Below are positions 1 through 49,586 of a DNA stretch of 49,586 bases, piece by piece; position 1 is the stretch's first letter, and the number at the start of each line of letters is the position of its first letter. Position numbers and translations under genes: made by a program. Under the pieces are notes generated by a model. It did not search any database and had not been told where the DNA came from. It worked only from the letters and a program-made list of their open reading frames with translations. Where the stretch lies: the IMG/VR virus record IMGVR_UViG_3300019458_000047, positions 1 to 49,586 of that record, one strand, 5' to 3'. Source of the stretch: a virus.

Positions 1-575
1 AAACTTATAACTTTATCTAGTAACCAACTTCTTTTCTTCAAAACCTTAGACTGAAGCCACATTAATTTCTTACCTGAAGCATCGTCTTTGTTTAAACAAG
101 CGTCGGCTATAAATGATAAGATCAAGTTGGTGTACTCAAAAATAGTAGGTTGTATTCCGCAGGAGAGTTTGTAGAACGCTTTTTGCCAGGGTTTTACTCT
201 AGCGTCCCAATAAACTTCACCAGTGTTGCTCAAGATCCAATCATGAGTAACCGCATAAACTAGGATGTCTTCTTGAAAAGAACAGTTCACGTAAGAACTG
301 CCAGCTGAGATACCCATTAGGTCGTCGTGGGTTATTTGATCATTACGTCCTGGGTTTTTGTTATAGATTCCTCGGGAACCTGCTTCACAATTTTTGGTAG
401 CTTTTGTGAAAAGTTCTAACAAATCCCTACTAAGGTTGTCAGTGTCTTTAAGAAGAATGATCGCAGTCCAAGTATCAAGTAGTTGGTTTCCACCAGACCA
501 CTTAAGTGAATTCTGAGATGTACCAAGTAGTCCGTCTTGGTCTATCCAAAGTTTTATTTCTTCTTTAAAACCCAT
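1..575 (-). CDS. Unknown phage protein downstream of tail fibre (partial, C-terminus beyond left edge)
   Basis: An open frame runs from the ATG at 575-573 for about 191 codons to the window edge without a stop, so the C-terminus is missing. The start lies five bases beyond the stop of the tail fibre gene, and its ribosome binding site (GGGAAG) is formed by the last fibre codons, which suggests translational coupling. The protein begins MGFKEEIKLWIDQDG and is soluble-looking, with many Trp, Lys and Asp residues and no signal peptide or membrane segment. I recognise no domain. Its place after a fibre gene would fit a fibre-associated protein, a chaperone or a virion enzyme, but nothing in the sequence decides this. 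Confidence 0.8.
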   Translation of the reverse strand, partial: MGFKEEIKLWIDQDGLLGTSQNSLKWSGGNQLLDTWTAIILLKDTDNLSRDLLELFTKATKNCEAGSRGIYNKNPGRNDQITHDDLMGISAGSSYVNCSFQEDILVYAVTHDWILSNTGEVYWDARVKPWQKAFYKLSCGIQPTIFEYTNLILSFIADACLNKDDASGKKLMWLQSKVLKKRSWLLDKVIS

Positions 576-580
576 AGGGG

Positions 581-3500
581 TTACTTCCCGAATTGAACTC
601 CGAGGGCTTCTACTGCTGCTGTGTTAAGAGTCGTTCCTCTAGCCATAAGTAGTTTAGAGGTTAACAACTTCCCAGAGTTAAGTAAAGTTTTCTTCATCAA
701 CCATTGGTCCACAAAAGTATCAACCAAAGGATCAGTTTCTACCGTAGTTTCAATAAGTCGTAATTCGTCAAAGGTTTGCGAGTTAATACCGCTGTCGTCA
801 AAGAAACCTATGTGCTTCAATGCTAAAGCCCTAGGACCTACGTTCTTAGTTGAACCGAAAGATGCTTGGTTTTTGAAACCTTCGTATGTGAATGTTTGAG
901 TTCCCATAGATAACTTAACTCGACCGATACGGCCATTCGCTGCTCCAGAACCGCCAAGAACCACACCAACTGATATTGGGTATGCGTTGGTGACTACGTT
1001 GTAGCTGGTAGCTTGAGATGCGTAAGTTACTTCAGTATACGAACTGCCGTTCCAATAATACATGCGAACTACCGAACCGTTTCCTGTAACTTTAAATTTA
1101 TGATAAACTCCAGCTGCAAAAGTTTCAATTGATTCTGTTGTTCCACCACCAGAAGGCATACTGGTCAGAAGAGTTCCGCTTGTAGTAATTAAAGTTAACC
1201 AACCGTTTGAGTTACCTGACGAGTGCTTACTGACCATGTAGTTATCTGCCGCTAACGTGTTGGGTTTGTATTCTACTTCCACTACAAATTGTCTAGCTTC
1301 AATATTTCCAATTGAACCGTTGTTCTCATACTCAATTCTAGAACCGGTGGTAGCAATTTGAAGTGCTGTTCCGCTTTCGAAATCAAGATCAGCTATAAAG
1401 TCTCCAGCAACTGTTCCTATCACTCCGTAGGTGTGTGAAACGCCGCTGCGATCACTAGCTTTGATTCCATCTCCTAATCCAGTAGTTAGAACCTTACCTT
1501 CACAAGCAGCATTACCCATGTCTACGCTTAGGATTAAGTTAGGATCTAGGTTGCCTGCTGCGAAACCTAAATAACCAACTGCTCCTATCGAGCTTTGTGC
1601 ATTACCGGTAGACAACGAAAGTACTCGTCTAGTTGTATGACCAGAGTTGTACAACTTAACATCAGGAGCCGTACCATTATAAAATGCTGATCTGTATAAA
1701 ATCTGAGCTGTGCTTGAACTAGATATTGCAATACTGGCCTCTTGGTTTTCTATAGGAGCGTTGACGAATGAGGTTGTGATATCCAAGCCATCTCCAATCG
1801 TAGAAACGTACTCGCCCATAAGTTCAAAGGCCATATCTACGCCTGCGCTAGACCAAGTTGATCCGTTATAAAATAATAACTCACCACCAGCATAAACGTC
1901 GCCGCTGTTGGTGCTGAAAGTCAAATAGTTAGAAGCACTAGTAGCGATGTTAGTGCTTTTGATAACTAGAGCGTATTGTTGGTTAGCTAAAGCTAAGCTT
2001 GGAAAGTTAAAATATAAAAACACACTAGAAGAGTTTTTAGTGATCTTAGAAGCATCAATGCTCTGACTAGTGGCAAGCACTACTCCGTTTGGTGCTCCAG
2101 AAGACACACCTTGAACTTCCATGTACAACGTCGCATTAGAAGGTAGCGTGCCTACTTGATAAGCTCTCATTTTAAAAGTTCTAATACGTTGGCCAACAGT
2201 TCCTGTTATAGTTTGTGCCCACTCTTGTCTTGCGCTGTTGTCTCTGAAATTATTCGTAGCATTAGGAGCTGCGTTAATAAACGTTCCTAAAAAGTCAGTA
2301 GCGTCGGTAACTTCATACAATCTAGTTTTACAAGAAGTAGTTATAGGATCTCGTTGATCAGCTACCATCAATATATGGTTAGTATTTGAAGGATCAATAG
2401 CTAATTTTTGTCTTCCCGTTCTAATTTGATTTCCACCAAGATCCCCTGGAGCAACGCCAAAGCCGTTGTAGGTATCGACGGTTGGGAACTGGGCTGAGTC
2501 AAAAGAATGCTCAGATGAATAAATTTGGGTAGACAAATCACCCGATAAAAAGGTAACTGCTCCGGTGAGTGGAGTGTTTTGTTGGAACATTAAGTAAACT
2601 TTATTTCCTACTGCGCGACAATCCATTAAACGATTATCTGAAGTCGTGATGGTGCTGTTACCCACTTCAGTAGTGCTACCTTCATCCCAATAGTGAGCGG
2701 CAAAGTTACCAGACGGAGACTTACTTCTAAAAACTGTAATTCTATGGTTAGGACTAGTTCCCGTAACTTCAGTTCCCCACAAACTAGAACCCGCATCTAA
2801 ACAAGCTCCCATTGCGTTTGAAAGACCTACGTGAACTGGAGTTGCACCGGTCCAAGTATAGAACCTAGCGTATAAATTTGAAGTAGGAGCGCCGCCTGTG
2901 AAAACTACCATCGAGGCGTTTGATTTATCAAGTTCAGCAGTTCCGTACAAATTCGTACCCGACAACGCGAAGATAACTCCGTCAGTGGTAGGTAAGTCAT
3001 TAACCGCATCCGAGCTACCAACTTGTGGCATATCGGCCACAGCAGGAGTTACGTCAGTCAGATTAGCGTATACAGCTCTGAGTGAGTGGTTAGATCCTTG
3101 TACGCGATAATAACTGGCAATCATTTTTCCGTTATCCGCGATTCGCATTTGCATACGGTTACTTCGTGAATAAGTTCCTGAGTGCTCTCTAGTGATAGCA
3201 TCGTTAGCTGTTTTAGTTCCTGCGAACTTTACGAAAGTTCCTGCGGCTCCGCCTGAGTTTGAATACCAAAAATGCCACGTTGAGTTTCCACCAGATCGTT
3301 CTAAGGCCGTGACAACTGCGTACTGGCCGTTGTCTGACAACTGCATATCTGACCAATCGATTGTTCCGTTGATTGAACCTGGGAGCGTGAACTCTTGGCC
3401 ATTACCTTGAAAGCCTACTACTGAAGTGATGTGAGCTTCTGATAACACCAGGTCTTCGTAAGTTGAGCCGTCTGATGCTGCTTGAAGATTAATATCGGCT

Positions 3501-5683
3501 GGAGCAATACGAAGCTGAGTGTGTAAGTTAGGAGTTGAGATGCCCATTGAAAGGTCTAAGGCTGAAGGATTGCTCAACGTCAAAGTTGTTTCGTTTGGAC
3601 CACCAGAGTACGACACGCTAGACACCAAAAGCTTAGCTACGTTGTTAAACGTATCCATGAGATAAATGTGTCGTTTCTTACCATCTGAGTCGATTTCTTT
3701 CATCAACACTACGGGAGAACTGGTTGGAAAATACGCGGTAACATCGCCAGTAAATTTAATTTGGTTACTTGCGATAGCTGTGTTCTTTGGAGCCATAGCT
3801 CTTAACTTAACGAGCAACACGCCGTTTACATTAGAACATACCGTTCCAGTTTCCAAGCTTCGAACTTGGTTACCAGATAAGTTTGCGCCAGATAGTGTGA
3901 TATTACTGTTTTGAACTGATAGGTTGGTTAACGTACCTCGGGCTTGATTGTAATCATCTAGGATGAGTTTGCTTTGAGGGGTATTAAACATTCCAGCTTC
4001 GTTGTCTACAACTGCTTTAAGAAGATCCGCACCTACACCGCTATCTCCACCTCCGCTACCTGCTGAAAGCACCATAGTAACGTCAGTTTGAGGAACTACT
4101 TGAACAACGCTTGAGCCGTTCTTCTTAACTAATACCTGCGCTCTAGGGATCGCTCCTGATTGAAACGGAGCGTAGGTCGCAGTTCCAGTTGCTGCTGGAG
4201 TTCCGGGAATAACTAAAATTTGGTTTGGATTACCTTGAATGATCTGAACACTATAGTACACGTCTTGGCTAGCTGCCAAAAGTGAAGTAGCGCCGGTAAA
4301 GTTTTGTCCCCCACCAGTTACAACGCCCGTGCTGAAGTTAATAGTTCCACCAGCGTAAGTTACTATTTGGGTTCCTAAGGGAATTCGAATATTAGAACCG
4401 TCTGCGCGGGTTCCAGTTGCAGGAGTTACATTCGCGCTGACTGAGGCAGGGTTGGTGGCAACCACAATGCCTAAGTTAGTCAGTTGATTAATCTCGTCTA
4501 CTGCACCGTCGTTGTAGGCTGACTGTTTATCTTTAAGAAGGAAGGTGCTATTACCTACCAATACGTCACTGCCCAAACGTCTAGCAAAAATAACTAGACT
4601 TGGACCGCTAGCAGGCATGCCGCTAATAGTGCTGGCAACCACAGTAAGAGTTGCAGGAGCTGCACCAGCGCGGTTGATGTTAACGTAAGCTACTGCTCCA
4701 TCAGCCGATAGAGTGACTGATCCCGCAGCTACTTTGTTTCTAGCTTCAGTCAAACCAATAACTTGAAAGAACGCATCTGAGGTCCAAGACAAAACTCCAG
4801 TGCCTGAATCCCAAGAAAATACACCGCCTCGAACTAATTTTAAACTTCTATCTTGATCGTTAGATGCCCCGGCAAACGCACCCACTGCTGCATCCAGCTT
4901 AGAGATAGCAACATTGTATTTGTCTCCCAAAGCAATGATTGAAGTCGAAGTATAACTTTGAGTGTAATCTTCAAACCAATATGTGGTTCCTTTGAGTTGT
5001 TTAAACTCAGTCATCATTGCGTCGATCATTTCTTTCCAGTTACCGATATCTTTATCTGCACCAGAAAATGAAGTGTTCGCAGGTTCTACACGAGAAGCCC
5101 AAGGAAAGTTGAAAGCTGGAGTACCAGCTCTTCCCAAACGGAAAAACATGTCTCTAGAATCTCGGATGGCAGTGATGATGCCAGATCCGTTTACGTCAAC
5201 TTCGCAAATTTTAACTTTATCTGCACCACCAGAGAAACCAGCAGTATTGATTACGAGTTCAGACTTCGTGAAGATAAATGTGTCGATGATCTGAGAAAAC
5301 TCGGCTCCGGCTCCACCAGCTGCGGTAGTGTCCCAAAATGCACGAGAATCTTCTCCCCCAGTATCTTCTGTAATGGTAACTTCGATAAAGTTTGTAGAAC
5401 TGATAGCTAAGTTTGTGGTTGTGAGAGGATCTAAGCTTGGAGCGCCTAAAAATACGGTACCGTTATTTGCCCCGTTTATAAGAGCGGCGTCTGCTACTGC
5501 TACGCTGAGAGTATTGGTTCCAACACCACTTGCGGCGAAGCCAGCGAAAACGTGGTTCTGGTTGGTCCAAAGGTATCTGTGAAGTGCTTTAAAATCAGCA
5601 CACACGAAGTCTTCGAGATTCTGAAAATCAGGAAGATCAAGTCTCTCATTTGCCAGTAGTCTTACTTTTTGTAATAAAGCCAT
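581..5683 (-). CDS. Large tail fibre / receptor-binding protein, 1700 aa, with LamG-like C-terminal domain
   Basis: This is the largest protein in the window and follows the baseplate genes, the usual place for a fibre. The first 60 residues (MALLQKVRLLANERL...) are helix-prone and may anchor it to the baseplate. The body is long, beta-rich and high in Gly, Ser, Thr and Asn. Residues about 790 to 1150 contain repeated 'DNGQYAVV', 'DNGKMIAS' and 'LAIDPSNTNHILMV' type strands that suggest a beta-propeller (inference). Residues about 1380 to 1600 look like a concanavalin/LamG sandwich, a common glycan-binding fold. The gene has its own extended -10 candidate (5722-5730) and the ribosome site AAAGGA. 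Fibre identity is likely; the receptor is unknown. Confidence 0.75.
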   Translation of the reverse strand: MALLQKVRLLANERLDLPDFQNLEDFVCADFKALHRYLWTNQNHVFAGFAASGVGTNTLSVAVADAALINGANNGTVFLGAPSLDPLTTTNLAISSTNFIEVTITEDTGGEDSRAFWDTTAAGGAGAEFSQIIDTFIFTKSELVINTAGFSGGADKVKICEVDVNGSGIITAIRDSRDMFFRLGRAGTPAFNFPWASRVEPANTSFSGADKDIGNWKEMIDAMMTEFKQLKGTTYWFEDYTQSYTSTSIIALGDKYNVAISKLDAAVGAFAGASNDQDRSLKLVRGGVFSWDSGTGVLSWTSDAFFQVIGLTEARNKVAAGSVTLSADGAVAYVNINRAGAAPATLTVVASTISGMPASGPSLVIFARRLGSDVLVGNSTFLLKDKQSAYNDGAVDEINQLTNLGIVVATNPASVSANVTPATGTRADGSNIRIPLGTQIVTYAGGTINFSTGVVTGGGQNFTGATSLLAASQDVYYSVQIIQGNPNQILVIPGTPAATGTATYAPFQSGAIPRAQVLVKKNGSSVVQVVPQTDVTMVLSAGSGGGDSGVGADLLKAVVDNEAGMFNTPQSKLILDDYNQARGTLTNLSVQNSNITLSGANLSGNQVRSLETGTVCSNVNGVLLVKLRAMAPKNTAIASNQIKFTGDVTAYFPTSSPVVLMKEIDSDGKKRHIYLMDTFNNVAKLLVSSVSYSGGPNETTLTLSNPSALDLSMGISTPNLHTQLRIAPADINLQAASDGSTYEDLVLSEAHITSVVGFQGNGQEFTLPGSINGTIDWSDMQLSDNGQYAVVTALERSGGNSTWHFWYSNSGGAAGTFVKFAGTKTANDAITREHSGTYSRSNRMQMRIADNGKMIASYYRVQGSNHSLRAVYANLTDVTPAVADMPQVGSSDAVNDLPTTDGVIFALSGTNLYGTAELDKSNASMVVFTGGAPTSNLYARFYTWTGATPVHVGLSNAMGACLDAGSSLWGTEVTGTSPNHRITVFRSKSPSGNFAAHYWDEGSTTEVGNSTITTSDNRLMDCRAVGNKVYLMFQQNTPLTGAVTFLSGDLSTQIYSSEHSFDSAQFPTVDTYNGFGVAPGDLGGNQIRTGRQKLAIDPSNTNHILMVADQRDPITTSCKTRLYEVTDATDFLGTFINAAPNATNNFRDNSARQEWAQTITGTVGQRIRTFKMRAYQVGTLPSNATLYMEVQGVSSGAPNGVVLATSQSIDASKITKNSSSVFLYFNFPSLALANQQYALVIKSTNIATSASNYLTFSTNSGDVYAGGELLFYNGSTWSSAGVDMAFELMGEYVSTIGDGLDITTSFVNAPIENQEASIAISSSSTAQILYRSAFYNGTAPDVKLYNSGHTTRRVLSLSTGNAQSSIGAVGYLGFAAGNLDPNLILSVDMGNAACEGKVLTTGLGDGIKASDRSGVSHTYGVIGTVAGDFIADLDFESGTALQIATTGSRIEYENNGSIGNIEARQFVVEVEYKPNTLAADNYMVSKHSSGNSNGWLTLITTSGTLLTSMPSGGGTTESIETFAAGVYHKFKVTGNGSVVRMYYWNGSSYTEVTYASQATSYNVVTNAYPISVGVVLGGSGAANGRIGRVKLSMGTQTFTYEGFKNQASFGSTKNVGPRALALKHIGFFDDSGINSQTFDELRLIETTVETDPLVDTFVDQWLMKKTLLNSGKLLTSKLLMARGTTLNTAAVEALGVQFGK

Positions 5684-5721
5684 TTATCTTAGTCCTTTTG
5701 TATTATTGTAATTACTTTTCA

Positions 5722-5730
5722 ATTTTATCA
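5722..5730 (-). promoter_or_regulatory. Extended -10 promoter candidate for the tail fibre gene
   Basis: On the minus strand this reads TGATAAAAT, preceded by TTG. It lies in the 61-base gap before the tail fibre gene, about 40 bases upstream of its ATG. It matches the RTGNTANAMT pattern found in other leftward gaps. No TTGACA-like box is visible 15 to 19 bases upstream. Confidence 0.5.
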
Positions 5731-5744
5731 CAATATACCTAACG

Positions 5745-7631
5745 TTAATAAAAAACTAAAGGGCTACCACCAGTTAGGGAGCCTCTGTAGTCGGGGTCTA
5801 TCGATGTTCCACAATCGGAAATACAACAGTTAAACAAGTACTCGGGGAAGTCTATAATAAATCTTATAACTACGCCAGATGCAAGAAGTTTTTTAATTAA
5901 GGCTTGAGCTGCGATTCGAGCTGCGCTGGTTCCAGTTATGTAGGCTCCATAATCACTTCCGATCGCTCTTGGGATAGTAGGAGAATTTATCACGAAGTTC
6001 ACCGTGCTTCCAATAGGATGCTCTTTTTGAAATACGTGACCTGCGTCAATAAGTAAAGTGGAGTTATTCGGTCTGCTATTATAACTGATCGGACCTTCCT
6101 GACTTGCCTTGCCAAAATCAAGTATAAACTTACCAGGTTGGTTTGGGAATGAAGCTGCGTTTTGAACGTTGATGGAAGCCGATACCGATCCCCCACCTAC
6201 CGCTGCAGTAAGCTCCGTTTTAGTTCCGGTCACAGTATAAGGTTGGTTTACAGGATCAAACATGTAAGACGATGGATAGGTAGCTATGAGTAGGTCAGGG
6301 TCTTCTTGTAATGCAGTGTCGAAGTTCAATACTGTATTTGCAGTACCACCCGTGATCTGATAATTCGTATTGCCTTCTGAGGTTTGTAGTCCTACTTTTT
6401 TATAATTTTCTCGGAACCCACTAAAAGCTAAAACCGCAGTGATTTGTTGATTAATAACTGCCACTACTTCAGCTGCCGTAACTTTTGCAGGGTCAACGAA
6501 ATCAGAAGCGTTGGTGAAAGTGATAGTGTAGGGGTTAGATTCCACGTCTAAAGTCAAAGTAGATGTAGGACCGATTCCCGAAAAATCAAAGGTCTCTTGA
6601 TCAGAGAAAAGTAAGGTCTTAGTTCCTTTAGGGTGAGTAGAACCTCTCAACGTTCTTTTAAGAATTGGTACAGAACTTGGAATTCGAACTACAATTTCGT
6701 TAGGGTTAATTTCTAATACGCTAACTTTAATCTCAGTAGTCTTATCAGTAGGAAAATTCAATCGAGCTAAGGTGATTGAATCTCCGCCCGTAATTTGTAA
6801 GGAGCCTAAGAGCCCGGCGGTGTTCGTTCGGATATTGAGTTTATCCCCATTGATCGAATCCACCAATTTACTAGCAGTTATGTATTTGCTGCTGTCTACG
6901 TCTGCATTGATAAAGGCTACTAGCTCGTCAATAGTAACAGCGTTTAAATTTGCAAAAGCGAAAGGCTTAAATCGAATGAGCTTCTCCGCTTTATTATCTG
7001 CGATGTAAGTTAAAGTTCTGATAACTCCTTTCTCGATCGTAGAGTTGATAGCGTAATTCGCTGCCCACGGAGTAGCCAACTTTAATTCAGTGTTGCTCGT
7101 AATAGATGCAACCTTTTGGTAAGTAGTTCCTGAAGCTGCGTTAGGTTTAATATAGTCTCCGGGATTAAGTTCTACGGTAAAAAGCGTGCCGGTTCCTTTA
7201 ACAACGTCACTCCCCTTTTCAAAGTTAGCAGTTCCCGTGAGCAAGGGTTCAGGTCCAAAATTGAAAGGTTCCGAGTTTCCAGAGTTTACATTCGGTCTAG
7301 TATAAGTAGCCCCCCAAAACACATCGAGTAATGAGATAACTGTGTTACGAACTTGTTTTGGGTAAAAGGAAAGTACTGGGATAAGTTTTCTAAAATCGTT
7401 ATCACCAATATCCAGACCAGGTTCTCTATTAACCCCAACGTCGTTACCTAAAAAATCTAGGTATCGAGAAGCTGCGGTCTCTACGAATAACTGTTCTTTT
7501 GTGTTTTGGATTTGTACTTCAATCTCGTCATCGCTAGCTCCCCAAGCTTTGAGCAAACCACCAATCATGGTGTTTACTTGAACTCGGTATAACGATGGTA
7601 GAGTTGCAACAAACCTATCAAACTTAGACAT
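5745..7631 (-). CDS. Baseplate / tail protein I-like, 628 aa, with inserted beta modules
   Basis: The N-terminal 110 residues (SKFDRFVATLPSLYR, then 'LFVETAASRYLDFLGNDVGV') resemble the conserved start of tail protein I-type baseplate proteins, which sit directly after baseplate J in many contractile phages. After residue 110 the protein changes to beta-rich modules. One contains 'GTGTLFTVELNPGDYIKP' (about 130-190). Two copies contain a 'T..E(L/V)VA(F/V)IN...GG' pattern (about 214-297 and 362-437). One contains 'EGPISY' (about 479-547). Related modules occur in the upstream baseplate J protein. Three bases separate the two genes. Identification rests on order and N-terminal resemblance. Confidence 0.7.
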   Translation of the reverse strand: MSKFDRFVATLPSLYRVQVNTMIGGLLKAWGASDDEIEVQIQNTKEQLFVETAASRYLDFLGNDVGVNREPGLDIGDNDFRKLIPVLSFYPKQVRNTVISLLDVFWGATYTRPNVNSGNSEPFNFGPEPLLTGTANFEKGSDVVKGTGTLFTVELNPGDYIKPNAASGTTYQKVASITSNTELKLATPWAANYAINSTIEKGVIRTLTYIADNKAEKLIRFKPFAFANLNAVTIDELVAFINADVDSSKYITASKLVDSINGDKLNIRTNTAGLLGSLQITGGDSITLARLNFPTDKTTEIKVSVLEINPNEIVVRIPSSVPILKRTLRGSTHPKGTKTLLFSDQETFDFSGIGPTSTLTLDVESNPYTITFTNASDFVDPAKVTAAEVVAVINQQITAVLAFSGFRENYKKVGLQTSEGNTNYQITGGTANTVLNFDTALQEDPDLLIATYPSSYMFDPVNQPYTVTGTKTELTAAVGGGSVSASINVQNAASFPNQPGKFILDFGKASQEGPISYNSRPNNSTLLIDAGHVFQKEHPIGSTVNFVINSPTIPRAIGSDYGAYITGTSAARIAAQALIKKLLASGVVIRFIIDFPEYLFNCCISDCGTSIDPDYRGSLTGGSPLVFY

Positions 7632-7634
7632 TCA

Positions 7635-10600
7635 TTAACCTACGATTAGATCTTGTGAATCAAGTCTTGGGATCTCACTAGCTGATACTGTGATGTTTAC
7701 TTCTTGATTTAAGATCACTGCGTCAAACACACCAGTTACTGACAAGCAAGCCGCGATAATCTCAGATAGTACTACTGGTTCTCCAACTCCTCTTGAATTT
7801 ACATACTCAAGGATCGTGTTCTTCACCGACTCGCTTACTGAATTCAAGCTCACGCCTTCTACGGTAGTGAGCGAGATTATGAATTTCAGTTTTCGGATAA
7901 TAGGAGACAACACTTCAAACTGAGTTCCTGCTGCTCCGATCCCAGGATACGTAGCGGCGTCTGTTGGCAAACCGTCAATAGTCCATTGAACTTTTTGTAA
8001 TAGGCCAGTGAAATATTTATAACCGTCTACGCCTTCTACTTGTCTAGTTGAAAAATTCAAGCCATTAACATCTCTGATAGCTGAGCTTCTCTGAGGGATG
8101 AAACCCGATACATCATAAGCTACGTTTGAAGAGTCGTTGAAAGTTACGGTATAAGGGGCTACGCTACCCGTGATTCCAACTACGTACACGTTTGTGCTTA
8201 TTCGGAAAGTATCCGTTACCAAGATAGCATTAGTAGCTGCCGTGGTTAATACGATTTGACCGGTTACGTTGTTGTACGAGCTTATAGTAGTTTTAAATCC
8301 CTTGTTATTACCAGTTAAGAACTCAATATCCATTCCCGTGAAATAAGCTGGAAGAGCTGAGATCATAGATGTTGCAATGAAAGTGTTATAAGGAACCGTC
8401 AAGTCGCCCGTGGTTACTGCGGCATCTACCGACAACTTAACATACAGACCTTTTGACAATCCAGCGATCGTATTCGTAGTAACGTCGTTAACTGGTGCAC
8501 CAGCTGGAACCGATTGAATAGCTATCGCAATTGCGTTTGCAGTTCCACCTGTTACGTGAACCTTACCTGCACTACCTGGAGTCTTAGAAGAAATTTGGAT
8601 AAAGTCCCCAGTGATGCCGATAACTTCTGCGTTTCCAACTACAGACATTGTAGTAGTGTTGGTGTCGTTTAACAATGCGACCACGTTATCTGCTGTTCTT
8701 GGAACAAGCGCGAACGTATCACCGATTGCAATAGGGTTAGACAACGGCATCGGGAAAATGTCAGCTACTGTAAAAGTACCTGCAGTTCCCACGTAATTCG
8801 TTACGTTCTGAACTGAACCTGCGTTTGAGCCTGTAAGCCAGTAGATCCAAAAGTCGTTAAAATAATCGTCGTTGATATATTTAGTTCCAGTTGCTGAATC
8901 TGAAAATACGCCTACTCCAGTAGAAGTAACTGAGCCTGCTACTTGTAGCTTGACTGAGAAGGTTTTGTTTACACTATCATCATCGAATATAACCGCGATG
9001 TTTTGATTTGGTCCCAGCGTGTATCCAATCGCTGCTGCGTTCCCACTTCTATCTGAATTTTGAGATTCCAAAAATCCAACGTTATTAGTTTGGCTAGAAA
9101 CGGCAGTAGTAGAAAATAGTAATACCGTATTTGCAGTTCCACCTTTAACTTGAATTTGTCCAGTGTCTTGAAAGTTTGCAGTTCTAATACGAACTTGACC
9201 AGATTTGTTATCGGCTTTTCCGCCTAAGAGTTGGGCGTTGATAGCAAACACAACTTCGTCCGCAGTAGCTGCAGATGGGTCAGCGAAATCTGTGGCATGA
9301 GTAAAACTAATAACTTGAGATAATACAAATTTATCTCCAACTAAAATCGGATTAGTGAATCCAGCTGAAGCTACTATTTGTCCGGTAGCAGTGTTATAGG
9401 AGCTTACTAAAGCAGTCTCACCGACGTTATCTCCCGTGGTCCATTCTATGTAGAAACCGTTGAAAATGTTAGCTTGAAACCCTATTAAACTAGTTGATAT
9501 AAAAGTGTCATAAGGAGCAGAACCGTCTCCTGTAGTAACCGTGGCTTGTTGTCCACCGTCGATAGCCACGATAAGTGTAGAACTTGCTCCGAGAGGAACG
9601 AAGTTAAAGGTTTCTTCTACTGACAATAAAAATGCTCGGGTATTTACTGAGCCTGCGGTCAAACTGTTTCCGGCAGACAAAGGCGACAATAATTCGATCT
9701 GACCGTTAGATCTGTTCAATACGTAGTCTTTGTTTTTGCCGACTGCGAATTCTCCGAAATTAACTTTGCTACCAGCCGCACCAACGCTGCTCGGTCCTCG
9801 GTATCCTTTCTCAAGGTATAAAATAGTATCGCTTTCAATGGTGTGAACTTTACTCCAAGCTCCAAGCCCATCTGCGTCAACTTTAATCCACTGATCTTTC
9901 TCTAATTCAGTAGTGAATAGCGTACCAACGCCGGTAACTACGATAGATCCACCTGTTGCTGATATGGTTCCTGTAAGAGAAGATTGAGTTGCTAAACCTA
10001 AGGCGAGCGCGGCTCCACCGCCAAGTGCTTGCATGCTTGATTCAGAACTGTCCTCTACGTTAGAGATGATTTTGATTTTAGTACTGTTAACCGCTAACTC
10101 AGTCTGAGATAAATCTAAGTCTACACTTAAACGCGCAAACACTTCAGACGCAGTAGCTTGGAGTGCGTTGCTAAAATCGGTAGGACCAAAAGAAACAGTC
10201 TCAGCCTGATCTCGCTCTCCGTTAGCCGCGATGTCTAACTGAGGAGATGACCAAATAGTAAGATCTCCAACTCCACCCCCTGTAGCCAAATACTCAGTAT
10301 CTAAAATTAGTTTGGTATCAGAAACTACAGTTCTTACCCTGGCGTAAAAAGAATCAGCGTCAGTAGAAAACTTTATGAAATCATCTTCGTGTATGAACTC
10401 TTTAAACGGAAACGCTCCTGCCACTAATTTAGTAACTACGGCGGAACCAGGAGTTACCGTAATATCTCCATCAGTAGTAGTTGTTGAGGTTGTAGAAAAA
10501 TTAAATGGTTGGGCTTGACTTAGAATAGCGGCGGTCACACCATCCTTAGTTAGCAACATATCATTCTTATAAAGCTTTAAAGTCTCGGCTTTAAGTTCTG

Positions 10601-11990
10601 AAAAGTTGAGTGCAGTTTGTGCCGTCGAACTTCCATCAACTTGAATATCTTCGTTGATTGAGGCTCTTGGAGTCATGATCACATGTCTGCCCAAGGCGTC
10701 GATGATAGTGCGAGCTTCTACAAGCAACGACTTTTGATTGATAGCTTGGGATACTTCAGCCCCGCTTGCTCTGCCAGGGATGCTAAAATCAGATTCTTGA
10801 AACGTGAATGTTTCTTCGTCAGTGCCTACCGTAACTACTACAGTCTCACCACCAACTAGATTAAAAGGTTCTACAGATTGAGATACCAAACTACTCTTAG
10901 TCAACTGAAAGTTTTGAAGTTGAAAAAACTGCTCTCCACCAATAGCTGAAGTCACTAACTCTTCCAAGCCCACCGCTGCGATTTCCGGTTCGAGACCGCG
11001 ACCATTATCGATGTACACCTTAGTTGGACCATCAGCCAAAATAACTGGGGGTACGATGTTGGCGCTGACTACGCTGTTGTTGGTGTTTTGATCTACTAAT
11101 CCTAAAATTCCGTTCTTGATTGATTGTGGAGTTCCCCGAGACAACGATTGAATAGTAGCTCGAATACGGTCACGTAAACTTTGATCAGACTCAAGATCTC
11201 TACCATTTACAAACGGGAGCGGGTTGGTTACTGTAGCTCCGTTGAAAGGAATGTTTGGGAATGAGATGATTGAGTTTGCGGGTACTTTGAAAGCACCAGG
11301 TTGGGTAGCGGTTACCAACACGCTACTGAAGGTGTTTTCTCCATCCAACAATTGGATTGTTTGATTCAACTCAAAAGTAACTTTAGCACTTACATCAGTT
11401 TCAGGGATCTCAACTTCCGTACCTGCATCTAAAGTTCTGATACCACCTTGGCCTAAAATAACCGACTCATCGGTGCCGTGATCGTTGGTAAGAGCTGAGC
11501 TTAAGGTGATTGTCCAATAAGAGGTGTTATCTACGGGAGCCACGGTATAAGATATCGGACCTTCTGAATTACTGGTTCCTCGACCGATGTATAAAGATCC
11601 AGTTGCTGGAAAAGCACTGGCGTCGTCTACGAAAATGACAGAGCTTCCGGCTACTGGTCCTGGAAGTCCAGAGTAAATTTTAGTTGCAATCTTAGAAAAA
11701 CTAACATCGATTACAGTTACAAATCCGCTATGAGGAGAAGAAGGTAAGCGAGTGATCCCATACTCCGAAGCTCTTGAATCAAGATCATCACCCTCAGTAG
11801 TATCGAGGTGGTAGTTCCTGATTATGTTCAACATTTGAATATATTGTTGAAAGTCTTCCTGAGCTGCTGCTTCGAGTAAGGTTAAGATTACAGAACCATC
11901 ACTGAAGTCAGTAATAGGGGTGTTCGATGATACCGTAGAGGCCATCGAGGCTACGAGTTGGGGATGCGATTTAGGTACAAAGTTTCCCAT
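7635..11990 (-). CDS. Baseplate J / gp47-like protein, 1451 aa, greatly enlarged
   Basis: The region around residues 255-300 (SDQSLRDRIRATIQSLSRG, then TPQSIKNGI) and the C-terminal 150 residues (GVSLNSVSESVKN, GVGEPVVLSEIIAACLSVTGV) match the baseplate J family, which forms the outer baseplate wedge. Typical members are roughly 300-500 residues; this one carries about 1000 extra residues built from repeated beta modules between the two conserved parts. Four types can be seen: 'TA.EV..aIN...GGTAN' (about 392-465, 597-663, 892-960, 1097-1162), 'GTLFT.EL' (668-737, perhaps 503-567), 'Y.TFI.TSMI...TG.N' (825-889, 1033-1100, 1197-1267) and 'EGPISY' (117-183). The ends strongly support J identity; the function of the modules is unknown. 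Confidence 0.85.
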   Translation of the reverse strand: MGNFVPKSHPQLVASMASTVSSNTPITDFSDGSVILTLLEAAAQEDFQQYIQMLNIIRNYHLDTTEGDDLDSRASEYGITRLPSSPHSGFVTVIDVSFSKIATKIYSGLPGPVAGSSVIFVDDASAFPATGSLYIGRGTSNSEGPISYTVAPVDNTSYWTITLSSALTNDHGTDESVILGQGGIRTLDAGTEVEIPETDVSAKVTFELNQTIQLLDGENTFSSVLVTATQPGAFKVPANSIISFPNIPFNGATVTNPLPFVNGRDLESDQSLRDRIRATIQSLSRGTPQSIKNGILGLVDQNTNNSVVSANIVPPVILADGPTKVYIDNGRGLEPEIAAVGLEELVTSAIGGEQFFQLQNFQLTKSSLVSQSVEPFNLVGGETVVVTVGTDEETFTFQESDFSIPGRASGAEVSQAINQKSLLVEARTIIDALGRHVIMTPRASINEDIQVDGSSTAQTALNFSELKAETLKLYKNDMLLTKDGVTAAILSQAQPFNFSTTSTTTTDGDITVTPGSAVVTKLVAGAFPFKEFIHEDDFIKFSTDADSFYARVRTVVSDTKLILDTEYLATGGGVGDLTIWSSPQLDIAANGERDQAETVSFGPTDFSNALQATASEVFARLSVDLDLSQTELAVNSTKIKIISNVEDSSESSMQALGGGAALALGLATQSSLTGTISATGGSIVVTGVGTLFTTELEKDQWIKVDADGLGAWSKVHTIESDTILYLEKGYRGPSSVGAAGSKVNFGEFAVGKNKDYVLNRSNGQIELLSPLSAGNSLTAGSVNTRAFLLSVEETFNFVPLGASSTLIVAIDGGQQATVTTGDGSAPYDTFISTSLIGFQANIFNGFYIEWTTGDNVGETALVSSYNTATGQIVASAGFTNPILVGDKFVLSQVISFTHATDFADPSAATADEVVFAINAQLLGGKADNKSGQVRIRTANFQDTGQIQVKGGTANTVLLFSTTAVSSQTNNVGFLESQNSDRSGNAAAIGYTLGPNQNIAVIFDDDSVNKTFSVKLQVAGSVTSTGVGVFSDSATGTKYINDDYFNDFWIYWLTGSNAGSVQNVTNYVGTAGTFTVADIFPMPLSNPIAIGDTFALVPRTADNVVALLNDTNTTTMSVVGNAEVIGITGDFIQISSKTPGSAGKVHVTGGTANAIAIAIQSVPAGAPVNDVTTNTIAGLSKGLYVKLSVDAAVTTGDLTVPYNTFIATSMISALPAYFTGMDIEFLTGNNKGFKTTISSYNNVTGQIVLTTAATNAILVTDTFRISTNVYVVGITGSVAPYTVTFNDSSNVAYDVSGFIPQRSSAIRDVNGLNFSTRQVEGVDGYKYFTGLLQKVQWTIDGLPTDAATYPGIGAAGTQFEVLSPIIRKLKFIISLTTVEGVSLNSVSESVKNTILEYVNSRGVGEPVVLSEIIAACLSVTGVFDAVILNQEVNITVSASEIPRLDSQDLIVG

Positions 11991-12000
11991 AAAATTTCCT

Positions 12001-12426
12001 TTAAGCTGGAGTTGTAAATTGAAGTGGTACTGCTATTCCTGTATTAGCCAGTGCTACTCGAATGTTTGTTAAAACTCGATCTCCCAATACGCTTACTTTG
12101 GCTTGTACGTCTTCAAATCTCTCATCGTTCAACAACGACTTGAGTATCTGAGCCTGAATAGTAAACGCGTCTTTAGTCTTTTGTCCAACTTGAAGATCCG
12201 TACCAATCTCAGGATGGTAAAGTAAAGAACCAGGTTCTACGCTGAGTCTGATAAAAATGGCTTGAGCTGCGTTATTGACTCCTGCGATCAACTCAAGATC
12301 GTTCAGGTTGTTCAATTGAAGGTCGCCATTCTGATTAATTTTAAGGTCCACTCCTAAACTTTTTTCAAGTTCCGAAAGATTCCTTGTAAGCTCAGAATCT
12401 GGTCCTCTTAAAATAGCAACGGCCAT
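12001..12426 (-). CDS. Baseplate wedge protein, gp25 / gpW-like lysozyme-related family
   Basis: This 141-residue protein has the gp25/W signature: 'LLYHPEIGTDLQVGQ' near residue 70, then a helix (TKDAFTIQAQILKSLL) and a strand-turn-strand end (LTNIRVALANTG). Family members form the inner baseplate wedge and usually lie directly before baseplate J, as here. The N-terminal 50 residues (ELTRNLSELEKSLGVDL, 'NGDLQLNNLNDLELIAG') look like an additional small domain. Ten bases separate it from the J gene and two from the LysM gene. The family call is fairly secure from motif plus position. Confidence 0.8.
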   Translation of the reverse strand: MAVAILRGPDSELTRNLSELEKSLGVDLKINQNGDLQLNNLNDLELIAGVNNAAQAIFIRLSVEPGSLLYHPEIGTDLQVGQKTKDAFTIQAQILKSLLNDERFEDVQAKVSVLGDRVLTNIRVALANTGIAVPLQFTTPA

Positions 12427-12428
12427 GA

Positions 12429-14096
12429 TTAATCTACTCCTACCATTAAGGTATCGCCCGGTTTTTTAACGTGGTCACCACCAGCTGAGCTGATGTACGG
12501 GGGTTTCAATTGGTTTAAAACCACAAGCTCAGGCCATCGTTGTGCAGTTCCCAGTTCCCTTACGGCTATCTTTTCTAGTGTATCATTTCCTCGGATTCTA
12601 ACCTGTCTAACATTTGCTGGTTTGTTGATTTGAACTGGTTGAGATTCTTGAGGTAATCCTGGAATAATGAAGGCTTGTCGAGCATTATCAAACGCCTTTT
12701 CAGCATCAGATTCAAATGCGTCGTTGTTTGCGAGCACTACGCTTAAAGCATCTGCTGAAGTCTTCACGTTACCTAACAACAAAAATTCCTCATCACTGGC
12801 AATCTTAAGGGGGCCGGGTGTGTTAGTCACTACGCGACCCTTAATTTGATTATACAGGGGATCTCCCATATTCAAACTATCTGCAATATTATCTGACTGT
12901 TCTTGTAAGGAAGCTCTTAAATCGTTTACAAAAGCTCTAGGTACTGGAACTTTAGTGTCACTACCTATGCGGCTTAATACTGGAGAAGTAGCTGTGATTA
13001 TAGCTGCGTTAGCTGCACTATCTTCTGAGTTATTAAATCCTAGGGTTTGCGATAATTGGTTTGCATTTTCTCTGATACCTAAGATCGAATTTGAAGTGTT
13101 TCGAATTAGAATCTCAGGTAAAGCCAGGGTGTCTGAAATACCGTTATTTAAGTCTTCGAGAGCAAACTGTAACTGAAGAAGAGGACCATTAACAGTCTGG
13201 TCAATGGCTTGAAAGGTCTGACGAAAAGCAGTAGACGTAGCGTTTATAGCAGCGCGAGATTGTTGCAAAGCAGCTGAAGCGTTTGCAAACACGTTTCCGA
13301 TTTGTTCTAGTAAACTGGGTTTAGCTCCAGGAGGAAGTTTGAAAGCTGCATTAAGGTTTCCAATAGCTTTAAGAACAATACGGTAATTGTACGTCAAAGG
13401 AGATTTCGAATTTCTATCCATGTTAAATTCCATGGGTTCAACAATCAAAGCTTGGTTGTCTTTTTCATTGATGAAAACTAAAAATAGATCTCCATTCTTC
13501 TGAGTCTTATTGAAAGCGTAACTGAGGAAGTACTGTCTTAGACCTAAAAACTCTTCGTATCCAGATACTACTTTTGAAGTAGATTTCTTTGAACGACCGG
13601 TTTTAGAATCAACGCCTTCTGGTTCTTTAGGAGCTGCAGTGATGTCAGCAAAATTGGCTTGAGGTCCGCTGTAACTACCTCGCTCTCCAGGGAACACACC
13701 CGTAGTTCCTTGAATCACGATGTCTTTAAACACCACGCCTTCTGACTCTACGATTACACCTCTGCGAGTAGCAGATACGTTAGTAGCGAAAATTTCTTTC
13801 TGAGAGATTGCTTGAGGAGGAATATCTAAATAATAAAATGAACCGGCGCTATCTAGAGTCTGAAGAAGACCTTTAGAAGATACTTGAGCAAAGCCGTATC
13901 GAACTTTTTGGCCTTGGGTGTTGCCTAGCCATTTACCAGCTGAGTCGCTGTTCCAAGTACTACCGCCGAATTGGACGTTGTAAAGCGAAATACCACCTTT
14001 AGGTTGTGCACCTTTAGACCCACCTCCAAAGATTTGATTTAAGCTTTCTCCGAAATCTGAGACGATTTGTCCCAAATTTCCTATGCCAAACGCCAT
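12429..14096 (-). CDS. LysM-containing tail / baseplate protein, 555 aa
   Basis: The last 60 residues form a LysM-like domain: 'GNDTLEKIAVRELGTAQRWP', then 'LVVLNQLKPPYIS' and 'VKKPGDTLMVGV'. In contractile phages, proteins ending in LysM near the hub (gp53-like, XkdP-like) join tube to baseplate or contact peptidoglycan. The N-terminus (about 40-250) is beta-rich. The middle (about 270-460) is helical and Ala/Asn/Gln-rich. A gap of 51 bases before the start contains a promoter candidate, and the ribosome site is AGGAGA, so this gene probably begins a sub-operon with gp25, J, I and fibre. The LysM call is good; the exact role is inferred from position. Confidence 0.75.
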   Translation of the reverse strand: MAFGIGNLGQIVSDFGESLNQIFGGGSKGAQPKGGISLYNVQFGGSTWNSDSAGKWLGNTQGQKVRYGFAQVSSKGLLQTLDSAGSFYYLDIPPQAISQKEIFATNVSATRRGVIVESEGVVFKDIVIQGTTGVFPGERGSYSGPQANFADITAAPKEPEGVDSKTGRSKKSTSKVVSGYEEFLGLRQYFLSYAFNKTQKNGDLFLVFINEKDNQALIVEPMEFNMDRNSKSPLTYNYRIVLKAIGNLNAAFKLPPGAKPSLLEQIGNVFANASAALQQSRAAINATSTAFRQTFQAIDQTVNGPLLQLQFALEDLNNGISDTLALPEILIRNTSNSILGIRENANQLSQTLGFNNSEDSAANAAIITATSPVLSRIGSDTKVPVPRAFVNDLRASLQEQSDNIADSLNMGDPLYNQIKGRVVTNTPGPLKIASDEEFLLLGNVKTSADALSVVLANNDAFESDAEKAFDNARQAFIIPGLPQESQPVQINKPANVRQVRIRGNDTLEKIAVRELGTAQRWPELVVLNQLKPPYISSAGGDHVKKPGDTLMVGVD

Positions 14097-14135
14097 GTTA
14101 TATTATTCTCCTATTATTTTTGAGTGCCAAAATAA

Positions 14136-14144
14136 AGTATACCA
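14136..14144 (-). promoter_or_regulatory. Extended -10 promoter candidate upstream of the LysM baseplate gene
   Basis: The minus strand reads TGGTATACT, preceded by CCA, about 40 bases before the ATG at 14096. It is one of the closest matches to the RTGNTANAMT pattern of leftward gaps. No good -35 box is visible upstream, where the end of the spike gene lies. Confidence 0.55.
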
Positions 14145-14147
14145 TGG

Positions 14148-15353
14148 TTATAGCGTCCCTTTTATGCTCTCGATCAAGGCTTTTATGATAGTAAATTGAG
14201 CGGCAGCTGCGATCCAACCACCCGCAGTAGTCGGAGGTCCTGTTGGATTTCCTGGTATAGGAGTGATAATGTTATGGGTATGAGCAGCTTCTGCAGTAGA
14301 AACTGTAATAAGTTGTTGAAGTTGATCTGAAATTTGTTGAAGAAGCTCGGCAGTCGAAGAGCCAAGTGCTACGGTATTATTCACGATATTAAGCTCACCG
14401 GTTCCCGAGGTTACTAGCTTAATAGCGTCCCCTGTTCCATCAATAGAAGCTTCAGCTCCGGCAGAAGTTTTCATCTCAATTTTGTCAGCAGTACCGTCCA
14501 ACTTGACTTCCGTTCCGCCAGCAGTAAGAGCATCTACAGTATCTGCACTTCCATCGATCTCAACTTTAGCTCCTCCGGTAGTCTCGGCGGTGATTTTATC
14601 TCCATCTCCGTCTACCTCAACTTTCGCTCCACCCGTCGTTTCAATGGTTACCTTATCTTTCTCACCATCATACGTAACCGTAACCCCGTTAGTAAACGTG
14701 AATGTTTTGGTTTTACGGTTCATCTCGAATTTTTGATCTTCATTATCGGCTAAAGTAAACACGCCGTCTTTGTCGATCTTTACTTCTGTAGGTCCCGTAT
14801 CTTCTCGTGCAAGCTTTCCATCAGGAGTGCGGTTGCCAAGGTACGTGAGTATGAATTCTCCGTCCTTATTGATTTCCCACTGAATACCACGGTACTCGCC
14901 TTTCTTCCTAATACCGTCAGCTTTGGTTGCTCCTTTGGAAAACGCAGGATGCTGCCAAGTTCCTACAATAAACGGTTTGTCGTTACTGCCATGCATGTGT
15001 GCTATGACTACGATAGTTCCGTTTTTATTTTTGAAAAAGTTTGAAGAATCTAACTTACCTTTGGATGCAAACTCATTTGACTCTAATATGGTCTCTTCGA
15101 AATCATTAGCTCCGAATAAGCTAGACATTGATCGAATATTACGTAAAGTGCTTTGTCCACCTTTAGCATCTCGTATGCTCACGTCGTATTCCACGAACTT
15201 TTTTGAAATATTAGAATCTTCGTCTACGAAGTGGATCTTATCAATCTGACCGTAGGTGAACCGCAGTCCGCCATCATACACATCGGAACCTGAAGGCATC
15301 TTCTCGGTTCCAAAGTAGGAGCTTATTGTAGAGCCGTCTGGATGTCTACCCAT
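14148..15353 (-). CDS. Baseplate spike protein, gpV / gp45-like, with beta-helical repeats
   Basis: Residues about 25-140 fit the OB-fold of baseplate V proteins ('NGTIVVIAHMHGSNDKPFIV', then 'GTWQHP'). Residues about 223-318 contain five repeats of about 19 residues with the core 'GGAKVEVDGDGDKITAETT', varying mainly in charge; this is typical of a triangular beta-helix needle. A helical stretch (334-352) follows, then 'AAHTH' near 358-360 and a Gly/Pro-rich end. HxH motifs bind iron at the spike tip in P2-type spikes, but this one is 41 residues from the C-terminus, so iron binding is uncertain. It overlaps the hub gene by one base. The protein would puncture the outer membrane at contraction. 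Confidence 0.8.
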   Translation of the reverse strand: MGRHPDGSTISSYFGTEKMPSGSDVYDGGLRFTYGQIDKIHFVDEDSNISKKFVEYDVSIRDAKGGQSTLRNIRSMSSLFGANDFEETILESNEFASKGKLDSSNFFKNKNGTIVVIAHMHGSNDKPFIVGTWQHPAFSKGATKADGIRKKGEYRGIQWEINKDGEFILTYLGNRTPDGKLAREDTGPTEVKIDKDGVFTLADNEDQKFEMNRKTKTFTFTNGVTVTYDGEKDKVTIETTGGAKVEVDGDGDKITAETTGGAKVEIDGSADTVDALTAGGTEVKLDGTADKIEMKTSAGAEASIDGTGDAIKLVTSGTGELNIVNNTVALGSSTAELLQQISDQLQQLITVSTAEAAHTHNIITPIPGNPTGPPTTAGGWIAAAAQFTIIKALIESIKGTL

Positions 15354-17080
15354 TACGATTTTCTCCTAGCGTTTGGAACAAAGTTAGTAACTACGGTTAC
15401 TGGATCATTAGGGGATTGAGAAGCTCCAATAAACTTAGATCTAGCTCCTATGAGAAGTTGACCTCGTGTGACTCTGACTTCTGTGTTATAAATTGTGTCC
15501 CCAGTGGAAGGTGTGATCTCGTAGTTATGAGTATAACCTTCAACGTGGAATAGTTGATTTGAGTCTGTAAGATAAAGGTTACTGCCCACTTCCATAAACT
15601 CGTCTCGACCGTCTATAACCAACGAGCCATTGAAGAGGTTGTGTGAGGTAAAGAACCAATCTTGAAGAAGGTTCACGCAGTTTTTGCAATAGTTTTTGAT
15701 ACCGTCTCCGCTGTTTGTAGAACTAGCGCCTAGTACGTAAGCTGTCTGTGCTTGAAGAACTCGGAGCCCATATCTTTGAATCGAGGGCACGTTAGATCCT
15801 GCTACATAGGCAATATCGTAAACATCCGTATCAACTTTAGGAACTACTATAACGTAATTGATTCTATCGTGATCACTCTTTCCTATGTTTTTGTGTCTCA
15901 CGTCTGAACTTGTAATTTTAGTTCTTGGTAGATCTACGAAAAAGGTTTTTTTAGAATCCGCAACTGAATCAGTAACGTCGTCCCCTTCGTTTTGAAAGAA
16001 CACGTTAGTTTCTTGATCTGATTTATTTGAGAAAGGAAGTTGTCTTAGAACCAATGAAGGTTTAAGTTTTCCGCTAGAGTCTAATACTAGTTCGGTATAC
16101 AATTCGTTTGTAGCAGAGTTTTTGAACGAGTCTAATATGGACCAAACTTCTCCCGAAGCAGGTAGCGATTTTATAACTGCGGCTCCTGGTAAAGAAACTG
16201 CACTTTGAAATACGTTGTTCTTATAAGAATGTAACCCAATTCGATCTTTGTTCAAAATATCTATAAATGACACGCCCTTGGGTTTGATCTGACTTGGTGG
16301 TAAAAACTTCCTAGCTAGTATGCTTGGTATATACCAGATCTCATTAGCAGAATTTACTTTTTTCTCGGACCCACCCAAGTAGAAGTCGATCAGACTTTTT
16401 ACAACCTTGTCAGGACTATTGCCTATAACTGATACTGTGTTTTTAGAATCTTTTAAGAACTTCGCACCTAAAATACTTTCGGCATCTTGCTGGTTTACGA
16501 TAGGATTGAAAAATAAAGACATGTCAAATACTTTTCCAAATTCTCTACCAGTAATAAGGTACTCAGCTCTAGGTCTTCCGGTTGACGGATCGTCTGTTTC
16601 AACCATTCTAACGTTTTCAACAACTCCTAAAAACTTTAATCCGCTAGAAGAAGTTGCTGCAGAAACTTGAGTGACTTGAATGTCTCCACTCTTTTTAAGA
16701 TAAATCATAATCCAATCGCCAGGGTGTACGGATTGAACGTAATCAATATTTCCAGGTAGGTTCAAATCTCCCGATCGCTGTTTACCTTTTTTAAGGTTCA
16801 CGCTAAACGTCCCTTTGTTGTCCTTGTTTTTATTAATTGTGCATCGAACCACATCGTCTCGAATGAGCATGTAGTTTTTGGTGTCTAAGTTGTCCTGCGT
16901 AGCTGCGGGAGCACCACCAAGAATTTGTTCCGTAGAAATATTCAAGTCATGTAGTTTAGTTATGGTAGGATCTTGGTATCTAAAAATTTCCACAACACAT
17001 GTAGAACGCTGAGATCTAATTCTAGCAGTAGTGCGGGGAACGTTTGGAGCCGACGATCTTGGTGCTTCAAAACCTGACAT
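15353..17080 (-). CDS. Baseplate hub protein, gpD / gp27-like (probable), 575 aa
   Basis: The gene lies between tape measure and spike, the standard position of the hub (late control D-type) protein that carries the spike. The N-terminal part has strand-rich segments such as 'VHPGDWIMIYLKKSGD' and 'GLKFLGVVENVRMVE', followed by 'EYLITGREFGKVFDMSLF', which resemble the hub beta domains: a module that sets limits ('GDWI'), then a change of frame ('GRE'). The C-terminal 'NLYLTDSNQLFHVEGYTHNY' and 'TEVRVTRGQL' also fit the hub family. It overlaps both neighbours by one base. I base the call on context and these motifs; no catalytic domain is visible. Confidence 0.65.
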   Translation of the reverse strand: MSGFEAPRSSAPNVPRTTARIRSQRSTCVVEIFRYQDPTITKLHDLNISTEQILGGAPAATQDNLDTKNYMLIRDDVVRCTINKNKDNKGTFSVNLKKGKQRSGDLNLPGNIDYVQSVHPGDWIMIYLKKSGDIQVTQVSAATSSSGLKFLGVVENVRMVETDDPSTGRPRAEYLITGREFGKVFDMSLFFNPIVNQQDAESILGAKFLKDSKNTVSVIGNSPDKVVKSLIDFYLGGSEKKVNSANEIWYIPSILARKFLPPSQIKPKGVSFIDILNKDRIGLHSYKNNVFQSAVSLPGAAVIKSLPASGEVWSILDSFKNSATNELYTELVLDSSGKLKPSLVLRQLPFSNKSDQETNVFFQNEGDDVTDSVADSKKTFFVDLPRTKITSSDVRHKNIGKSDHDRINYVIVVPKVDTDVYDIAYVAGSNVPSIQRYGLRVLQAQTAYVLGASSTNSGDGIKNYCKNCVNLLQDWFFTSHNLFNGSLVIDGRDEFMEVGSNLYLTDSNQLFHVEGYTHNYEITPSTGDTIYNTEVRVTRGQLLIGARSKFIGASQSPNDPVTVVTNFVPNARRKS

Positions 17081-18885
17081 TACCTAACCTCTTTAGAAAC
17101 CCTCGAAGAAGCTGCCATATCTTGTAATGCTCGGGTAGCTTCATTCAATCGTTCTATAAAACTTTCCATGGTATCAGCAGCGTCTTTAGTATCTTCGGCC
17201 AATAACTTCATACCGGTTGAAAACTCAATTTGTAACTTTGTGGCATCTTGGATAGTATTTGCAAGTTCTTTAGTGCCCATAGCACCTTCAGGAAGTTGAA
17301 CTGCTTCTGCGGGAGTTGCTGGTCCCATCATGTCCATTGCGTTTTTTCTTCCTAAAAACTGCTCAGCAGTCATTCCAGTTTCCCTAGCTCCCATGAAGAA
17401 CTCCATAGGGGAGCCTGCTACACCAGCTGCTTGCATTCCTTTATTAAGCGCGTTTCCCTTTCCTTGTCTTAACTTTTCTGCCTTATCTTTATCAACTCCT
17501 AGAATACGCATGATATCTTCGGAAGTAGCTTCTCCAGAGATTTGAGATCCAGCTAGTAATTGTTCGCTAGTAGCTCCTGGTCCTAGAGCTTCCTGTACAG
17601 CCATGATATTTCCAATGCCTGACAGACCCCGAGTTGAAGTAGATTCTTGTTTAAGTTGTCCTTGTAGAGTAGCTGCTTGTTGTAGTTGAACTTGAGTGAC
17701 ATTACCGCCTGGTCCTGCGAATCCACCAGCCAATTGCTGAAGGCTTTCTCCAACTTTACCAACATCTATAGTTCCTAATCCGATACTTTGTTGAACGTAA
17801 GAAGCCGTGGTCTTTAAGAACTGACTGGTTTTACTTGCATCCATACCAGCTGCAATACCGCGTTTAAGCATTTCAACAGATCTAGAAACTCCTCCACTCA
17901 TGCTTCCGCGTTCTGCGCCTGCAAACACTTCACCAGTTTGAGCCGTTTCTCCCGCTGAGATGCCCAGTCTTCGTTGCATTTCTTGGAGCGTTCCCATGTT
18001 CTCAGAAGCTCCAGCGTTTCCTAGAAATTGTCTTGATTGAATAAATTGTTGTAGAGTTTCTTGTGGAGAAAAGCCAAACCGTTCAGCACCTTGTTGTTGA
18101 GTTATATTTAACTGACTTCCCGTAACTCCACCGCCAGACAAAGCTTCCATTCGGATGCCTCGCATAGCTCTAGCTTTTTGTAATGCTTCGTTTGCTGCTG
18201 GGTTTCGAAGCATCCTAGATCTTGCCTCTTCCTCAGCTCCACCAAAAAATCCAGTAGCTCCACCGTAAACAGCGCCAGCAATAGAACCCGCTGCTGTTCC
18301 TATACCTGGTACAAAACTACCCGCGAGTCCGCCTACTGCAGCGCCTTTGCCTGCTCCTTTAGCAGCTCCTGCAAGTTTGCCAAGTAAACTATCACGACCG
18401 CCTTGGCCAATACGAGAAATTGTTCCGCCTTGAGATAAAGCGTCTAATACAAATTGTTGTTGGTTTTTAGCAAGCTGTTCTTGGATTTCTCGAATACCAG
18501 TGTAGGCTCCACCAGCTAAACCCGCAACTCCGAGGCCAGTTCTAAATCCACCTTTCCTACCAAAGAAGCCGTCGTCATCGCCTCCACCGCCGCCTCCAGG
18601 AGGTCTACTTGGAGGAGTGACTCCAGGAATGTTTGAACTTCCCGGCATTCCACCCCTAGCTCCAGAACCTTCTTGTCTGATTCCTTCTAGAGTTTTTTTA
18701 ATTTCTTCATGGAATTTTTTAAACTCTTTCGCGATAGAGTCTAAAGATTTTGTGAGGTCTCCAAGATCCTGAGATCCAAAAGAGAACTCTTTACCCAAGG
18801 AACGTTTAAGTTGCTCAATCTGTTTTCTAAACGCAGAATCGTCTAGACTGGCAACTAATTTTAATTCCTTTTTGATCTCGCTCAT
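17080..18885 (-). CDS. Tail tape measure protein, 601 aa (probable)
   Basis: The N-terminus (LKLVASLDDSAFRKQIEQLK) matches the way many tape measure proteins start, and the gene sits between the assembly chaperones and the hub. Residues 30-75 are coiled-coil, followed by a Gly/Pro-rich linker (GGGGGGDDDGFF near 100) and two Gly/Ala-rich hydrophobic stretches (about 118-130 and 170-215), which could be membrane-active. The rest is Gln/Ala/Gly-rich helix. If the usual 0.15 nm per residue holds, the tail would be near 90 nm (inference). It is short for a tape measure and lacks a lytic domain, so a separate domain of a split tape measure is possible. Confidence 0.7.
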   Translation of the reverse strand: MSEIKKELKLVASLDDSAFRKQIEQLKRSLGKEFSFGSQDLGDLTKSLDSIAKEFKKFHEEIKKTLEGIRQEGSGARGGMPGSSNIPGVTPPSRPPGGGGGGDDDGFFGRKGGFRTGLGVAGLAGGAYTGIREIQEQLAKNQQQFVLDALSQGGTISRIGQGGRDSLLGKLAGAAKGAGKGAAVGGLAGSFVPGIGTAAGSIAGAVYGGATGFFGGAEEEARSRMLRNPAANEALQKARAMRGIRMEALSGGGVTGSQLNITQQQGAERFGFSPQETLQQFIQSRQFLGNAGASENMGTLQEMQRRLGISAGETAQTGEVFAGAERGSMSGGVSRSVEMLKRGIAAGMDASKTSQFLKTTASYVQQSIGLGTIDVGKVGESLQQLAGGFAGPGGNVTQVQLQQAATLQGQLKQESTSTRGLSGIGNIMAVQEALGPGATSEQLLAGSQISGEATSEDIMRILGVDKDKAEKLRQGKGNALNKGMQAAGVAGSPMEFFMGARETGMTAEQFLGRKNAMDMMGPATPAEAVQLPEGAMGTKELANTIQDATKLQIEFSTGMKLLAEDTKDAADTMESFIERLNEATRALQDMAASSRVSKEVR

Positions 18886-18886
18886 C

Positions 18887-19303
18887 TTATTCCTCTAGCT
18901 TGGTAAAGTCAGTGGTAATGACTTCGGGATATTCTTTTCTAACCTTCTCAGCAAACTCTTTCTCTTCTTTATTTAAAGCTTCTACTTGTTCAGCCATCTC
19001 GTCGGGGGATGCGTAATCATCTCCCATTTCCTTCTTAAGCCATTCTTCGTAGTTTTCGTTTTCTGAGGTAATCTCGTCAACTATGTGTGGGTTCTCTCTG
19101 ATGCGATGCATCTGATGAAGGACCAAAAGCTCCTCAACAGTCATCTCTAATAGTTTATCATCGTTAGGCGGTACGTTATACTGAAAGCAATACCAGTTCG
19201 TTAGAGCTTGTTCTAAGCCCTCGATAGTTCCAAGGTTAGGGTTGAGCTGCTCATAAGCTAGTCTCAAAAACCGCTTTCTGATATCCGTAGGCTTCTTTTT
19301 CAT
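18887..19303 (-). CDS. Tail assembly chaperone-like protein, second of a pair, 138 aa
   Basis: This small acidic helical protein (MKKKPTDIRKRFLRLAYEQL...) lies directly before the tape measure gene, where contractile and long-tailed phages encode tail assembly chaperones, often as a pair made by frameshifting. Its reading frame is the same as that of the upstream 123-residue protein and is separated from it by one TAA and two codons, so no frameshift site is needed here; see the finding on this pair. The C-terminal half is very rich in Glu (EEWLKKEMGDDY, NKEEKEFAEKVRKEYPE). The family is inferred from position and size. Confidence 0.6.
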   Translation of the reverse strand: MKKKPTDIRKRFLRLAYEQLNPNLGTIEGLEQALTNWYCFQYNVPPNDDKLLEMTVEELLVLHQMHRIRENPHIVDEITSENENYEEWLKKEMGDDYASPDEMAEQVEALNKEEKEFAEKVRKEYPEVITTDFTKLEE

Positions 19304-19309
19304 GACGAA

Positions 19310-19681
19310 TTACGACTTGGCTTCTTCGTCCTGCCATACTTTCTTAAGCCATTCTGCGTTGAAATCGCTACAAGACTTGTACACTTCGTAGATCACATTT
19401 AGATCATAAAGGTCAAACCCGTCGTTTGATTTAACCCACCAATCTGGTGAAGCAACGAGGGTATGCTTAAGGGCGGCCATGATTTCGTGAAGAACTTTGG
19501 TATCTGCGTCTAGAGTCTTAACGTCCTCGTTGAAGCGGGCTACCGTCTTGGCGATCTCTGATCGAGACTTTAGGTTTGGTCGTTTGTAGGTGAAGGTTCC
19601 TTGGAACAGTTTACCTGTTTCTGATCCTTTAAGATCGATAGAAAAGGTGTGCTCCATCGGCGGAAGTGATTGAATAGACAT
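19310..19681 (-). CDS. Tail assembly chaperone-like protein, first of a pair, 123 aa
   Basis: A 123-residue protein with a beta-rich start (HTFSIDLKGSETGKLFQGTF, then 'TYKRPNLKSRSEIAKTVARF') and a helical end (LYDLNVIYEVYKSCSDFNAE). This layout and the location just after the tail tube fit the G-type chaperone that binds the tape measure protein. It has a strong ribosome site (AAGGAGA) and its own extended -10 promoter candidate at 19712-19720, just after the terminator of the tube operon. The stop is TAA at 19312-19310; the next gene starts two codons later in the same frame. Confidence 0.6.
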   Translation of the reverse strand: MSIQSLPPMEHTFSIDLKGSETGKLFQGTFTYKRPNLKSRSEIAKTVARFNEDVKTLDADTKVLHEIMAALKHTLVASPDWWVKSNDGFDLYDLNVIYEVYKSCSDFNAEWLKKVWQDEEAKS

Positions 19682-19711
19682 ATATTTCTCCTTTTTTTAT
19701 TATTTATCTAT

Positions 19712-19720
19712 AGTTTACCA
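19712..19720 (-). promoter_or_regulatory. Extended -10 promoter candidate for chaperone / tape measure operon
   Basis: The minus strand reads TGGTAAACT, preceded by TTG, between the terminator at 19741-19775 and the ATG at 19681. The predicted leader is about 25 bases and includes AAGGAGA. It follows the RTGNTANAMT pattern of leftward gaps; no clear -35 box. Confidence 0.55.
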
Positions 19721-19740
19721 CAACTTGATCAAACTATATT

Positions 19741-19775
19741 TTAAAACAAAAAAGGCTACCGGTAAAGGTAGCCTT
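19741..19775 (-). terminator. Rho-independent terminator after the tail tube gene
   Basis: On the minus strand a perfect 9-bp stem AAGGCTACC / GGTAGCCTT (19767-19775 with 19752-19760) has a six-base loop and is followed by TTTTGTTTT. It lies 42 bases after the stop of the tube gene and would limit read-through from the strongly expressed sheath and tube genes. Confidence 0.9.
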
Positions 19776-19816
19776 CTTCGATTCCAAAAGGAGGTATTAT
19801 ATGCGAGGGGTAAGGG

Positions 19817-20230
19817 TTAAGCGCCTGCCTCATCTGACATCTTGATTCCTACGAAGGACAAGGTCAATTGAGCTAATGAGCGTGCATCAACGTTAAAATC
19901 TTCTTGAGTGCATTTAACACGTTGAATCAAGAAGATAGTAGCTCCTGTGATACGATCGATCAACTCAGCCGTAAGTTCTGGCTGGGTAAGGATGTTCTGA
20001 AGCTTCGGGCGAAGTCCCAAAGAGATAGCAGATTGATTGCTAACTCGGAACATAGTAGCCGTAAAGTTTACGGTGTATCCCGTTTCTGCATACTCGGCTG
20101 GAGTAAGCTGGTCCAACACATCAACTGGTTGATGCGCATGGGCAACTGTGTAGTTTAAGGCGTTAGCGAATGCGATCTTTTGTCCATTGACTCTAAATAC
20201 GACTCGTGCGCCAGTAGTAGTTTGACTCAT
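19817..20230 (-). CDS. Tail tube protein (probable), 137 aa
   Basis: A 137-residue beta-rich protein next to the tail sheath gene, which is where the tube gene lies in contractile phages. It begins MSQTTTGARVVFRVNGQKIA, and its strands (YTVNFTATMFRVSN, ARSLAQLTLSFVGIKMSD) fit the beta-barrel of tube / XkdM-like proteins, including the habit of ending in a strand that mentions 'SFVG(I/V)'. Ribosome site AGGAGA. A strong terminator follows. Size and context support the call; a specific family motif is not certain. Confidence 0.7.
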   Translation of the reverse strand: MSQTTTGARVVFRVNGQKIAFANALNYTVAHAHQPVDVLDQLTPAEYAETGYTVNFTATMFRVSNQSAISLGLRPKLQNILTQPELTAELIDRITGATIFLIQRVKCTQEDFNVDARSLAQLTLSFVGIKMSDEAGA

Positions 20231-20301
20231 TGTTTTCTCCTATACAACCCCATTAAGTCAGATAGGCTGGGGGTTTACGATCTTTTTACCTATCTAGTTA
20301 T

Positions 20302-20583
20302 TTAACCTACGATTTCTGCTTTTAAAGCGTCACCGTCAGCTTTGCTAGCCATAGCTTCCTGAAGAGTTCCGCGAGTTCTTTCTGTGATTGATCCAGATGA
20401 AGCATCAATAGCTGCTGCTGCATCTGCTGCAGCTTTCTTATCACCAAGAGCGATCTCAAGTCTTTTCAATTGATCCGCACTTAGAGTAGCATCTGTTGCC
20501 ATAGCTGTTACGAGAGCGTCTGCATCTTTCTTAGATGCCATTGCCATATCGAGTGATTTCTTTTGTTTAGCTGTTAGAGCCAT
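20302..20583 (-). CDS. Small triple-repeat helical protein between sheath and tube
   Basis: This 93-residue Ala/Lys/Asp-rich protein consists of three related helical units: 'KKSLDMAMASKKDADALV', 'LKRLEIALGDKKAAADAA' and 'RGTLQEAMASKADGDALK'. Units one and three are nearly the same in their cores. The strong ribosome site AAGGGGAA and its position between sheath and tube imply high late expression and a virion or assembly role. I do not recognise a family. The unit length is close to 30 residues including the linkers. Confidence 0.8.
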   Translation of the reverse strand: MALTAKQKKSLDMAMASKKDADALVTAMATDATLSADQLKRLEIALGDKKAAADAAAAIDASSGSITERTRGTLQEAMASKADGDALKAEIVG

Positions 20584-20598
20584 TGTATGTTCCCCTTA

Positions 20599-22407
20599 TT
20601 AAGCCGATTGCTTAATGTTATCCAAAGTGATTGTGTTAAGGATGAAGTCGATTCCTTGTACTGGAGTGATCGTGATGTTAACTTTTGCAGTGTTACCAAG
20701 GAGCGTTACGGTCAAGTCTTTCCAACCTAGGCCGCTGTTTGTGTCGTCGCCAACTGTGATATCAGCATCCAAGAACTGTTGCATGATTGCGATAACAGTG
20801 TTTTTGATTGCCAATGCGCTTCCGCTCTTAGCTTTTTCACCGACATAGATTGCTTCGAGTTGTTGACGAAGATTGAATGCTACAACGTCAGCTGCATAAA
20901 GAACGCTAGGTCTGTTGAACACGAAGTTTGCATCTTTGCCATAAGTTGAGTTTTGAACAACTACTCGGATTCCACCGCTGTCTGGTTCTTCGAGAGCAAG
21001 TAGTCCGCCAGCGATTGCGAGATCGCTTTGAGTTTTAGCATTGTAGTCTTGGTGTTTAATGCTGTTAGCTGCTACGAGTTTGAAAGTAGCAGGAGTTCCA
21101 ACATCAGTACCAGCCTGAATACCAGCGATCATGCATGCTGCTGCCCATGGGTCCAAGAACTTAAGATTTCCATCTGTTCCCAAAACTTCAACGTCTTGGA
21201 AAAGCATAGAAGCACGTTCGTGGTTAAGATCAAGAGCCGCTGCTTGAGTGTTTGCAAATGAGTCTTTCTTCGAAACGTAAGTGTTACGTTCACTTCGGTT
21301 CTTGGTGTTTGAGGCCAAAATACAGTGAGTAACTGCTTGGGTGTTGATAGCATCTACAGTAAACGTAGAAGAAGGATCTGTAAGACCTTCAGTGATCAAA
21401 GCAGAAGCATTTCTTGAAACTAGAGTAACTACAGTGTTGATTCGAGCTGCTAACAAAGCGTCAAAAGCTGATTGGAAGTTTGAGTTAGTCGATGCTCCAG
21501 TTGCTCCACCAGTCAAAAACGTTTTTACAAGAGCTGCGATAGTTCCTTCAACGTTTGCAACGCGAGTTGCTGTGATCAATGCAGATTGACCGTTGATGAT
21601 ATCGAGTAGTTCTTTTTGTTGTGCTCGTAGTGTTTTAGCTGTGGTCAAGATGTCTAATGCTGTTGAAATAGAATCTAGATCCGCTGCACTCTTCGAAGAA
21701 GCAAGTTTATAAGTAGTAGTACAAGTGTACGAAAGTCCGCCGTTAAAGTTAGCGATAAGTTCTACGACTTGAGACAACGTTTTACCAGTAAGAAGAATAT
21801 TTTGGTTATCCGTAGCTGCGCCAGTAACAGTAGTTGTCAGGGTGTTGTTTTGAATCAACAACGTAGCTGCGGTGCCTGCACCGATGTATTGAATCGACAA
21901 CATAGCGTCGTATGCGTTTTCAGGAAGAACTTCTTTGGTGTCACCTTTTTGAACTGTGATGATACGAGCATTTACGTTTGTTCCAGCTTCAACCTTAACG
22001 CTGATCAAGTTTTGATCTGCGCCCCAATTTGCTGACGTGATAGTAAACAAATTTACAGGAGCTGCGTTTTTAAGGCTAAGAGTTGCTTGTGTAGAAGCAT
22101 TTGTTTTGTAAACGCGAATCAAGCTAGCACCGTTTGGGACTCGGTTATCACGAGCAGGAGCGATCAAAATGCGAGCTGCATCTACGATCGAACCGCTTCC
22201 ATACTTCGCAATCAAAGCTGCGATGTCTTCACTAGTAAAAGTCTGAACACCATCAGATGATCCAGGAGCACCGTTAAGAGCTTCTCCTACAAGTGCTACG
22301 ATACCAGTAGCAGCTAGTGGAAACCCACCCGAAAGGTTAACAACCGTTTTCGAGTACGCGCCAGGGTGAAAAAGACTAGCTCCGTTAAAATTTTGATTAA
22401 TAGCCAT
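20599..22407 (-). CDS. Tail sheath protein, 602 aa
   Basis: The start (NGASLFHPGAYSKTVVN) and the phrase 'GIVALVGEALNGAPG', then 'YGSGSIVDAARILIAPA' are typical of contractile tail sheath proteins. The C-terminal domain has the sheath order 'RPSVLYAADVVAFNLRQQLE', 'KNTVIAIMQQFLDADI' and an ending strand 'AKVNITITPVQGIDFILNTI', which donates strands to neighbouring sheath subunits (known for the family). It is longer than minimal sheaths (near 400) because of a middle insertion (about 100-350). The protein sheathes the tube and contracts at infection. Ribosome site AGAGGAA. Confidence 0.9.
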   Translation of the reverse strand: MAINQNFNGASLFHPGAYSKTVVNLSGGFPLAATGIVALVGEALNGAPGSSDGVQTFTSEDIAALIAKYGSGSIVDAARILIAPARDNRVPNGASLIRVYKTNASTQATLSLKNAAPVNLFTITSANWGADQNLISVKVEAGTNVNARIITVQKGDTKEVLPENAYDAMLSIQYIGAGTAATLLIQNNTLTTTVTGAATDNQNILLTGKTLSQVVELIANFNGGLSYTCTTTYKLASSKSAADLDSISTALDILTTAKTLRAQQKELLDIINGQSALITATRVANVEGTIAALVKTFLTGGATGASTNSNFQSAFDALLAARINTVVTLVSRNASALITEGLTDPSSTFTVDAINTQAVTHCILASNTKNRSERNTYVSKKDSFANTQAAALDLNHERASMLFQDVEVLGTDGNLKFLDPWAAACMIAGIQAGTDVGTPATFKLVAANSIKHQDYNAKTQSDLAIAGGLLALEEPDSGGIRVVVQNSTYGKDANFVFNRPSVLYAADVVAFNLRQQLEAIYVGEKAKSGSALAIKNTVIAIMQQFLDADITVGDDTNSGLGWKDLTVTLLGNTAKVNITITPVQGIDFILNTITLDNIKQSA

Positions 22408-22423
22408 TTCAAGTTCCTCTTAA

Positions 22424-22681
22424 TTAATAAGACTTAAACAATTTATCAAAGTTCTCTTCGCTACCTTCAAGCATACTCTGAGCTTCAGCGAACTGTCTCA
22501 TAGGCGCTTTATGGTGAGCGTAAACTTTTGGGTTCTTTTTCATAAGCATTTGAAAATATAAGTCAAAGCTTACGACCCTCGCCTCCAACTTCTTGGAGTT
22601 CTTTGTATTATCCTCGGAAGATGCGTTGGCATCTTTCTTCTCTAAGTATAAATCGGTTCTATTGTTTTTTTCTTTACTCAT
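22424..22681 (-). CDS. Small hypothetical protein upstream of sheath, 85 aa
   Basis: A charged 85-residue protein (MSKEKNNRTDLYLEKKDAN...) whose first 35 residues look disordered and whose second half is helical with aromatic residues (VVSFDLYFQMLMKKNPKVYA). No domain is recognised. It lies 16 bases before the sheath gene and is probably co-transcribed with it. The preceding 47-base gap contains TGTAAAAT, a weaker promoter-like element. Confidence 0.7.
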   Translation of the reverse strand: MSKEKNNRTDLYLEKKDANASSEDNTKNSKKLEARVVSFDLYFQMLMKKNPKVYAHHKAPMRQFAEAQSMLEGSEENFDKLFKSY

Positions 22682-22728
22682 TTGGATCTACGTCCTATTT
22701 TACATCACAAACGTTTAAAATTTTATGA

Positions 22729-23598
22729 TTAATCTTCCGGTGAGGTATTCACAGGAATTGCGACATTACTATCAGGGGTTGGGTCTGGTACTTTAACAGT
22801 AAGGTCAAAGCAATCGAACACCTGTACAACTCCCTGATTCCATACGAATTCAGTCAAGCAATTTACTTCCAAAAATCGACTGAAAATGTTTTCACCCTGA
22901 AAGTCATTTTCTCGATCAAAGATGTTTCCAGTGCCTCGGTCTAATTCGATGCCCCTATTTATCAAGGAATCCTGTCTAGATTTAAGTATGTACACCAAGA
23001 TGTAGTAGATGAACTTAACAAGGTGGATATCGTTCTTGGCGTGGCAACCCAGCATGACCGTTTCTCGAATTCTGATCTGTCTACGCTCAGATCGGATAAA
23101 GTCGATCGAGCTTTCAATACGACCATCTCCGACTAATTGAGGAGTTTGTCCTGAGCCTATGTTGATGTATTTATTGCCAGACATGTTGCTAATACCGCTT
23201 TGGATTGGGAACTTGTTGTTATCGGCATCTACGAATACCATACCTGGGCATATCGGACTTAGATCTGCTGCATTAACTACGGTCAGTTTTCCGGTTAAAG
23301 TGTCATAAGTTCCAGGGGTTACCGTCGCAACATAAACAGTTGGAGTAGTTGAAGTTTCTTCATCCATGTAGTTATTTCCAAGATTTTGATCTTCCTCAGT
23401 TTCGTTGGCTCTCTGAAGTTGGATTGATATGCAGGGAATTGAGGTAGGAACCATACTCCAAGCGTGTACAATCTTAATTTGGTTATTAACTATGTACGTC
23501 TTGATACTGTCGATTTTGTCTTGGCCGTATTGGTTGATAAACTGAGCCTCTAAGAACTTGCTAAAGATGTCATCGATTTTAGCTGGGGTTGCACGCAA
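22729..23598 (-). CDS. Neck / tail completion protein with a displaced start, 289 aa from a TTG
   Basis: The coordinates use a TTG codon, but the reading frame is open and plausibly coding further up to 23667, just before a TAG: it reads [15 protein letters not shown], then VIRDGLGELRATPAK. No ATG or GTG exists in this extension. The HNH gene upstream ends inside it, at TACTAA (23665-23660). If the HNH insert is removed, the ATG ACT at 24205-24200 would join ACT AAA ATC and give [11 protein letters not shown], a natural start. The TTG lies directly against GGAGAG, a poor ribosome spacing; ATC at 23658 has GGTAGGG seven bases upstream. Function is inferred from position between neck and sheath genes (virion protein); no family recognised. 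Confidence 0.65.
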   Translation of the reverse strand: MRATPAKIDDIFSKFLEAQFINQYGQDKIDSIKTYIVNNQIKIVHAWSMVPTSIPCISIQLQRANETEEDQNLGNNYMDEETSTTPTVYVATVTPGTYDTLTGKLTVVNAADLSPICPGMVFVDADNNKFPIQSGISNMSGNKYINIGSGQTPQLVGDGRIESSIDFIRSERRQIRIRETVMLGCHAKNDIHLVKFIYYILVYILKSRQDSLINRGIELDRGTGNIFDRENDFQGENIFSRFLEVNCLTEFVWNQGVVQVFDCFDLTVKVPDPTPDSNVAIPVNTSPED

Positions 23599-23659
23599 CT
23601 CTCCAAGCCCATCTCTAATAACGGTTTCAATTACAAATTCTGTAATAGGTGCGCCGATT

Positions 23660-24205
23660 TTAGTACCCTACCTTATTGAGGCGATTTCCCTTCTTGATAT
23701 TTTCTATAGCAGGAAGGTACTGCAGATTATACTCAACGTGCAAACCAGTTACATTTACGCCTCGTAATGGAACTATGTGGTCTACGTGGTATCCTTTAGG
23801 ACAATTCAAATAAACTTGTTTAATCTTCTCTAAACTTGCCCATTTTGGTGTTGCAAGTAGTTTAGTTGCTCTTCGTAGATTTTCGTTATATCTATGCAAC
23901 TTTTTTCCTCTTTCTGACTGTTTATACTTTTGATGTCTAATTTTTGTTTTTTCTTGATTAGCTTCTCTATAGCGTTTGCTTCTATCTGAATCTTGTCCAG
24001 ATACATATTTTATTTTACCATCGTTGTATCTTTGTTTTTGAATCTGACTAAGCCTAGCTCTTTCACAAACTTTACAGCTAGATCCTCTGCCTGACCAATT
24101 CCTAGATTCTAAAATAAACTCTTCTAAGATCTTGATTTGATTACAAGTCAAGCAGTGTCTTTTGCCTTCTAAAAACAACTCCCTGTTCTTGGCTCTACGA
24201 GTCAT
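23660..24205 (-). CDS. HNH homing endonuclease inserted at the start of a virion gene
   Basis: The N-terminal part has a zinc-binding pair of CxxC motifs (C18, C21, C44, C47). The C-terminal 45 residues carry the HNH core '[11 protein letters not shown]', with D142-H143, then '[16 protein letters not shown]' (N160, N169) and 'KKGNRL'. The middle is basic (Arg/Lys-rich helix), fitting DNA contact. The gene starts directly after the TAA of the upstream neck gene and ends just inside the frame of the next gene. The motif set is that of free-standing phage HNH endonucleases, which nick DNA in phages lacking the gene and spread by repair. Insert length is about 538 bases, nearly equal to the gene itself, so no intron surrounds it. 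Confidence 0.9.
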
Positions 24206-24886
24206 TTACATCATCCTCTCTAAGATCTTATCGAAGTTATTTTCGATATATGTATCCAAGCTTTCTAAAACCTTAGCTCCTTGAAACGGAGTTTTAGGCC
24301 ATTGACTTTTGTCTGTGACCCTTCGAATTGTAAGATAGTTAGTTTCTCCGGTCTCGGGCTTGGTTGACTTAATTATATCCTGAACTCGACTAATAATTCG
24401 TTTTTCTTGACGTACCCCGCCTCGTTTCCAATCTGAGAAGGTTACGTTCTTGATGAGGTCGTCTGCGTTCTTAAAAGCACTAACATTCACTTTAGGACCT
24501 TTTTTTCCAAGAGTCATGTTACCAGCTGCGTCCGCGTCTCTTGCGATAGGTACGTCTACGTAATTTTTACCTTCGGATTTATTATGCTCAGCGCGGTTAC
24601 CTTGCATGATAGCTTTCGACACTTCTCCCGCTTGCATGCCTTGTTCCATCCAATTAGCAAGTTGGCCGGTGACTGATATGATGTAGAAGTCATCTGTGAC
24701 TTTGTTGATCTTAAAACCTTCTTTCCACTTCTTCAGTCCGACTTTTAATTTTAAACTAGCTACTTTGTCAGCTTCGCTGTTAACGTCCGAGACTAACGCA
24801 GCAACTGCGCTTTTGAAGCGAGATCGAAAACCGTCAACTATTTCTGATGCATCAAAATCAGAAGTGTCAAACTTAAATTTAAACAT
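24206..24886 (-). CDS. Neck / tail completion protein, 226 aa (probable)
   Basis: A 226-residue protein beginning MFKFKFDTSDFDASEIVDGF. The helix 'DGFRSRFKSAVAALVSDVNS' followed by 'LKLKVGLKKWKEGFKINKVT' and 'YIISVTGQLANWMEQGM' resembles the layout of HK97 gp10-like tail-completion proteins (long N-terminal helix, then a beta sheet with 'a..w..G'). It lies among connector genes. The stop TAA is immediately followed by the ATG of the HNH gene, which suggests that this junction was originally the start of the next virion gene. The family call is tentative. Confidence 0.6.
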   Translation of the reverse strand: MFKFKFDTSDFDASEIVDGFRSRFKSAVAALVSDVNSEADKVASLKLKVGLKKWKEGFKINKVTDDFYIISVTGQLANWMEQGMQAGEVSKAIMQGNRAEHNKSEGKNYVDVPIARDADAAGNMTLGKKGPKVNVSAFKNADDLIKNVTFSDWKRGGVRQEKRIISRVQDIIKSTKPETGETNYLTIRRVTDKSQWPKTPFQGAKVLESLDTYIENNFDKILERMM

Positions 24887-24894
24887 GTTGAACC

Positions 24895-25659
24895 TTAAAC
24901 AGCGTTAGGATCGTAGAAGGTGTTCTCAGACAGTAACGCATTTAACATGTCTCTGCGTTCAACTAAATAATCCCTTTTTAGAATCCAAGTCTCAGGAAGT
25001 TTAACGTAAGTCCTTCCTTCAATAGTTACTTTTGGAGTTACGATTTCCTCAGGTCGAATATTGTATTGCGTGTATCGATCTCTGTGAACCGCTTTGATAG
25101 CTCTGTAGACGGGACGATATCGGTAATAGATTGTGTAAACTTGTTTGTCCGCTGGTTTGTGAGCACTGATCCACTTGAGGTCTCCGTTAACATCTAACTC
25201 AAAATCAGTTCCAAAAAAGAACTCATCTTGAACATTGTTTACTACGGTAAAAACTCCAATAACACTTGTAGCTGAGTACTTCAAACGATCGGTAGCAGTT
25301 CCAACTTGACGTTGTATCAACTCAAAGAAATCTTCTGAAAAATCTAAAAGCTCAACTCTAGCATATCTATGTAGGGTTTCATCAGCTGGAAAAGATGCCA
25401 AAATCTCATCAATAAAGAATGTTCCTTGCATTTTGAATTGATCTACTAAATCTTGTTGTTGAAACATGGCCTTACTGTTGTGAGGAGCGAAGTCAATCAT
25501 AGCATTATTGCAAACTGTACAATTGATGTCGTGATCTAAGGACTCTAAGCTTTTCATATTAGGACAAATAGTAGACTTGAAAATTCGCACACGAATGCCC
25601 AAGTCTTGGATCAGTTGTTCTAAACGGTCGGGATTTACCCCGTTGGAAAGCTTAGGCAT
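24895..25659 (-). CDS. Probable head-tail joining protein with zinc-ribbon-like cysteines, 254 aa
   Basis: The protein has a possible metal site near the N-terminus: 'ICPNM', 'DHDINCTVCNN' (C32, H43, C47, C50). The rest is beta-rich (FFIDEILASFPADETLHRYA, then YTIYYRYRPVYR) and ends 'ILKRDYLVERRDMLNALLSE'. The position between the connector-like genes and the sheath fits a neck or head-completion protein. I do not recognise a named family. It is separated from the next gene by eight bases. Confidence 0.6.
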   Translation of the reverse strand: MPKLSNGVNPDRLEQLIQDLGIRVRIFKSTICPNMKSLESLDHDINCTVCNNAMIDFAPHNSKAMFQQQDLVDQFKMQGTFFIDEILASFPADETLHRYARVELLDFSEDFFELIQRQVGTATDRLKYSATSVIGVFTVVNNVQDEFFFGTDFELDVNGDLKWISAHKPADKQVYTIYYRYRPVYRAIKAVHRDRYTQYNIRPEEIVTPKVTIEGRTYVKLPETWILKRDYLVERRDMLNALLSENTFYDPNAV

Positions 25660-25673
25660 TATTCACCTTTTAC

Positions 25674-26240
25674 TTAAGCTTGTTTCTTAGTTGTCAATTC
25701 TTTTAGCTGTTCAGCTGTAAGAACTTGATTTTTTGTTGACTCTTGGTAAGCTTGCTCGTAGTTCATCATCGGCTTTTTTGTGTTAGACATTACGTTGCCA
25801 GTTTCTACTTGTTTAAGAGTAGAACCCAACGTAAAGCTTCCAAACAAACCGGCTTGTAGTTTAGGAGCTGGAGCTTCAACCGCAGGAGCTGCTTGAGCTT
25901 CCGTTGTTGCTGCACTTTCTGCTGCTGGTGTTTCAGTTGCAGCGGGAGCAACTGCTTCAGCGGTAGCTACTGGAGCTTCTTTAGTTTCTTCGGCTTTTTT
26001 AACTTCTTGTGACATAGTTACCTCGTTTGATACTAATTCATAAAAGGCATCAACTAGAGCCTTCTTCATTTTAGTATATGCCTCTTTATCGCTGACATCA
26101 ATACCCTTCTTGAGAGCAGCTGCGCACACTGCGTAGGCGTTTTTTACTTTACCCTTGCGCTTGACATCCTCAACACAGCTATCATATTTACCACTATCTA
26201 CGCCTTTCATTTTGTACATCTTTTCAACATTCTTAGCCAT
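25674..26240 (-). CDS. Virion-associated protein with CxxxDVK-type N-terminal domain and Ala/Pro-rich linker
   Basis: Residues 1-70 contain 'YDSCVEDVKRKGKVKNAYAV' followed by 'CAAALKKG', a two-cysteine motif that recurs in phage head and protease-adjacent proteins (general recollection, function unclear). Residues about 85-135 are an Ala/Pro/Glu/Thr-rich linker, probably disordered, and the end (MNYEQAYQESTKNQVLTAEQ) is helical. It overlaps the next gene by eight bases. A role in head assembly is possible; nothing in the sequence proves it. Confidence 0.65.
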   Translation of the reverse strand: MAKNVEKMYKMKGVDSGKYDSCVEDVKRKGKVKNAYAVCAAALKKGIDVSDKEAYTKMKKALVDAFYELVSNEVTMSQEVKKAEETKEAPVATAEAVAPAATETPAAESAATTEAQAAPAVEAPAPKLQAGLFGSFTLGSTLKQVETGNVMSNTKKPMMNYEQAYQESTKNQVLTAEQLKELTTKKQA

Positions 26241-26589
26241 TTTTGTTTCTCTTCTTAAAATCTTGGATAAAGGATTCTAGCCTGTCTGCTTTTACGATAT
26301 CTTCGAGGGTTTCTCGAACTGACTTCTTAAACCGCTTAACACCGGATAGTTGGCCTTCTTTAACATATCTTTTATGTCCAGATGGTTCTTGGATGTAACG
26401 ACCACCATGCGCTCCGATACTTACTGAACCGGGTCTGTGTTCGTGCTTTTGTTCTTCCTTCTTTTTCTTAGGCTTAACTTTTTTAGAATGAGTAACTCCG
26501 GTGATGTTAACGTGTCCAAGCATATGCTTTCTACGCTTAACTTCTGCGATTTTCTCTTTAATCTTTTCTTTCAAGTTCTTGTCAGACAT
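26233..26589 (-). CDS. Basic protein with GGRYIQEPSG motif, 118 aa
   Basis: A strongly basic protein (many Lys, Arg, His) with a central motif 'SIGAHGGRYIQEPSGHKRYV'. Similar 'GGRYY..PSGKK.YV' phrases occur as small modules in phage head and portal-linked proteins (recollection; not verified). A His/Lys-rich linker (KPKKKKEEQKHEHRPG) precedes it. It overlaps the following gene by eight bases, so translation is coupled. A DNA- or capsid-contact role would fit the charge, but this is inference. Confidence 0.65.
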   Translation of the reverse strand: MSDKNLKEKIKEKIAEVKRRKHMLGHVNITGVTHSKKVKPKKKKEEQKHEHRPGSVSIGAHGGRYIQEPSGHKRYVKEGQLSGVKRFKKSVRETLEDIVKADRLESFIQDFKKRNKNG

Positions 26590-26590
26590 G

Positions 26591-27319
26591 TTACTTTCCT
26601 TCCTTAAGTTTTCTAATTCTGGACTCTTTCATAGCGGTCAATAGTTCAGCGTGTTTTTTATGAGCTTCTTCTCTAATCTGGTTAAGTTTGTTTACAGTTC
26701 CAGAAGAAATACCTACGCTAATCTTTTCTCCCTTTGGTCCAGTTTCAGCTGTGTTATGAGCACTTTGTAGGGATTTGAATTTTTTCTTTGTTGCGATATA
26801 GTCAGTTACCAACTTCTTTAACTTTTCTTGATCTTCTGGATGAGCGTGAGTTGTTATCTTTGCAGAAATAGCACTAAAAGCCTTTTCATCTTCTGGGTGA
26901 GAAAGTGGATGATCTTCCTCAGAATCTGGAGATCTATGAGCTGAGCCTTCGTGTACATGTACCCACATAGGAGGGTTCATCGATACTTTTTTGTATTGTC
27001 CTTTGGCTCCGGTATGAATTGTGCCGATTGGTTCTCCTCCTGGAGTTCTCGTCTTACCAGTTGTAGACAACGCTTTGTATAGGTTGATTGGACCAGATGA
27101 GGTTGCGATTCCTTTTTCTAGAAACGACTTTAGTTTTTCACTTGGGAGTGCGATCTTATTGTTCTTCTCATCTTCCAGGATTGTGTAACCGCTTGAGTTG
27201 AACGATGCGACTTTATAGGAACACTTGAACATACTAATTTTGTCTCCGTAGCAAAGAGCAAAACCTTGTTCCATAGTTTTTTTCAAAAGTCTATTTTTGA
27301 TAAAATCTTTCTTATTCAT
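26591..27319 (-). CDS. Hypothetical protein with His-rich centre, 242 aa
   Basis: The N-terminal 90 residues look like a small beta domain (FALCYGDKISMFKCSYKVAS...YTILEDEKNNKIALP). The middle is His-rich: 'MWVHVHEGSAHRSP', 'EEDHPLSHPEDE', 'TTHAHPEDQ'. A phrase 'GTIHTGAKGQYKKVSMNPPM' resembles the 'G.hG.RYyI.PSG' type module of the neighbouring gene. The C-terminus is helical and basic. It overlaps the upstream gene by eight bases. No family recognised; likely virion or assembly protein from context. Confidence 0.6.
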   Translation of the reverse strand: MNKKDFIKNRLLKKTMEQGFALCYGDKISMFKCSYKVASFNSSGYTILEDEKNNKIALPSEKLKSFLEKGIATSSGPINLYKALSTTGKTRTPGGEPIGTIHTGAKGQYKKVSMNPPMWVHVHEGSAHRSPDSEEDHPLSHPEDEKAFSAISAKITTHAHPEDQEKLKKLVTDYIATKKKFKSLQSAHNTAETGPKGEKISVGISSGTVNKLNQIREEAHKKHAELLTAMKESRIRKLKEGK

Positions 27320-28268
27320 TGTCCGATGAAACCTGTTCTAAGGCATAAACCGTTTGATTAAACTCTTCATGATACGAATCCCAGTTTTCCAATAAAACTC
27401 TAGCTGCTACTGTATTGTTTGGGATGTTCATAACTCCTTGGTTTTTCTTTCTCCAAGATGTTAAAGCTTTTTGAATAAGATCTTGATCAACCAAACCGTA
27501 TTCTTTGGCTTTCTTAAAATTGTGTACGAAGTCTCTTACTGATTTTCTAAGTTCGATTTCGAAATCCCCAGCTTTAATTCTAAGAAAAAGTCCTTTTTTA
27601 CCATTACCTTGTTTAACCGATGTGATTGGTTCTCCGGGTTCTTGGCCTTGGTGATACTTGGAGTTATGCTCTTCTAGGGCTTCTTCAATCTGTTTTCCAG
27701 CTTCTTCTTGGATTAATTCCTTATCTTGTTCTTCATCTTCGTGAGCTGCAGACTCTACGGCTTGATCCTTTACAACTTCTTTCTTCTCATAAAGCTCTTT
27801 AAGCTCCATGTGTTTAGCGATCATTTCGATAGTCTGACCATCAAACTTTTCTACTACTTGTCCATCTGTATCTGAGAAAAACCCATTATATACTCCAGCT
27901 TCTTTCTTAGACAGAGTGAGTTTTCCTTTTGGAAAGGAAATTTTACTGATATCATCTCCGGCGTTTTCTTTGATGTATTTAACCAATTCCGACTCAGTCG
28001 TAGTTTCAGCGTTGTGTTGATCCATGGTGTCAACGGAAGTCGTGGTATTTTTGTAGTCGATAGACTTTTTAAATGCTTGAGCGAATTTATGAGTTCGTTT
28101 TGGATATCCAGCAGTCTTAGACATAGCTACGCCTTCCCCGCTGCCTTCTTGTGTTTCTTCGGATTCTTTAGAGTCTAAACAACGTTTACGAGTATCTATA
28201 AAAGTGCTCATCGGAATTGATCTTTTCTTTTTCTTCTTTTTATGTAAAAACTTTTTAACGTCGGACAT
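27312..28268 (-). CDS. Charged hypothetical protein, 318 aa, likely head-associated
   Basis: A lysine-rich start (FLHKKKKKKRSIPMS) is followed by an acidic, partly disordered region (ESEETQEGSGEG). The middle is helical and Glu-rich (ELYEKKEVVKDQAVESAAHE, DEEQDKELIQEEAG). The C-terminal 100 residues are better ordered: 'KGLFLRIKAGDFEIELRKSV', 'FVHNFKKAKEYGLVDQDLI', 'ARVLLENWDSYHEEF'. It lies between the connector gene and other charged proteins, so a head-related role is plausible. It lacks any recognised catalytic motif. Confidence 0.6.
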   Translation of the reverse strand: MSDVKKFLHKKKKKKRSIPMSTFIDTRKRCLDSKESEETQEGSGEGVAMSKTAGYPKRTHKFAQAFKKSIDYKNTTTSVDTMDQHNAETTTESELVKYIKENAGDDISKISFPKGKLTLSKKEAGVYNGFFSDTDGQVVEKFDGQTIEMIAKHMELKELYEKKEVVKDQAVESAAHEDEEQDKELIQEEAGKQIEEALEEHNSKYHQGQEPGEPITSVKQGNGKKGLFLRIKAGDFEIELRKSVRDFVHNFKKAKEYGLVDQDLIQKALTSWRKKNQGVMNIPNNTVAARVLLENWDSYHEEFNQTVYALEQVSSDNE

Positions 28269-28270
28269 AA

Positions 28271-29062
28271 TTAACCTACGATTGATGGTATTCCGTTGTA
28301 ATATTTACGAACCGTTTCTATGTACTCTTTCATCTGATCTTTGTACGATTTAATACGAGCCGAAAAGGCGTTCATGCCTGGGGATGCGCCGAGTTGTTTG
28401 GAGACACTCGCTCCGTCCAAACCTACGTTCTCACTAGTAACACCTGGTCCTAAAATCAAATCTCCAAGAATTTCAAAGATGCGCATAGAAGCTTGCATTC
28501 CAATCATTTCGTTTATAATCACGGGGATCTGATCAGGAGTAAAACCAGCCTTATACGTTATGTGAAAGAGATGTGGCCAGTAGGATTGAGTTCCGTAAAT
28601 AAGAGGAACGTAAGACCCGCCTTGAGTTACGATAAGGCCACTGAAGGTTCCTTCGACTGGGGATAACTGGATTTGACCAGCTTCTTTTTCCACCACATAC
28701 CATTCTTCTGGGTATTTAACCAAGTCTTGATTGTTGGGGAATCGAGCTTTCATTTCTATGAGTTGAGATATAGGTCTTTTTTTAAGTTGGATGAAGTTAA
28801 AATTAACATAATCTGTTGCTCGATAATCATAGTCTTCAACGAAAGTTCGCTCTGCAATTACAATGTCTAGCTTGTGTTCAAGGTAAGATACAGCTGAAAT
28901 GATGTAATGTTGTAGAACATCGTCTGACATAACGTTACCATTGGAGTCCTTCAACTCGACTCCGAATAAATACCTTTCCTTTAACTGAGTGGCAGTTAAT
29001 AGGGGCTCGAAGCTACCAAACGGAGCGTCAGTCGTAGCATTTGGGGGGAAATTAAATGACAT
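28271..29062 (-). CDS. Head-tail connector protein (gp6 / gp15-like, probable), 263 aa
   Basis: The segment 'MSDDVLQHYIISAVSYLEHK' and 'LDIVIAERTFVEDYDY' at residues 45-80, then 'RPISQLIEMKARFPNN' match the helix-strand plan of head-tail connector proteins that attach below the portal. The C-terminal helices (IINEMIGMQASMRIFEILGD, then 'SARIKSYKDQMKEYIETVRK') fit the same family. Context: neck genes follow. The call is by pattern and size only; no active site is expected. Confidence 0.7.
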   Translation of the reverse strand: MSFNFPPNATTDAPFGSFEPLLTATQLKERYLFGVELKDSNGNVMSDDVLQHYIISAVSYLEHKLDIVIAERTFVEDYDYRATDYVNFNFIQLKKRPISQLIEMKARFPNNQDLVKYPEEWYVVEKEAGQIQLSPVEGTFSGLIVTQGGSYVPLIYGTQSYWPHLFHITYKAGFTPDQIPVIINEMIGMQASMRIFEILGDLILGPGVTSENVGLDGASVSKQLGASPGMNAFSARIKSYKDQMKEYIETVRKYYNGIPSIVG

Positions 29063-29074
29063 TGTATCCGTCTC

Positions 29075-29350
29075 CTAAACGTAAAACCAAGGATCTTCGT
29101 GCGTCCTGATCATTATCCTTTTAGTAGGATTCTCTCTGGCGACTTCTTTTAACACTAGCCAGGGATTCTTGATCAGGTTTTCAGACATCAAAAAGTCTTT
29201 TATATCTGCTTGAACACTTTTTGAAGACGCTTCTACTTTACGAATGATGGCTTGGCTAAGATGTTGGTCGTTTGGGTTCATGGTAAGGATATCAAAGTCT
29301 CTTCTCCATTCTGCCAAAGATTCGTATTTTGTTTTTGCAAACTTCATCAT
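29075..29350 (-). CDS. Small hypothetical protein, 91 aa
   Basis: A soluble, helical 91-residue protein (MMKFAKTKYESLAEWRRDFD...). It lies six bases after the endolysin gene and lacks a strong ribosome site, so it probably depends on translational coupling. No motif is recognised. Position between endolysin and connector genes tells little about its function. Confidence 0.65.
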   Translation of the reverse strand: MMKFAKTKYESLAEWRRDFDILTMNPNDQHLSQAIIRKVEASSKSVQADIKDFLMSENLIKNPWLVLKEVARENPTKRIMIRTHEDPWFYV

Positions 29351-29356
29351 AAAACT

Positions 29357-29785
29357 CTATGGTTTAAAGTATCGACCTGCGGGTCCTGGTTCCCTATCGT
29401 CAAGATGAACCCAATTTGAACCTTGGCCATTATTTTCCATTCTAATCTTAAGCTGCTCCAATTTGTTATCTGCTAGTAATTTCTCTCTAACTTCATCACA
29501 GCTTAAACCCTTCACGTCAAAGTCAACTGCCTTACCTTTTAGGTGTGTTGAGGTCTTGGCTCCCTTAACCAATTGGTTATAGGCTTCCGGCCTGAACCAA
29601 CAATGCACGCTGATTGGTTTTCCGAAATATTCTCTAACCTGATCCATCCACTTTGCAGTATTCTTAATGTTATCTAAGATCTCAGAAGTTAATCCATCTT
29701 CTTCGGTAGCCATACGGTTCCATCTAGGTAACCAAAGGGCTTCCTTATACGTGAAGTATTTTGAGATCTTTTCTTCAGGTCTCAT
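29357..29785 (-). CDS. M15-family peptidase, candidate endolysin
   Basis: This 142-residue protein has the M15 (VanY / D-Ala-D-Ala carboxypeptidase type) zinc motifs: 'STHLKGKAVDFD' with H81 and D88, and 'NWVHLD' with H127, preceded by 'ISVHCWFRPEAYNQLVKGAK'. Such enzymes cleave peptide cross-links or stem peptides of peptidoglycan and serve as endolysins in T5-like and other phages. It has no signal peptide and no cell-wall-binding domain, in line with a Gram-negative host and dependence on a holin. The putative holin gene is 397 bases upstream, with one gene between. All expected zinc ligands are present. Confidence 0.85.
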   Translation of the reverse strand: MRPEEKISKYFTYKEALWLPRWNRMATEEDGLTSEILDNIKNTAKWMDQVREYFGKPISVHCWFRPEAYNQLVKGAKTSTHLKGKAVDFDVKGLSCDEVREKLLADNKLEQLKIRMENNGQGSNWVHLDDREPGPAGRYFKP

Positions 29786-29789
29786 TTAC

Positions 29790-30170
29790 TTAACTTCCCA
29801 TCGTCAAGGACGTTACTTGAAATCCTGCGGTTCTAATTGCATAAGCTACATCACTTCCGTCTACTAGCTTAGCGACCAAAGTTTGACTAACCAAAAGAGC
29901 TGTATCCGTAGTTGTTAAAACAACCTGAATCACAGATCTGTCATCTGCAAGAGGAAATGTTGCAGTTTTAGTTACCAAACTTCCGTCTGAGTTTTTAAAA
30001 TCTATAGTTATAACAGTAGTGTTTGTGGGAATGTATCTTTGTTTTTTATCTGCTTGATACAACTGTAACCACATCGTCTCGTTAGTGCCTTTTATAATCC
30101 TAACATCGCCAATATCAGTCAAATTGTTAAGCGTGGAAGTGTTACATAAAACTTTTAAATTGAGTACCAT
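29790..30170 (-). CDS. Beta-rich virion-like hypothetical protein, 126 aa
   Basis: A 126-residue protein made almost wholly of beta strands (TDIGDVRIIKGTNETMWLQL, VITIDFKNSDGSLVTKTATF, VIQVVLTTTDTALLVSQTLV). This layout, with 'D.R.i..G...tl..ql', is seen in small phage fibre or baseplate-associated domains (BppU-like N-terminal domains are one possibility). It lies between the holin-like and endolysin genes in the virion block. I cannot name a family. Confidence 0.65.
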   Translation of the reverse strand: MVLNLKVLCNTSTLNNLTDIGDVRIIKGTNETMWLQLYQADKKQRYIPTNTTVITIDFKNSDGSLVTKTATFPLADDRSVIQVVLTTTDTALLVSQTLVAKLVDGSDVAYAIRTAGFQVTSLTMGS

Positions 30171-30182
30171 TTATCTAACCTC

Positions 30183-30542
30183 TTAAAACCAACCTAAGTG
30201 TTTTCCGATAGCTGCTATGCTTCCTACAACTGAACCCAATGTGAGCAAAACTCCTACAGCCCATTTCGAAAACTTTCTTGGTTCCTCTAATTTTTGAAAT
30301 CGTTCAACATCGTTTTTTTCGTGTTGCTGAAAAATCTCTTTTAGGGTATTAACGCCTTCGATGTGTTGATCCAATAGTTTATTTTGAATTGCGTCTTGAT
30401 CATTAATACCTCTTAACTCATACTCAGTCTTCTGAATATGCAAGTCTAACTTCTTATCGATAGAAAATATCGATTGTTGAGTTTCTAGGTTTTGATCCGC
30501 AAGTCTTTGTAATAAAAGCTTTAATTCATCATGCTCAGCCAT
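30183..30542 (-). CDS. Putative holin: coiled coil plus one C-terminal membrane segment
   Basis: Residues 5-85 form a long coiled coil (ELKLLLQRLADQNLETQQSI...). A single hydrophobic segment lies at about 94-113 ('WAVGVLLTLGSVVGSIAAIG') with a short end KHLGWF. The arrangement equals that of XhlA-like haemolysin/holin proteins and some phage holins with one membrane span. It lies near the M15 endolysin and has its own promoter candidate (30584-30592) and ribosome site AGGA. A structural anchor protein is an alternative. Confidence 0.6.
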   Translation of the reverse strand: MAEHDELKLLLQRLADQNLETQQSIFSIDKKLDLHIQKTEYELRGINDQDAIQNKLLDQHIEGVNTLKEIFQQHEKNDVERFQKLEEPRKFSKWAVGVLLTLGSVVGSIAAIGKHLGWF

Positions 30543-30583
30543 TGATTATTCCTGTTTTTAGTAAGTGAAAACTAGATACTCCA

Positions 30584-30592
30584 ATTATACCA
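30584..30592 (-). promoter_or_regulatory. Extended -10 promoter candidate before holin / endolysin genes
   Basis: The minus strand reads TGGTATAAT, preceded by TAA, in the 70-base gap between 30613 and 30542, giving a predicted leader of about 35 bases. It has a perfect TATAAT with the TG extension and fits the RTGNTANAMT pattern. No TTGACA-type box is seen at the usual distance. Confidence 0.6.
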
Positions 30593-30612
30593 TTAAAATC
30601 TCATATTTAACT

Positions 30613-31017
30613 CTAGGCTAAAAAAGTCAAATATCCCCATACACTATCTGCCGCAACACTGGCACTTTTATTCACGCTTACAATATAGTTTCCAGAATTG
30701 TTTCTGTAAAGTCTAACTCCATCTAAGGAATCTATCGAGGCGTTTAATCCAGAGGTAATTGCTCCGTTTCCAATCATAACAGTTTGGTTGTTTGGTTGCG
30801 AAGTCCATAAACTAGGGGAAGGTACCTCAGAGGGTAGACCAAACTCCACCCCGGTTACCAATATTCCCGGTGTACTAGCGTGTATATAAAACCAGAAGTG
30901 GATTAACCCTCCGTGTTTCATGTACTTATAAACCTTAGTAACAGTTCCACTAGGGGCAGTTAAACCCGACCAAGTGAGTGTACCAAGGTTTTTCTGACAC
31001 GCATAGGTTTTAAACAT
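30613..31017 (-). CDS. Small virion or fibre-associated protein, 134 aa
   Basis: A beta-rich protein (MFKTYACQKNLGTLTWSG) with aromatic-rich strands (KHGGLIHFWFYIHASTPG) and an end that reads 'IVSVNKSASVAADSVWGYLT'. The style is that of a fibre-tip or head-decoration domain. It overlaps the upstream fibre-like gene by one base. No family motif is recognised. Confidence 0.6.
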   Translation of the reverse strand: MFKTYACQKNLGTLTWSGLTAPSGTVTKVYKYMKHGGLIHFWFYIHASTPGILVTGVEFGLPSEVPSPSLWTSQPNNQTVMIGNGAITSGLNASIDSLDGVRLYRNNSGNYIVSVNKSASVAADSVWGYLTFLA

Positions 31018-31670
31018 TACATTAATACTACGCGACCGTCGAATTCTGCGCCATCCACGATTCGTAATTCAAGGTTTCCAGTAGAAAGAACTCTCTCCCT
31101 ATCAAGTAAAACTCTATCATAATCAGAACCGGAAAGTTCTTGAATAATTATCATCGGAGAAGTTCCCCTTCCGTGATTCGATGCGAGTAGTCCTGCAACT
31201 TCGGTTCCTGTCAAAGTTCTATAACCACTTACAGCAGCGGGCCAGTCTCCTGACGAAAAGGTGACTACAAATCTAGAAGCAACAACTACCCCGGGATCTC
31301 CCATCTCTACTACGTGCCAAGTTCCAGCTGCCGTGCCGTTTGTTAGTAGGATGAATTGGTACATTCGTTCTTCGGCTGTAGGAGAAGGTAAAGCTATAGT
31401 TTTTAAAGTGGTTCCTGCATTATCCTTAATTAGAAGGCTATTAGCAGATCCTGAGTTTCTAACAACAAGAGACCAACCAACTGGAAGTGTGGTAGCGTCT
31501 GGTAAAGTTACGTTTCTGTTAGAGCCGTTTGGGTCTAAGTTTAAGACTTTGTAATCGTGTCTAACTACCGTTCTATTTCCAGATAGTGTTTCTGAAGTAA
31601 AACCTTCGTCTAATCGTCGATCAGCTTGTATACTTCGTCTTGATCTTAAATCGCCTTTAATGTCTGCCAT
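31017..31670 (-). CDS. Fibre-like virion protein, 217 aa
   Basis: The segment 'YKVLNLDPNGSNRNVTLPDA', then 'PVGWSLVVRNSGSANSLLI' and 'DNAGTTLKTI' is typical of beta-strand modules in phage fibres and spikes (a module with 'v.LPda......G....i.N.g....l.i.d..G'). The C-terminus is another beta region (LSTGNLELRIVDGAEFDG). It overlaps the following gene by one base and lies in a run of small virion genes. The exact place in the particle is unknown. Confidence 0.65.
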   Translation of the reverse strand: MADIKGDLRSRRSIQADRRLDEGFTSETLSGNRTVVRHDYKVLNLDPNGSNRNVTLPDATTLPVGWSLVVRNSGSANSLLIKDNAGTTLKTIALPSPTAEERMYQFILLTNGTAAGTWHVVEMGDPGVVVASRFVVTFSSGDWPAAVSGYRTLTGTEVAGLLASNHGRGTSPMIIIQELSGSDYDRVLLDRERVLSTGNLELRIVDGAEFDGRVVLM

Positions 31671-31679
31671 ATGTTCTCC

Positions 31680-32024
31680 TTATACGTCTATAATTACTTT
31701 CCCAGCAAATCTTGCATCCGATCCTGCTTGAGAAACAAATAACTTTACTGTATTGTTGTCTACTATTTGAATTTTATGAACTTCTACCTTTACATTGCTT
31801 TCATACACTAAAACTTCGGGCTTAAGCGTATTCAAATTGTGTGCAACGGTTAGAGAATAAGTGTCTCCAGCTTCACTAGATGCCCAATCTGCTACCAAAA
31901 AATTCTGACTGTAGTTCACAGCATCGATCGAAGCTTGATCTAACGCATTTAAAATTTCATCCGCTATTTCTACGTTTTTTAAAGTTTGACGAAGTCTTTG
32001 TCGAGTAGCTGATGAAATAGACAT
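31680..32024 (-). CDS. Small virion-associated protein, 114 aa
   Basis: An N-terminal helix (SSATRQRLRQTLKNVEIADE) is followed by a beta region 'DTYSLTVAHNLNTLKPEVLV' and 'VHKIQIVDNNTVKLFVSQAG'. The phrase 'VAHNLNT..PEVLVYE..' resembles the 'i.H.L.t..i.Vqvyd..g..i.p..i...d.n.v.i.f' module that ends many tail fibres. This suggests a fibre or collar component. Overlaps its upstream neighbour by one base. Confidence 0.65.
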   Translation of the reverse strand: MSISSATRQRLRQTLKNVEIADEILNALDQASIDAVNYSQNFLVADWASSEAGDTYSLTVAHNLNTLKPEVLVYESNVKVEVHKIQIVDNNTVKLFVSQAGSDARFAGKVIIDV

Positions 32025-32539
32025 TACCAGATCCTCATTTCGCTATAATTAGTTTCCAAAAACTCATAAAGCTCTCTTGGACCTACGTCCTCAGAATCTT
32101 CACCTAAATCTATGTTGCCTGTTTCTAACACGTCTGCTCCAACCTCTGAGCAGATAAAAGCATCGTGCCTGTTCTTATAAGGGTTTGAGATTTTAATACC
32201 GAACCTTTTCCCTAAGCACAAAAGGAACATCCCAAAAACCTGTTTCATAGAATAGGGTTTATTAAGGTTGTCACATATATATTTAGCGACTTGTTTATAT
32301 GACTCTTCGGTCAAATCTATCTTAAACTCTGCAACTGAATAAGCGTGGGTTTGAAAATGATTCCATGATTCAAAATTAACTTGTAAACCTGAAGCTTGGT
32401 ACACTAATTCTCGTTCGGCTGAAGGCCATTCTACTTTAACATATACGTGAGAAAAATTAGTTTTTTGCATCCACATGATAGCTTCTGAGAAAAGTTTCTT
32501 AGATCTCGGCCTAGAAAAGCCAATGACTACCGTTTTCAT
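32024..32539 (-). CDS. Permuted NlpC/P60-like (YiiX/YaeF-type) papain-fold enzyme
   Basis: The catalytic pattern is that of circularly permuted NlpC/P60 proteins: histidine first in 'KTNFSHVYVKVEW' (H31), cysteine later in 'DAFICSEVGADVLE' (C130). Between them lie 'YICDNLNKPYSMKQVFGMF' and 'LLCLGKRFGI', also seen in this group. Such proteins act as peptidases, amidases or acyl-transferring enzymes; the substrate here is unknown. The gene overlaps both neighbours by one base and sits among small virion genes, so packaging into the particle or a cell-wall role is possible (inference). It is separate from the M15 endolysin. Confidence 0.7.
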   Translation of the reverse strand: MKTVVIGFSRPRSKKLFSEAIMWMQKTNFSHVYVKVEWPSAERELVYQASGLQVNFESWNHFQTHAYSVAEFKIDLTEESYKQVAKYICDNLNKPYSMKQVFGMFLLCLGKRFGIKISNPYKNRHDAFICSEVGADVLETGNIDLGEDSEDVGPRELYEFLETNYSEMRIW

Positions 32540-33075
32540 TACGATATGCCTAGAAAGGTTTGGATTTGTCCTTTGATATTATTTAGCCTTGTTAGGGTTA
32601 TAAATGGCGCTAAATCAGCGTAGTCCTCTATATGATCAATGTGGTATTGAAGAACTTGTAGTGTAACTGTTAAGGATGGACAAACAGCTCTAATAGTGTC
32701 CATGAGAGAAACTGAAGCGGGAGCGCCCGGGATATCTACCTTTTTTGTCATCATCCTAACTAATGAGTCGGTTTTGCCAGCTTGTGTAATACCCATCAAT
32801 ATGTTTTCCGTAACAAAATCCGTTTCCAACTTTGTAGCAAAAGCCTTAACAGATGGGATTATAACCTGTTGTACATAAGCAGTCGGTGCTAGAACGGGCG
32901 CAGAAAGAGTGTTATTGACAAACAACCACCCAAGTTGTGGAGCTGGTAAAACTCCTTCGATATCTAAAATCATACTCCATTTTTCAGAATCCATGATCAT
33001 AGGTACTTCGCTATCTTCGATGTTTCTAATTTCAGTAACAGATGATTCTTTGAGTAGAGCGTATTTTCTAAGCAT
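32539..33075 (-). CDS. Hypothetical protein in virion operon, 178 aa
   Basis: A mixed alpha/beta protein beginning MLRKYALLKESSVTEIRNIE, with a middle helix region (VQQVIIPSVKAFATKLETDF, VTENILMGITQAGKTDSLVR) and a helical end (LTVTLQVLQYHIDHIEDYAD). 'GITQAGKTDSL' is not a complete Walker A (GxxxxGKT/S would need a preceding strand and spacing; here G..QAGKT is seven residues, GITQAGKT, and could pass by eye, but no Walker B follows). I treat it as unknown. One base overlap with the next gene. Confidence 0.6.
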   Translation of the reverse strand: MLRKYALLKESSVTEIRNIEDSEVPMIMDSEKWSMILDIEGVLPAPQLGWLFVNNTLSAPVLAPTAYVQQVIIPSVKAFATKLETDFVTENILMGITQAGKTDSLVRMMTKKVDIPGAPASVSLMDTIRAVCPSLTVTLQVLQYHIDHIEDYADLAPFITLTRLNNIKGQIQTFLGIS

Positions 33076-33076
33076 A

Positions 33077-33622
33077 TTATTCGTCCAACTTTGTAATATC
33101 TAAAAATTCAACATCTTGTCGTAATCGAACAATACTGTCATAAACTCCAAGATGGTTTACATAAACTTTTTTCTTATATCTTTTTCTAAAACGATACAAC
33201 TCTATTTCAATAGCCAGGGTTCGTTCGCCGTCTATTTCAGTAGCTACTCCGAGATTCGCCTGAGTAATATCTGCTATAAAAGATCCATTTGCTTGTTGCG
33301 TCCCGGCTGTAGTGTATAGTAGTGTTTCTGCCCATGTGTTACTAAGGTCCACGTTGTAAACTTTAAACGTACAGTTGGCGGCGTGAATAACATCTTTATC
33401 ATTCTTTACGATGTATCCCATTAAGTGGATACCATCAAAGTCTACGCTATCAAATTTAGCCCATACTTGAGCAGAATAGGTGGGAGGTTTCCTAGCTAAA
33501 CTAAATATAATTTGTTGATCTTCATCCAACGCGTGGTTAGCTACTAAAGAATTAGGAGCACCTAATTTTAGTGCTTGAGAGTCTTCACAATTAGTAAGCA
33601 TCCGAACCCTTCTAGTTGCCAC
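33077..33622 (-). CDS. Beta-rich virion-like protein, 181 aa
   Basis: The protein starts MATRRVRMLTNCEDSQALKL and contains beta strands such as 'FKVYNVDLSNTWAETLLYTT' and 'ERTLAIEIELYRFRKRYKKK', ending in 'VNHLGVYDSIVRLRQDVEFL', which resembles a coiled-coil register at the end of fibre-associated proteins. It lies one base from the fibronectin-like gene. No family recognised; a fibre or collar component is likely by context. Confidence 0.6.
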   Translation of the reverse strand: MATRRVRMLTNCEDSQALKLGAPNSLVANHALDEDQQIIFSLARKPPTYSAQVWAKFDSVDFDGIHLMGYIVKNDKDVIHAANCTFKVYNVDLSNTWAETLLYTTAGTQQANGSFIADITQANLGVATEIDGERTLAIEIELYRFRKRYKKKVYVNHLGVYDSIVRLRQDVEFLDITKLDE

Positions 33623-33623
33623 A

Positions 33624-34331
33624 TTATTCTCCTAGGGTTATGCCTTTCGCTGCTTCGAAAGTTTGGGCGTTATGCACGATGTTGATGACCGCAATGTAGT
33701 GTGTTAAGTCTTGAATAGCAATCGCAGATACTGGTGTTATTCTAAAAAACCCATCCACATCTGGAGTAATCCCAGATTCCGTTATACCTATGGTGTTGCC
33801 GTCTTTATCATACAAAGTGTACGAAGCGGAGGTTAAATCAAAGTCTACAAAGTTATCATCAGCGGTTAACCAGAAGCTACCTGCCAATGTGTTATCTGCT
33901 CCTATAGAAAATACGCTGTGTACTTTATAAATTGAAGCTCTATTAGCTACCCCTAATGATTGCTCAGATAAGCTTACAAGATTGTTTTCCACGTTGTTTA
34001 AAGCATCCCTAGCTCTCACTCCAACGAAATAAGTAACTCCATATTGTAGAGGTGCTCCGTTTGCCAGCGTAAAAATAGTGGCGTTCAGAGTTCTAACTGA
34101 CGTAACCAAATTACCCGATGAAAACAAACCCGTAGCTGTACCGGCCTGAATATATACCTCATAGTTTATAGGAGGATTGGAGTCCGTAGCTGCTGCCCAA
34201 CTCGCTGTTAACGATCCATCGGCGTTTGCAACTAAACCTGTAATTCCAGCAAAAACAGGAGGAGTAAGATCCACCACGCAAGCTTGAGCTGTGTTTTGAA
34301 TAATATTATTAAAGACTAGCTGATCAGCCAT
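33624..34331 (-). CDS. Fibronectin type III-domain virion protein, 235 aa
   Basis: Residues about 20-125 form a fibronectin type III domain: 'TPPVFAGITGLVANADGSLT', 'ASWAAATDSNPPINYEVYIQ', 'GAPLQYGVTYFVGVRARDAL'. Such domains on phage particles bind surfaces or carbohydrates weakly. The second half (about 130-235) is another beta region (SVFSIGADNTLAGSFWLTAD...FVDFDLTSASYTLYDKDGNT). The gene sits between the 615-residue fibre-like protein and small virion genes, so it is probably displayed on capsid or tail. Confidence 0.75.
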   Translation of the reverse strand: MADQLVFNNIIQNTAQACVVDLTPPVFAGITGLVANADGSLTASWAAATDSNPPINYEVYIQAGTATGLFSSGNLVTSVRTLNATIFTLANGAPLQYGVTYFVGVRARDALNNVENNLVSLSEQSLGVANRASIYKVHSVFSIGADNTLAGSFWLTADDNFVDFDLTSASYTLYDKDGNTIGITESGITPDVDGFFRITPVSAIAIQDLTHYIAVINIVHNAQTFEAAKGITLGE

Positions 34332-34335
34332 TTAA

Positions 34336-36183
34336 TTAAGCCTCTCTAATGCTTGGTCTAACTTTTACTCCAGGAGGTGAAGTTGGTGTGACTCGTATAA
34401 GGGTTCCAACTACGTTAGGAATTGTTCCAAGAGGTAGCCATGAGGAGCCGTCGTTTGTAGAATACTCGAATCTAGCTGCGTTAGCTACGGTATCAAAAGA
34501 TAACAACAAGCTGTTTACTGGATCTGTGGTGTCGTAAGCTCTGAAAAATAACTGTGGTACCGAAGTTGTGTACGCTTTCTTTAATCTAAATGCAAACCTA
34601 GTAGGAGAACCGCTAGATGAGTTATCAAAACTATACTCCCAGTTGTCCGAAATTTCGTTTACTGGTTGAGTAATCAAATGCCCTTCTATGATTTGAACCG
34701 GGATGGTTACGCTATCTCGTTCCATTCTAGGTTGTAATTTGAATTGAATTTGAGAGGCTGATACGATAGCAGACATATCTCGATCTTCGGGTAATGCTAC
34801 CCACCCGCCCGCAGCGGAGCCGAATCCTGATGTTCTGTAGTAGAATTTTCCGAATGATCGAATTGAAGTGAGTACGCTAAGACCCAGCCATTGAGAGTTA
34901 GGGGTGTCGATTACTTTTGAGATTATCGCGGAAAAGTCAAAATTCCACAAGCTTCTTAAATCAAAAGACGTACATCCGATTTGACCTGCTGTCGCATGTA
35001 CCATGTAAAGCCAACCTCCGTGTTCGTAGGTACTGGTTATAGACACGCCTCCGAACGAGTAAAAAGGGATGGGTTGAGCTGTTCTAAATTGTGAGTTGGA
35101 AGAACTTCCGAACATAGCTTCGTATTGAGCGTTCATGAACTTCTTAACTACCCAAGTACCGTTAGATAATTGAAATACAATTCGTTGCAGGGTCGAGGAA
35201 AAGTGCATAGTCGATGGCGTTAAAGCTGTGTTTGTGTTTGCTACGTCGTTAACATCCCTGGTTGTATAACTAGGTAGGGTAGTAACTCCGTTCCCAAAAT
35301 CAGAGACAAGTGCTAGTCCCATGTTTGAGGATGTTGGAATAAACAAACACAATTGTCCTTGAAGCGCGATTGGCGCTCCAGAGTCGGCGGTTGGTACACA
35401 CATGCTGTAGTTATTAAGCAATAAAAAGGTTCCAGACATACCAGTGATAGTTCCAGTTTTTGAAACGTACCAATCTGTGGTTACGCCTAATGCGCCTACC
35501 GTGGTGATCGAAAGAGACATATCGAAATTGTAAAAGTTTGGGGTAGCAACTAAACCGTTAGCGACAACAATTTTAGTTCCGCCTGGTGTGCCGTCAAATT
35601 CGTAACCAGCACCTTGACAAACGGTAAGGTTATTTGTTCCCCCAGTTTCTTGATGCCAATACACAGCTTTTTGTCCTGAGGCAGTTGCTACCGGAATGGT
35701 AGTGGGGCTGGAAGTAAAATCGGCTTTTGCGATATTTTCTACACTAAAAAATCCACCGCTGGCAGCTACAGTACCGACTGTACCAATCAAAATTCTCCAA
35801 CCAGTAGCTCCCGAGTCGTTTACTAATCTACCAGTTCTTTGAGTGTGGGTAGTGTTTGGTAGTTGAACGTTAAGCCTTCCTACGTAAGTTTTTACACCCG
35901 TGGTTTCATTCACATCGTATAGTACAAGACCCATAAGACCTGCGGCTGTTGAAGCTACAAACTGTAATTCATGCCCATTATCGCTTATACACTCACGAAC
36001 TGGGGTTACTGTAGCGTCTGTTATGGTGTCGGCAAAAGCGTTTAGAGGAGTTCCTACTACGATCTTTCCGCCTTGAATTACAGATAGAGTTTTTTGAGCG
36101 GCTCTGCCAAGAACAGTTGTTCGAGTTTGATCGTAAGTACCACCGACTGATTTATTTAATTCTAAAGATATCGCTTTAGCCAT
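34336..36183 (-). CDS. Fibre- or appendage-like virion protein, 615 aa
   Basis: A long beta-rich, Thr/Gly/Ser-rich protein starting MAKAISLELNKSVGGTYDQT. Segments such as 'VECISDNGH'-like turns, 'GRLNVQLPNTTHTQRTGRLV' and 'TMHFSSTLQRIVFQLSNGTW' suggest repeated blades or sandwiches. The C-terminus (about 490-615) is a separate beta domain ('NWEYSFDNSSSGSPTRFAFR', 'ARFEYSTNDGSSWLPLGTIP') resembling carbohydrate-binding or fibre-tip folds. It lies far from the main tail fibre, so it may be a head or collar appendage. The family is not recognised. Confidence 0.6.
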   Translation of the reverse strand: MAKAISLELNKSVGGTYDQTRTTVLGRAAQKTLSVIQGGKIVVGTPLNAFADTITDATVTPVRECISDNGHELQFVASTAAGLMGLVLYDVNETTGVKTYVGRLNVQLPNTTHTQRTGRLVNDSGATGWRILIGTVGTVAASGGFFSVENIAKADFTSSPTTIPVATASGQKAVYWHQETGGTNNLTVCQGAGYEFDGTPGGTKIVVANGLVATPNFYNFDMSLSITTVGALGVTTDWYVSKTGTITGMSGTFLLLNNYSMCVPTADSGAPIALQGQLCLFIPTSSNMGLALVSDFGNGVTTLPSYTTRDVNDVANTNTALTPSTMHFSSTLQRIVFQLSNGTWVVKKFMNAQYEAMFGSSSNSQFRTAQPIPFYSFGGVSITSTYEHGGWLYMVHATAGQIGCTSFDLRSLWNFDFSAIISKVIDTPNSQWLGLSVLTSIRSFGKFYYRTSGFGSAAGGWVALPEDRDMSAIVSASQIQFKLQPRMERDSVTIPVQIIEGHLITQPVNEISDNWEYSFDNSSSGSPTRFAFRLKKAYTTSVPQLFFRAYDTTDPVNSLLLSFDTVANAARFEYSTNDGSSWLPLGTIPNVVGTLIRVTPTSPPGVKVRPSIREA

Positions 36184-36195
36184 TGTTCCTCTCCA

Positions 36196-36693
36196 TTAAA
36201 AGATGCTCCAAATGATGCTATCTCTTCGGTATCTAGTTCCTACTAAAGAATACGAGAGAGCTTTTCTTGCTGTGATTCCAGGAAAAGCGGTCGGTGATGT
36301 GTAATCAATTATAGTCACTCGTTGATTTTTTGTTCCAAAATCTGCGTAAGTAATCGCTTGTATTCTATCGTGAGTAGCCAAAATCTGTTGACGCAGGTTG
36401 TTTATAAAAATTCTTTTAATTCCAGTTTTAGTTCCGTCTTCCGTTCCAACAATCAAAATATTATCTGGGGTCGCAGTAAACGCATCAATGCTTACTGTAA
36501 CCGGAGGAACTACTACTGATATAATAGCATCGACCGCTACAGCCCATTTTCCATCGTCTCGTTGAACTAAATCAACAATCTGACTTCCGTCGCCATTAAC
36601 TATTACTACACGTTTCGCAGCAGCATTATCTTCATGTTCGCGTTGCGTGATAGTATTGACGGATTTGACTTGGTTATTTGGAATATTATCCAC
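36196..36693 (-). CDS. Hypothetical virion protein, 165 aa
   Basis: A beta-rich protein beginning MDNIPNNQVKSVNTITQREH with 'AAAKRVVIVNGDGSQIVDLV' and 'DDGKWAVAVDAIISVVVPPV', a pattern seen at the start of phage virion proteins that carry attachment modules. The second half reads 'FINNLRQQILATHDRIQAIT' and 'SPTAFPGITARKALSYSLVG'. It lies 12 bases before the 615-residue fibre-like gene and may form part of the same appendage. No family motif. Confidence 0.6.
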   Translation of the reverse strand: MDNIPNNQVKSVNTITQREHEDNAAAKRVVIVNGDGSQIVDLVQRDDGKWAVAVDAIISVVVPPVTVSIDAFTATPDNILIVGTEDGTKTGIKRIFINNLRQQILATHDRIQAITYADFGTKNQRVTIIDYTSPTAFPGITARKALSYSLVGTRYRRDSIIWSIF

Positions 36694-36707
36694 AAAAACT
36701 CTCTAAG

Positions 36708-37091
36708 TTATTCGCCAATAATAACTATTTGAACACCAGCTGCAGAAGCTTTTACAGCCATAGATACCATATCGTCGTCAGAAGCTCCAAGATGAAACAG
36801 TTCAACATGTCCTGCTGGCATAGCAAATGAATCAGTTACAGTTGGAGTAGCTGGAGCATCTGATACTTTACCTGCCCAAAAAAATGCGGTAGCTCCTGTA
36901 GTGTTCGTTACTCGAACCATAGCATAATCTTTTACGTTAGTGGTGGTTGTTGAAGTTGCAACTACTGAACCGATTACACCAGGACTTCCGTCTAAGTTTT
37001 TCTCGGAATTACTCGCATCATGAAACTGTGCGTTTGTAATTGACCCAGGGCTACGTGCATTACCAGATAATCCTTGTTTTTTATTTGACAT
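36708..37091 (-). CDS. Small beta-rich capsid-decoration-like protein, 127 aa
   Basis: The N-terminus (SNKKQGLSGNARSPGSITNA) appears flexible. The rest is beta-rich: 'SVVATSTTTTNVKDYAMVRV', 'ATAFFWAGKVSDAPATPTVT', 'AMPAGHVELFHLGASDDDMV', 'SAAGVQIVIIGE'. Position soon after the capsid gene and size would fit a head decoration or head fibre protein, but no family is recognised. Confidence 0.55.
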   Translation of the reverse strand: MSNKKQGLSGNARSPGSITNAQFHDASNSEKNLDGSPGVIGSVVATSTTTTNVKDYAMVRVTNTTGATAFFWAGKVSDAPATPTVTDSFAMPAGHVELFHLGASDDDMVSMAVKASAAGVQIVIIGE

Positions 37092-37103
37092 CTAAAGTCT
37101 CCC

Positions 37104-37415
37104 TTACGTATTATACCTATCGTCGTTCTTACGACTTTCTTCTAGGTTGAGCTTATCAACTTTCCTTTTTAACTTTTCGATCTCATTTCTAAAAAAGAAA
37201 AGAAGATCTCTGTATCTTTTTTCTGAGGATCTTACGAAGTCCAGTTCAAGATCTTTACCAACTCCTCTAGCATCCTCAAAGATAAAACAAACTACAGGCT
37301 TGTCATTTTTACCGATCGAAGGCTCACATCTTAGGTATTTTAACCCATGCATTTCCAGGTACGGACAAAGAGCTAAAGAGTCGGTTTTATATTCTTTTAT
37401 TGAATTCTCAGCCAT
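37104..37415 (-). CDS. Small hypothetical protein following the capsid terminator, 103 aa
   Basis: A 103-residue protein (MAENSIKEYKTDSLALCPYL...) whose N-terminal half reads 'EMHGLKYLRCEPSIGKNDKP' and 'VVCFIFEDARGVGKDLELDF', a compact alpha/beta unit, and whose end is a coiled coil (FRNEIEKLKRKVDKLNLEES). The 'DARGVGKDLELDFVRSSEKR' segment is similar in style to a family of small phage proteins with unknown function. It is the first gene after the capsid terminator and has promoter candidates just upstream. Confidence 0.65.
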   Translation of the reverse strand: MAENSIKEYKTDSLALCPYLEMHGLKYLRCEPSIGKNDKPVVCFIFEDARGVGKDLELDFVRSSEKRYRDLLFFFRNEIEKLKRKVDKLNLEESRKNDDRYNT

Positions 37416-37440
37416 GTTTACAAGCCTAAAGTATATCCTC

Positions 37441-37449
37441 AGTTTATCA
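37441..37449 (-). promoter_or_regulatory. Extended -10 promoter candidate, proximal, after the capsid gene
   Basis: The minus strand reads TGATAAACT, preceded by CCA, about 26 bases before the ATG at 37415. It fits the RTGNTANAMT pattern of the leftward gaps. A second candidate lies 36 bases further upstream. Confidence 0.45.
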
Positions 37450-37484
37450 TGGTCCTGCGTAAGTTTGCAGAACTACTTCAGCTT

Positions 37485-37512
37485 ATTGTACCACGGTTTA
37501 AAATCAGAACAA
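37485..37512 (-). promoter_or_regulatory. Promoter candidate, distal, after the capsid gene
   Basis: On the minus strand TTGTTC (37512-37507) is followed after 16 bases by TACAAT (37490-37485), with a TG extension (TGGTACAAT). It starts directly downstream of the capsid terminator, so it could restart transcription for the small virion genes that follow. Confidence 0.5.
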
Positions 37513-37521
37513 ATACCAGAT

Positions 37522-37559
37522 AAAAAAAGACCCCCGATAAACTTAATTACCGGAGGTCT
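37522..37559 (-). terminator. Rho-independent terminator after the major capsid gene
   Basis: On the minus strand a 9-bp stem AGACCTCCG / CGGGGGTCT (one G-U pair) with a 14-base loop is followed by seven T residues (37528-37522). It lies 35 bases after the capsid stop codon and would separate very high capsid expression from later genes. Confidence 0.9.
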
Positions 37560-37593
37560 AATTTTTTAGAGATTATCTAATGATCTTCGGCTA

Positions 37594-39066
37594 TTAAGCA
37601 GCGCGACCGATATTCATGAAGATAAGGTTTTTGCGAGGAGCATATACGATTGGAGTTCCGTACATGAGCTGCATCCAGCGGTAAGCTGTAGCAACGATCG
37701 CAAGGTCCATCTTCATCAACGGAGCAAGCTGTTTGAATCTCAAAACTTCTGCTTCGTTAGAAAGCAAGTAAGCTTGTGAAAGACCAGGGAGCTTGTGGTT
37801 GAGGTCAGTCAACGTAGCTGCACCACCTACTGAAGCTGGAGCAACGTAACCGATGAATTCATGGTTAGCAGTCGTTCCAACTGGAGCACGGTACACAGCG
37901 TAAGCAACTGCGCCTGCAACAGCAGCAATAGCTACTGAGTTCTTCTCACCAGCAGCAATAGCTGGAGCAGAAGCTGCAGTACCTAGAGCACTTTCGCCGT
38001 TTGCGTTAAGAGCAGAGATACGATAGCTGTAAACACCTGCGTCAGCAGCAGCGAACTTACTGTTAGCATCTGCACCACCGTTTGTAGGTGTTGGAGCTGC
38101 TGGAGTAGCTGGAGCATCCGACGTAGGATCTGCGCCTGTTCGTTTAGGACGTAAAAATACGTCGCTTACCAAAGTGAATTCACCAGCAGAGCTGACGAAG
38201 TTTTGGAGTACGAAACCAGCACGACCGTTTACAACGCCCATTGGGTTAACGCGTTCTTTTGGGTAGAACTGACGAGCAAGATCAGAATGAGCTTTAGTAT
38301 CAAGCATCATGATCGAAGGCATACCGAAGTTTTCAACAACGATACGACCACCATCTTCCAAAGCATCTTCATCGAGCACGAAGTTACGCATGTCTTTGAT
38401 TACGCTTTCAGACAAACCATAACCTGTGAAGGCTTTAGCTTGAGCTGAAGAATCTGAGTTACCTTTGCGGATCTGTTTATCCAAACCGTCCCACTTAAGG
38501 TCCGCTTCTTGGAGAAGAGCAGCATCAGCACCGTCGAACAAACCGGCATTCGAGTAGTGACCGTGACCGTCGAACAAGTTACGTTCAACGATTTCAAGGA
38601 TACGCATGGTTCCGTTACGAATTTCACGAGCAATAGCATCACCGTGAGCGTTACGAACCAAGGTATAAACGTGCGTCAACTCACGAGTTACGCCGATAAA
38701 GCGAACACGTTGTACTTGACGAGTGTAGCTTGAATCTTCAGAACGTGGCAAAGCACCTTCTGCGATAAAGCCCTGACCTTGATCGCCATAACGGTCGATT
38801 CGGTTGTACTCTTCGATAGTGTTATAAGCTTGGTCTTTAGCAAGTAAAGGCCACAACTTAACGTTCTTCATTTCATAGGTAACGCTCTTCAAAGAAGCAT
38901 CGAGAGATTCGACTTGAAGTGCACCACCACCTGTAAGCGCAGTTGGAGCACCGGCATAGCCAGCACCTGCACTGATCGCTTTATTCAACTCATCAACTTC
39001 ACGAGCTGATGTAGCACCGTAACCTTCACCGAAGTTTACGAATTGGTAAGTTCCTAAGCTAGACAT
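37594..39066 (-). CDS. Major capsid protein, HK97-fold type, with inserted Ig/FN3-like domain
   Basis: The gene follows protease and scaffold genes and has a very strong ribosome site (AAGGAGA) and a terminator. Residues 60-300 contain features of a capsid fold: 'KLWPLLAKDQAYNTIEEYNR', 'GFIAEGALPRSEDSSYTRQV', a spine helix region 'DAIAREIRNGTMRILEIVER' and 'PSIMMLDTKAHSDLARQFYP'. Residues about 313-428 form an extra Ala-rich domain with FN3/Ig strands ('AGVYSYRISALNANGESALG', 'AYAVYRAPVG', 'EFIGYVAPAS'). Residues 32-70 are closely similar to the C-terminal part of the prohead protease. The protein forms the head shell; the inserted domain would be exposed on the surface (inference). Confidence 0.85.
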   Translation of the reverse strand: MSSLGTYQFVNFGEGYGATSAREVDELNKAISAGAGYAGAPTALTGGGALQVESLDASLKSVTYEMKNVKLWPLLAKDQAYNTIEEYNRIDRYGDQGQGFIAEGALPRSEDSSYTRQVQRVRFIGVTRELTHVYTLVRNAHGDAIAREIRNGTMRILEIVERNLFDGHGHYSNAGLFDGADAALLQEADLKWDGLDKQIRKGNSDSSAQAKAFTGYGLSESVIKDMRNFVLDEDALEDGGRIVVENFGMPSIMMLDTKAHSDLARQFYPKERVNPMGVVNGRAGFVLQNFVSSAGEFTLVSDVFLRPKRTGADPTSDAPATPAAPTPTNGGADANSKFAAADAGVYSYRISALNANGESALGTAASAPAIAAGEKNSVAIAAVAGAVAYAVYRAPVGTTANHEFIGYVAPASVGGAATLTDLNHKLPGLSQAYLLSNEAEVLRFKQLAPLMKMDLAIVATAYRWMQLMYGTPIVYAPRKNLIFMNIGRAA

Positions 39067-39077
39067 TTATGATCTCC

Positions 39078-39923
39078 TTATTTGATTCCTAGTTCTTTAA
39101 AAACTAGTGACTTAATTACTGAGTCCGAAATATTATTAGTAGCTTCGAATTCAGCGATATGATGAGAAGTTACGCCTTTCTCCTGTCTTTGTAGATCAAG
39201 CAACTTGTCTAGCACTTGGGTTTTAGAAATGTCTTTCGATTCCGTTCCAGACTTTTCTAGAGTTTCCAAGGTAGCAATCGATCGCCTGTCGTAAGCAGGT
39301 TGAGAAGATATTTTCTCGACTTTTTCCGACAAACTCTTAATGAGAAGGTCTTTCTCATCAAGAACTTTTTTGAAGTTGCCGATTTGATCTTCTACTGCTT
39401 TAGCAATAGTTTTAACAAGATCTTCTTGTTCGACAGCTTCAGATTTTTGCATGCTTTCTTCAGAAGTTTCTTCTCTCCAAGCTTTGATGAGTTCAACTTC
39501 TTCAGCATCAAGATGTTCCGAAAGTTCAGCGAGGGACTTCTTCATTTTCTTAGCTTTTTTAGCTTCTTCAGCGTCCTTCTCGTCTTTTTCTTTCTTTTCG
39601 TCTTCTTGAGCTTTCTTCATTTTTTCAGCTTTTTCTTTCTCTTCTTTTTCCTTCTTCTCTTTTTCTTCAGCATCTGCTTGAGCTTTTTTAGCTTCGTCTT
39701 CTTTCTTAGCAGCTTCATCTTTTTCCGAAGAGGCACCTAGAAGTTGGTTTTTTCCGCCGTTAGCAGAAATACCTTCAGGAGATCCCGAGCTGAGTTCTCC
39801 TTCTTTAGCAAGTTCACCAGCAGCTTTTGCGACTGTTTCAGTAGCGGTAGCTTCTGGGGCTGGTTTTGCTAGAATTTCTTCAACGATCTGTTCGATCGAT
39901 TTTTTAAGTTCTTGATCAGTCAC
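39078..39923 (-). CDS. Scaffold-like protein, 281 aa, highly charged coiled coil
   Basis: Between protease and capsid genes lies this protein of very high Lys/Glu content. Residues about 70-140 are an almost unbroken charged helix (KDEAAKKEDEAKKAQADAEE...). Residues 145-215 are helical and 'EKLLIKSLSEKVEKIS'-like. The position and composition match internal scaffolding proteins that guide capsid assembly and are degraded by the protease. The C-terminal 60 residues ('KTQVLDKLLDLQRQEKGVTS', 'NNISDSVIKSLVFKELGIK') could bind capsid subunits. Function is inferred, not seen. Confidence 0.75.
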   Translation of the reverse strand: MTDQELKKSIEQIVEEILAKPAPEATATETVAKAAGELAKEGELSSGSPEGISANGGKNQLLGASSEKDEAAKKEDEAKKAQADAEEKEKKEKEEKEKAEKMKKAQEDEKKEKDEKDAEEAKKAKKMKKSLAELSEHLDAEEVELIKAWREETSEESMQKSEAVEQEDLVKTIAKAVEDQIGNFKKVLDEKDLLIKSLSEKVEKISSQPAYDRRSIATLETLEKSGTESKDISKTQVLDKLLDLQRQEKGVTSHHIAEFEATNNISDSVIKSLVFKELGIK

Positions 39924-39934
39924 AAAAATCTCCT

Positions 39935-40777
39935 TTAGTCGTTATCGACTTTTTCAAGAAAAGTCTCAAGTACCAACTCAGCCAGTTTTAGTGGGTCTTC
40001 ATTGGGCAATGCTTTTCTCAAGCTTTCAATAACTGATTTTAACATCAGTTTTTTGTTCTTTACGTGTTTTTTACCGTAGGTAACTTTTTTGGGTTTACCT
40101 TCCAAGCTTTCCGTAGTCAACGCTGCGCCTCCAGACATATTCCCTGGAGCACCAGCATAACCGACTCCGGCAGCTAGAGCTTTTTGAGCAACCTCGATGA
40201 GCATCTCAAGATCGGCTTTATTGATCTCGATTTTTTCTTCAGGTTGAGTTTCTAGAACAGTAGTGGTATCCGAATTCAATGATTTTAGAAGTTCTGCATA
40301 AGTATACGGATTCACAGGATCTAATGTTAAAGCTACTTTATCGATTCGCGCCTTCTTAATATCCTTAGAGTTATTGAAGTCACGTTGCATGATCTTACCT
40401 TCAATACTCATGTGTACGCGGTGAGAATCTGATTTCTTGATTGATTTCAAGATGTTATAGAAAGCTTTAGCGCGGTCCTGGTGTTTAAAAAGATAACCTT
40501 TAACCAACAAAGCTTTTTTACCATTTTCAACAACAAAATCAGCATCTTCGATCTTACCAAGAACGTTCTCAGGACCTTTTTGATGGTCGAAGTTGAACAA
40601 TCCTCTTCCTGCTTTAAGCATGGATATATCTAGACCGTTTTGATCAACTGTTTCACCTTGCAGATCTTGGTCATCGGTAGAAGCTATACCTTGGATTTGC
40701 CAGCTTTCTTCCCCGTCCTGGTCGGTAGCTTTCGTGAGTTCGATAGGAATTGAAAATTTAAAATCTTTATTACTCAT
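39935..40777 (-). CDS. Prohead protease (XkdF-like / S78-related), 280 aa
   Basis: The protein has the herpesvirus-assemblin-like prohead protease pattern: 'WQIQGIASTDDQDLQGETVD', the histidine in 'LFNFDHQKGPENVLGKI' (H65) and the serine in 'HRVHMSIEGKIM' (S124), followed by 'KARIDKVALTLDPVNPYTYA'. Such enzymes cut scaffold, capsid N-termini and themselves during head maturation. Residues 202-240 form a segment that matches capsid residues 32-70 at 22 of 39 positions, without gaps. The start codon lies seven bases after a TACACT box; there is only a weak AGAG ribosome site, so it may be leaderless or coupled. Confidence 0.85.
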   Translation of the reverse strand: MSNKDFKFSIPIELTKATDQDGEESWQIQGIASTDDQDLQGETVDQNGLDISMLKAGRGLFNFDHQKGPENVLGKIEDADFVVENGKKALLVKGYLFKHQDRAKAFYNILKSIKKSDSHRVHMSIEGKIMQRDFNNSKDIKKARIDKVALTLDPVNPYTYAELLKSLNSDTTTVLETQPEEKIEINKADLEMLIEVAQKALAAGVGYAGAPGNMSGGAALTTESLEGKPKKVTYGKKHVKNKKLMLKSVIESLRKALPNEDPLKLAELVLETFLEKVDND

Positions 40778-40784
40778 AATCTCT

Positions 40785-40793
40785 AGTGTAACA
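40785..40793 (-). promoter_or_regulatory. Extended -10 promoter candidate directly before the protease gene
   Basis: The minus strand reads TGTTACACT, preceded by CCG. Only seven bases separate its end from the protease ATG, so a transcript would be almost leaderless. It fits the leftward RTGNTANAMT pattern but the short distance lowers confidence. Confidence 0.35.
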
Positions 40794-40801
40794 CGGGGTC
40801 T

Positions 40802-41059
40802 TTATTCTTTTTCTATACTGAGCGTCTTAAATTTTCGCTTCATCTTAAGGGAGGCTTTTTTCTCAATAGAAGTGATGGCTGAAATAGATAAGTCCATTAA
40901 ATTGGCTACTTCAAGAAGAGTATGAGTTCTAGTATTATGACGTAGGTATACCCAAAAACAATTACTATGATCTGGCGAATTTATCCACCAAACATTGTCC
41001 TTCGAGAGCGAGTCTTGTCGTCCGCACTTACAAGGTGCAAGATGAGGGTACTTTTTCAT
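40802..41059 (-). CDS. Small protein with sigma-70 region 4-like helix-turn-helix, candidate late regulator
   Basis: Residues about 45-77 ('THTLLEVANLMDLSISAITS', then IEKKASLKMKRKFK) match the form of sigma region 4: 'TL.EVA..m..S...I..IE..A..Kmkr'. The N-terminus has 'APCKCGRQD' (C10, C12), with C34 further on, perhaps a metal site. At 85 residues it is far too small for a complete sigma factor. It is the first leftward gene, at the divide between the two transcription directions and before the capsid operon. A role in steering polymerase to late promoters is an inference from motif and place; it could also be a plain DNA-binding protein. Confidence 0.65.
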   Translation of the reverse strand: MKKYPHLAPCKCGRQDSLSKDNVWWINSPDHSNCFWVYLRHNTRTHTLLEVANLMDLSISAITSIEKKASLKMKRKFKTLSIEKE

Positions 41060-41065
41060 ATAAAA

Positions 41066-41094
41066 ATTATCTCATCTTTTTTTTGATAAAACAA
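41066..41094 (-). promoter_or_regulatory. Leftward promoter candidate for the region 4-like gene
   Basis: On the minus strand TTGTTT (41094-41089) is followed after 17 bases by GATAAT (41071-41066). The end of the -10 box is six bases from the ATG at 41059, so the transcript would be leaderless or nearly so. No ribosome site is seen before the ATG. Confidence 0.45.
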
Positions 41095-41140
41095 TCCTAC
41101 CTCGTTTTTCTGGCATGCGGCTTGCACTGATGATTGGTAC

Positions 41141-41169
41141 TTGCTTTTATTTTAAATTTATGCTAGACT
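41141..41169 (+). promoter_or_regulatory. Rightward promoter candidate for the aminotransferase operon
   Basis: TTGCTT (41141-41146), a 17-base AT-rich spacer and TAGACT (41164-41169). Predicted transcription start is near 41176, at the base of the hairpin CTTGTAG / CTACAAG, leaving a leader of about 205 bases before the first rightward gene. Confidence 0.5.
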
Positions 41170-41173
41170 AACG

Positions 41174-41227
41174 CTTGTAGCAGTGATCGAAGACGAACCA
41201 CAGTTCGGTTCTGGTATAGTCTACAAG
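41174..41227 (+). ncRNA. Structured 5' leader element (closed stem with inner hairpin)
   Basis: CTTGTAG (41174-41180) pairs perfectly with CTACAAG (41221-41227) and closes a 40-base region that contains a second stem, GAACC (41195-41199) with GGTTC (41207-41211). A further weak stem CGAG / CTCG (41230-41233, 41258-41261) encloses the hairpin ATCC-TTC-GGAT (41243-41253). The structure begins at the predicted transcript start. It may protect the 5' end, act as a cis-regulator, or be a small RNA. It is too short and irregular to be a tRNA. Confidence 0.4.
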
Positions 41228-41381
41228 TACGAGGTGAGCTATATCCTTCGGATCAGACTCGACATTATTTTAGGCTATTTTTAAAATAAAAGAAATAGAA
41301 GATTTATAACCTCCTTTTTTCGACCTCTTGCGTCGTCTTATTTCGTTGACTCCAACTACGAGAACTCGTAGGATCGGAGGT

Positions 41382-41600
41382 ATGCAACAACCAATCCATT
41401 ATTTAAAGCTCATACGACAACTTGAGGACGAGAAACTCGCTATCCTCAACAAGTATGGACAAATCGAAGCCGTGAAGTTGTGGCCTCCCATTGATGAGAA
41501 GCTAACTCGACTTTATCGCTGGTACGCGCACGACTACGCGAAAGGTTTGGTTCGACCGAAAACTAATTTCAGAGTAATAAAAAATGGTAGTTTGGAATAA
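41382..41600 (+). CDS. Small hypothetical protein, 72 aa, first rightward gene
   Basis: The start used is the ATG at 41382, with AGGA eight bases upstream and GGAGG adjacent; a longer reading from a TTG at 41328 would run through an unlikely Arg/Thr-rich leader and is not preferred. The protein (MQQPIHYLKLIRQLEDEKLA) is helical at the start and aromatic at the end (LTRLYRWYAHDYAKGLVRP). No family is recognised. Its last 17 bases overlap the aminotransferase-like gene, which suggests coupled translation. Confidence 0.65.
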   Translation: MQQPIHYLKLIRQLEDEKLAILNKYGQIEAVKLWPPIDEKLTRLYRWYAHDYAKGLVRPKTNFRVIKNGSLE

Positions 41601-42471
41601 CGGCACCTTTCAGGAAGAAGCTGGAAAAATAGATAGTTTGAACTTCTCACTACACTACGCCAATCCTGTGGTTTGGGAAGGGATTAGATCTTACCTGCAA
41701 GAAGATGGAACCACAAAAATTTGGAAGTTGAAAGAGCATATCGAAAGGTTATTTGATTCTGCCAAAATAATTGGGGTGGAGATCCCGCATGTGATATCAG
41801 ATGTGATATCAGCTTGTGAGCAGGTTGTAGAGAAGAACGGAGGGGGAGATCTTTATCTTCGTCCGGTAGTATATAGTAAGAACGACGCAGAATCAGTAAT
41901 GCCACAACCAACCAACATAGCACTTGATATTTACTGCTTTCCCATTCCTCAACTCCACAAGACTAAGGAAATTAAGATGGGGATTTCAAACATCACTCGT
42001 GGTTATCCTCAGTTTCAGATGCAAGCTAAAACTGCAGCTAACTATAGCGTGATTCAGTTAGCAAAATCTCAAATGGAGATAATGAAGGTTGATGACATGT
42101 TTTTTACTGATAACCAAGGTTACATAGTAGAAGCTACTGTTGCTAACTTTTTCGTCATCAAAGGTAACGTGGTGATGACGCCTCCCAACAGAGGAAGTAT
42201 CTTACCGGGTATTACTCGTAGAACTATCGCTGAGCTTCTAATGAACTCCGCCTTGATGTTCGTGAAACATAAAAAAGCTCCTTTAGTTATCGAAAAGGAC
42301 ATTACCAAAGCGGACCTATATACCGCAGATTGCGTGATTCTATGCGGTACGTATGCCGAAGTCGTAAACGTGTTGGAGATAGATGGTAGAAAAATCGGAT
42401 CTCCAGAAACTCACGAATACTTTCATCTCATCCGTGACGAATACCAAAAACTGGTCAGAGGGAAAGGGTGA
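41584..42471 (+). CDS. Branched-chain amino acid aminotransferase-like enzyme (class IV PLP), 295 aa
   Basis: The protein covers the complete class IV fold. Seen motifs: 'WEGIRSYLQEDG' near 31-42, 'KLKEHIERLFDSAK' (48-61), the PLP lysine in 'MQAKTAANY' (K149), 'YIVEATVANFFVIK' with E183 and N188, 'SILPGITRRT' (205-213), and 'CGTYAEV' (254-260). The pattern is closest to IlvE-type enzymes, which exchange amino groups between Leu, Ile, Val and 2-oxoglutarate; the usual 'E.sgeN' and 'SGTAAE' are altered here. D-amino acid aminotransferase or aminodeoxychorismate lyase are alternatives. Length is near the family norm (about 300). Overlaps show it is part of the phage operon. Such a gene is unusual in a phage. 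Confidence 0.85.
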   Translation: MVVWNNGTFQEEAGKIDSLNFSLHYANPVVWEGIRSYLQEDGTTKIWKLKEHIERLFDSAKIIGVEIPHVISDVISACEQVVEKNGGGDLYLRPVVYSKNDAESVMPQPTNIALDIYCFPIPQLHKTKEIKMGISNITRGYPQFQMQAKTAANYSVIQLAKSQMEIMKVDDMFFTDNQGYIVEATVANFFVIKGNVVMTPPNRGSILPGITRRTIAELLMNSALMFVKHKKAPLVIEKDITKADLYTADCVILCGTYAEVVNVLEIDGRKIGSPETHEYFHLIRDEYQKLVRGKG

Positions 42472-42686
42472 AAATTTATAAGGTTGAGTACTCAGTTGGA
42501 AACGTGAACATGGTGCCATCAAACATCCTGGTAAAGGATATTGATGACATGGAAGAACTTGAATTTTGGGAAGAGCGATTACGCTACCTGAAGCAAGACT
42601 TTACGGTGACTTACCGAAAAATGAAGGGTAAGATTTTATACTCTATTTTCACTACTATGAGACTTAAGGAGACTTTATTTCGATGA
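42468..42686 (+). CDS. Small hypothetical protein, 72 aa, GTG start
   Basis: It starts at GTG (42468), which overlaps the TGA of the aminotransferase-like gene, and the ribosome site is the GGGAAAGGG-like run just before. The protein is an alpha/beta unit: 'VKIYKVEYSVGNVNMVPSN' and 'MEELEFWEERLRYLKQDFTV', then 'KGKILYSIFTTMRLKETLF'. No family is recognised. Its stop overlaps the next start (ATGA). Confidence 0.65.
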   Translation: MKIYKVEYSVGNVNMVPSNILVKDIDDMEELEFWEERLRYLKQDFTVTYRKMKGKILYSIFTTMRLKETLFR

Positions 42687-43276
42687 TTAGATCAAAAGCT
42701 CTGAAAGATTGGGGAACCCTAAAGAAAGGAAAACTTTACTCGTGGTGGATTGAGACCGAGCTAGCGAGTTGGTGGTATAACTTTTCTTGGAACTATTTTG
42801 GGAAATATCGGAACGCCTTAAAGAAAAGCTATCAATGGTACCGAGATGTATTTTTGAACAAGGATTTCGACTTTGATGCCACGAGCCTTTACACTATTAT
42901 GGAATACAAACTTAAACGCGTACTAAGAGCCCTCGAAAACGGTCACGCGCACCACGAAGAAGTAGAGCTTCAAGCTTTAAAACTTGCGATTAAATTATCC
43001 TGTAAACTTGCGAAAGACGACTACGAGATGAGAGCGTGGAATTTACTAGAAAGGAAATGGGGTGAATTGCTAACTTGGACTACCCCATATGAAAAGGATG
43101 ACTTCAAAGGATACGAGTACCACAGCAGACACGAAAATGTGAATACCGAAGAAGAAAAACAGCAAGCCTGGGACGATAGAATGAAGTTGTACGAAGCTAT
43201 GGAAAAAATTAAAACCAGAGACAAACGCTGGTTATACGGAATACTAGAAAAATACCTAGAAAGGTGGTGGGACTAA
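42683..43276 (+). CDS. Hypothetical phage protein, 197 aa, Trp/Lys-rich
   Basis: A helical protein very rich in Trp and Tyr near the start (KLYSWWIETELASWWYNFSW) and basic or acidic further on (AHHEEVELQALKLAIKLSCK; HENVNTEEEKQQAWDDRMKL). It ends 'RWLYGILEKYLERWWD'. This form is often seen for phage early proteins of unknown function that describe metabolic or host-takeover clusters. No catalytic motif. The ribosome site AAGGAGA lies 11 bases before the ATG. Confidence 0.7.
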   Translation: MIRSKALKDWGTLKKGKLYSWWIETELASWWYNFSWNYFGKYRNALKKSYQWYRDVFLNKDFDFDATSLYTIMEYKLKRVLRALENGHAHHEEVELQALKLAIKLSCKLAKDDYEMRAWNLLERKWGELLTWTTPYEKDDFKGYEYHSRHENVNTEEEKQQAWDDRMKLYEAMEKIKTRDKRWLYGILEKYLERWWD

Positions 43277-43277
43277 T

Positions 43278-43628
43278 ATGATAACTTTAAAGTGCGATCA
43301 ACCAACCTATTTTGATGTCGATGATACTCTCGTGTCATGGGGCTACAACTCTGCTCCCATAGACGGCGCGGTAGAGATTGTTTGTAACGGTTTTAGTCAA
43401 TTTCTGATACCTCATAAAAAACACATCGAACAACTGAAGGCGCACAAAGCTCGGGGTCACACTATCGTGGTTTGGAGTCAGGGCGGTTGGCAATGGGCAG
43501 AAGCGGTAGTAAAAGGTTTGGGTTTAGAAAAGTTCGTAGACCTATGTATTTCAAAACCGTTATGGATTTATGACGACCTTCCAGCGGAAGCTTTTATGCC
43601 CAAAAACATTTGGAAAAAGGACGAGTAG
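43278..43628 (+). CDS. HAD-superfamily phosphatase, 116 aa
   Basis: Motif I is 'FDVDDTLV' (D13, D15), the nucleophile and general acid of HAD enzymes. Motif II is 'TIVVWSQGG' (S67), motif III K93 in 'CISKPLWIYDD', and motif IV is the Asp pair D99-D100. All four parts are in order, within a minimal capless core, so the enzyme could be active on small phosphate esters or nucleotide/polynucleotide ends. The substrate is unknown. It starts one base after the previous stop and has ribosome site AAGGTGG. Confidence 0.85.
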   Translation: MITLKCDQPTYFDVDDTLVSWGYNSAPIDGAVEIVCNGFSQFLIPHKKHIEQLKAHKARGHTIVVWSQGGWQWAEAVVKGLGLEKFVDLCISKPLWIYDDLPAEAFMPKNIWKKDE

Positions 43629-43629
43629 T

Positions 43630-43830
43630 ATGGAAGACCAAGCACTGGGCTTTTTACTTCTTATGGTGATCTTGCTAGGACTGGGAACCATTCTCAGTAT
43701 GGCAAGAGAGACCCCTAAGCAAGAAGCTTGTTCCGTGCACGATTGGTCCTACAACAAAGACAATAAACTTCAATGTTGTAAGTGCAACATGGTTGCAGGT
43801 CAAACTAAAACGGACAATGGAGAGTACTAA
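43630..43830 (+). CDS. Small membrane protein with C-x2-H / CxxC metal site, 66 aa
   Basis: The ATG at 43630 follows the HAD stop by one base. Residues about 5-24 form one membrane segment ('ALGFLLLMVILLGLGTILSM'). A zinc-type site follows: 'CSVHDW' and 'LQCCKCNM', in the order C-x2-H then C-x2-C. Similar C..HDW...C.KC modules occur in several small phage proteins (recollection). Orientation suggests a membrane anchor with a cytoplasmic metal knuckle. The function is unknown. Confidence 0.7.
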   Translation: MEDQALGFLLLMVILLGLGTILSMARETPKQEACSVHDWSYNKDNKLQCCKCNMVAGQTKTDNGEY

Positions 43831-44132
43831 TGAAAGAATTAAATAAAAGAATTAGAGCGTTTCAATGGGATCTATTGAAGCTCTTTTTTAAAACCATAGG
43901 AGTGACCGTAGTAAGCTCTATCATGATTGGCGTTTTGTGCTTTCACGCGGGTTTATTCGACACAAGTGCTCCGCAAGTTATGGGAATGTTGAACGGGATA
44001 TTTATATTTCTCGGATTTCTACGTCCCCGAACCCAAGCTATCGTAGGCAAGCATCAACCTTTGATTGTAGAAGAAGCGAAGCGGGTTCAAAAAGAACGAG
44101 AGGAAAAACTAAATGAAGATAAAAAAGACTAG
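43830..44132 (+). CDS. Small membrane protein with two membrane segments, 100 aa
   Basis: Two hydrophobic segments are visible ('TIGVTVVSSIMIGVLCFHAG' and 'VMGMLNGIFIFLGFL'), followed by a charged C-terminus (VEEAKRVQKEREEKLNEDKK). The start overlaps the stop of the preceding gene (TAATG), and its end overlaps the next gene by 20 bases. It could be a holin-like or host-membrane-modifying protein, but its place in the early arm argues against a lysis role. Confidence 0.65.
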   Translation: MKELNKRIRAFQWDLLKLFFKTIGVTVVSSIMIGVLCFHAGLFDTSAPQVMGMLNGIFIFLGFLRPRTQAIVGKHQPLIVEEAKRVQKEREEKLNEDKKD

Positions 44133-44613
44133 TTATTATGGTTTCGATCACGGGCAAGTGATCAAGAAATTCGAAGGAGACCTAAGCTTCGTAAATGAAT
44201 TTGCTGTAGAGGTTAAACTTCAAGGCGGCGGAACCGATTACAAAACCATGGCGGTGTACAAGGCTAAAAAGCCCAACCGAGAAAAGGGTCACAAAGACTA
44301 CATGTTGTTGTTCACCGTGTATGATCCTGTCGAAGACAAAAGCCAGTTGTTCGTAACTGGAAGAACCAAAGCTGAGATGCAAAAACAACGCTACCAAGAA
44401 GGCATTCTTTGTGACGAATGTGACACAGTACTTTATAGCATGGCTCGACACGACTTCACTAAATGTGGGTGTTCGAACGAGACCTTCATAGACGGGGGAA
44501 GAGATTATGCCCGGGTTGGAGCTATGAACTTGAGTAAAACTACCCCGGTCCGAATTGACCTTTTGACAGACAAGGTTCGAAAACTAAAAAAGAATTCTCG
44601 ATTTTCTGAGTAA
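44113..44613 (+). CDS. Conserved-type phage protein with zinc-ribbon segment, 166 aa
   Basis: A beta-rich N-terminal region is followed by a metal-type motif: 'ILCDECDTVLYSMARHDFTK', then 'CGCSNETFIDGGRDYARVGA'. The pattern C-x2-C...S.a.HDF..C.C....IDGG.DY.R.G is one I associate with a family of small phage proteins of unknown function. The metal site (two CxxC-like pairs) is visible; the role is not known. It overlaps the previous gene by 20 bases. Confidence 0.7.
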   Translation: MKIKKTSYYGFDHGQVIKKFEGDLSFVNEFAVEVKLQGGGTDYKTMAVYKAKKPNREKGHKDYMLLFTVYDPVEDKSQLFVTGRTKAEMQKQRYQEGILCDECDTVLYSMARHDFTKCGCSNETFIDGGRDYARVGAMNLSKTTPVRIDLLTDKVRKLKKNSRFSE

Positions 44614-44617
44614 TATT

Positions 44618-44626
44618 TGGTAGAAT
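44618..44626 (+). promoter_or_regulatory. Extended -10 promoter candidate (rightward)
   Basis: TGGTAGAAT, directly before ATG 44627 and six bases before ATG 44633. There is no ribosome site in this region, so a leaderless transcript starting at ATG 44633 is conceivable. No -35 box is evident. Confidence 0.4.
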
Positions 44627-44968
44627 ATGAGTATGCCACGCAATTTAAGAGAAAAGCTATCAGTGTTTTTAGACGACATTGAAACCCTTCCCAGATTTGA
44701 AAAACTCCGTAAATTGGAGCAATTGGTCAATGAAGAGCTTGGATTTCTCGAAGCTCAACACGGAGTGGATGAGTTTGATCTTTTAACCATTAAATCTCAA
44801 GCCATCAATATTTTTAACGAAACTCCAATGTCTATTTCTGTAAAGAATGAAGTCAGTCCTGAGTACCTAGCGGATTGGTGTAAACTTCAAGCTACTATCG
44901 GATTTTTAAGAAATCAAGGTTTGATCAAGTTTACTCTTGGTATCAAAGAAAAGAAGCGCAGATCATGA
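44627..44968 (+). CDS. Hypothetical protein, 113 aa
   Basis: Helical protein starting MSMPRNLREKLSVFLDDIET, 'RKLEQLVNEELGFLEAQHGV', ending in a helix and strand with many Lys (LGIKEKKRRS). A second ATG at 44633 (MPRNL) is a possible start: it lies six bases after a TAGAAT box and no ribosome site precedes either ATG. The C-terminal 'LADWCKLQATIGFLRNQGLI' is well ordered by composition. The function is unknown. Confidence 0.7.
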   Translation: MSMPRNLREKLSVFLDDIETLPRFEKLRKLEQLVNEELGFLEAQHGVDEFDLLTIKSQAINIFNETPMSISVKNEVSPEYLADWCKLQATIGFLRNQGLIKFTLGIKEKKRRS

Positions 44969-45180
44969 TAGGACCTGGGACTAAAATAATTTGTCCCGAA
45001 TGTGAGTTGCATATAGCGACTGCGATTGAGCCTATTGATTTAGATGAAGTTTTTATAGACCAGTTTGAGTGGAACGTTGAGGACGTGGAAGACAAGATTA
45101 AAACGGTTTGCCCAGAATGCGGAGAACATTGGGGAGATGCCGGAGGTTACTTACACACCGATCGAGGGTGGAAAAGTTAG
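44965..45180 (+). CDS. Small zinc-ribbon protein, 71 aa
   Basis: Two CxxC knuckles, 'IICPECELH' and 'TVCPECGEHWG', are separated by an acidic segment (IDLDEVFIDQFEWNVEDVED). This is a zinc-ribbon arrangement. It overlaps the preceding gene by four bases. Possible roles are DNA/RNA binding or interaction with host polymerase; nothing in the sequence decides. Confidence 0.75.
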   Translation: MIGPGTKIICPECELHIATAIEPIDLDEVFIDQFEWNVEDVEDKIKTVCPECGEHWGDAGGYLHTDRGWKS

Positions 45181-45188
45181 GAGAAAAT

Positions 45189-45446
45189 ATGTTTAAATGC
45201 CAAGATTGTAAAAAAGCTTCACAAACAAACGAGAAACCTTTCAAATTGGTTGTAGAAACCCGTAAAAAGACTTACACCAACACTATTCGAGTTGGTAGAG
45301 AGTTTAAGGTTAAAGACAGCGTCGGACACGAGACCGTTAAAGAACTTTTGGTTTGTCATCAATGCGCTTCAAATAGAACGTATAAACCTGAGATGTTGTT
45401 TGAAAACCGACCTAAATTTGGTGTTATCCAAAACTTCGGTTCCTAA
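45189..45446 (+). CDS. Small zinc-ribbon protein, 85 aa
   Basis: The start at 45189 (MFKCQDCKK) has a ribosome site GGAGAA just after the stop of the preceding gene. It carries two CxxC pairs, 'FKCQDCKK' and 'LVCHQCAS', with a beta-rich segment between them ('KLVVETRKKTYTNTIRVGRE'). This is a typical phage zinc-ribbon. The function is unknown. Confidence 0.75.
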   Translation: MFKCQDCKKASQTNEKPFKLVVETRKKTYTNTIRVGREFKVKDSVGHETVKELLVCHQCASNRTYKPEMLFENRPKFGVIQNFGS

Positions 45447-45453
45447 ATAATCC

Positions 45454-45482
45454 TTGACAAAATCAGTTTAACTTGATAGGGT
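45454..45482 (+). promoter_or_regulatory. TTGACA-type promoter candidate, twin of the recombinase promoter
   Basis: TTGACA (45454-45459), 17 bases, then TAGGGT (45477-45482). The -10 is a weak match, but the block TTGACAAAAT...TTGATAGG also occurs at 47193-47221. The box AGGG could equally be the ribosome site of the gene at 45489, which would make the transcript leaderless only if the -10 is real. Confidence 0.5.
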
Positions 45483-45488
45483 CTTAAA

Positions 45489-45698
45489 ATGAAGATCTTG
45501 TTCGAGTCACACCCCACTTACCAAGACGACGTAAAAATCGGAATACACTGGTACAAGCACAAGCGTAAAGAGTGGAAGGGTTTTACCACTACTTTAGTTT
45601 TCCTCTTACGGTCTTTGAGTATCACGGTAGTTGATAACTATGCGGCCTATGATTGCGTAATCAATAAGCGCAAAAAATGGAACCCCAATGCCACTTGA
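45489..45698 (+). CDS. Small basic protein, 69 aa
   Basis: The protein (MKILFESHPTYQDDVKIGIH) is basic and aromatic (WYKHKRKEWKGFTTTLVFLL), without a known domain. It directly follows the TTGACA-type element, and its end overlaps the macro-domain gene by 11 bases. Its function is unknown; the pairing suggests expression together with the macro-domain protein. Confidence 0.6.
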   Translation: MKILFESHPTYQDDVKIGIHWYKHKRKEWKGFTTTLVFLLRSLSITVVDNYAAYDCVINKRKKWNPNAT

Positions 45699-46188
45699 GT
45701 ATAAAAAGCAAAGCCTGTTTGATGCTCCGAAACACTCTATCATAATCCACTCGTGTAATGCCCAAGGTGTTTGGGGAGCAGGAATCGCAGCAGAGTTTAA
45801 AAAACGATATCCGTACTCTTATTCAGGGTATTACGAGCAATGTAAGGAAGATTATAACGTACTCGGAACGGGAGATCTTTCTTGGAACGATACCCGAGAA
45901 GACCATTGGGTTGGTTGGATTATTGTCTCGTCAGGATATGGTAAAAGCTTGGACTCTCAAGACTCGATTAACGTGAATACCACGTTAGCTTTATTTAATT
46001 TATGTAAGAACATCTACTCTTATCATCCTAAAAGCCAAACGACAATAACGGTATATTCGAATAAATTTAATTCTGGTTTGTTTGGAATTCCGTGGGAAGG
46101 CACCGAGTTCATTTTAAAAAGCGTTCTTAGTCATTTTCCTAGAATTAAATGGGTGGTATGCGATCCTGACTTAAAGGAGCAAACATGA
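45688..46188 (+). CDS. Macro-domain protein, ADP-ribose phosphatase (Poa1p)-like
   Basis: The order of strands and loops matches macro domains: 'IIIHSCNAQGVWGAGIAAEF' at residues 18-37 (N24 and the GVWGAGIA loop), then 'GWIIVSSGYGKS' and 'NTTLALFNLC'. The 'YSNKFNSGLFGIPWEGTEFI' loop is the second binding loop of the Poa1p type ('kfgcGLaG..w'). Such enzymes hydrolyse ADP-ribose-1''-phosphate or remove ADP-ribose; in phage a role in countering ADP-ribosylating host defence is possible but not shown. It overlaps both neighbours. Confidence 0.85.
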   Translation: MPLEYKKQSLFDAPKHSIIIHSCNAQGVWGAGIAAEFKKRYPYSYSGYYEQCKEDYNVLGTGDLSWNDTREDHWVGWIIVSSGYGKSLDSQDSINVNTTLALFNLCKNIYSYHPKSQTTITVYSNKFNSGLFGIPWEGTEFILKSVLSHFPRIKWVVCDPDLKEQT

Positions 46189-46610
46189 AAGTAAAAATCA
46201 AACGACTAGACCCCAACGCAGTGATTCCGAAATACTCAAAACCAGGAGACGCCGGTATGGACCTAACGGCTATTTATAAAGTATGGGATGATCAAAATGA
46301 AGTTGTAGTTTTTGGCACGGGAATTGCCGTGGAGATTCCCGAAGGTTACGTGGGTCTAATTTTTCCAAGATCTTCCCAGTTCCGAACCGGGCTCACGCTT
46401 TCTAACCACGTAGGGGTTATTGACTCAGGTTACCGAGGCGAAATCAAATTTATGTTTTATCCGGGTTCTCGTCCTAAAAAGAACTTTAAGGTCGGAGATC
46501 GTATCGGCCAACTGATAGTCATCCCTTATCCTAACGTTGAATTTGAGGAAGTAGTCGAGTTGTCTAGCTCAGAGCGCGGTGAATCTGGATTTGGGAGTTC
46601 TGGGAAATGA
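46185..46610 (+). CDS. dut: dUTP diphosphatase (dUTPase), trimeric type
   Basis: All five dUTPase motifs are present in order: I 'AGMDLTA' (23-29), II 'PRSSQFRTGL' (61-70), III 'GVIDSGYRGEI' (77-87, catalytic D80), IV 'GDRIGQLIV' (104-112), and V 'RGESGFGSSGK' (131-141). It is the full length of the family (about 140-150 residues). It converts dUTP to dUMP, preventing uracil incorporation and supplying dUMP for thymidylate. The following genes include a UDG-superfamily protein. The ribosome site AAAGGAG precedes the ATG, which overlaps the previous stop. Confidence 0.95.
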   Translation: MKVKIKRLDPNAVIPKYSKPGDAGMDLTAIYKVWDDQNEVVVFGTGIAVEIPEGYVGLIFPRSSQFRTGLTLSNHVGVIDSGYRGEIKFMFYPGSRPKKNFKVGDRIGQLIVIPYPNVEFEEVVELSSSERGESGFGSSGK

Positions 46611-46846
46611 GAGATACTCTTAAAAAAATAGAAACTATAAAGACTAAAATCCGTATTCTTCAATTTAAATTGCAAGCTTTAATAGATTCTGCTCAAAAGT
46701 CGTGTAAACATAGAGGAGCGATCAAAAACACTAGTTACGATGGCACCGAGTATCATTGCTCAAAGTGTGATAAATGGTTAACCCGAGAGGAGTATAATGC
46801 AAGTTTTATTTATAGGTCAGAACCCGTCCGCAAAAAATACAGATAA
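46607..46846 (+). CDS. Small zinc-finger-like protein with coiled coil, 79 aa
   Basis: Residues 1-30 form a coiled coil (MRDTLKKIETIKTKIRILQF). The second half has a metal-type cluster, 'SCKHRGAI' and 'YHCSKCDKWL', with CxH and CxxC. It begins inside the dUTPase stop (ATGA) and its last 50 bases overlap the next gene in another frame, an unusual overlap for this window. The function is unknown. Confidence 0.65.
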   Translation: MRDTLKKIETIKTKIRILQFKLQALIDSAQKSCKHRGAIKNTSYDGTEYHCSKCDKWLTREEYNASFIYRSEPVRKKYR

Positions 46847-47204
46847 AAGTGTTCCTTTTGTAGGTACAAAATCTTATGAAACTCTCAAAGTCTGGATGAG
46901 AGAGATAGGGATTCGTCAGACTGATGAAGTACGTTATATAAACGCTTCGAATAAAGTAGGAAGGGTAAATCTCGGAGACGTAGACGTTCACCCCTTAATA
47001 ATGGCTTTGGCAGAAGGTCCCGATAAAATCCTTTGCTTAGGTAAGTACGCCACGAAAGCTCTTAAATTATCGCTTAAACAAACCGCTATTCGTCCCCCGG
47101 TTTCTTTTGAGCTTCCTCACCCTTCCCCCAGAAACAGAGCTTTAAATAGTAAATCTTATGTTCGACGTTGTTTAAGATTGTGTAAAGAATACTTGACAAA
47201 ATAA
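46797..47204 (+). CDS. Uracil-DNA glycosylase-superfamily protein, 135 aa
   Basis: Motif A is 'FIGQNPSAKN' (5-14) followed by 'PFVGTKSYETLKVWM', and the second motif is 'PHPSPRNRAL' (107-116), equal in place to the HPSP motif of UDG-like enzymes. A core strand 'KILCLGKYATKAL' (77-89) is typical too. The family removes uracil or related bases, or binds damaged DNA; the exact subfamily cannot be fixed. The start has a strong ribosome site (AGAGGAG) and overlaps the zinc-finger-like gene by 50 bases. It follows dUTPase, so both may control uracil in phage DNA. Confidence 0.75.
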   Translation: MQVLFIGQNPSAKNTDKSVPFVGTKSYETLKVWMREIGIRQTDEVRYINASNKVGRVNLGDVDVHPLIMALAEGPDKILCLGKYATKALKLSLKQTAIRPPVSFELPHPSPRNRALNSKSYVRRCLRLCKEYLTK

Positions 47205-47221
47205 CCCCAGTTTGATAGGTT
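47193..47221 (+). promoter_or_regulatory. TTGACA-type promoter candidate for the tyrosine recombinase
   Basis: TTGACA (47193-47198), 17 bases, then TAGGTT (47216-47221), six bases before the recombinase ATG. The first ten and last eight positions (TTGACAAAAT...TTGATAGG) equal those of the element at 45454. The -10 box is weak; AGG may serve as the ribosome site. Confidence 0.5.
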
Positions 47222-47227
47222 GGGATT

Positions 47228-48148
47228 ATGGATTTGGTTAAAAAAGACACTGTAAATATCGTAGATGAGTTCTTGAGCAACTTCCCCAAGTCGGCAACTA
47301 GAACCGCCTATAAAAGAGACATAAGTGATTTCTTTGGTTACTATAATGCCCGTTTCGGAGATCCTGGAATCCTTACGATCAACCATTTTATCGCCTACCG
47401 GGACCAACTTTTGGCCGATGGGAAAGCCCCAGCAACGGTTGGTAGAAAACTATCAAGTCTTAAAAGCTTAATGCATTGGTGTGTTACTCGGGGATTTTTG
47501 CAAAGTAATCCCGTAGCTCATTTAAAATTCCCAAAAGTTACTACAAAATATCCAACGCTCGCTTTTACTGACGACGAAGTTCGTAGAATCTTTGAGGCTA
47601 TCGATCGAACAGACTTACACGGCGTAGTCCATACATTTATTCTAAAAATTTTATTTAACCTAGGCTTACGTCGTTCGGAAATCGTAAACTTAAAAGTATC
47701 AGACATCTACGAAGATCGTAATTTCACGGTAGTTAAAATCATAGGAAAAGGCGATAAAGAAAGACTGTTGCCTCTTAGCCCCGACATGGTGTTAGCTTAC
47801 AAAGAGTATCTAACCGCTTACGAAGAAGTAACCGGAAACAAGCTTGAAAACACCGACTGGCTGATTCAATCCAACCCCTGGGTTAAGAACGCCAACCCTA
47901 TGAATTCCACTACTGTCTTTAAGATCGTAAGGAATTACGCACGTAAGGCCGGTATTACTAAAAGAGTAGGAGCACACTCGTGCAGGGCCACTGTGATCTC
48001 GCACCTTCTCGAAAAAAACATCTCACCCCGAGACGTAGCCGATTTTGCAGGGCATACCAACATCCACACTACGATCAGTATTTATGATAAAAAGCGAGAT
48101 TTTCTCGAAAACTCAGCAGCAATGAAGGTGGACTATGGCTCTAAATAA
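47228..48148 (+). CDS. Tyrosine recombinase / integrase, XerC/D-like, 306 aa
   Basis: The N-terminal SAM-like domain (about 8-95) contains 'RTAYKRDISDFFGYYN' and 'TVGRKLSSLKSLMHWC'. The catalytic domain has all six residues of the family: R148 ('LGLRRSEIV'), K174 ('GKGDKERLLPL'), H250 and R253 ('GAHSCRATV'), H276 ('FAGHTN') and the nucleophile Y286 ('SIYDK'). It is full length and likely active. It may integrate the phage, resolve multimers or act at a repeat; no attachment site or repressor is visible nearby. A promoter candidate precedes it, so it can be expressed separately. Confidence 0.9.
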   Translation: MDLVKKDTVNIVDEFLSNFPKSATRTAYKRDISDFFGYYNARFGDPGILTINHFIAYRDQLLADGKAPATVGRKLSSLKSLMHWCVTRGFLQSNPVAHLKFPKVTTKYPTLAFTDDEVRRIFEAIDRTDLHGVVHTFILKILFNLGLRRSEIVNLKVSDIYEDRNFTVVKIIGKGDKERLLPLSPDMVLAYKEYLTAYEEVTGNKLENTDWLIQSNPWVKNANPMNSTTVFKIVRNYARKAGITKRVGAHSCRATVISHLLEKNISPRDVADFAGHTNIHTTISIYDKKRDFLENSAAMKVDYGSK

Positions 48149-48272
48149 AGGTATAAAAAACGTATTGACAGGCTTGGCAGTGTTATTAGTTCCAGGAGCT
48201 GGAGTAGTGGTTGGCGGGGTACTGATTTATAAAGGAATTAAAAAGCTTACGAAAAAGAAAGTGCTTGACTGA
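48135..48272 (+). CDS. Small single-span membrane peptide overlapping the recombinase end, 45 aa
   Basis: The ATG at 48135 is preceded by AAGGTGG and overlaps the last 14 bases of the recombinase gene. The product has an N-terminal 'MALNKGIKNVLTGLAVLLV', a hydrophobic stretch (about 10-32, 'PGAGVVVGGVLIY') and a basic end (KGIKKLTKKKVLD). It may be a small membrane effector or a holin-like or toxin-like peptide; no homologue is recognised. Confidence 0.55.
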   Translation: MALNKGIKNVLTGLAVLLVPGAGVVVGGVLIYKGIKKLTKKKVLD

Positions 48273-48293
48273 AGTGATCAGGTCTGGTATTTT
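48265..48293 (+). promoter_or_regulatory. Promoter candidate upstream of the 253-residue gene
   Basis: TTGACT (48265-48270), 17 bases, then TATTTT (48288-48293). The ribosome site AAGGAG follows, and the ATG lies at 48312, so this is a conventional promoter plus leader. Confidence 0.6.
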
Positions 48294-48311
48294 CAAATCA
48301 AGGAGATTTTT

Positions 48312-49073
48312 ATGACTAAACAAGAACAGCTAGTAAAAGAATTCTTAGGACACGCAGGTCTTATGATTACGGCATCAAAAGGTCGCTATAATAATAGATA
48401 TCCTTTAAATTTCACGATATTCAACAGCAATGTAGTTACTGACAAAGGTGTCAAAATTTGGCACGGAGATTTAGATCTAACCTTAGATCTTCAAAAACTC
48501 AAAGATCTATCAAATGCTTTGAAAATCAAACTACACGTTCTTAGAGAAATGGATGGCCGTTTCGACAACGAAAAAGAACCTAAGGTAGACCGAGCCCTGG
48601 TTTCAATTGATGGTGATAAAGTTTCAGTAAGTGAATCTTACTCAGAACTTACTGAGATCGATGGAAATTCAATTCGAATTAAGGACACCAGCAAATATAA
48701 GAGAGAAGATTATACAAAAGAACTTAAGTTGCCAGAATTAACTAAATTTGCTTCAAAAAGTGCTAAACAAAGTCCTATGGAAAAATTAGTACTTTGGATA
48801 GCAGAAGAAATGGGTGGAACTCCAAAAGGACATTTGCCAGCTCCTTATGCGGTGTATCTTTCTCAGGAAGACTTTGCAGTAATCGAATATCTCACTAAAA
48901 ATTGGATTCGTAAATTTTATACCGGGGATGATGAGTATGAAACTCAGAAAAGCTACGCATACTACAACCTCGATGTGGGCGTGTCAGAGTTTCGTGAAGA
49001 AACCCCGCGATGGGCAAAACCGGGTCACGCATACATGAAACCGGACTTCTTTGTTAAGGTAGACAAACAGTGA
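48312..49073 (+). CDS. Hypothetical phage protein, 253 aa
   Basis: The protein starts MTKQEQLVKEFLGHAGLMIT and contains 'LNFTIFNSNVVTDKGVKIWH', 'DLDLTLDLQKLKDLSNALKI', then a variable middle and a C-terminal 'PAPYAVYLSQEDFAVIEYLT'. It reads like a conserved phage protein; I do not recognise a family and see no catalytic motif. It has a good promoter and ribosome site (AAGGAG) of its own. The following genes overlap or abut it. Confidence 0.7.
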   Translation: MTKQEQLVKEFLGHAGLMITASKGRYNNRYPLNFTIFNSNVVTDKGVKIWHGDLDLTLDLQKLKDLSNALKIKLHVLREMDGRFDNEKEPKVDRALVSIDGDKVSVSESYSELTEIDGNSIRIKDTSKYKREDYTKELKLPELTKFASKSAKQSPMEKLVLWIAEEMGGTPKGHLPAPYAVYLSQEDFAVIEYLTKNWIRKFYTGDDEYETQKSYAYYNLDVGVSEFREETPRWAKPGHAYMKPDFFVKVDKQ

Positions 49074-49315
49074 ATACTTTAAGTAAGCGAAGACAAGCGT
49101 TCTATAAACACCTCGCTGAGATCAATGCTCACGGTATTCATTTCCCCGAGGACGAGTTAAGACAAGCTCTACAAGTTGCTTACGATTGTATTGCGTTGAG
49201 AGGAAAACACATCCCTTACGATGATTTCGCAGATTATTTAGAATCTAAACATTTTATAAAAAAGGTTATGTCAAAACATGGGATTAAGAATCCCAGGAAA
49301 CAGGAGAAAAAATGA
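49070..49315 (+). CDS. Small hypothetical protein, 81 aa, GTG start
   Basis: A GTG at 49070 overlaps the TGA of the previous gene. The product (MNTLSKRRQAFYKHLAEINA) is helical and basic, with 'DELRQALQVAYDCIALRGKH' and 'KKVMSKHGIKNPRKQEKK'. No domain recognised. Its stop overlaps the ATG of the IscR-like gene, so both are in one operon. Confidence 0.65.
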   Translation: MNTLSKRRQAFYKHLAEINAHGIHFPEDELRQALQVAYDCIALRGKHIPYDDFADYLESKHFIKKVMSKHGIKNPRKQEKK

Positions 49316-49586
49316 AACTAACAAGTAAAGGCAAGTATGCTATTCAAGCAGTGTTGGATTTAGCCAACAACTCAAACGGTCGAGCAGTGAGATTGGCCGA
49401 CATCTCAGATCGACAAAAGATTTCTTTACATTATCTGGAACAGTTGTTCCGAAAGCTTCGTCAACGTGACGTAGTGCGCAGTGTTCGAGGACCGGGCGGC
49501 GGGTACGTTCTTGCTAAGACTCCGTCTGAGATCACAGTTCAAGACGTGTTTCGAAGTGTAGGTGAGAAAGTAAGCTACATGGACAG
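49312..49586 (+). CDS. iscR-like: IscR-like Rrf2-family transcription regulator (partial, C-terminus beyond right edge)
   Basis: The first 91 codons are visible. The product starts MKLTSKGKYAIQAVLDLANN and continues 'ADISDRQKISLHYLEQLF', then 'KLRQRDVVRSVRGPGGGYVL', which are the winged-helix motifs of IscR ('mrLTSKGRYA...ISLSYLEQLF...GL V.SVRGPGGGY'). IscR binds an iron-sulphur cluster and controls Fe-S and iron genes. In E. coli the cluster ligands are C92, C98, C104 and H107, and the window ends at residue 91, so whether this copy keeps them is not visible. The gene starts inside the stop of the preceding phage-like gene (ATGA), with AGGAG five bases before the ATG. Confidence 0.85.
   Translation, partial: MKLTSKGKYAIQAVLDLANNSNGRAVRLADISDRQKISLHYLEQLFRKLRQRDVVRSVRGPGGGYVLAKTPSEITVQDVFRSVGEKVSYMD

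Follow-up and report, generated by a model that had tools for sequence, protein, structure and literature searches.

A free-standing endonuclease VII-like HNH gene appears to have inserted precisely on the start codon of a predicted neck/tail-terminator gene in the phage of IMG/VR record IMGVR_UViG_3300019458_000047 (the window, that is, the whole stretch of 49,586 nucleotides analysed here), leaving this virion gene with ATC at 23658, where its relatives carry ATG. Comparison with those relatives shows the site of the insertion, the loss of the ATG, the takeover of the resident Shine-Dalgarno (SD) sequence and the conserved N-terminus of the virion protein. The explanation we favour, and hold to be somewhat probable, is that the insertion drove the loss of the start codon and that the virion gene is now translated from the AUC, aided by termination-reinitiation at the end of the HNH gene.

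The genes concerned lie on the minus strand in the order neck gene, HNH gene, virion gene, a small ORF (22681-22424) and tail sheath gene (Table 1). ORF reading confirmed the preliminary description in that the TAA of the neck gene (24208-24206) is followed without a gap by the HNH ATG, with the HNH gene opening ATG ACT (24205-24200) CGT and closing GGG TAC TAA (stop at 23662-23660). Offset by +1 from the HNH frame, the virion frame reads, after a TAG at 23670-23668, GGT ACT AAA ATC GGC GCA CCT ATT ACA GAA. Back to that TAG it holds no ATG or GTG before 23598, as had been claimed, nor any TTG; the earliest of the three codons is the TTG at 23598, where the 289-aa ORF begins, against 309 aa from the ATC.

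Table 1. Features of the HNH/virion gene junction and its surroundings, in window positions.
Feature	Position	Strand	Remarks
Tail sheath gene	20599..22407	-	PHROG 279; bait for finding relatives
Virion gene, predicted neck/tail-terminator protein	22729..23658	-	309 aa from ATC; two genes upstream of tail sheath
TTG, start by standard ORF search	23596..23598	-	choice would cut the conserved first 20 residues
ATC, predicted virion-gene initiation codon	23656..23658	-	aligned with ATG of 14 relatives; 1 nt past HNH TAA
Inferred insert, 547 bp	23656..24202 (equivalently 24205-23659)	-	against 14 relatives without HNH here
Free-standing endonuclease VII-like HNH gene	23660..24205	-	181 aa; PHROG 1035 endonuclease VII, E=1e-13
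SD-like AGGG	23666..23669	-	in HNH C-terminal KVGY codons; 7 nt to ATC; AAGG at 23674-23671
Neck/head-completion gene	24206..24886	-	226 aa, PHROG 16819; 62% identical to L001
GAGAGG Shine-Dalgarno	24215..24220	-	in neck-gene end; homologous to L001/L004 virion-gene SD, GAGAGG...CTGTAATG / TTGTAATG; now before HNH ATG

IMG/VR supplied relatives of the sheath and virion proteins, and the virion-gene start is covered by 14 distinct contigs (L016 and L020 being repeats of L001 and L004, and L019 having the same start as L015). Twelve of the 14 are closely related and have an identifiable neck gene immediately upstream; none of the 14 has an HNH gene there. An ATG is aligned with the window's ATC (23658-23656) in all 14, a few of which are only distantly related, bearing out the earlier proposal that the virion gene had been left without its ATG. 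The start reads MGAPLTEFVIET in L005 and L006, against IGAPITEFVIET in the window. At the protein level, close relatives begin MGAPLTEF (the window counterpart being IGAPITEF), MSAPLTEF or MSAPMTEF (L007, L009, L011-L014, L102), or MPAPMTEL (L001, L004), and L017 begins MGFPLSEF. An alignment of homologues had been expected to yield an MTKIG-like start, from an ancestral ATG ACT AAA ATC; instead relatives start MGAP, MSAP, MPAP or MGFP, none has the joined sequence, and the proposed start was off by three codons. Nor did any homologue begin near 23598, an outcome that was looked for and that would have refuted the earlier proposal.

Codons 2-21 after the ATC differ from the 12 relatives at 10-14 third positions against 0-3 second positions, a pattern that identifies them as conserved coding sequence; at this N-terminus the window has no ATG, GTG or TTG. 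Coding conservation over 23599-23667, on which the preliminary description had also hung its reading, was therefore found in part: the codons GGT ACT AAA before the ATC (23667-23659) have no counterpart in relatives. By this alignment the virion gene proper would start where the ATC stands, at the former ATG position, and the protein should begin there because codons 2-21 are constrained and a helix is predicted over them. The virion protein is 52-65% identical to those of the 12 relatives, and its 309 codons form an intact frame that is conserved from end to end; the age of the insertion cannot be fixed, and the signal of selection in the virion gene may therefore predate it. On the DNA level the loss of the ATG is a matter of one base (ATG against ATC) in one genome: a search of IMG/VR by DNA pattern returned no second copy of the HNH/virion junction (collections may omit near-identical records), no relatives were found in the genome_contigs collection, and phage isolates gave no DNA-level match. 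Against isolates the virion protein has a sole match, to Mx1, at 22% identity.

Relatives also delimit the insert, with boundaries at neck TAA-ATG on one side and GGC GCA on the other. The removal of 538 bases proposed earlier, joining ATG ACT to AAA ATC, is sound as arithmetic, but the natural insert according to relatives is 547 bp. This insert may lie between ATG and GGC, in which case the ATC was carried in at its end, or it may lie between the TAA and an ATG start codon that subsequently became ATC; the window sequence fits both placements equally. The SD that L001 and L004 use for the virion gene lies within the final neck-gene codons, with initiation there from GAGAGG (GAGAGGTTTCTGTAATG, GAGAGGTATTTGTAATG). 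At the same site the window reads GAGAGGATGATGTAAATG, and its ATG is the start of the HNH gene (GAGAGG...TAAATG). The suggestion that the HNH gene occupies the initiation site of the virion gene thus stands, and on this homology the SD and ATG position of the virion gene have been taken over by the HNH gene, whose expression they would now drive.

The HNH gene also matches PHROG 2633 (endonuclease VII) and PHROG 2340 (endonuclease), and its translation has the residues of a CxxC..CxxC plus DH..N..N motif on inspection; a Pfam search at E 0.1 returned no match. We infer endonuclease activity from these matches and regard the gene as a putative homing endonuclease. It is missing at this site in all 14 distinct relatives, some of which carry a paralogous copy upstream of the tape-measure gene. 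The HNH gene has its own ATG and stop, lies in neither an intron nor an intein, and fills the insert with its ORF. A group I intron carrying the HNH gene was rejected in agreement with the earlier argument that an insert of the size of the HNH gene leaves no space for one: insert length equals that of the HNH ORF, and Rfam found no group I intron or riboswitch in the window at gathering score, nor anything relevant at E values up to 5; no tRNA was found in the window either.

Relatives of the HNH gene were examined at 80 IMG/VR loci and in several isolates, from which 20 non-redundant junctions were picked for having a gene of at least 100 aa starting -20 to +15 nt from the HNH stop. Fourteen of these junctions overlap and six abut; the downstream genes start with ATG in 16 cases and TTG in four, too few to claim an enrichment of TTG. 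At several junctions the codons of a conserved KGN motif constitute an SD (e.g. AAAGGGAATAAATAATG in L025). In Erwinia phage RF1 (PV942687), the HNH gene (1132-1635) overlaps polA (1622 onward) by 14 nt, and the polA frame has no ATG, only a TTG 7 nt past AAGGGG within the KGN motif; relatives of this polA start ATG AGT TTT CTT TTC, with the ATG two codons earlier than the TTG of RF1. At a further locus (L041, 4249-4863) a tail-fibre-like gene starts with TTG inside the HNH 3' end, where its HTVC115P relative has ATG. This locus had been a candidate for a second ATC start and was rejected as such, HTVC115P showing that the start is the TTG four codons upstream. Counted with these two, the window is by comparison with relatives the third loss of an ATG at a junction of this family, and the one with the weakest replacement codon. 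A broader proposal, which we offer tentatively and regard as rather doubtful, is that the family settles on the starts of essential genes and that the neighbour's lost ribosome-binding site and start are made good by the HNH gene's own 3' coding end (the KGN motif, AARGGNAAY, or an added tail), putting the neighbour under the translational control of the parasite, so that precise loss of the element would be costly; here AUC would drive the neck gene.

The family bears on whether the ATC is genuine. The true codon could instead be ATG, hidden by a minority variant or by an error of consensus or assembly, with the HNH gene merely inserted between the neck gene and an intact virion gene: one C-to-G change gives TAA-A-ATG-GGC, an arrangement common in this HNH family, whose stops are often close to or overlap a downstream ATG. 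We consider this unlikely, however, as frameshifts are absent from the conserved genes nearby, several of which start at the ATG found in relatives, a random slip would need to strike exactly the gene behind the HNH gene, and loss of a neighbour's ATG has occurred independently at other HNH genes of the family.

The predicted fold of the virion protein, a model of moderate confidence, resembles neck/tail-terminators of the phage 812 / T4 gp15 type. Foldseek aligned its model with the phage 812 neck protein (8qkh_G, E=1e-6, probability 1.0, TM 0.42, at a mean pLDDT of only 66) and less strongly with T4 gp15 (4huh, E=0.02), and the position of the gene between neck and sheath genes is as expected for such a protein; a sequence search against the PDB gave no match. 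Residues 5-23 of the model form an N-terminal helix. Neck/tail-terminator proteins assemble into hexameric rings and are therefore required in small numbers only.

The start signal that the tail end of the HNH gene supplies to the neck protein is probably very weak. AUC is among the seven strongest initiation codons of E. coli (PMC12350097), but near-cognate AUN starts are described as very weak, AUA reaching at most 1% of AUG (as cited in PMC12864459). The AGGG upstream of the ATC ranks sixth against 40 other genes by a gapped duplex measure, in the top 1.5% or so of random positions. By a contiguous measure it is ordinary for genes of this phage and is matched by 9% of random positions, and an initial reading of AGGG as a strong SD was toned down accordingly. 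The AUC itself is predicted to be about 95% unpaired. Re-initiation is most efficient at short distances between stop and start, and an SD helps (PMC2268962, PMC12548453); the HNH stop 1 nt before the ATC is an arrangement of this kind. In the proposed sequence of events, ribosomes ending at the HNH UAA would re-initiate on the AUC, 1 nt past the stop, with AUC initiation aided by the SD-like AGGG in the HNH 3' end. Output of the virion protein would be low, which could be tolerable with about six copies of the neck protein needed per particle.

If AUC initiation is as weak as expected, the insertion could instead have destroyed the start outright and left the neck gene silent or nearly so, in a defective or complemented genome or through a recent deleterious insertion. 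This seems rather improbable given that the whole length of the 309-codon frame is intact and conserved, that an unpaired start and an SD-like sequence are present, and that polA persists in the isolated phage RF1 after a comparable loss of its ATG. Translation beginning downstream, at ATT 23646 or TTG 23598, is a little less probable still. The preliminary description had listed both codons beside ATC 23658 as possible non-AUG starts, of which ATC is now favoured and the other two are disfavoured. TTG normally serves as a secondary start, and a GGAG stands close before 23598, but at just 2 nt, and initiation there would cost the protein 20 conserved residues, among them most of the predicted helix; ATT 23646 has no SD at a proper spacing. 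The earlier option of a +1 ribosomal frameshift at the HNH end, yielding an HNH-virion fusion, draws on the virion frame being +1 to that of the HNH gene and having nine open bases ahead of the ATC. It appears very improbable: the slip must fall within GGG UAC UAA, where tRNA-Tyr cannot re-pair on ACU and a slip from GGG to GGU would not sit at the stop codon, there is no known stimulatory motif, and the product would put an endonuclease on the neck protein.

Free-standing homing endonucleases that abut their neighbours are already known, and an insertion-caused change of ATG to ATC has been mentioned for one gene. For the free-standing homing endonucleases of T4, overlap with the upstream gene and coupling have been discussed (PMC2988022). 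Like the window HNH gene, the seg and mob genes of T4-like phages are stand-alone endonuclease genes in the space between conserved genes (PMC2988022), and the start of T4 mobE (UAAUGA) abuts the upstream stop, with coupling proposed. In T4, however, the overlap discussed involves the upstream gene and bears on how the endonuclease is expressed, whereas in the window it is the downstream virion gene that has lost its SD and ATG. A close parallel in an isolate is the RF1 HNH/polA junction, with the same HNH family, a 3' end that replaces the ATG of the neighbour and an SD at 7 nt; it differs in using TTG, a normal secondary start, and in having the HNH stop inside polA. L041 likewise shares the family and the loss of the ATG seen in a relative, but with TTG rather than ATC and on an uncultured contig. 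Natural use of an AUN near-cognate start is exemplified by E. coli infC, whose AUU start is conserved and autoregulatory, whereas the ATC described here is private to one genome. In a Neisseria T6SS PAAR copy, insertion of a CREE changed the start from ATG to ATC (PMC10210955); there, as proposed for the window, a mobile-element insertion turned ATG into ATC, although the element is a different one and the gene is bacterial.

Should the ATC be genuine, a structural gene that looks essential has been pushed by a mobile endonuclease onto one of the weaker initiation codons, and the locus offers a natural test of the minimal initiation needed for a neck protein and of termination-reinitiation as a rescue of near-cognate starts. 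That HNH 3' ends repeatedly abut or replace the ribosome-binding sites and starts of their neighbours, in isolates too, suggests a route into gene-dense genomes without killing the neighbour. The junction pattern also explains genes truncated by gene callers, such as the 289 rather than 309 residues that routine ORF search gives here.

The tail sheath protein of the window is 63-74% identical to those of a group of uncultured phages, whose contigs reach about 118 kb, and less than 30% identical to those of isolates, e.g. SPO1-like phages; judging by these identities, the myophage group seems to have no cultured member within the searched collection. In two sister phages (L006, 10670-11206; L102, 10708-11256) a paralogous HNH gene immediately precedes the tape-measure gene, which it overlaps at TAATG, and its KKGN codons (AAAAAGGGAAAT) resemble an SD of the tape-measure gene. 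In Vibrio phage D181, an HNH gene with a GTG start (937-1605) overlaps a tail protein gene (1592 onward) by 14 nt, and an AAGGAG inside the HNH gene is the likely SD of the tail protein gene.
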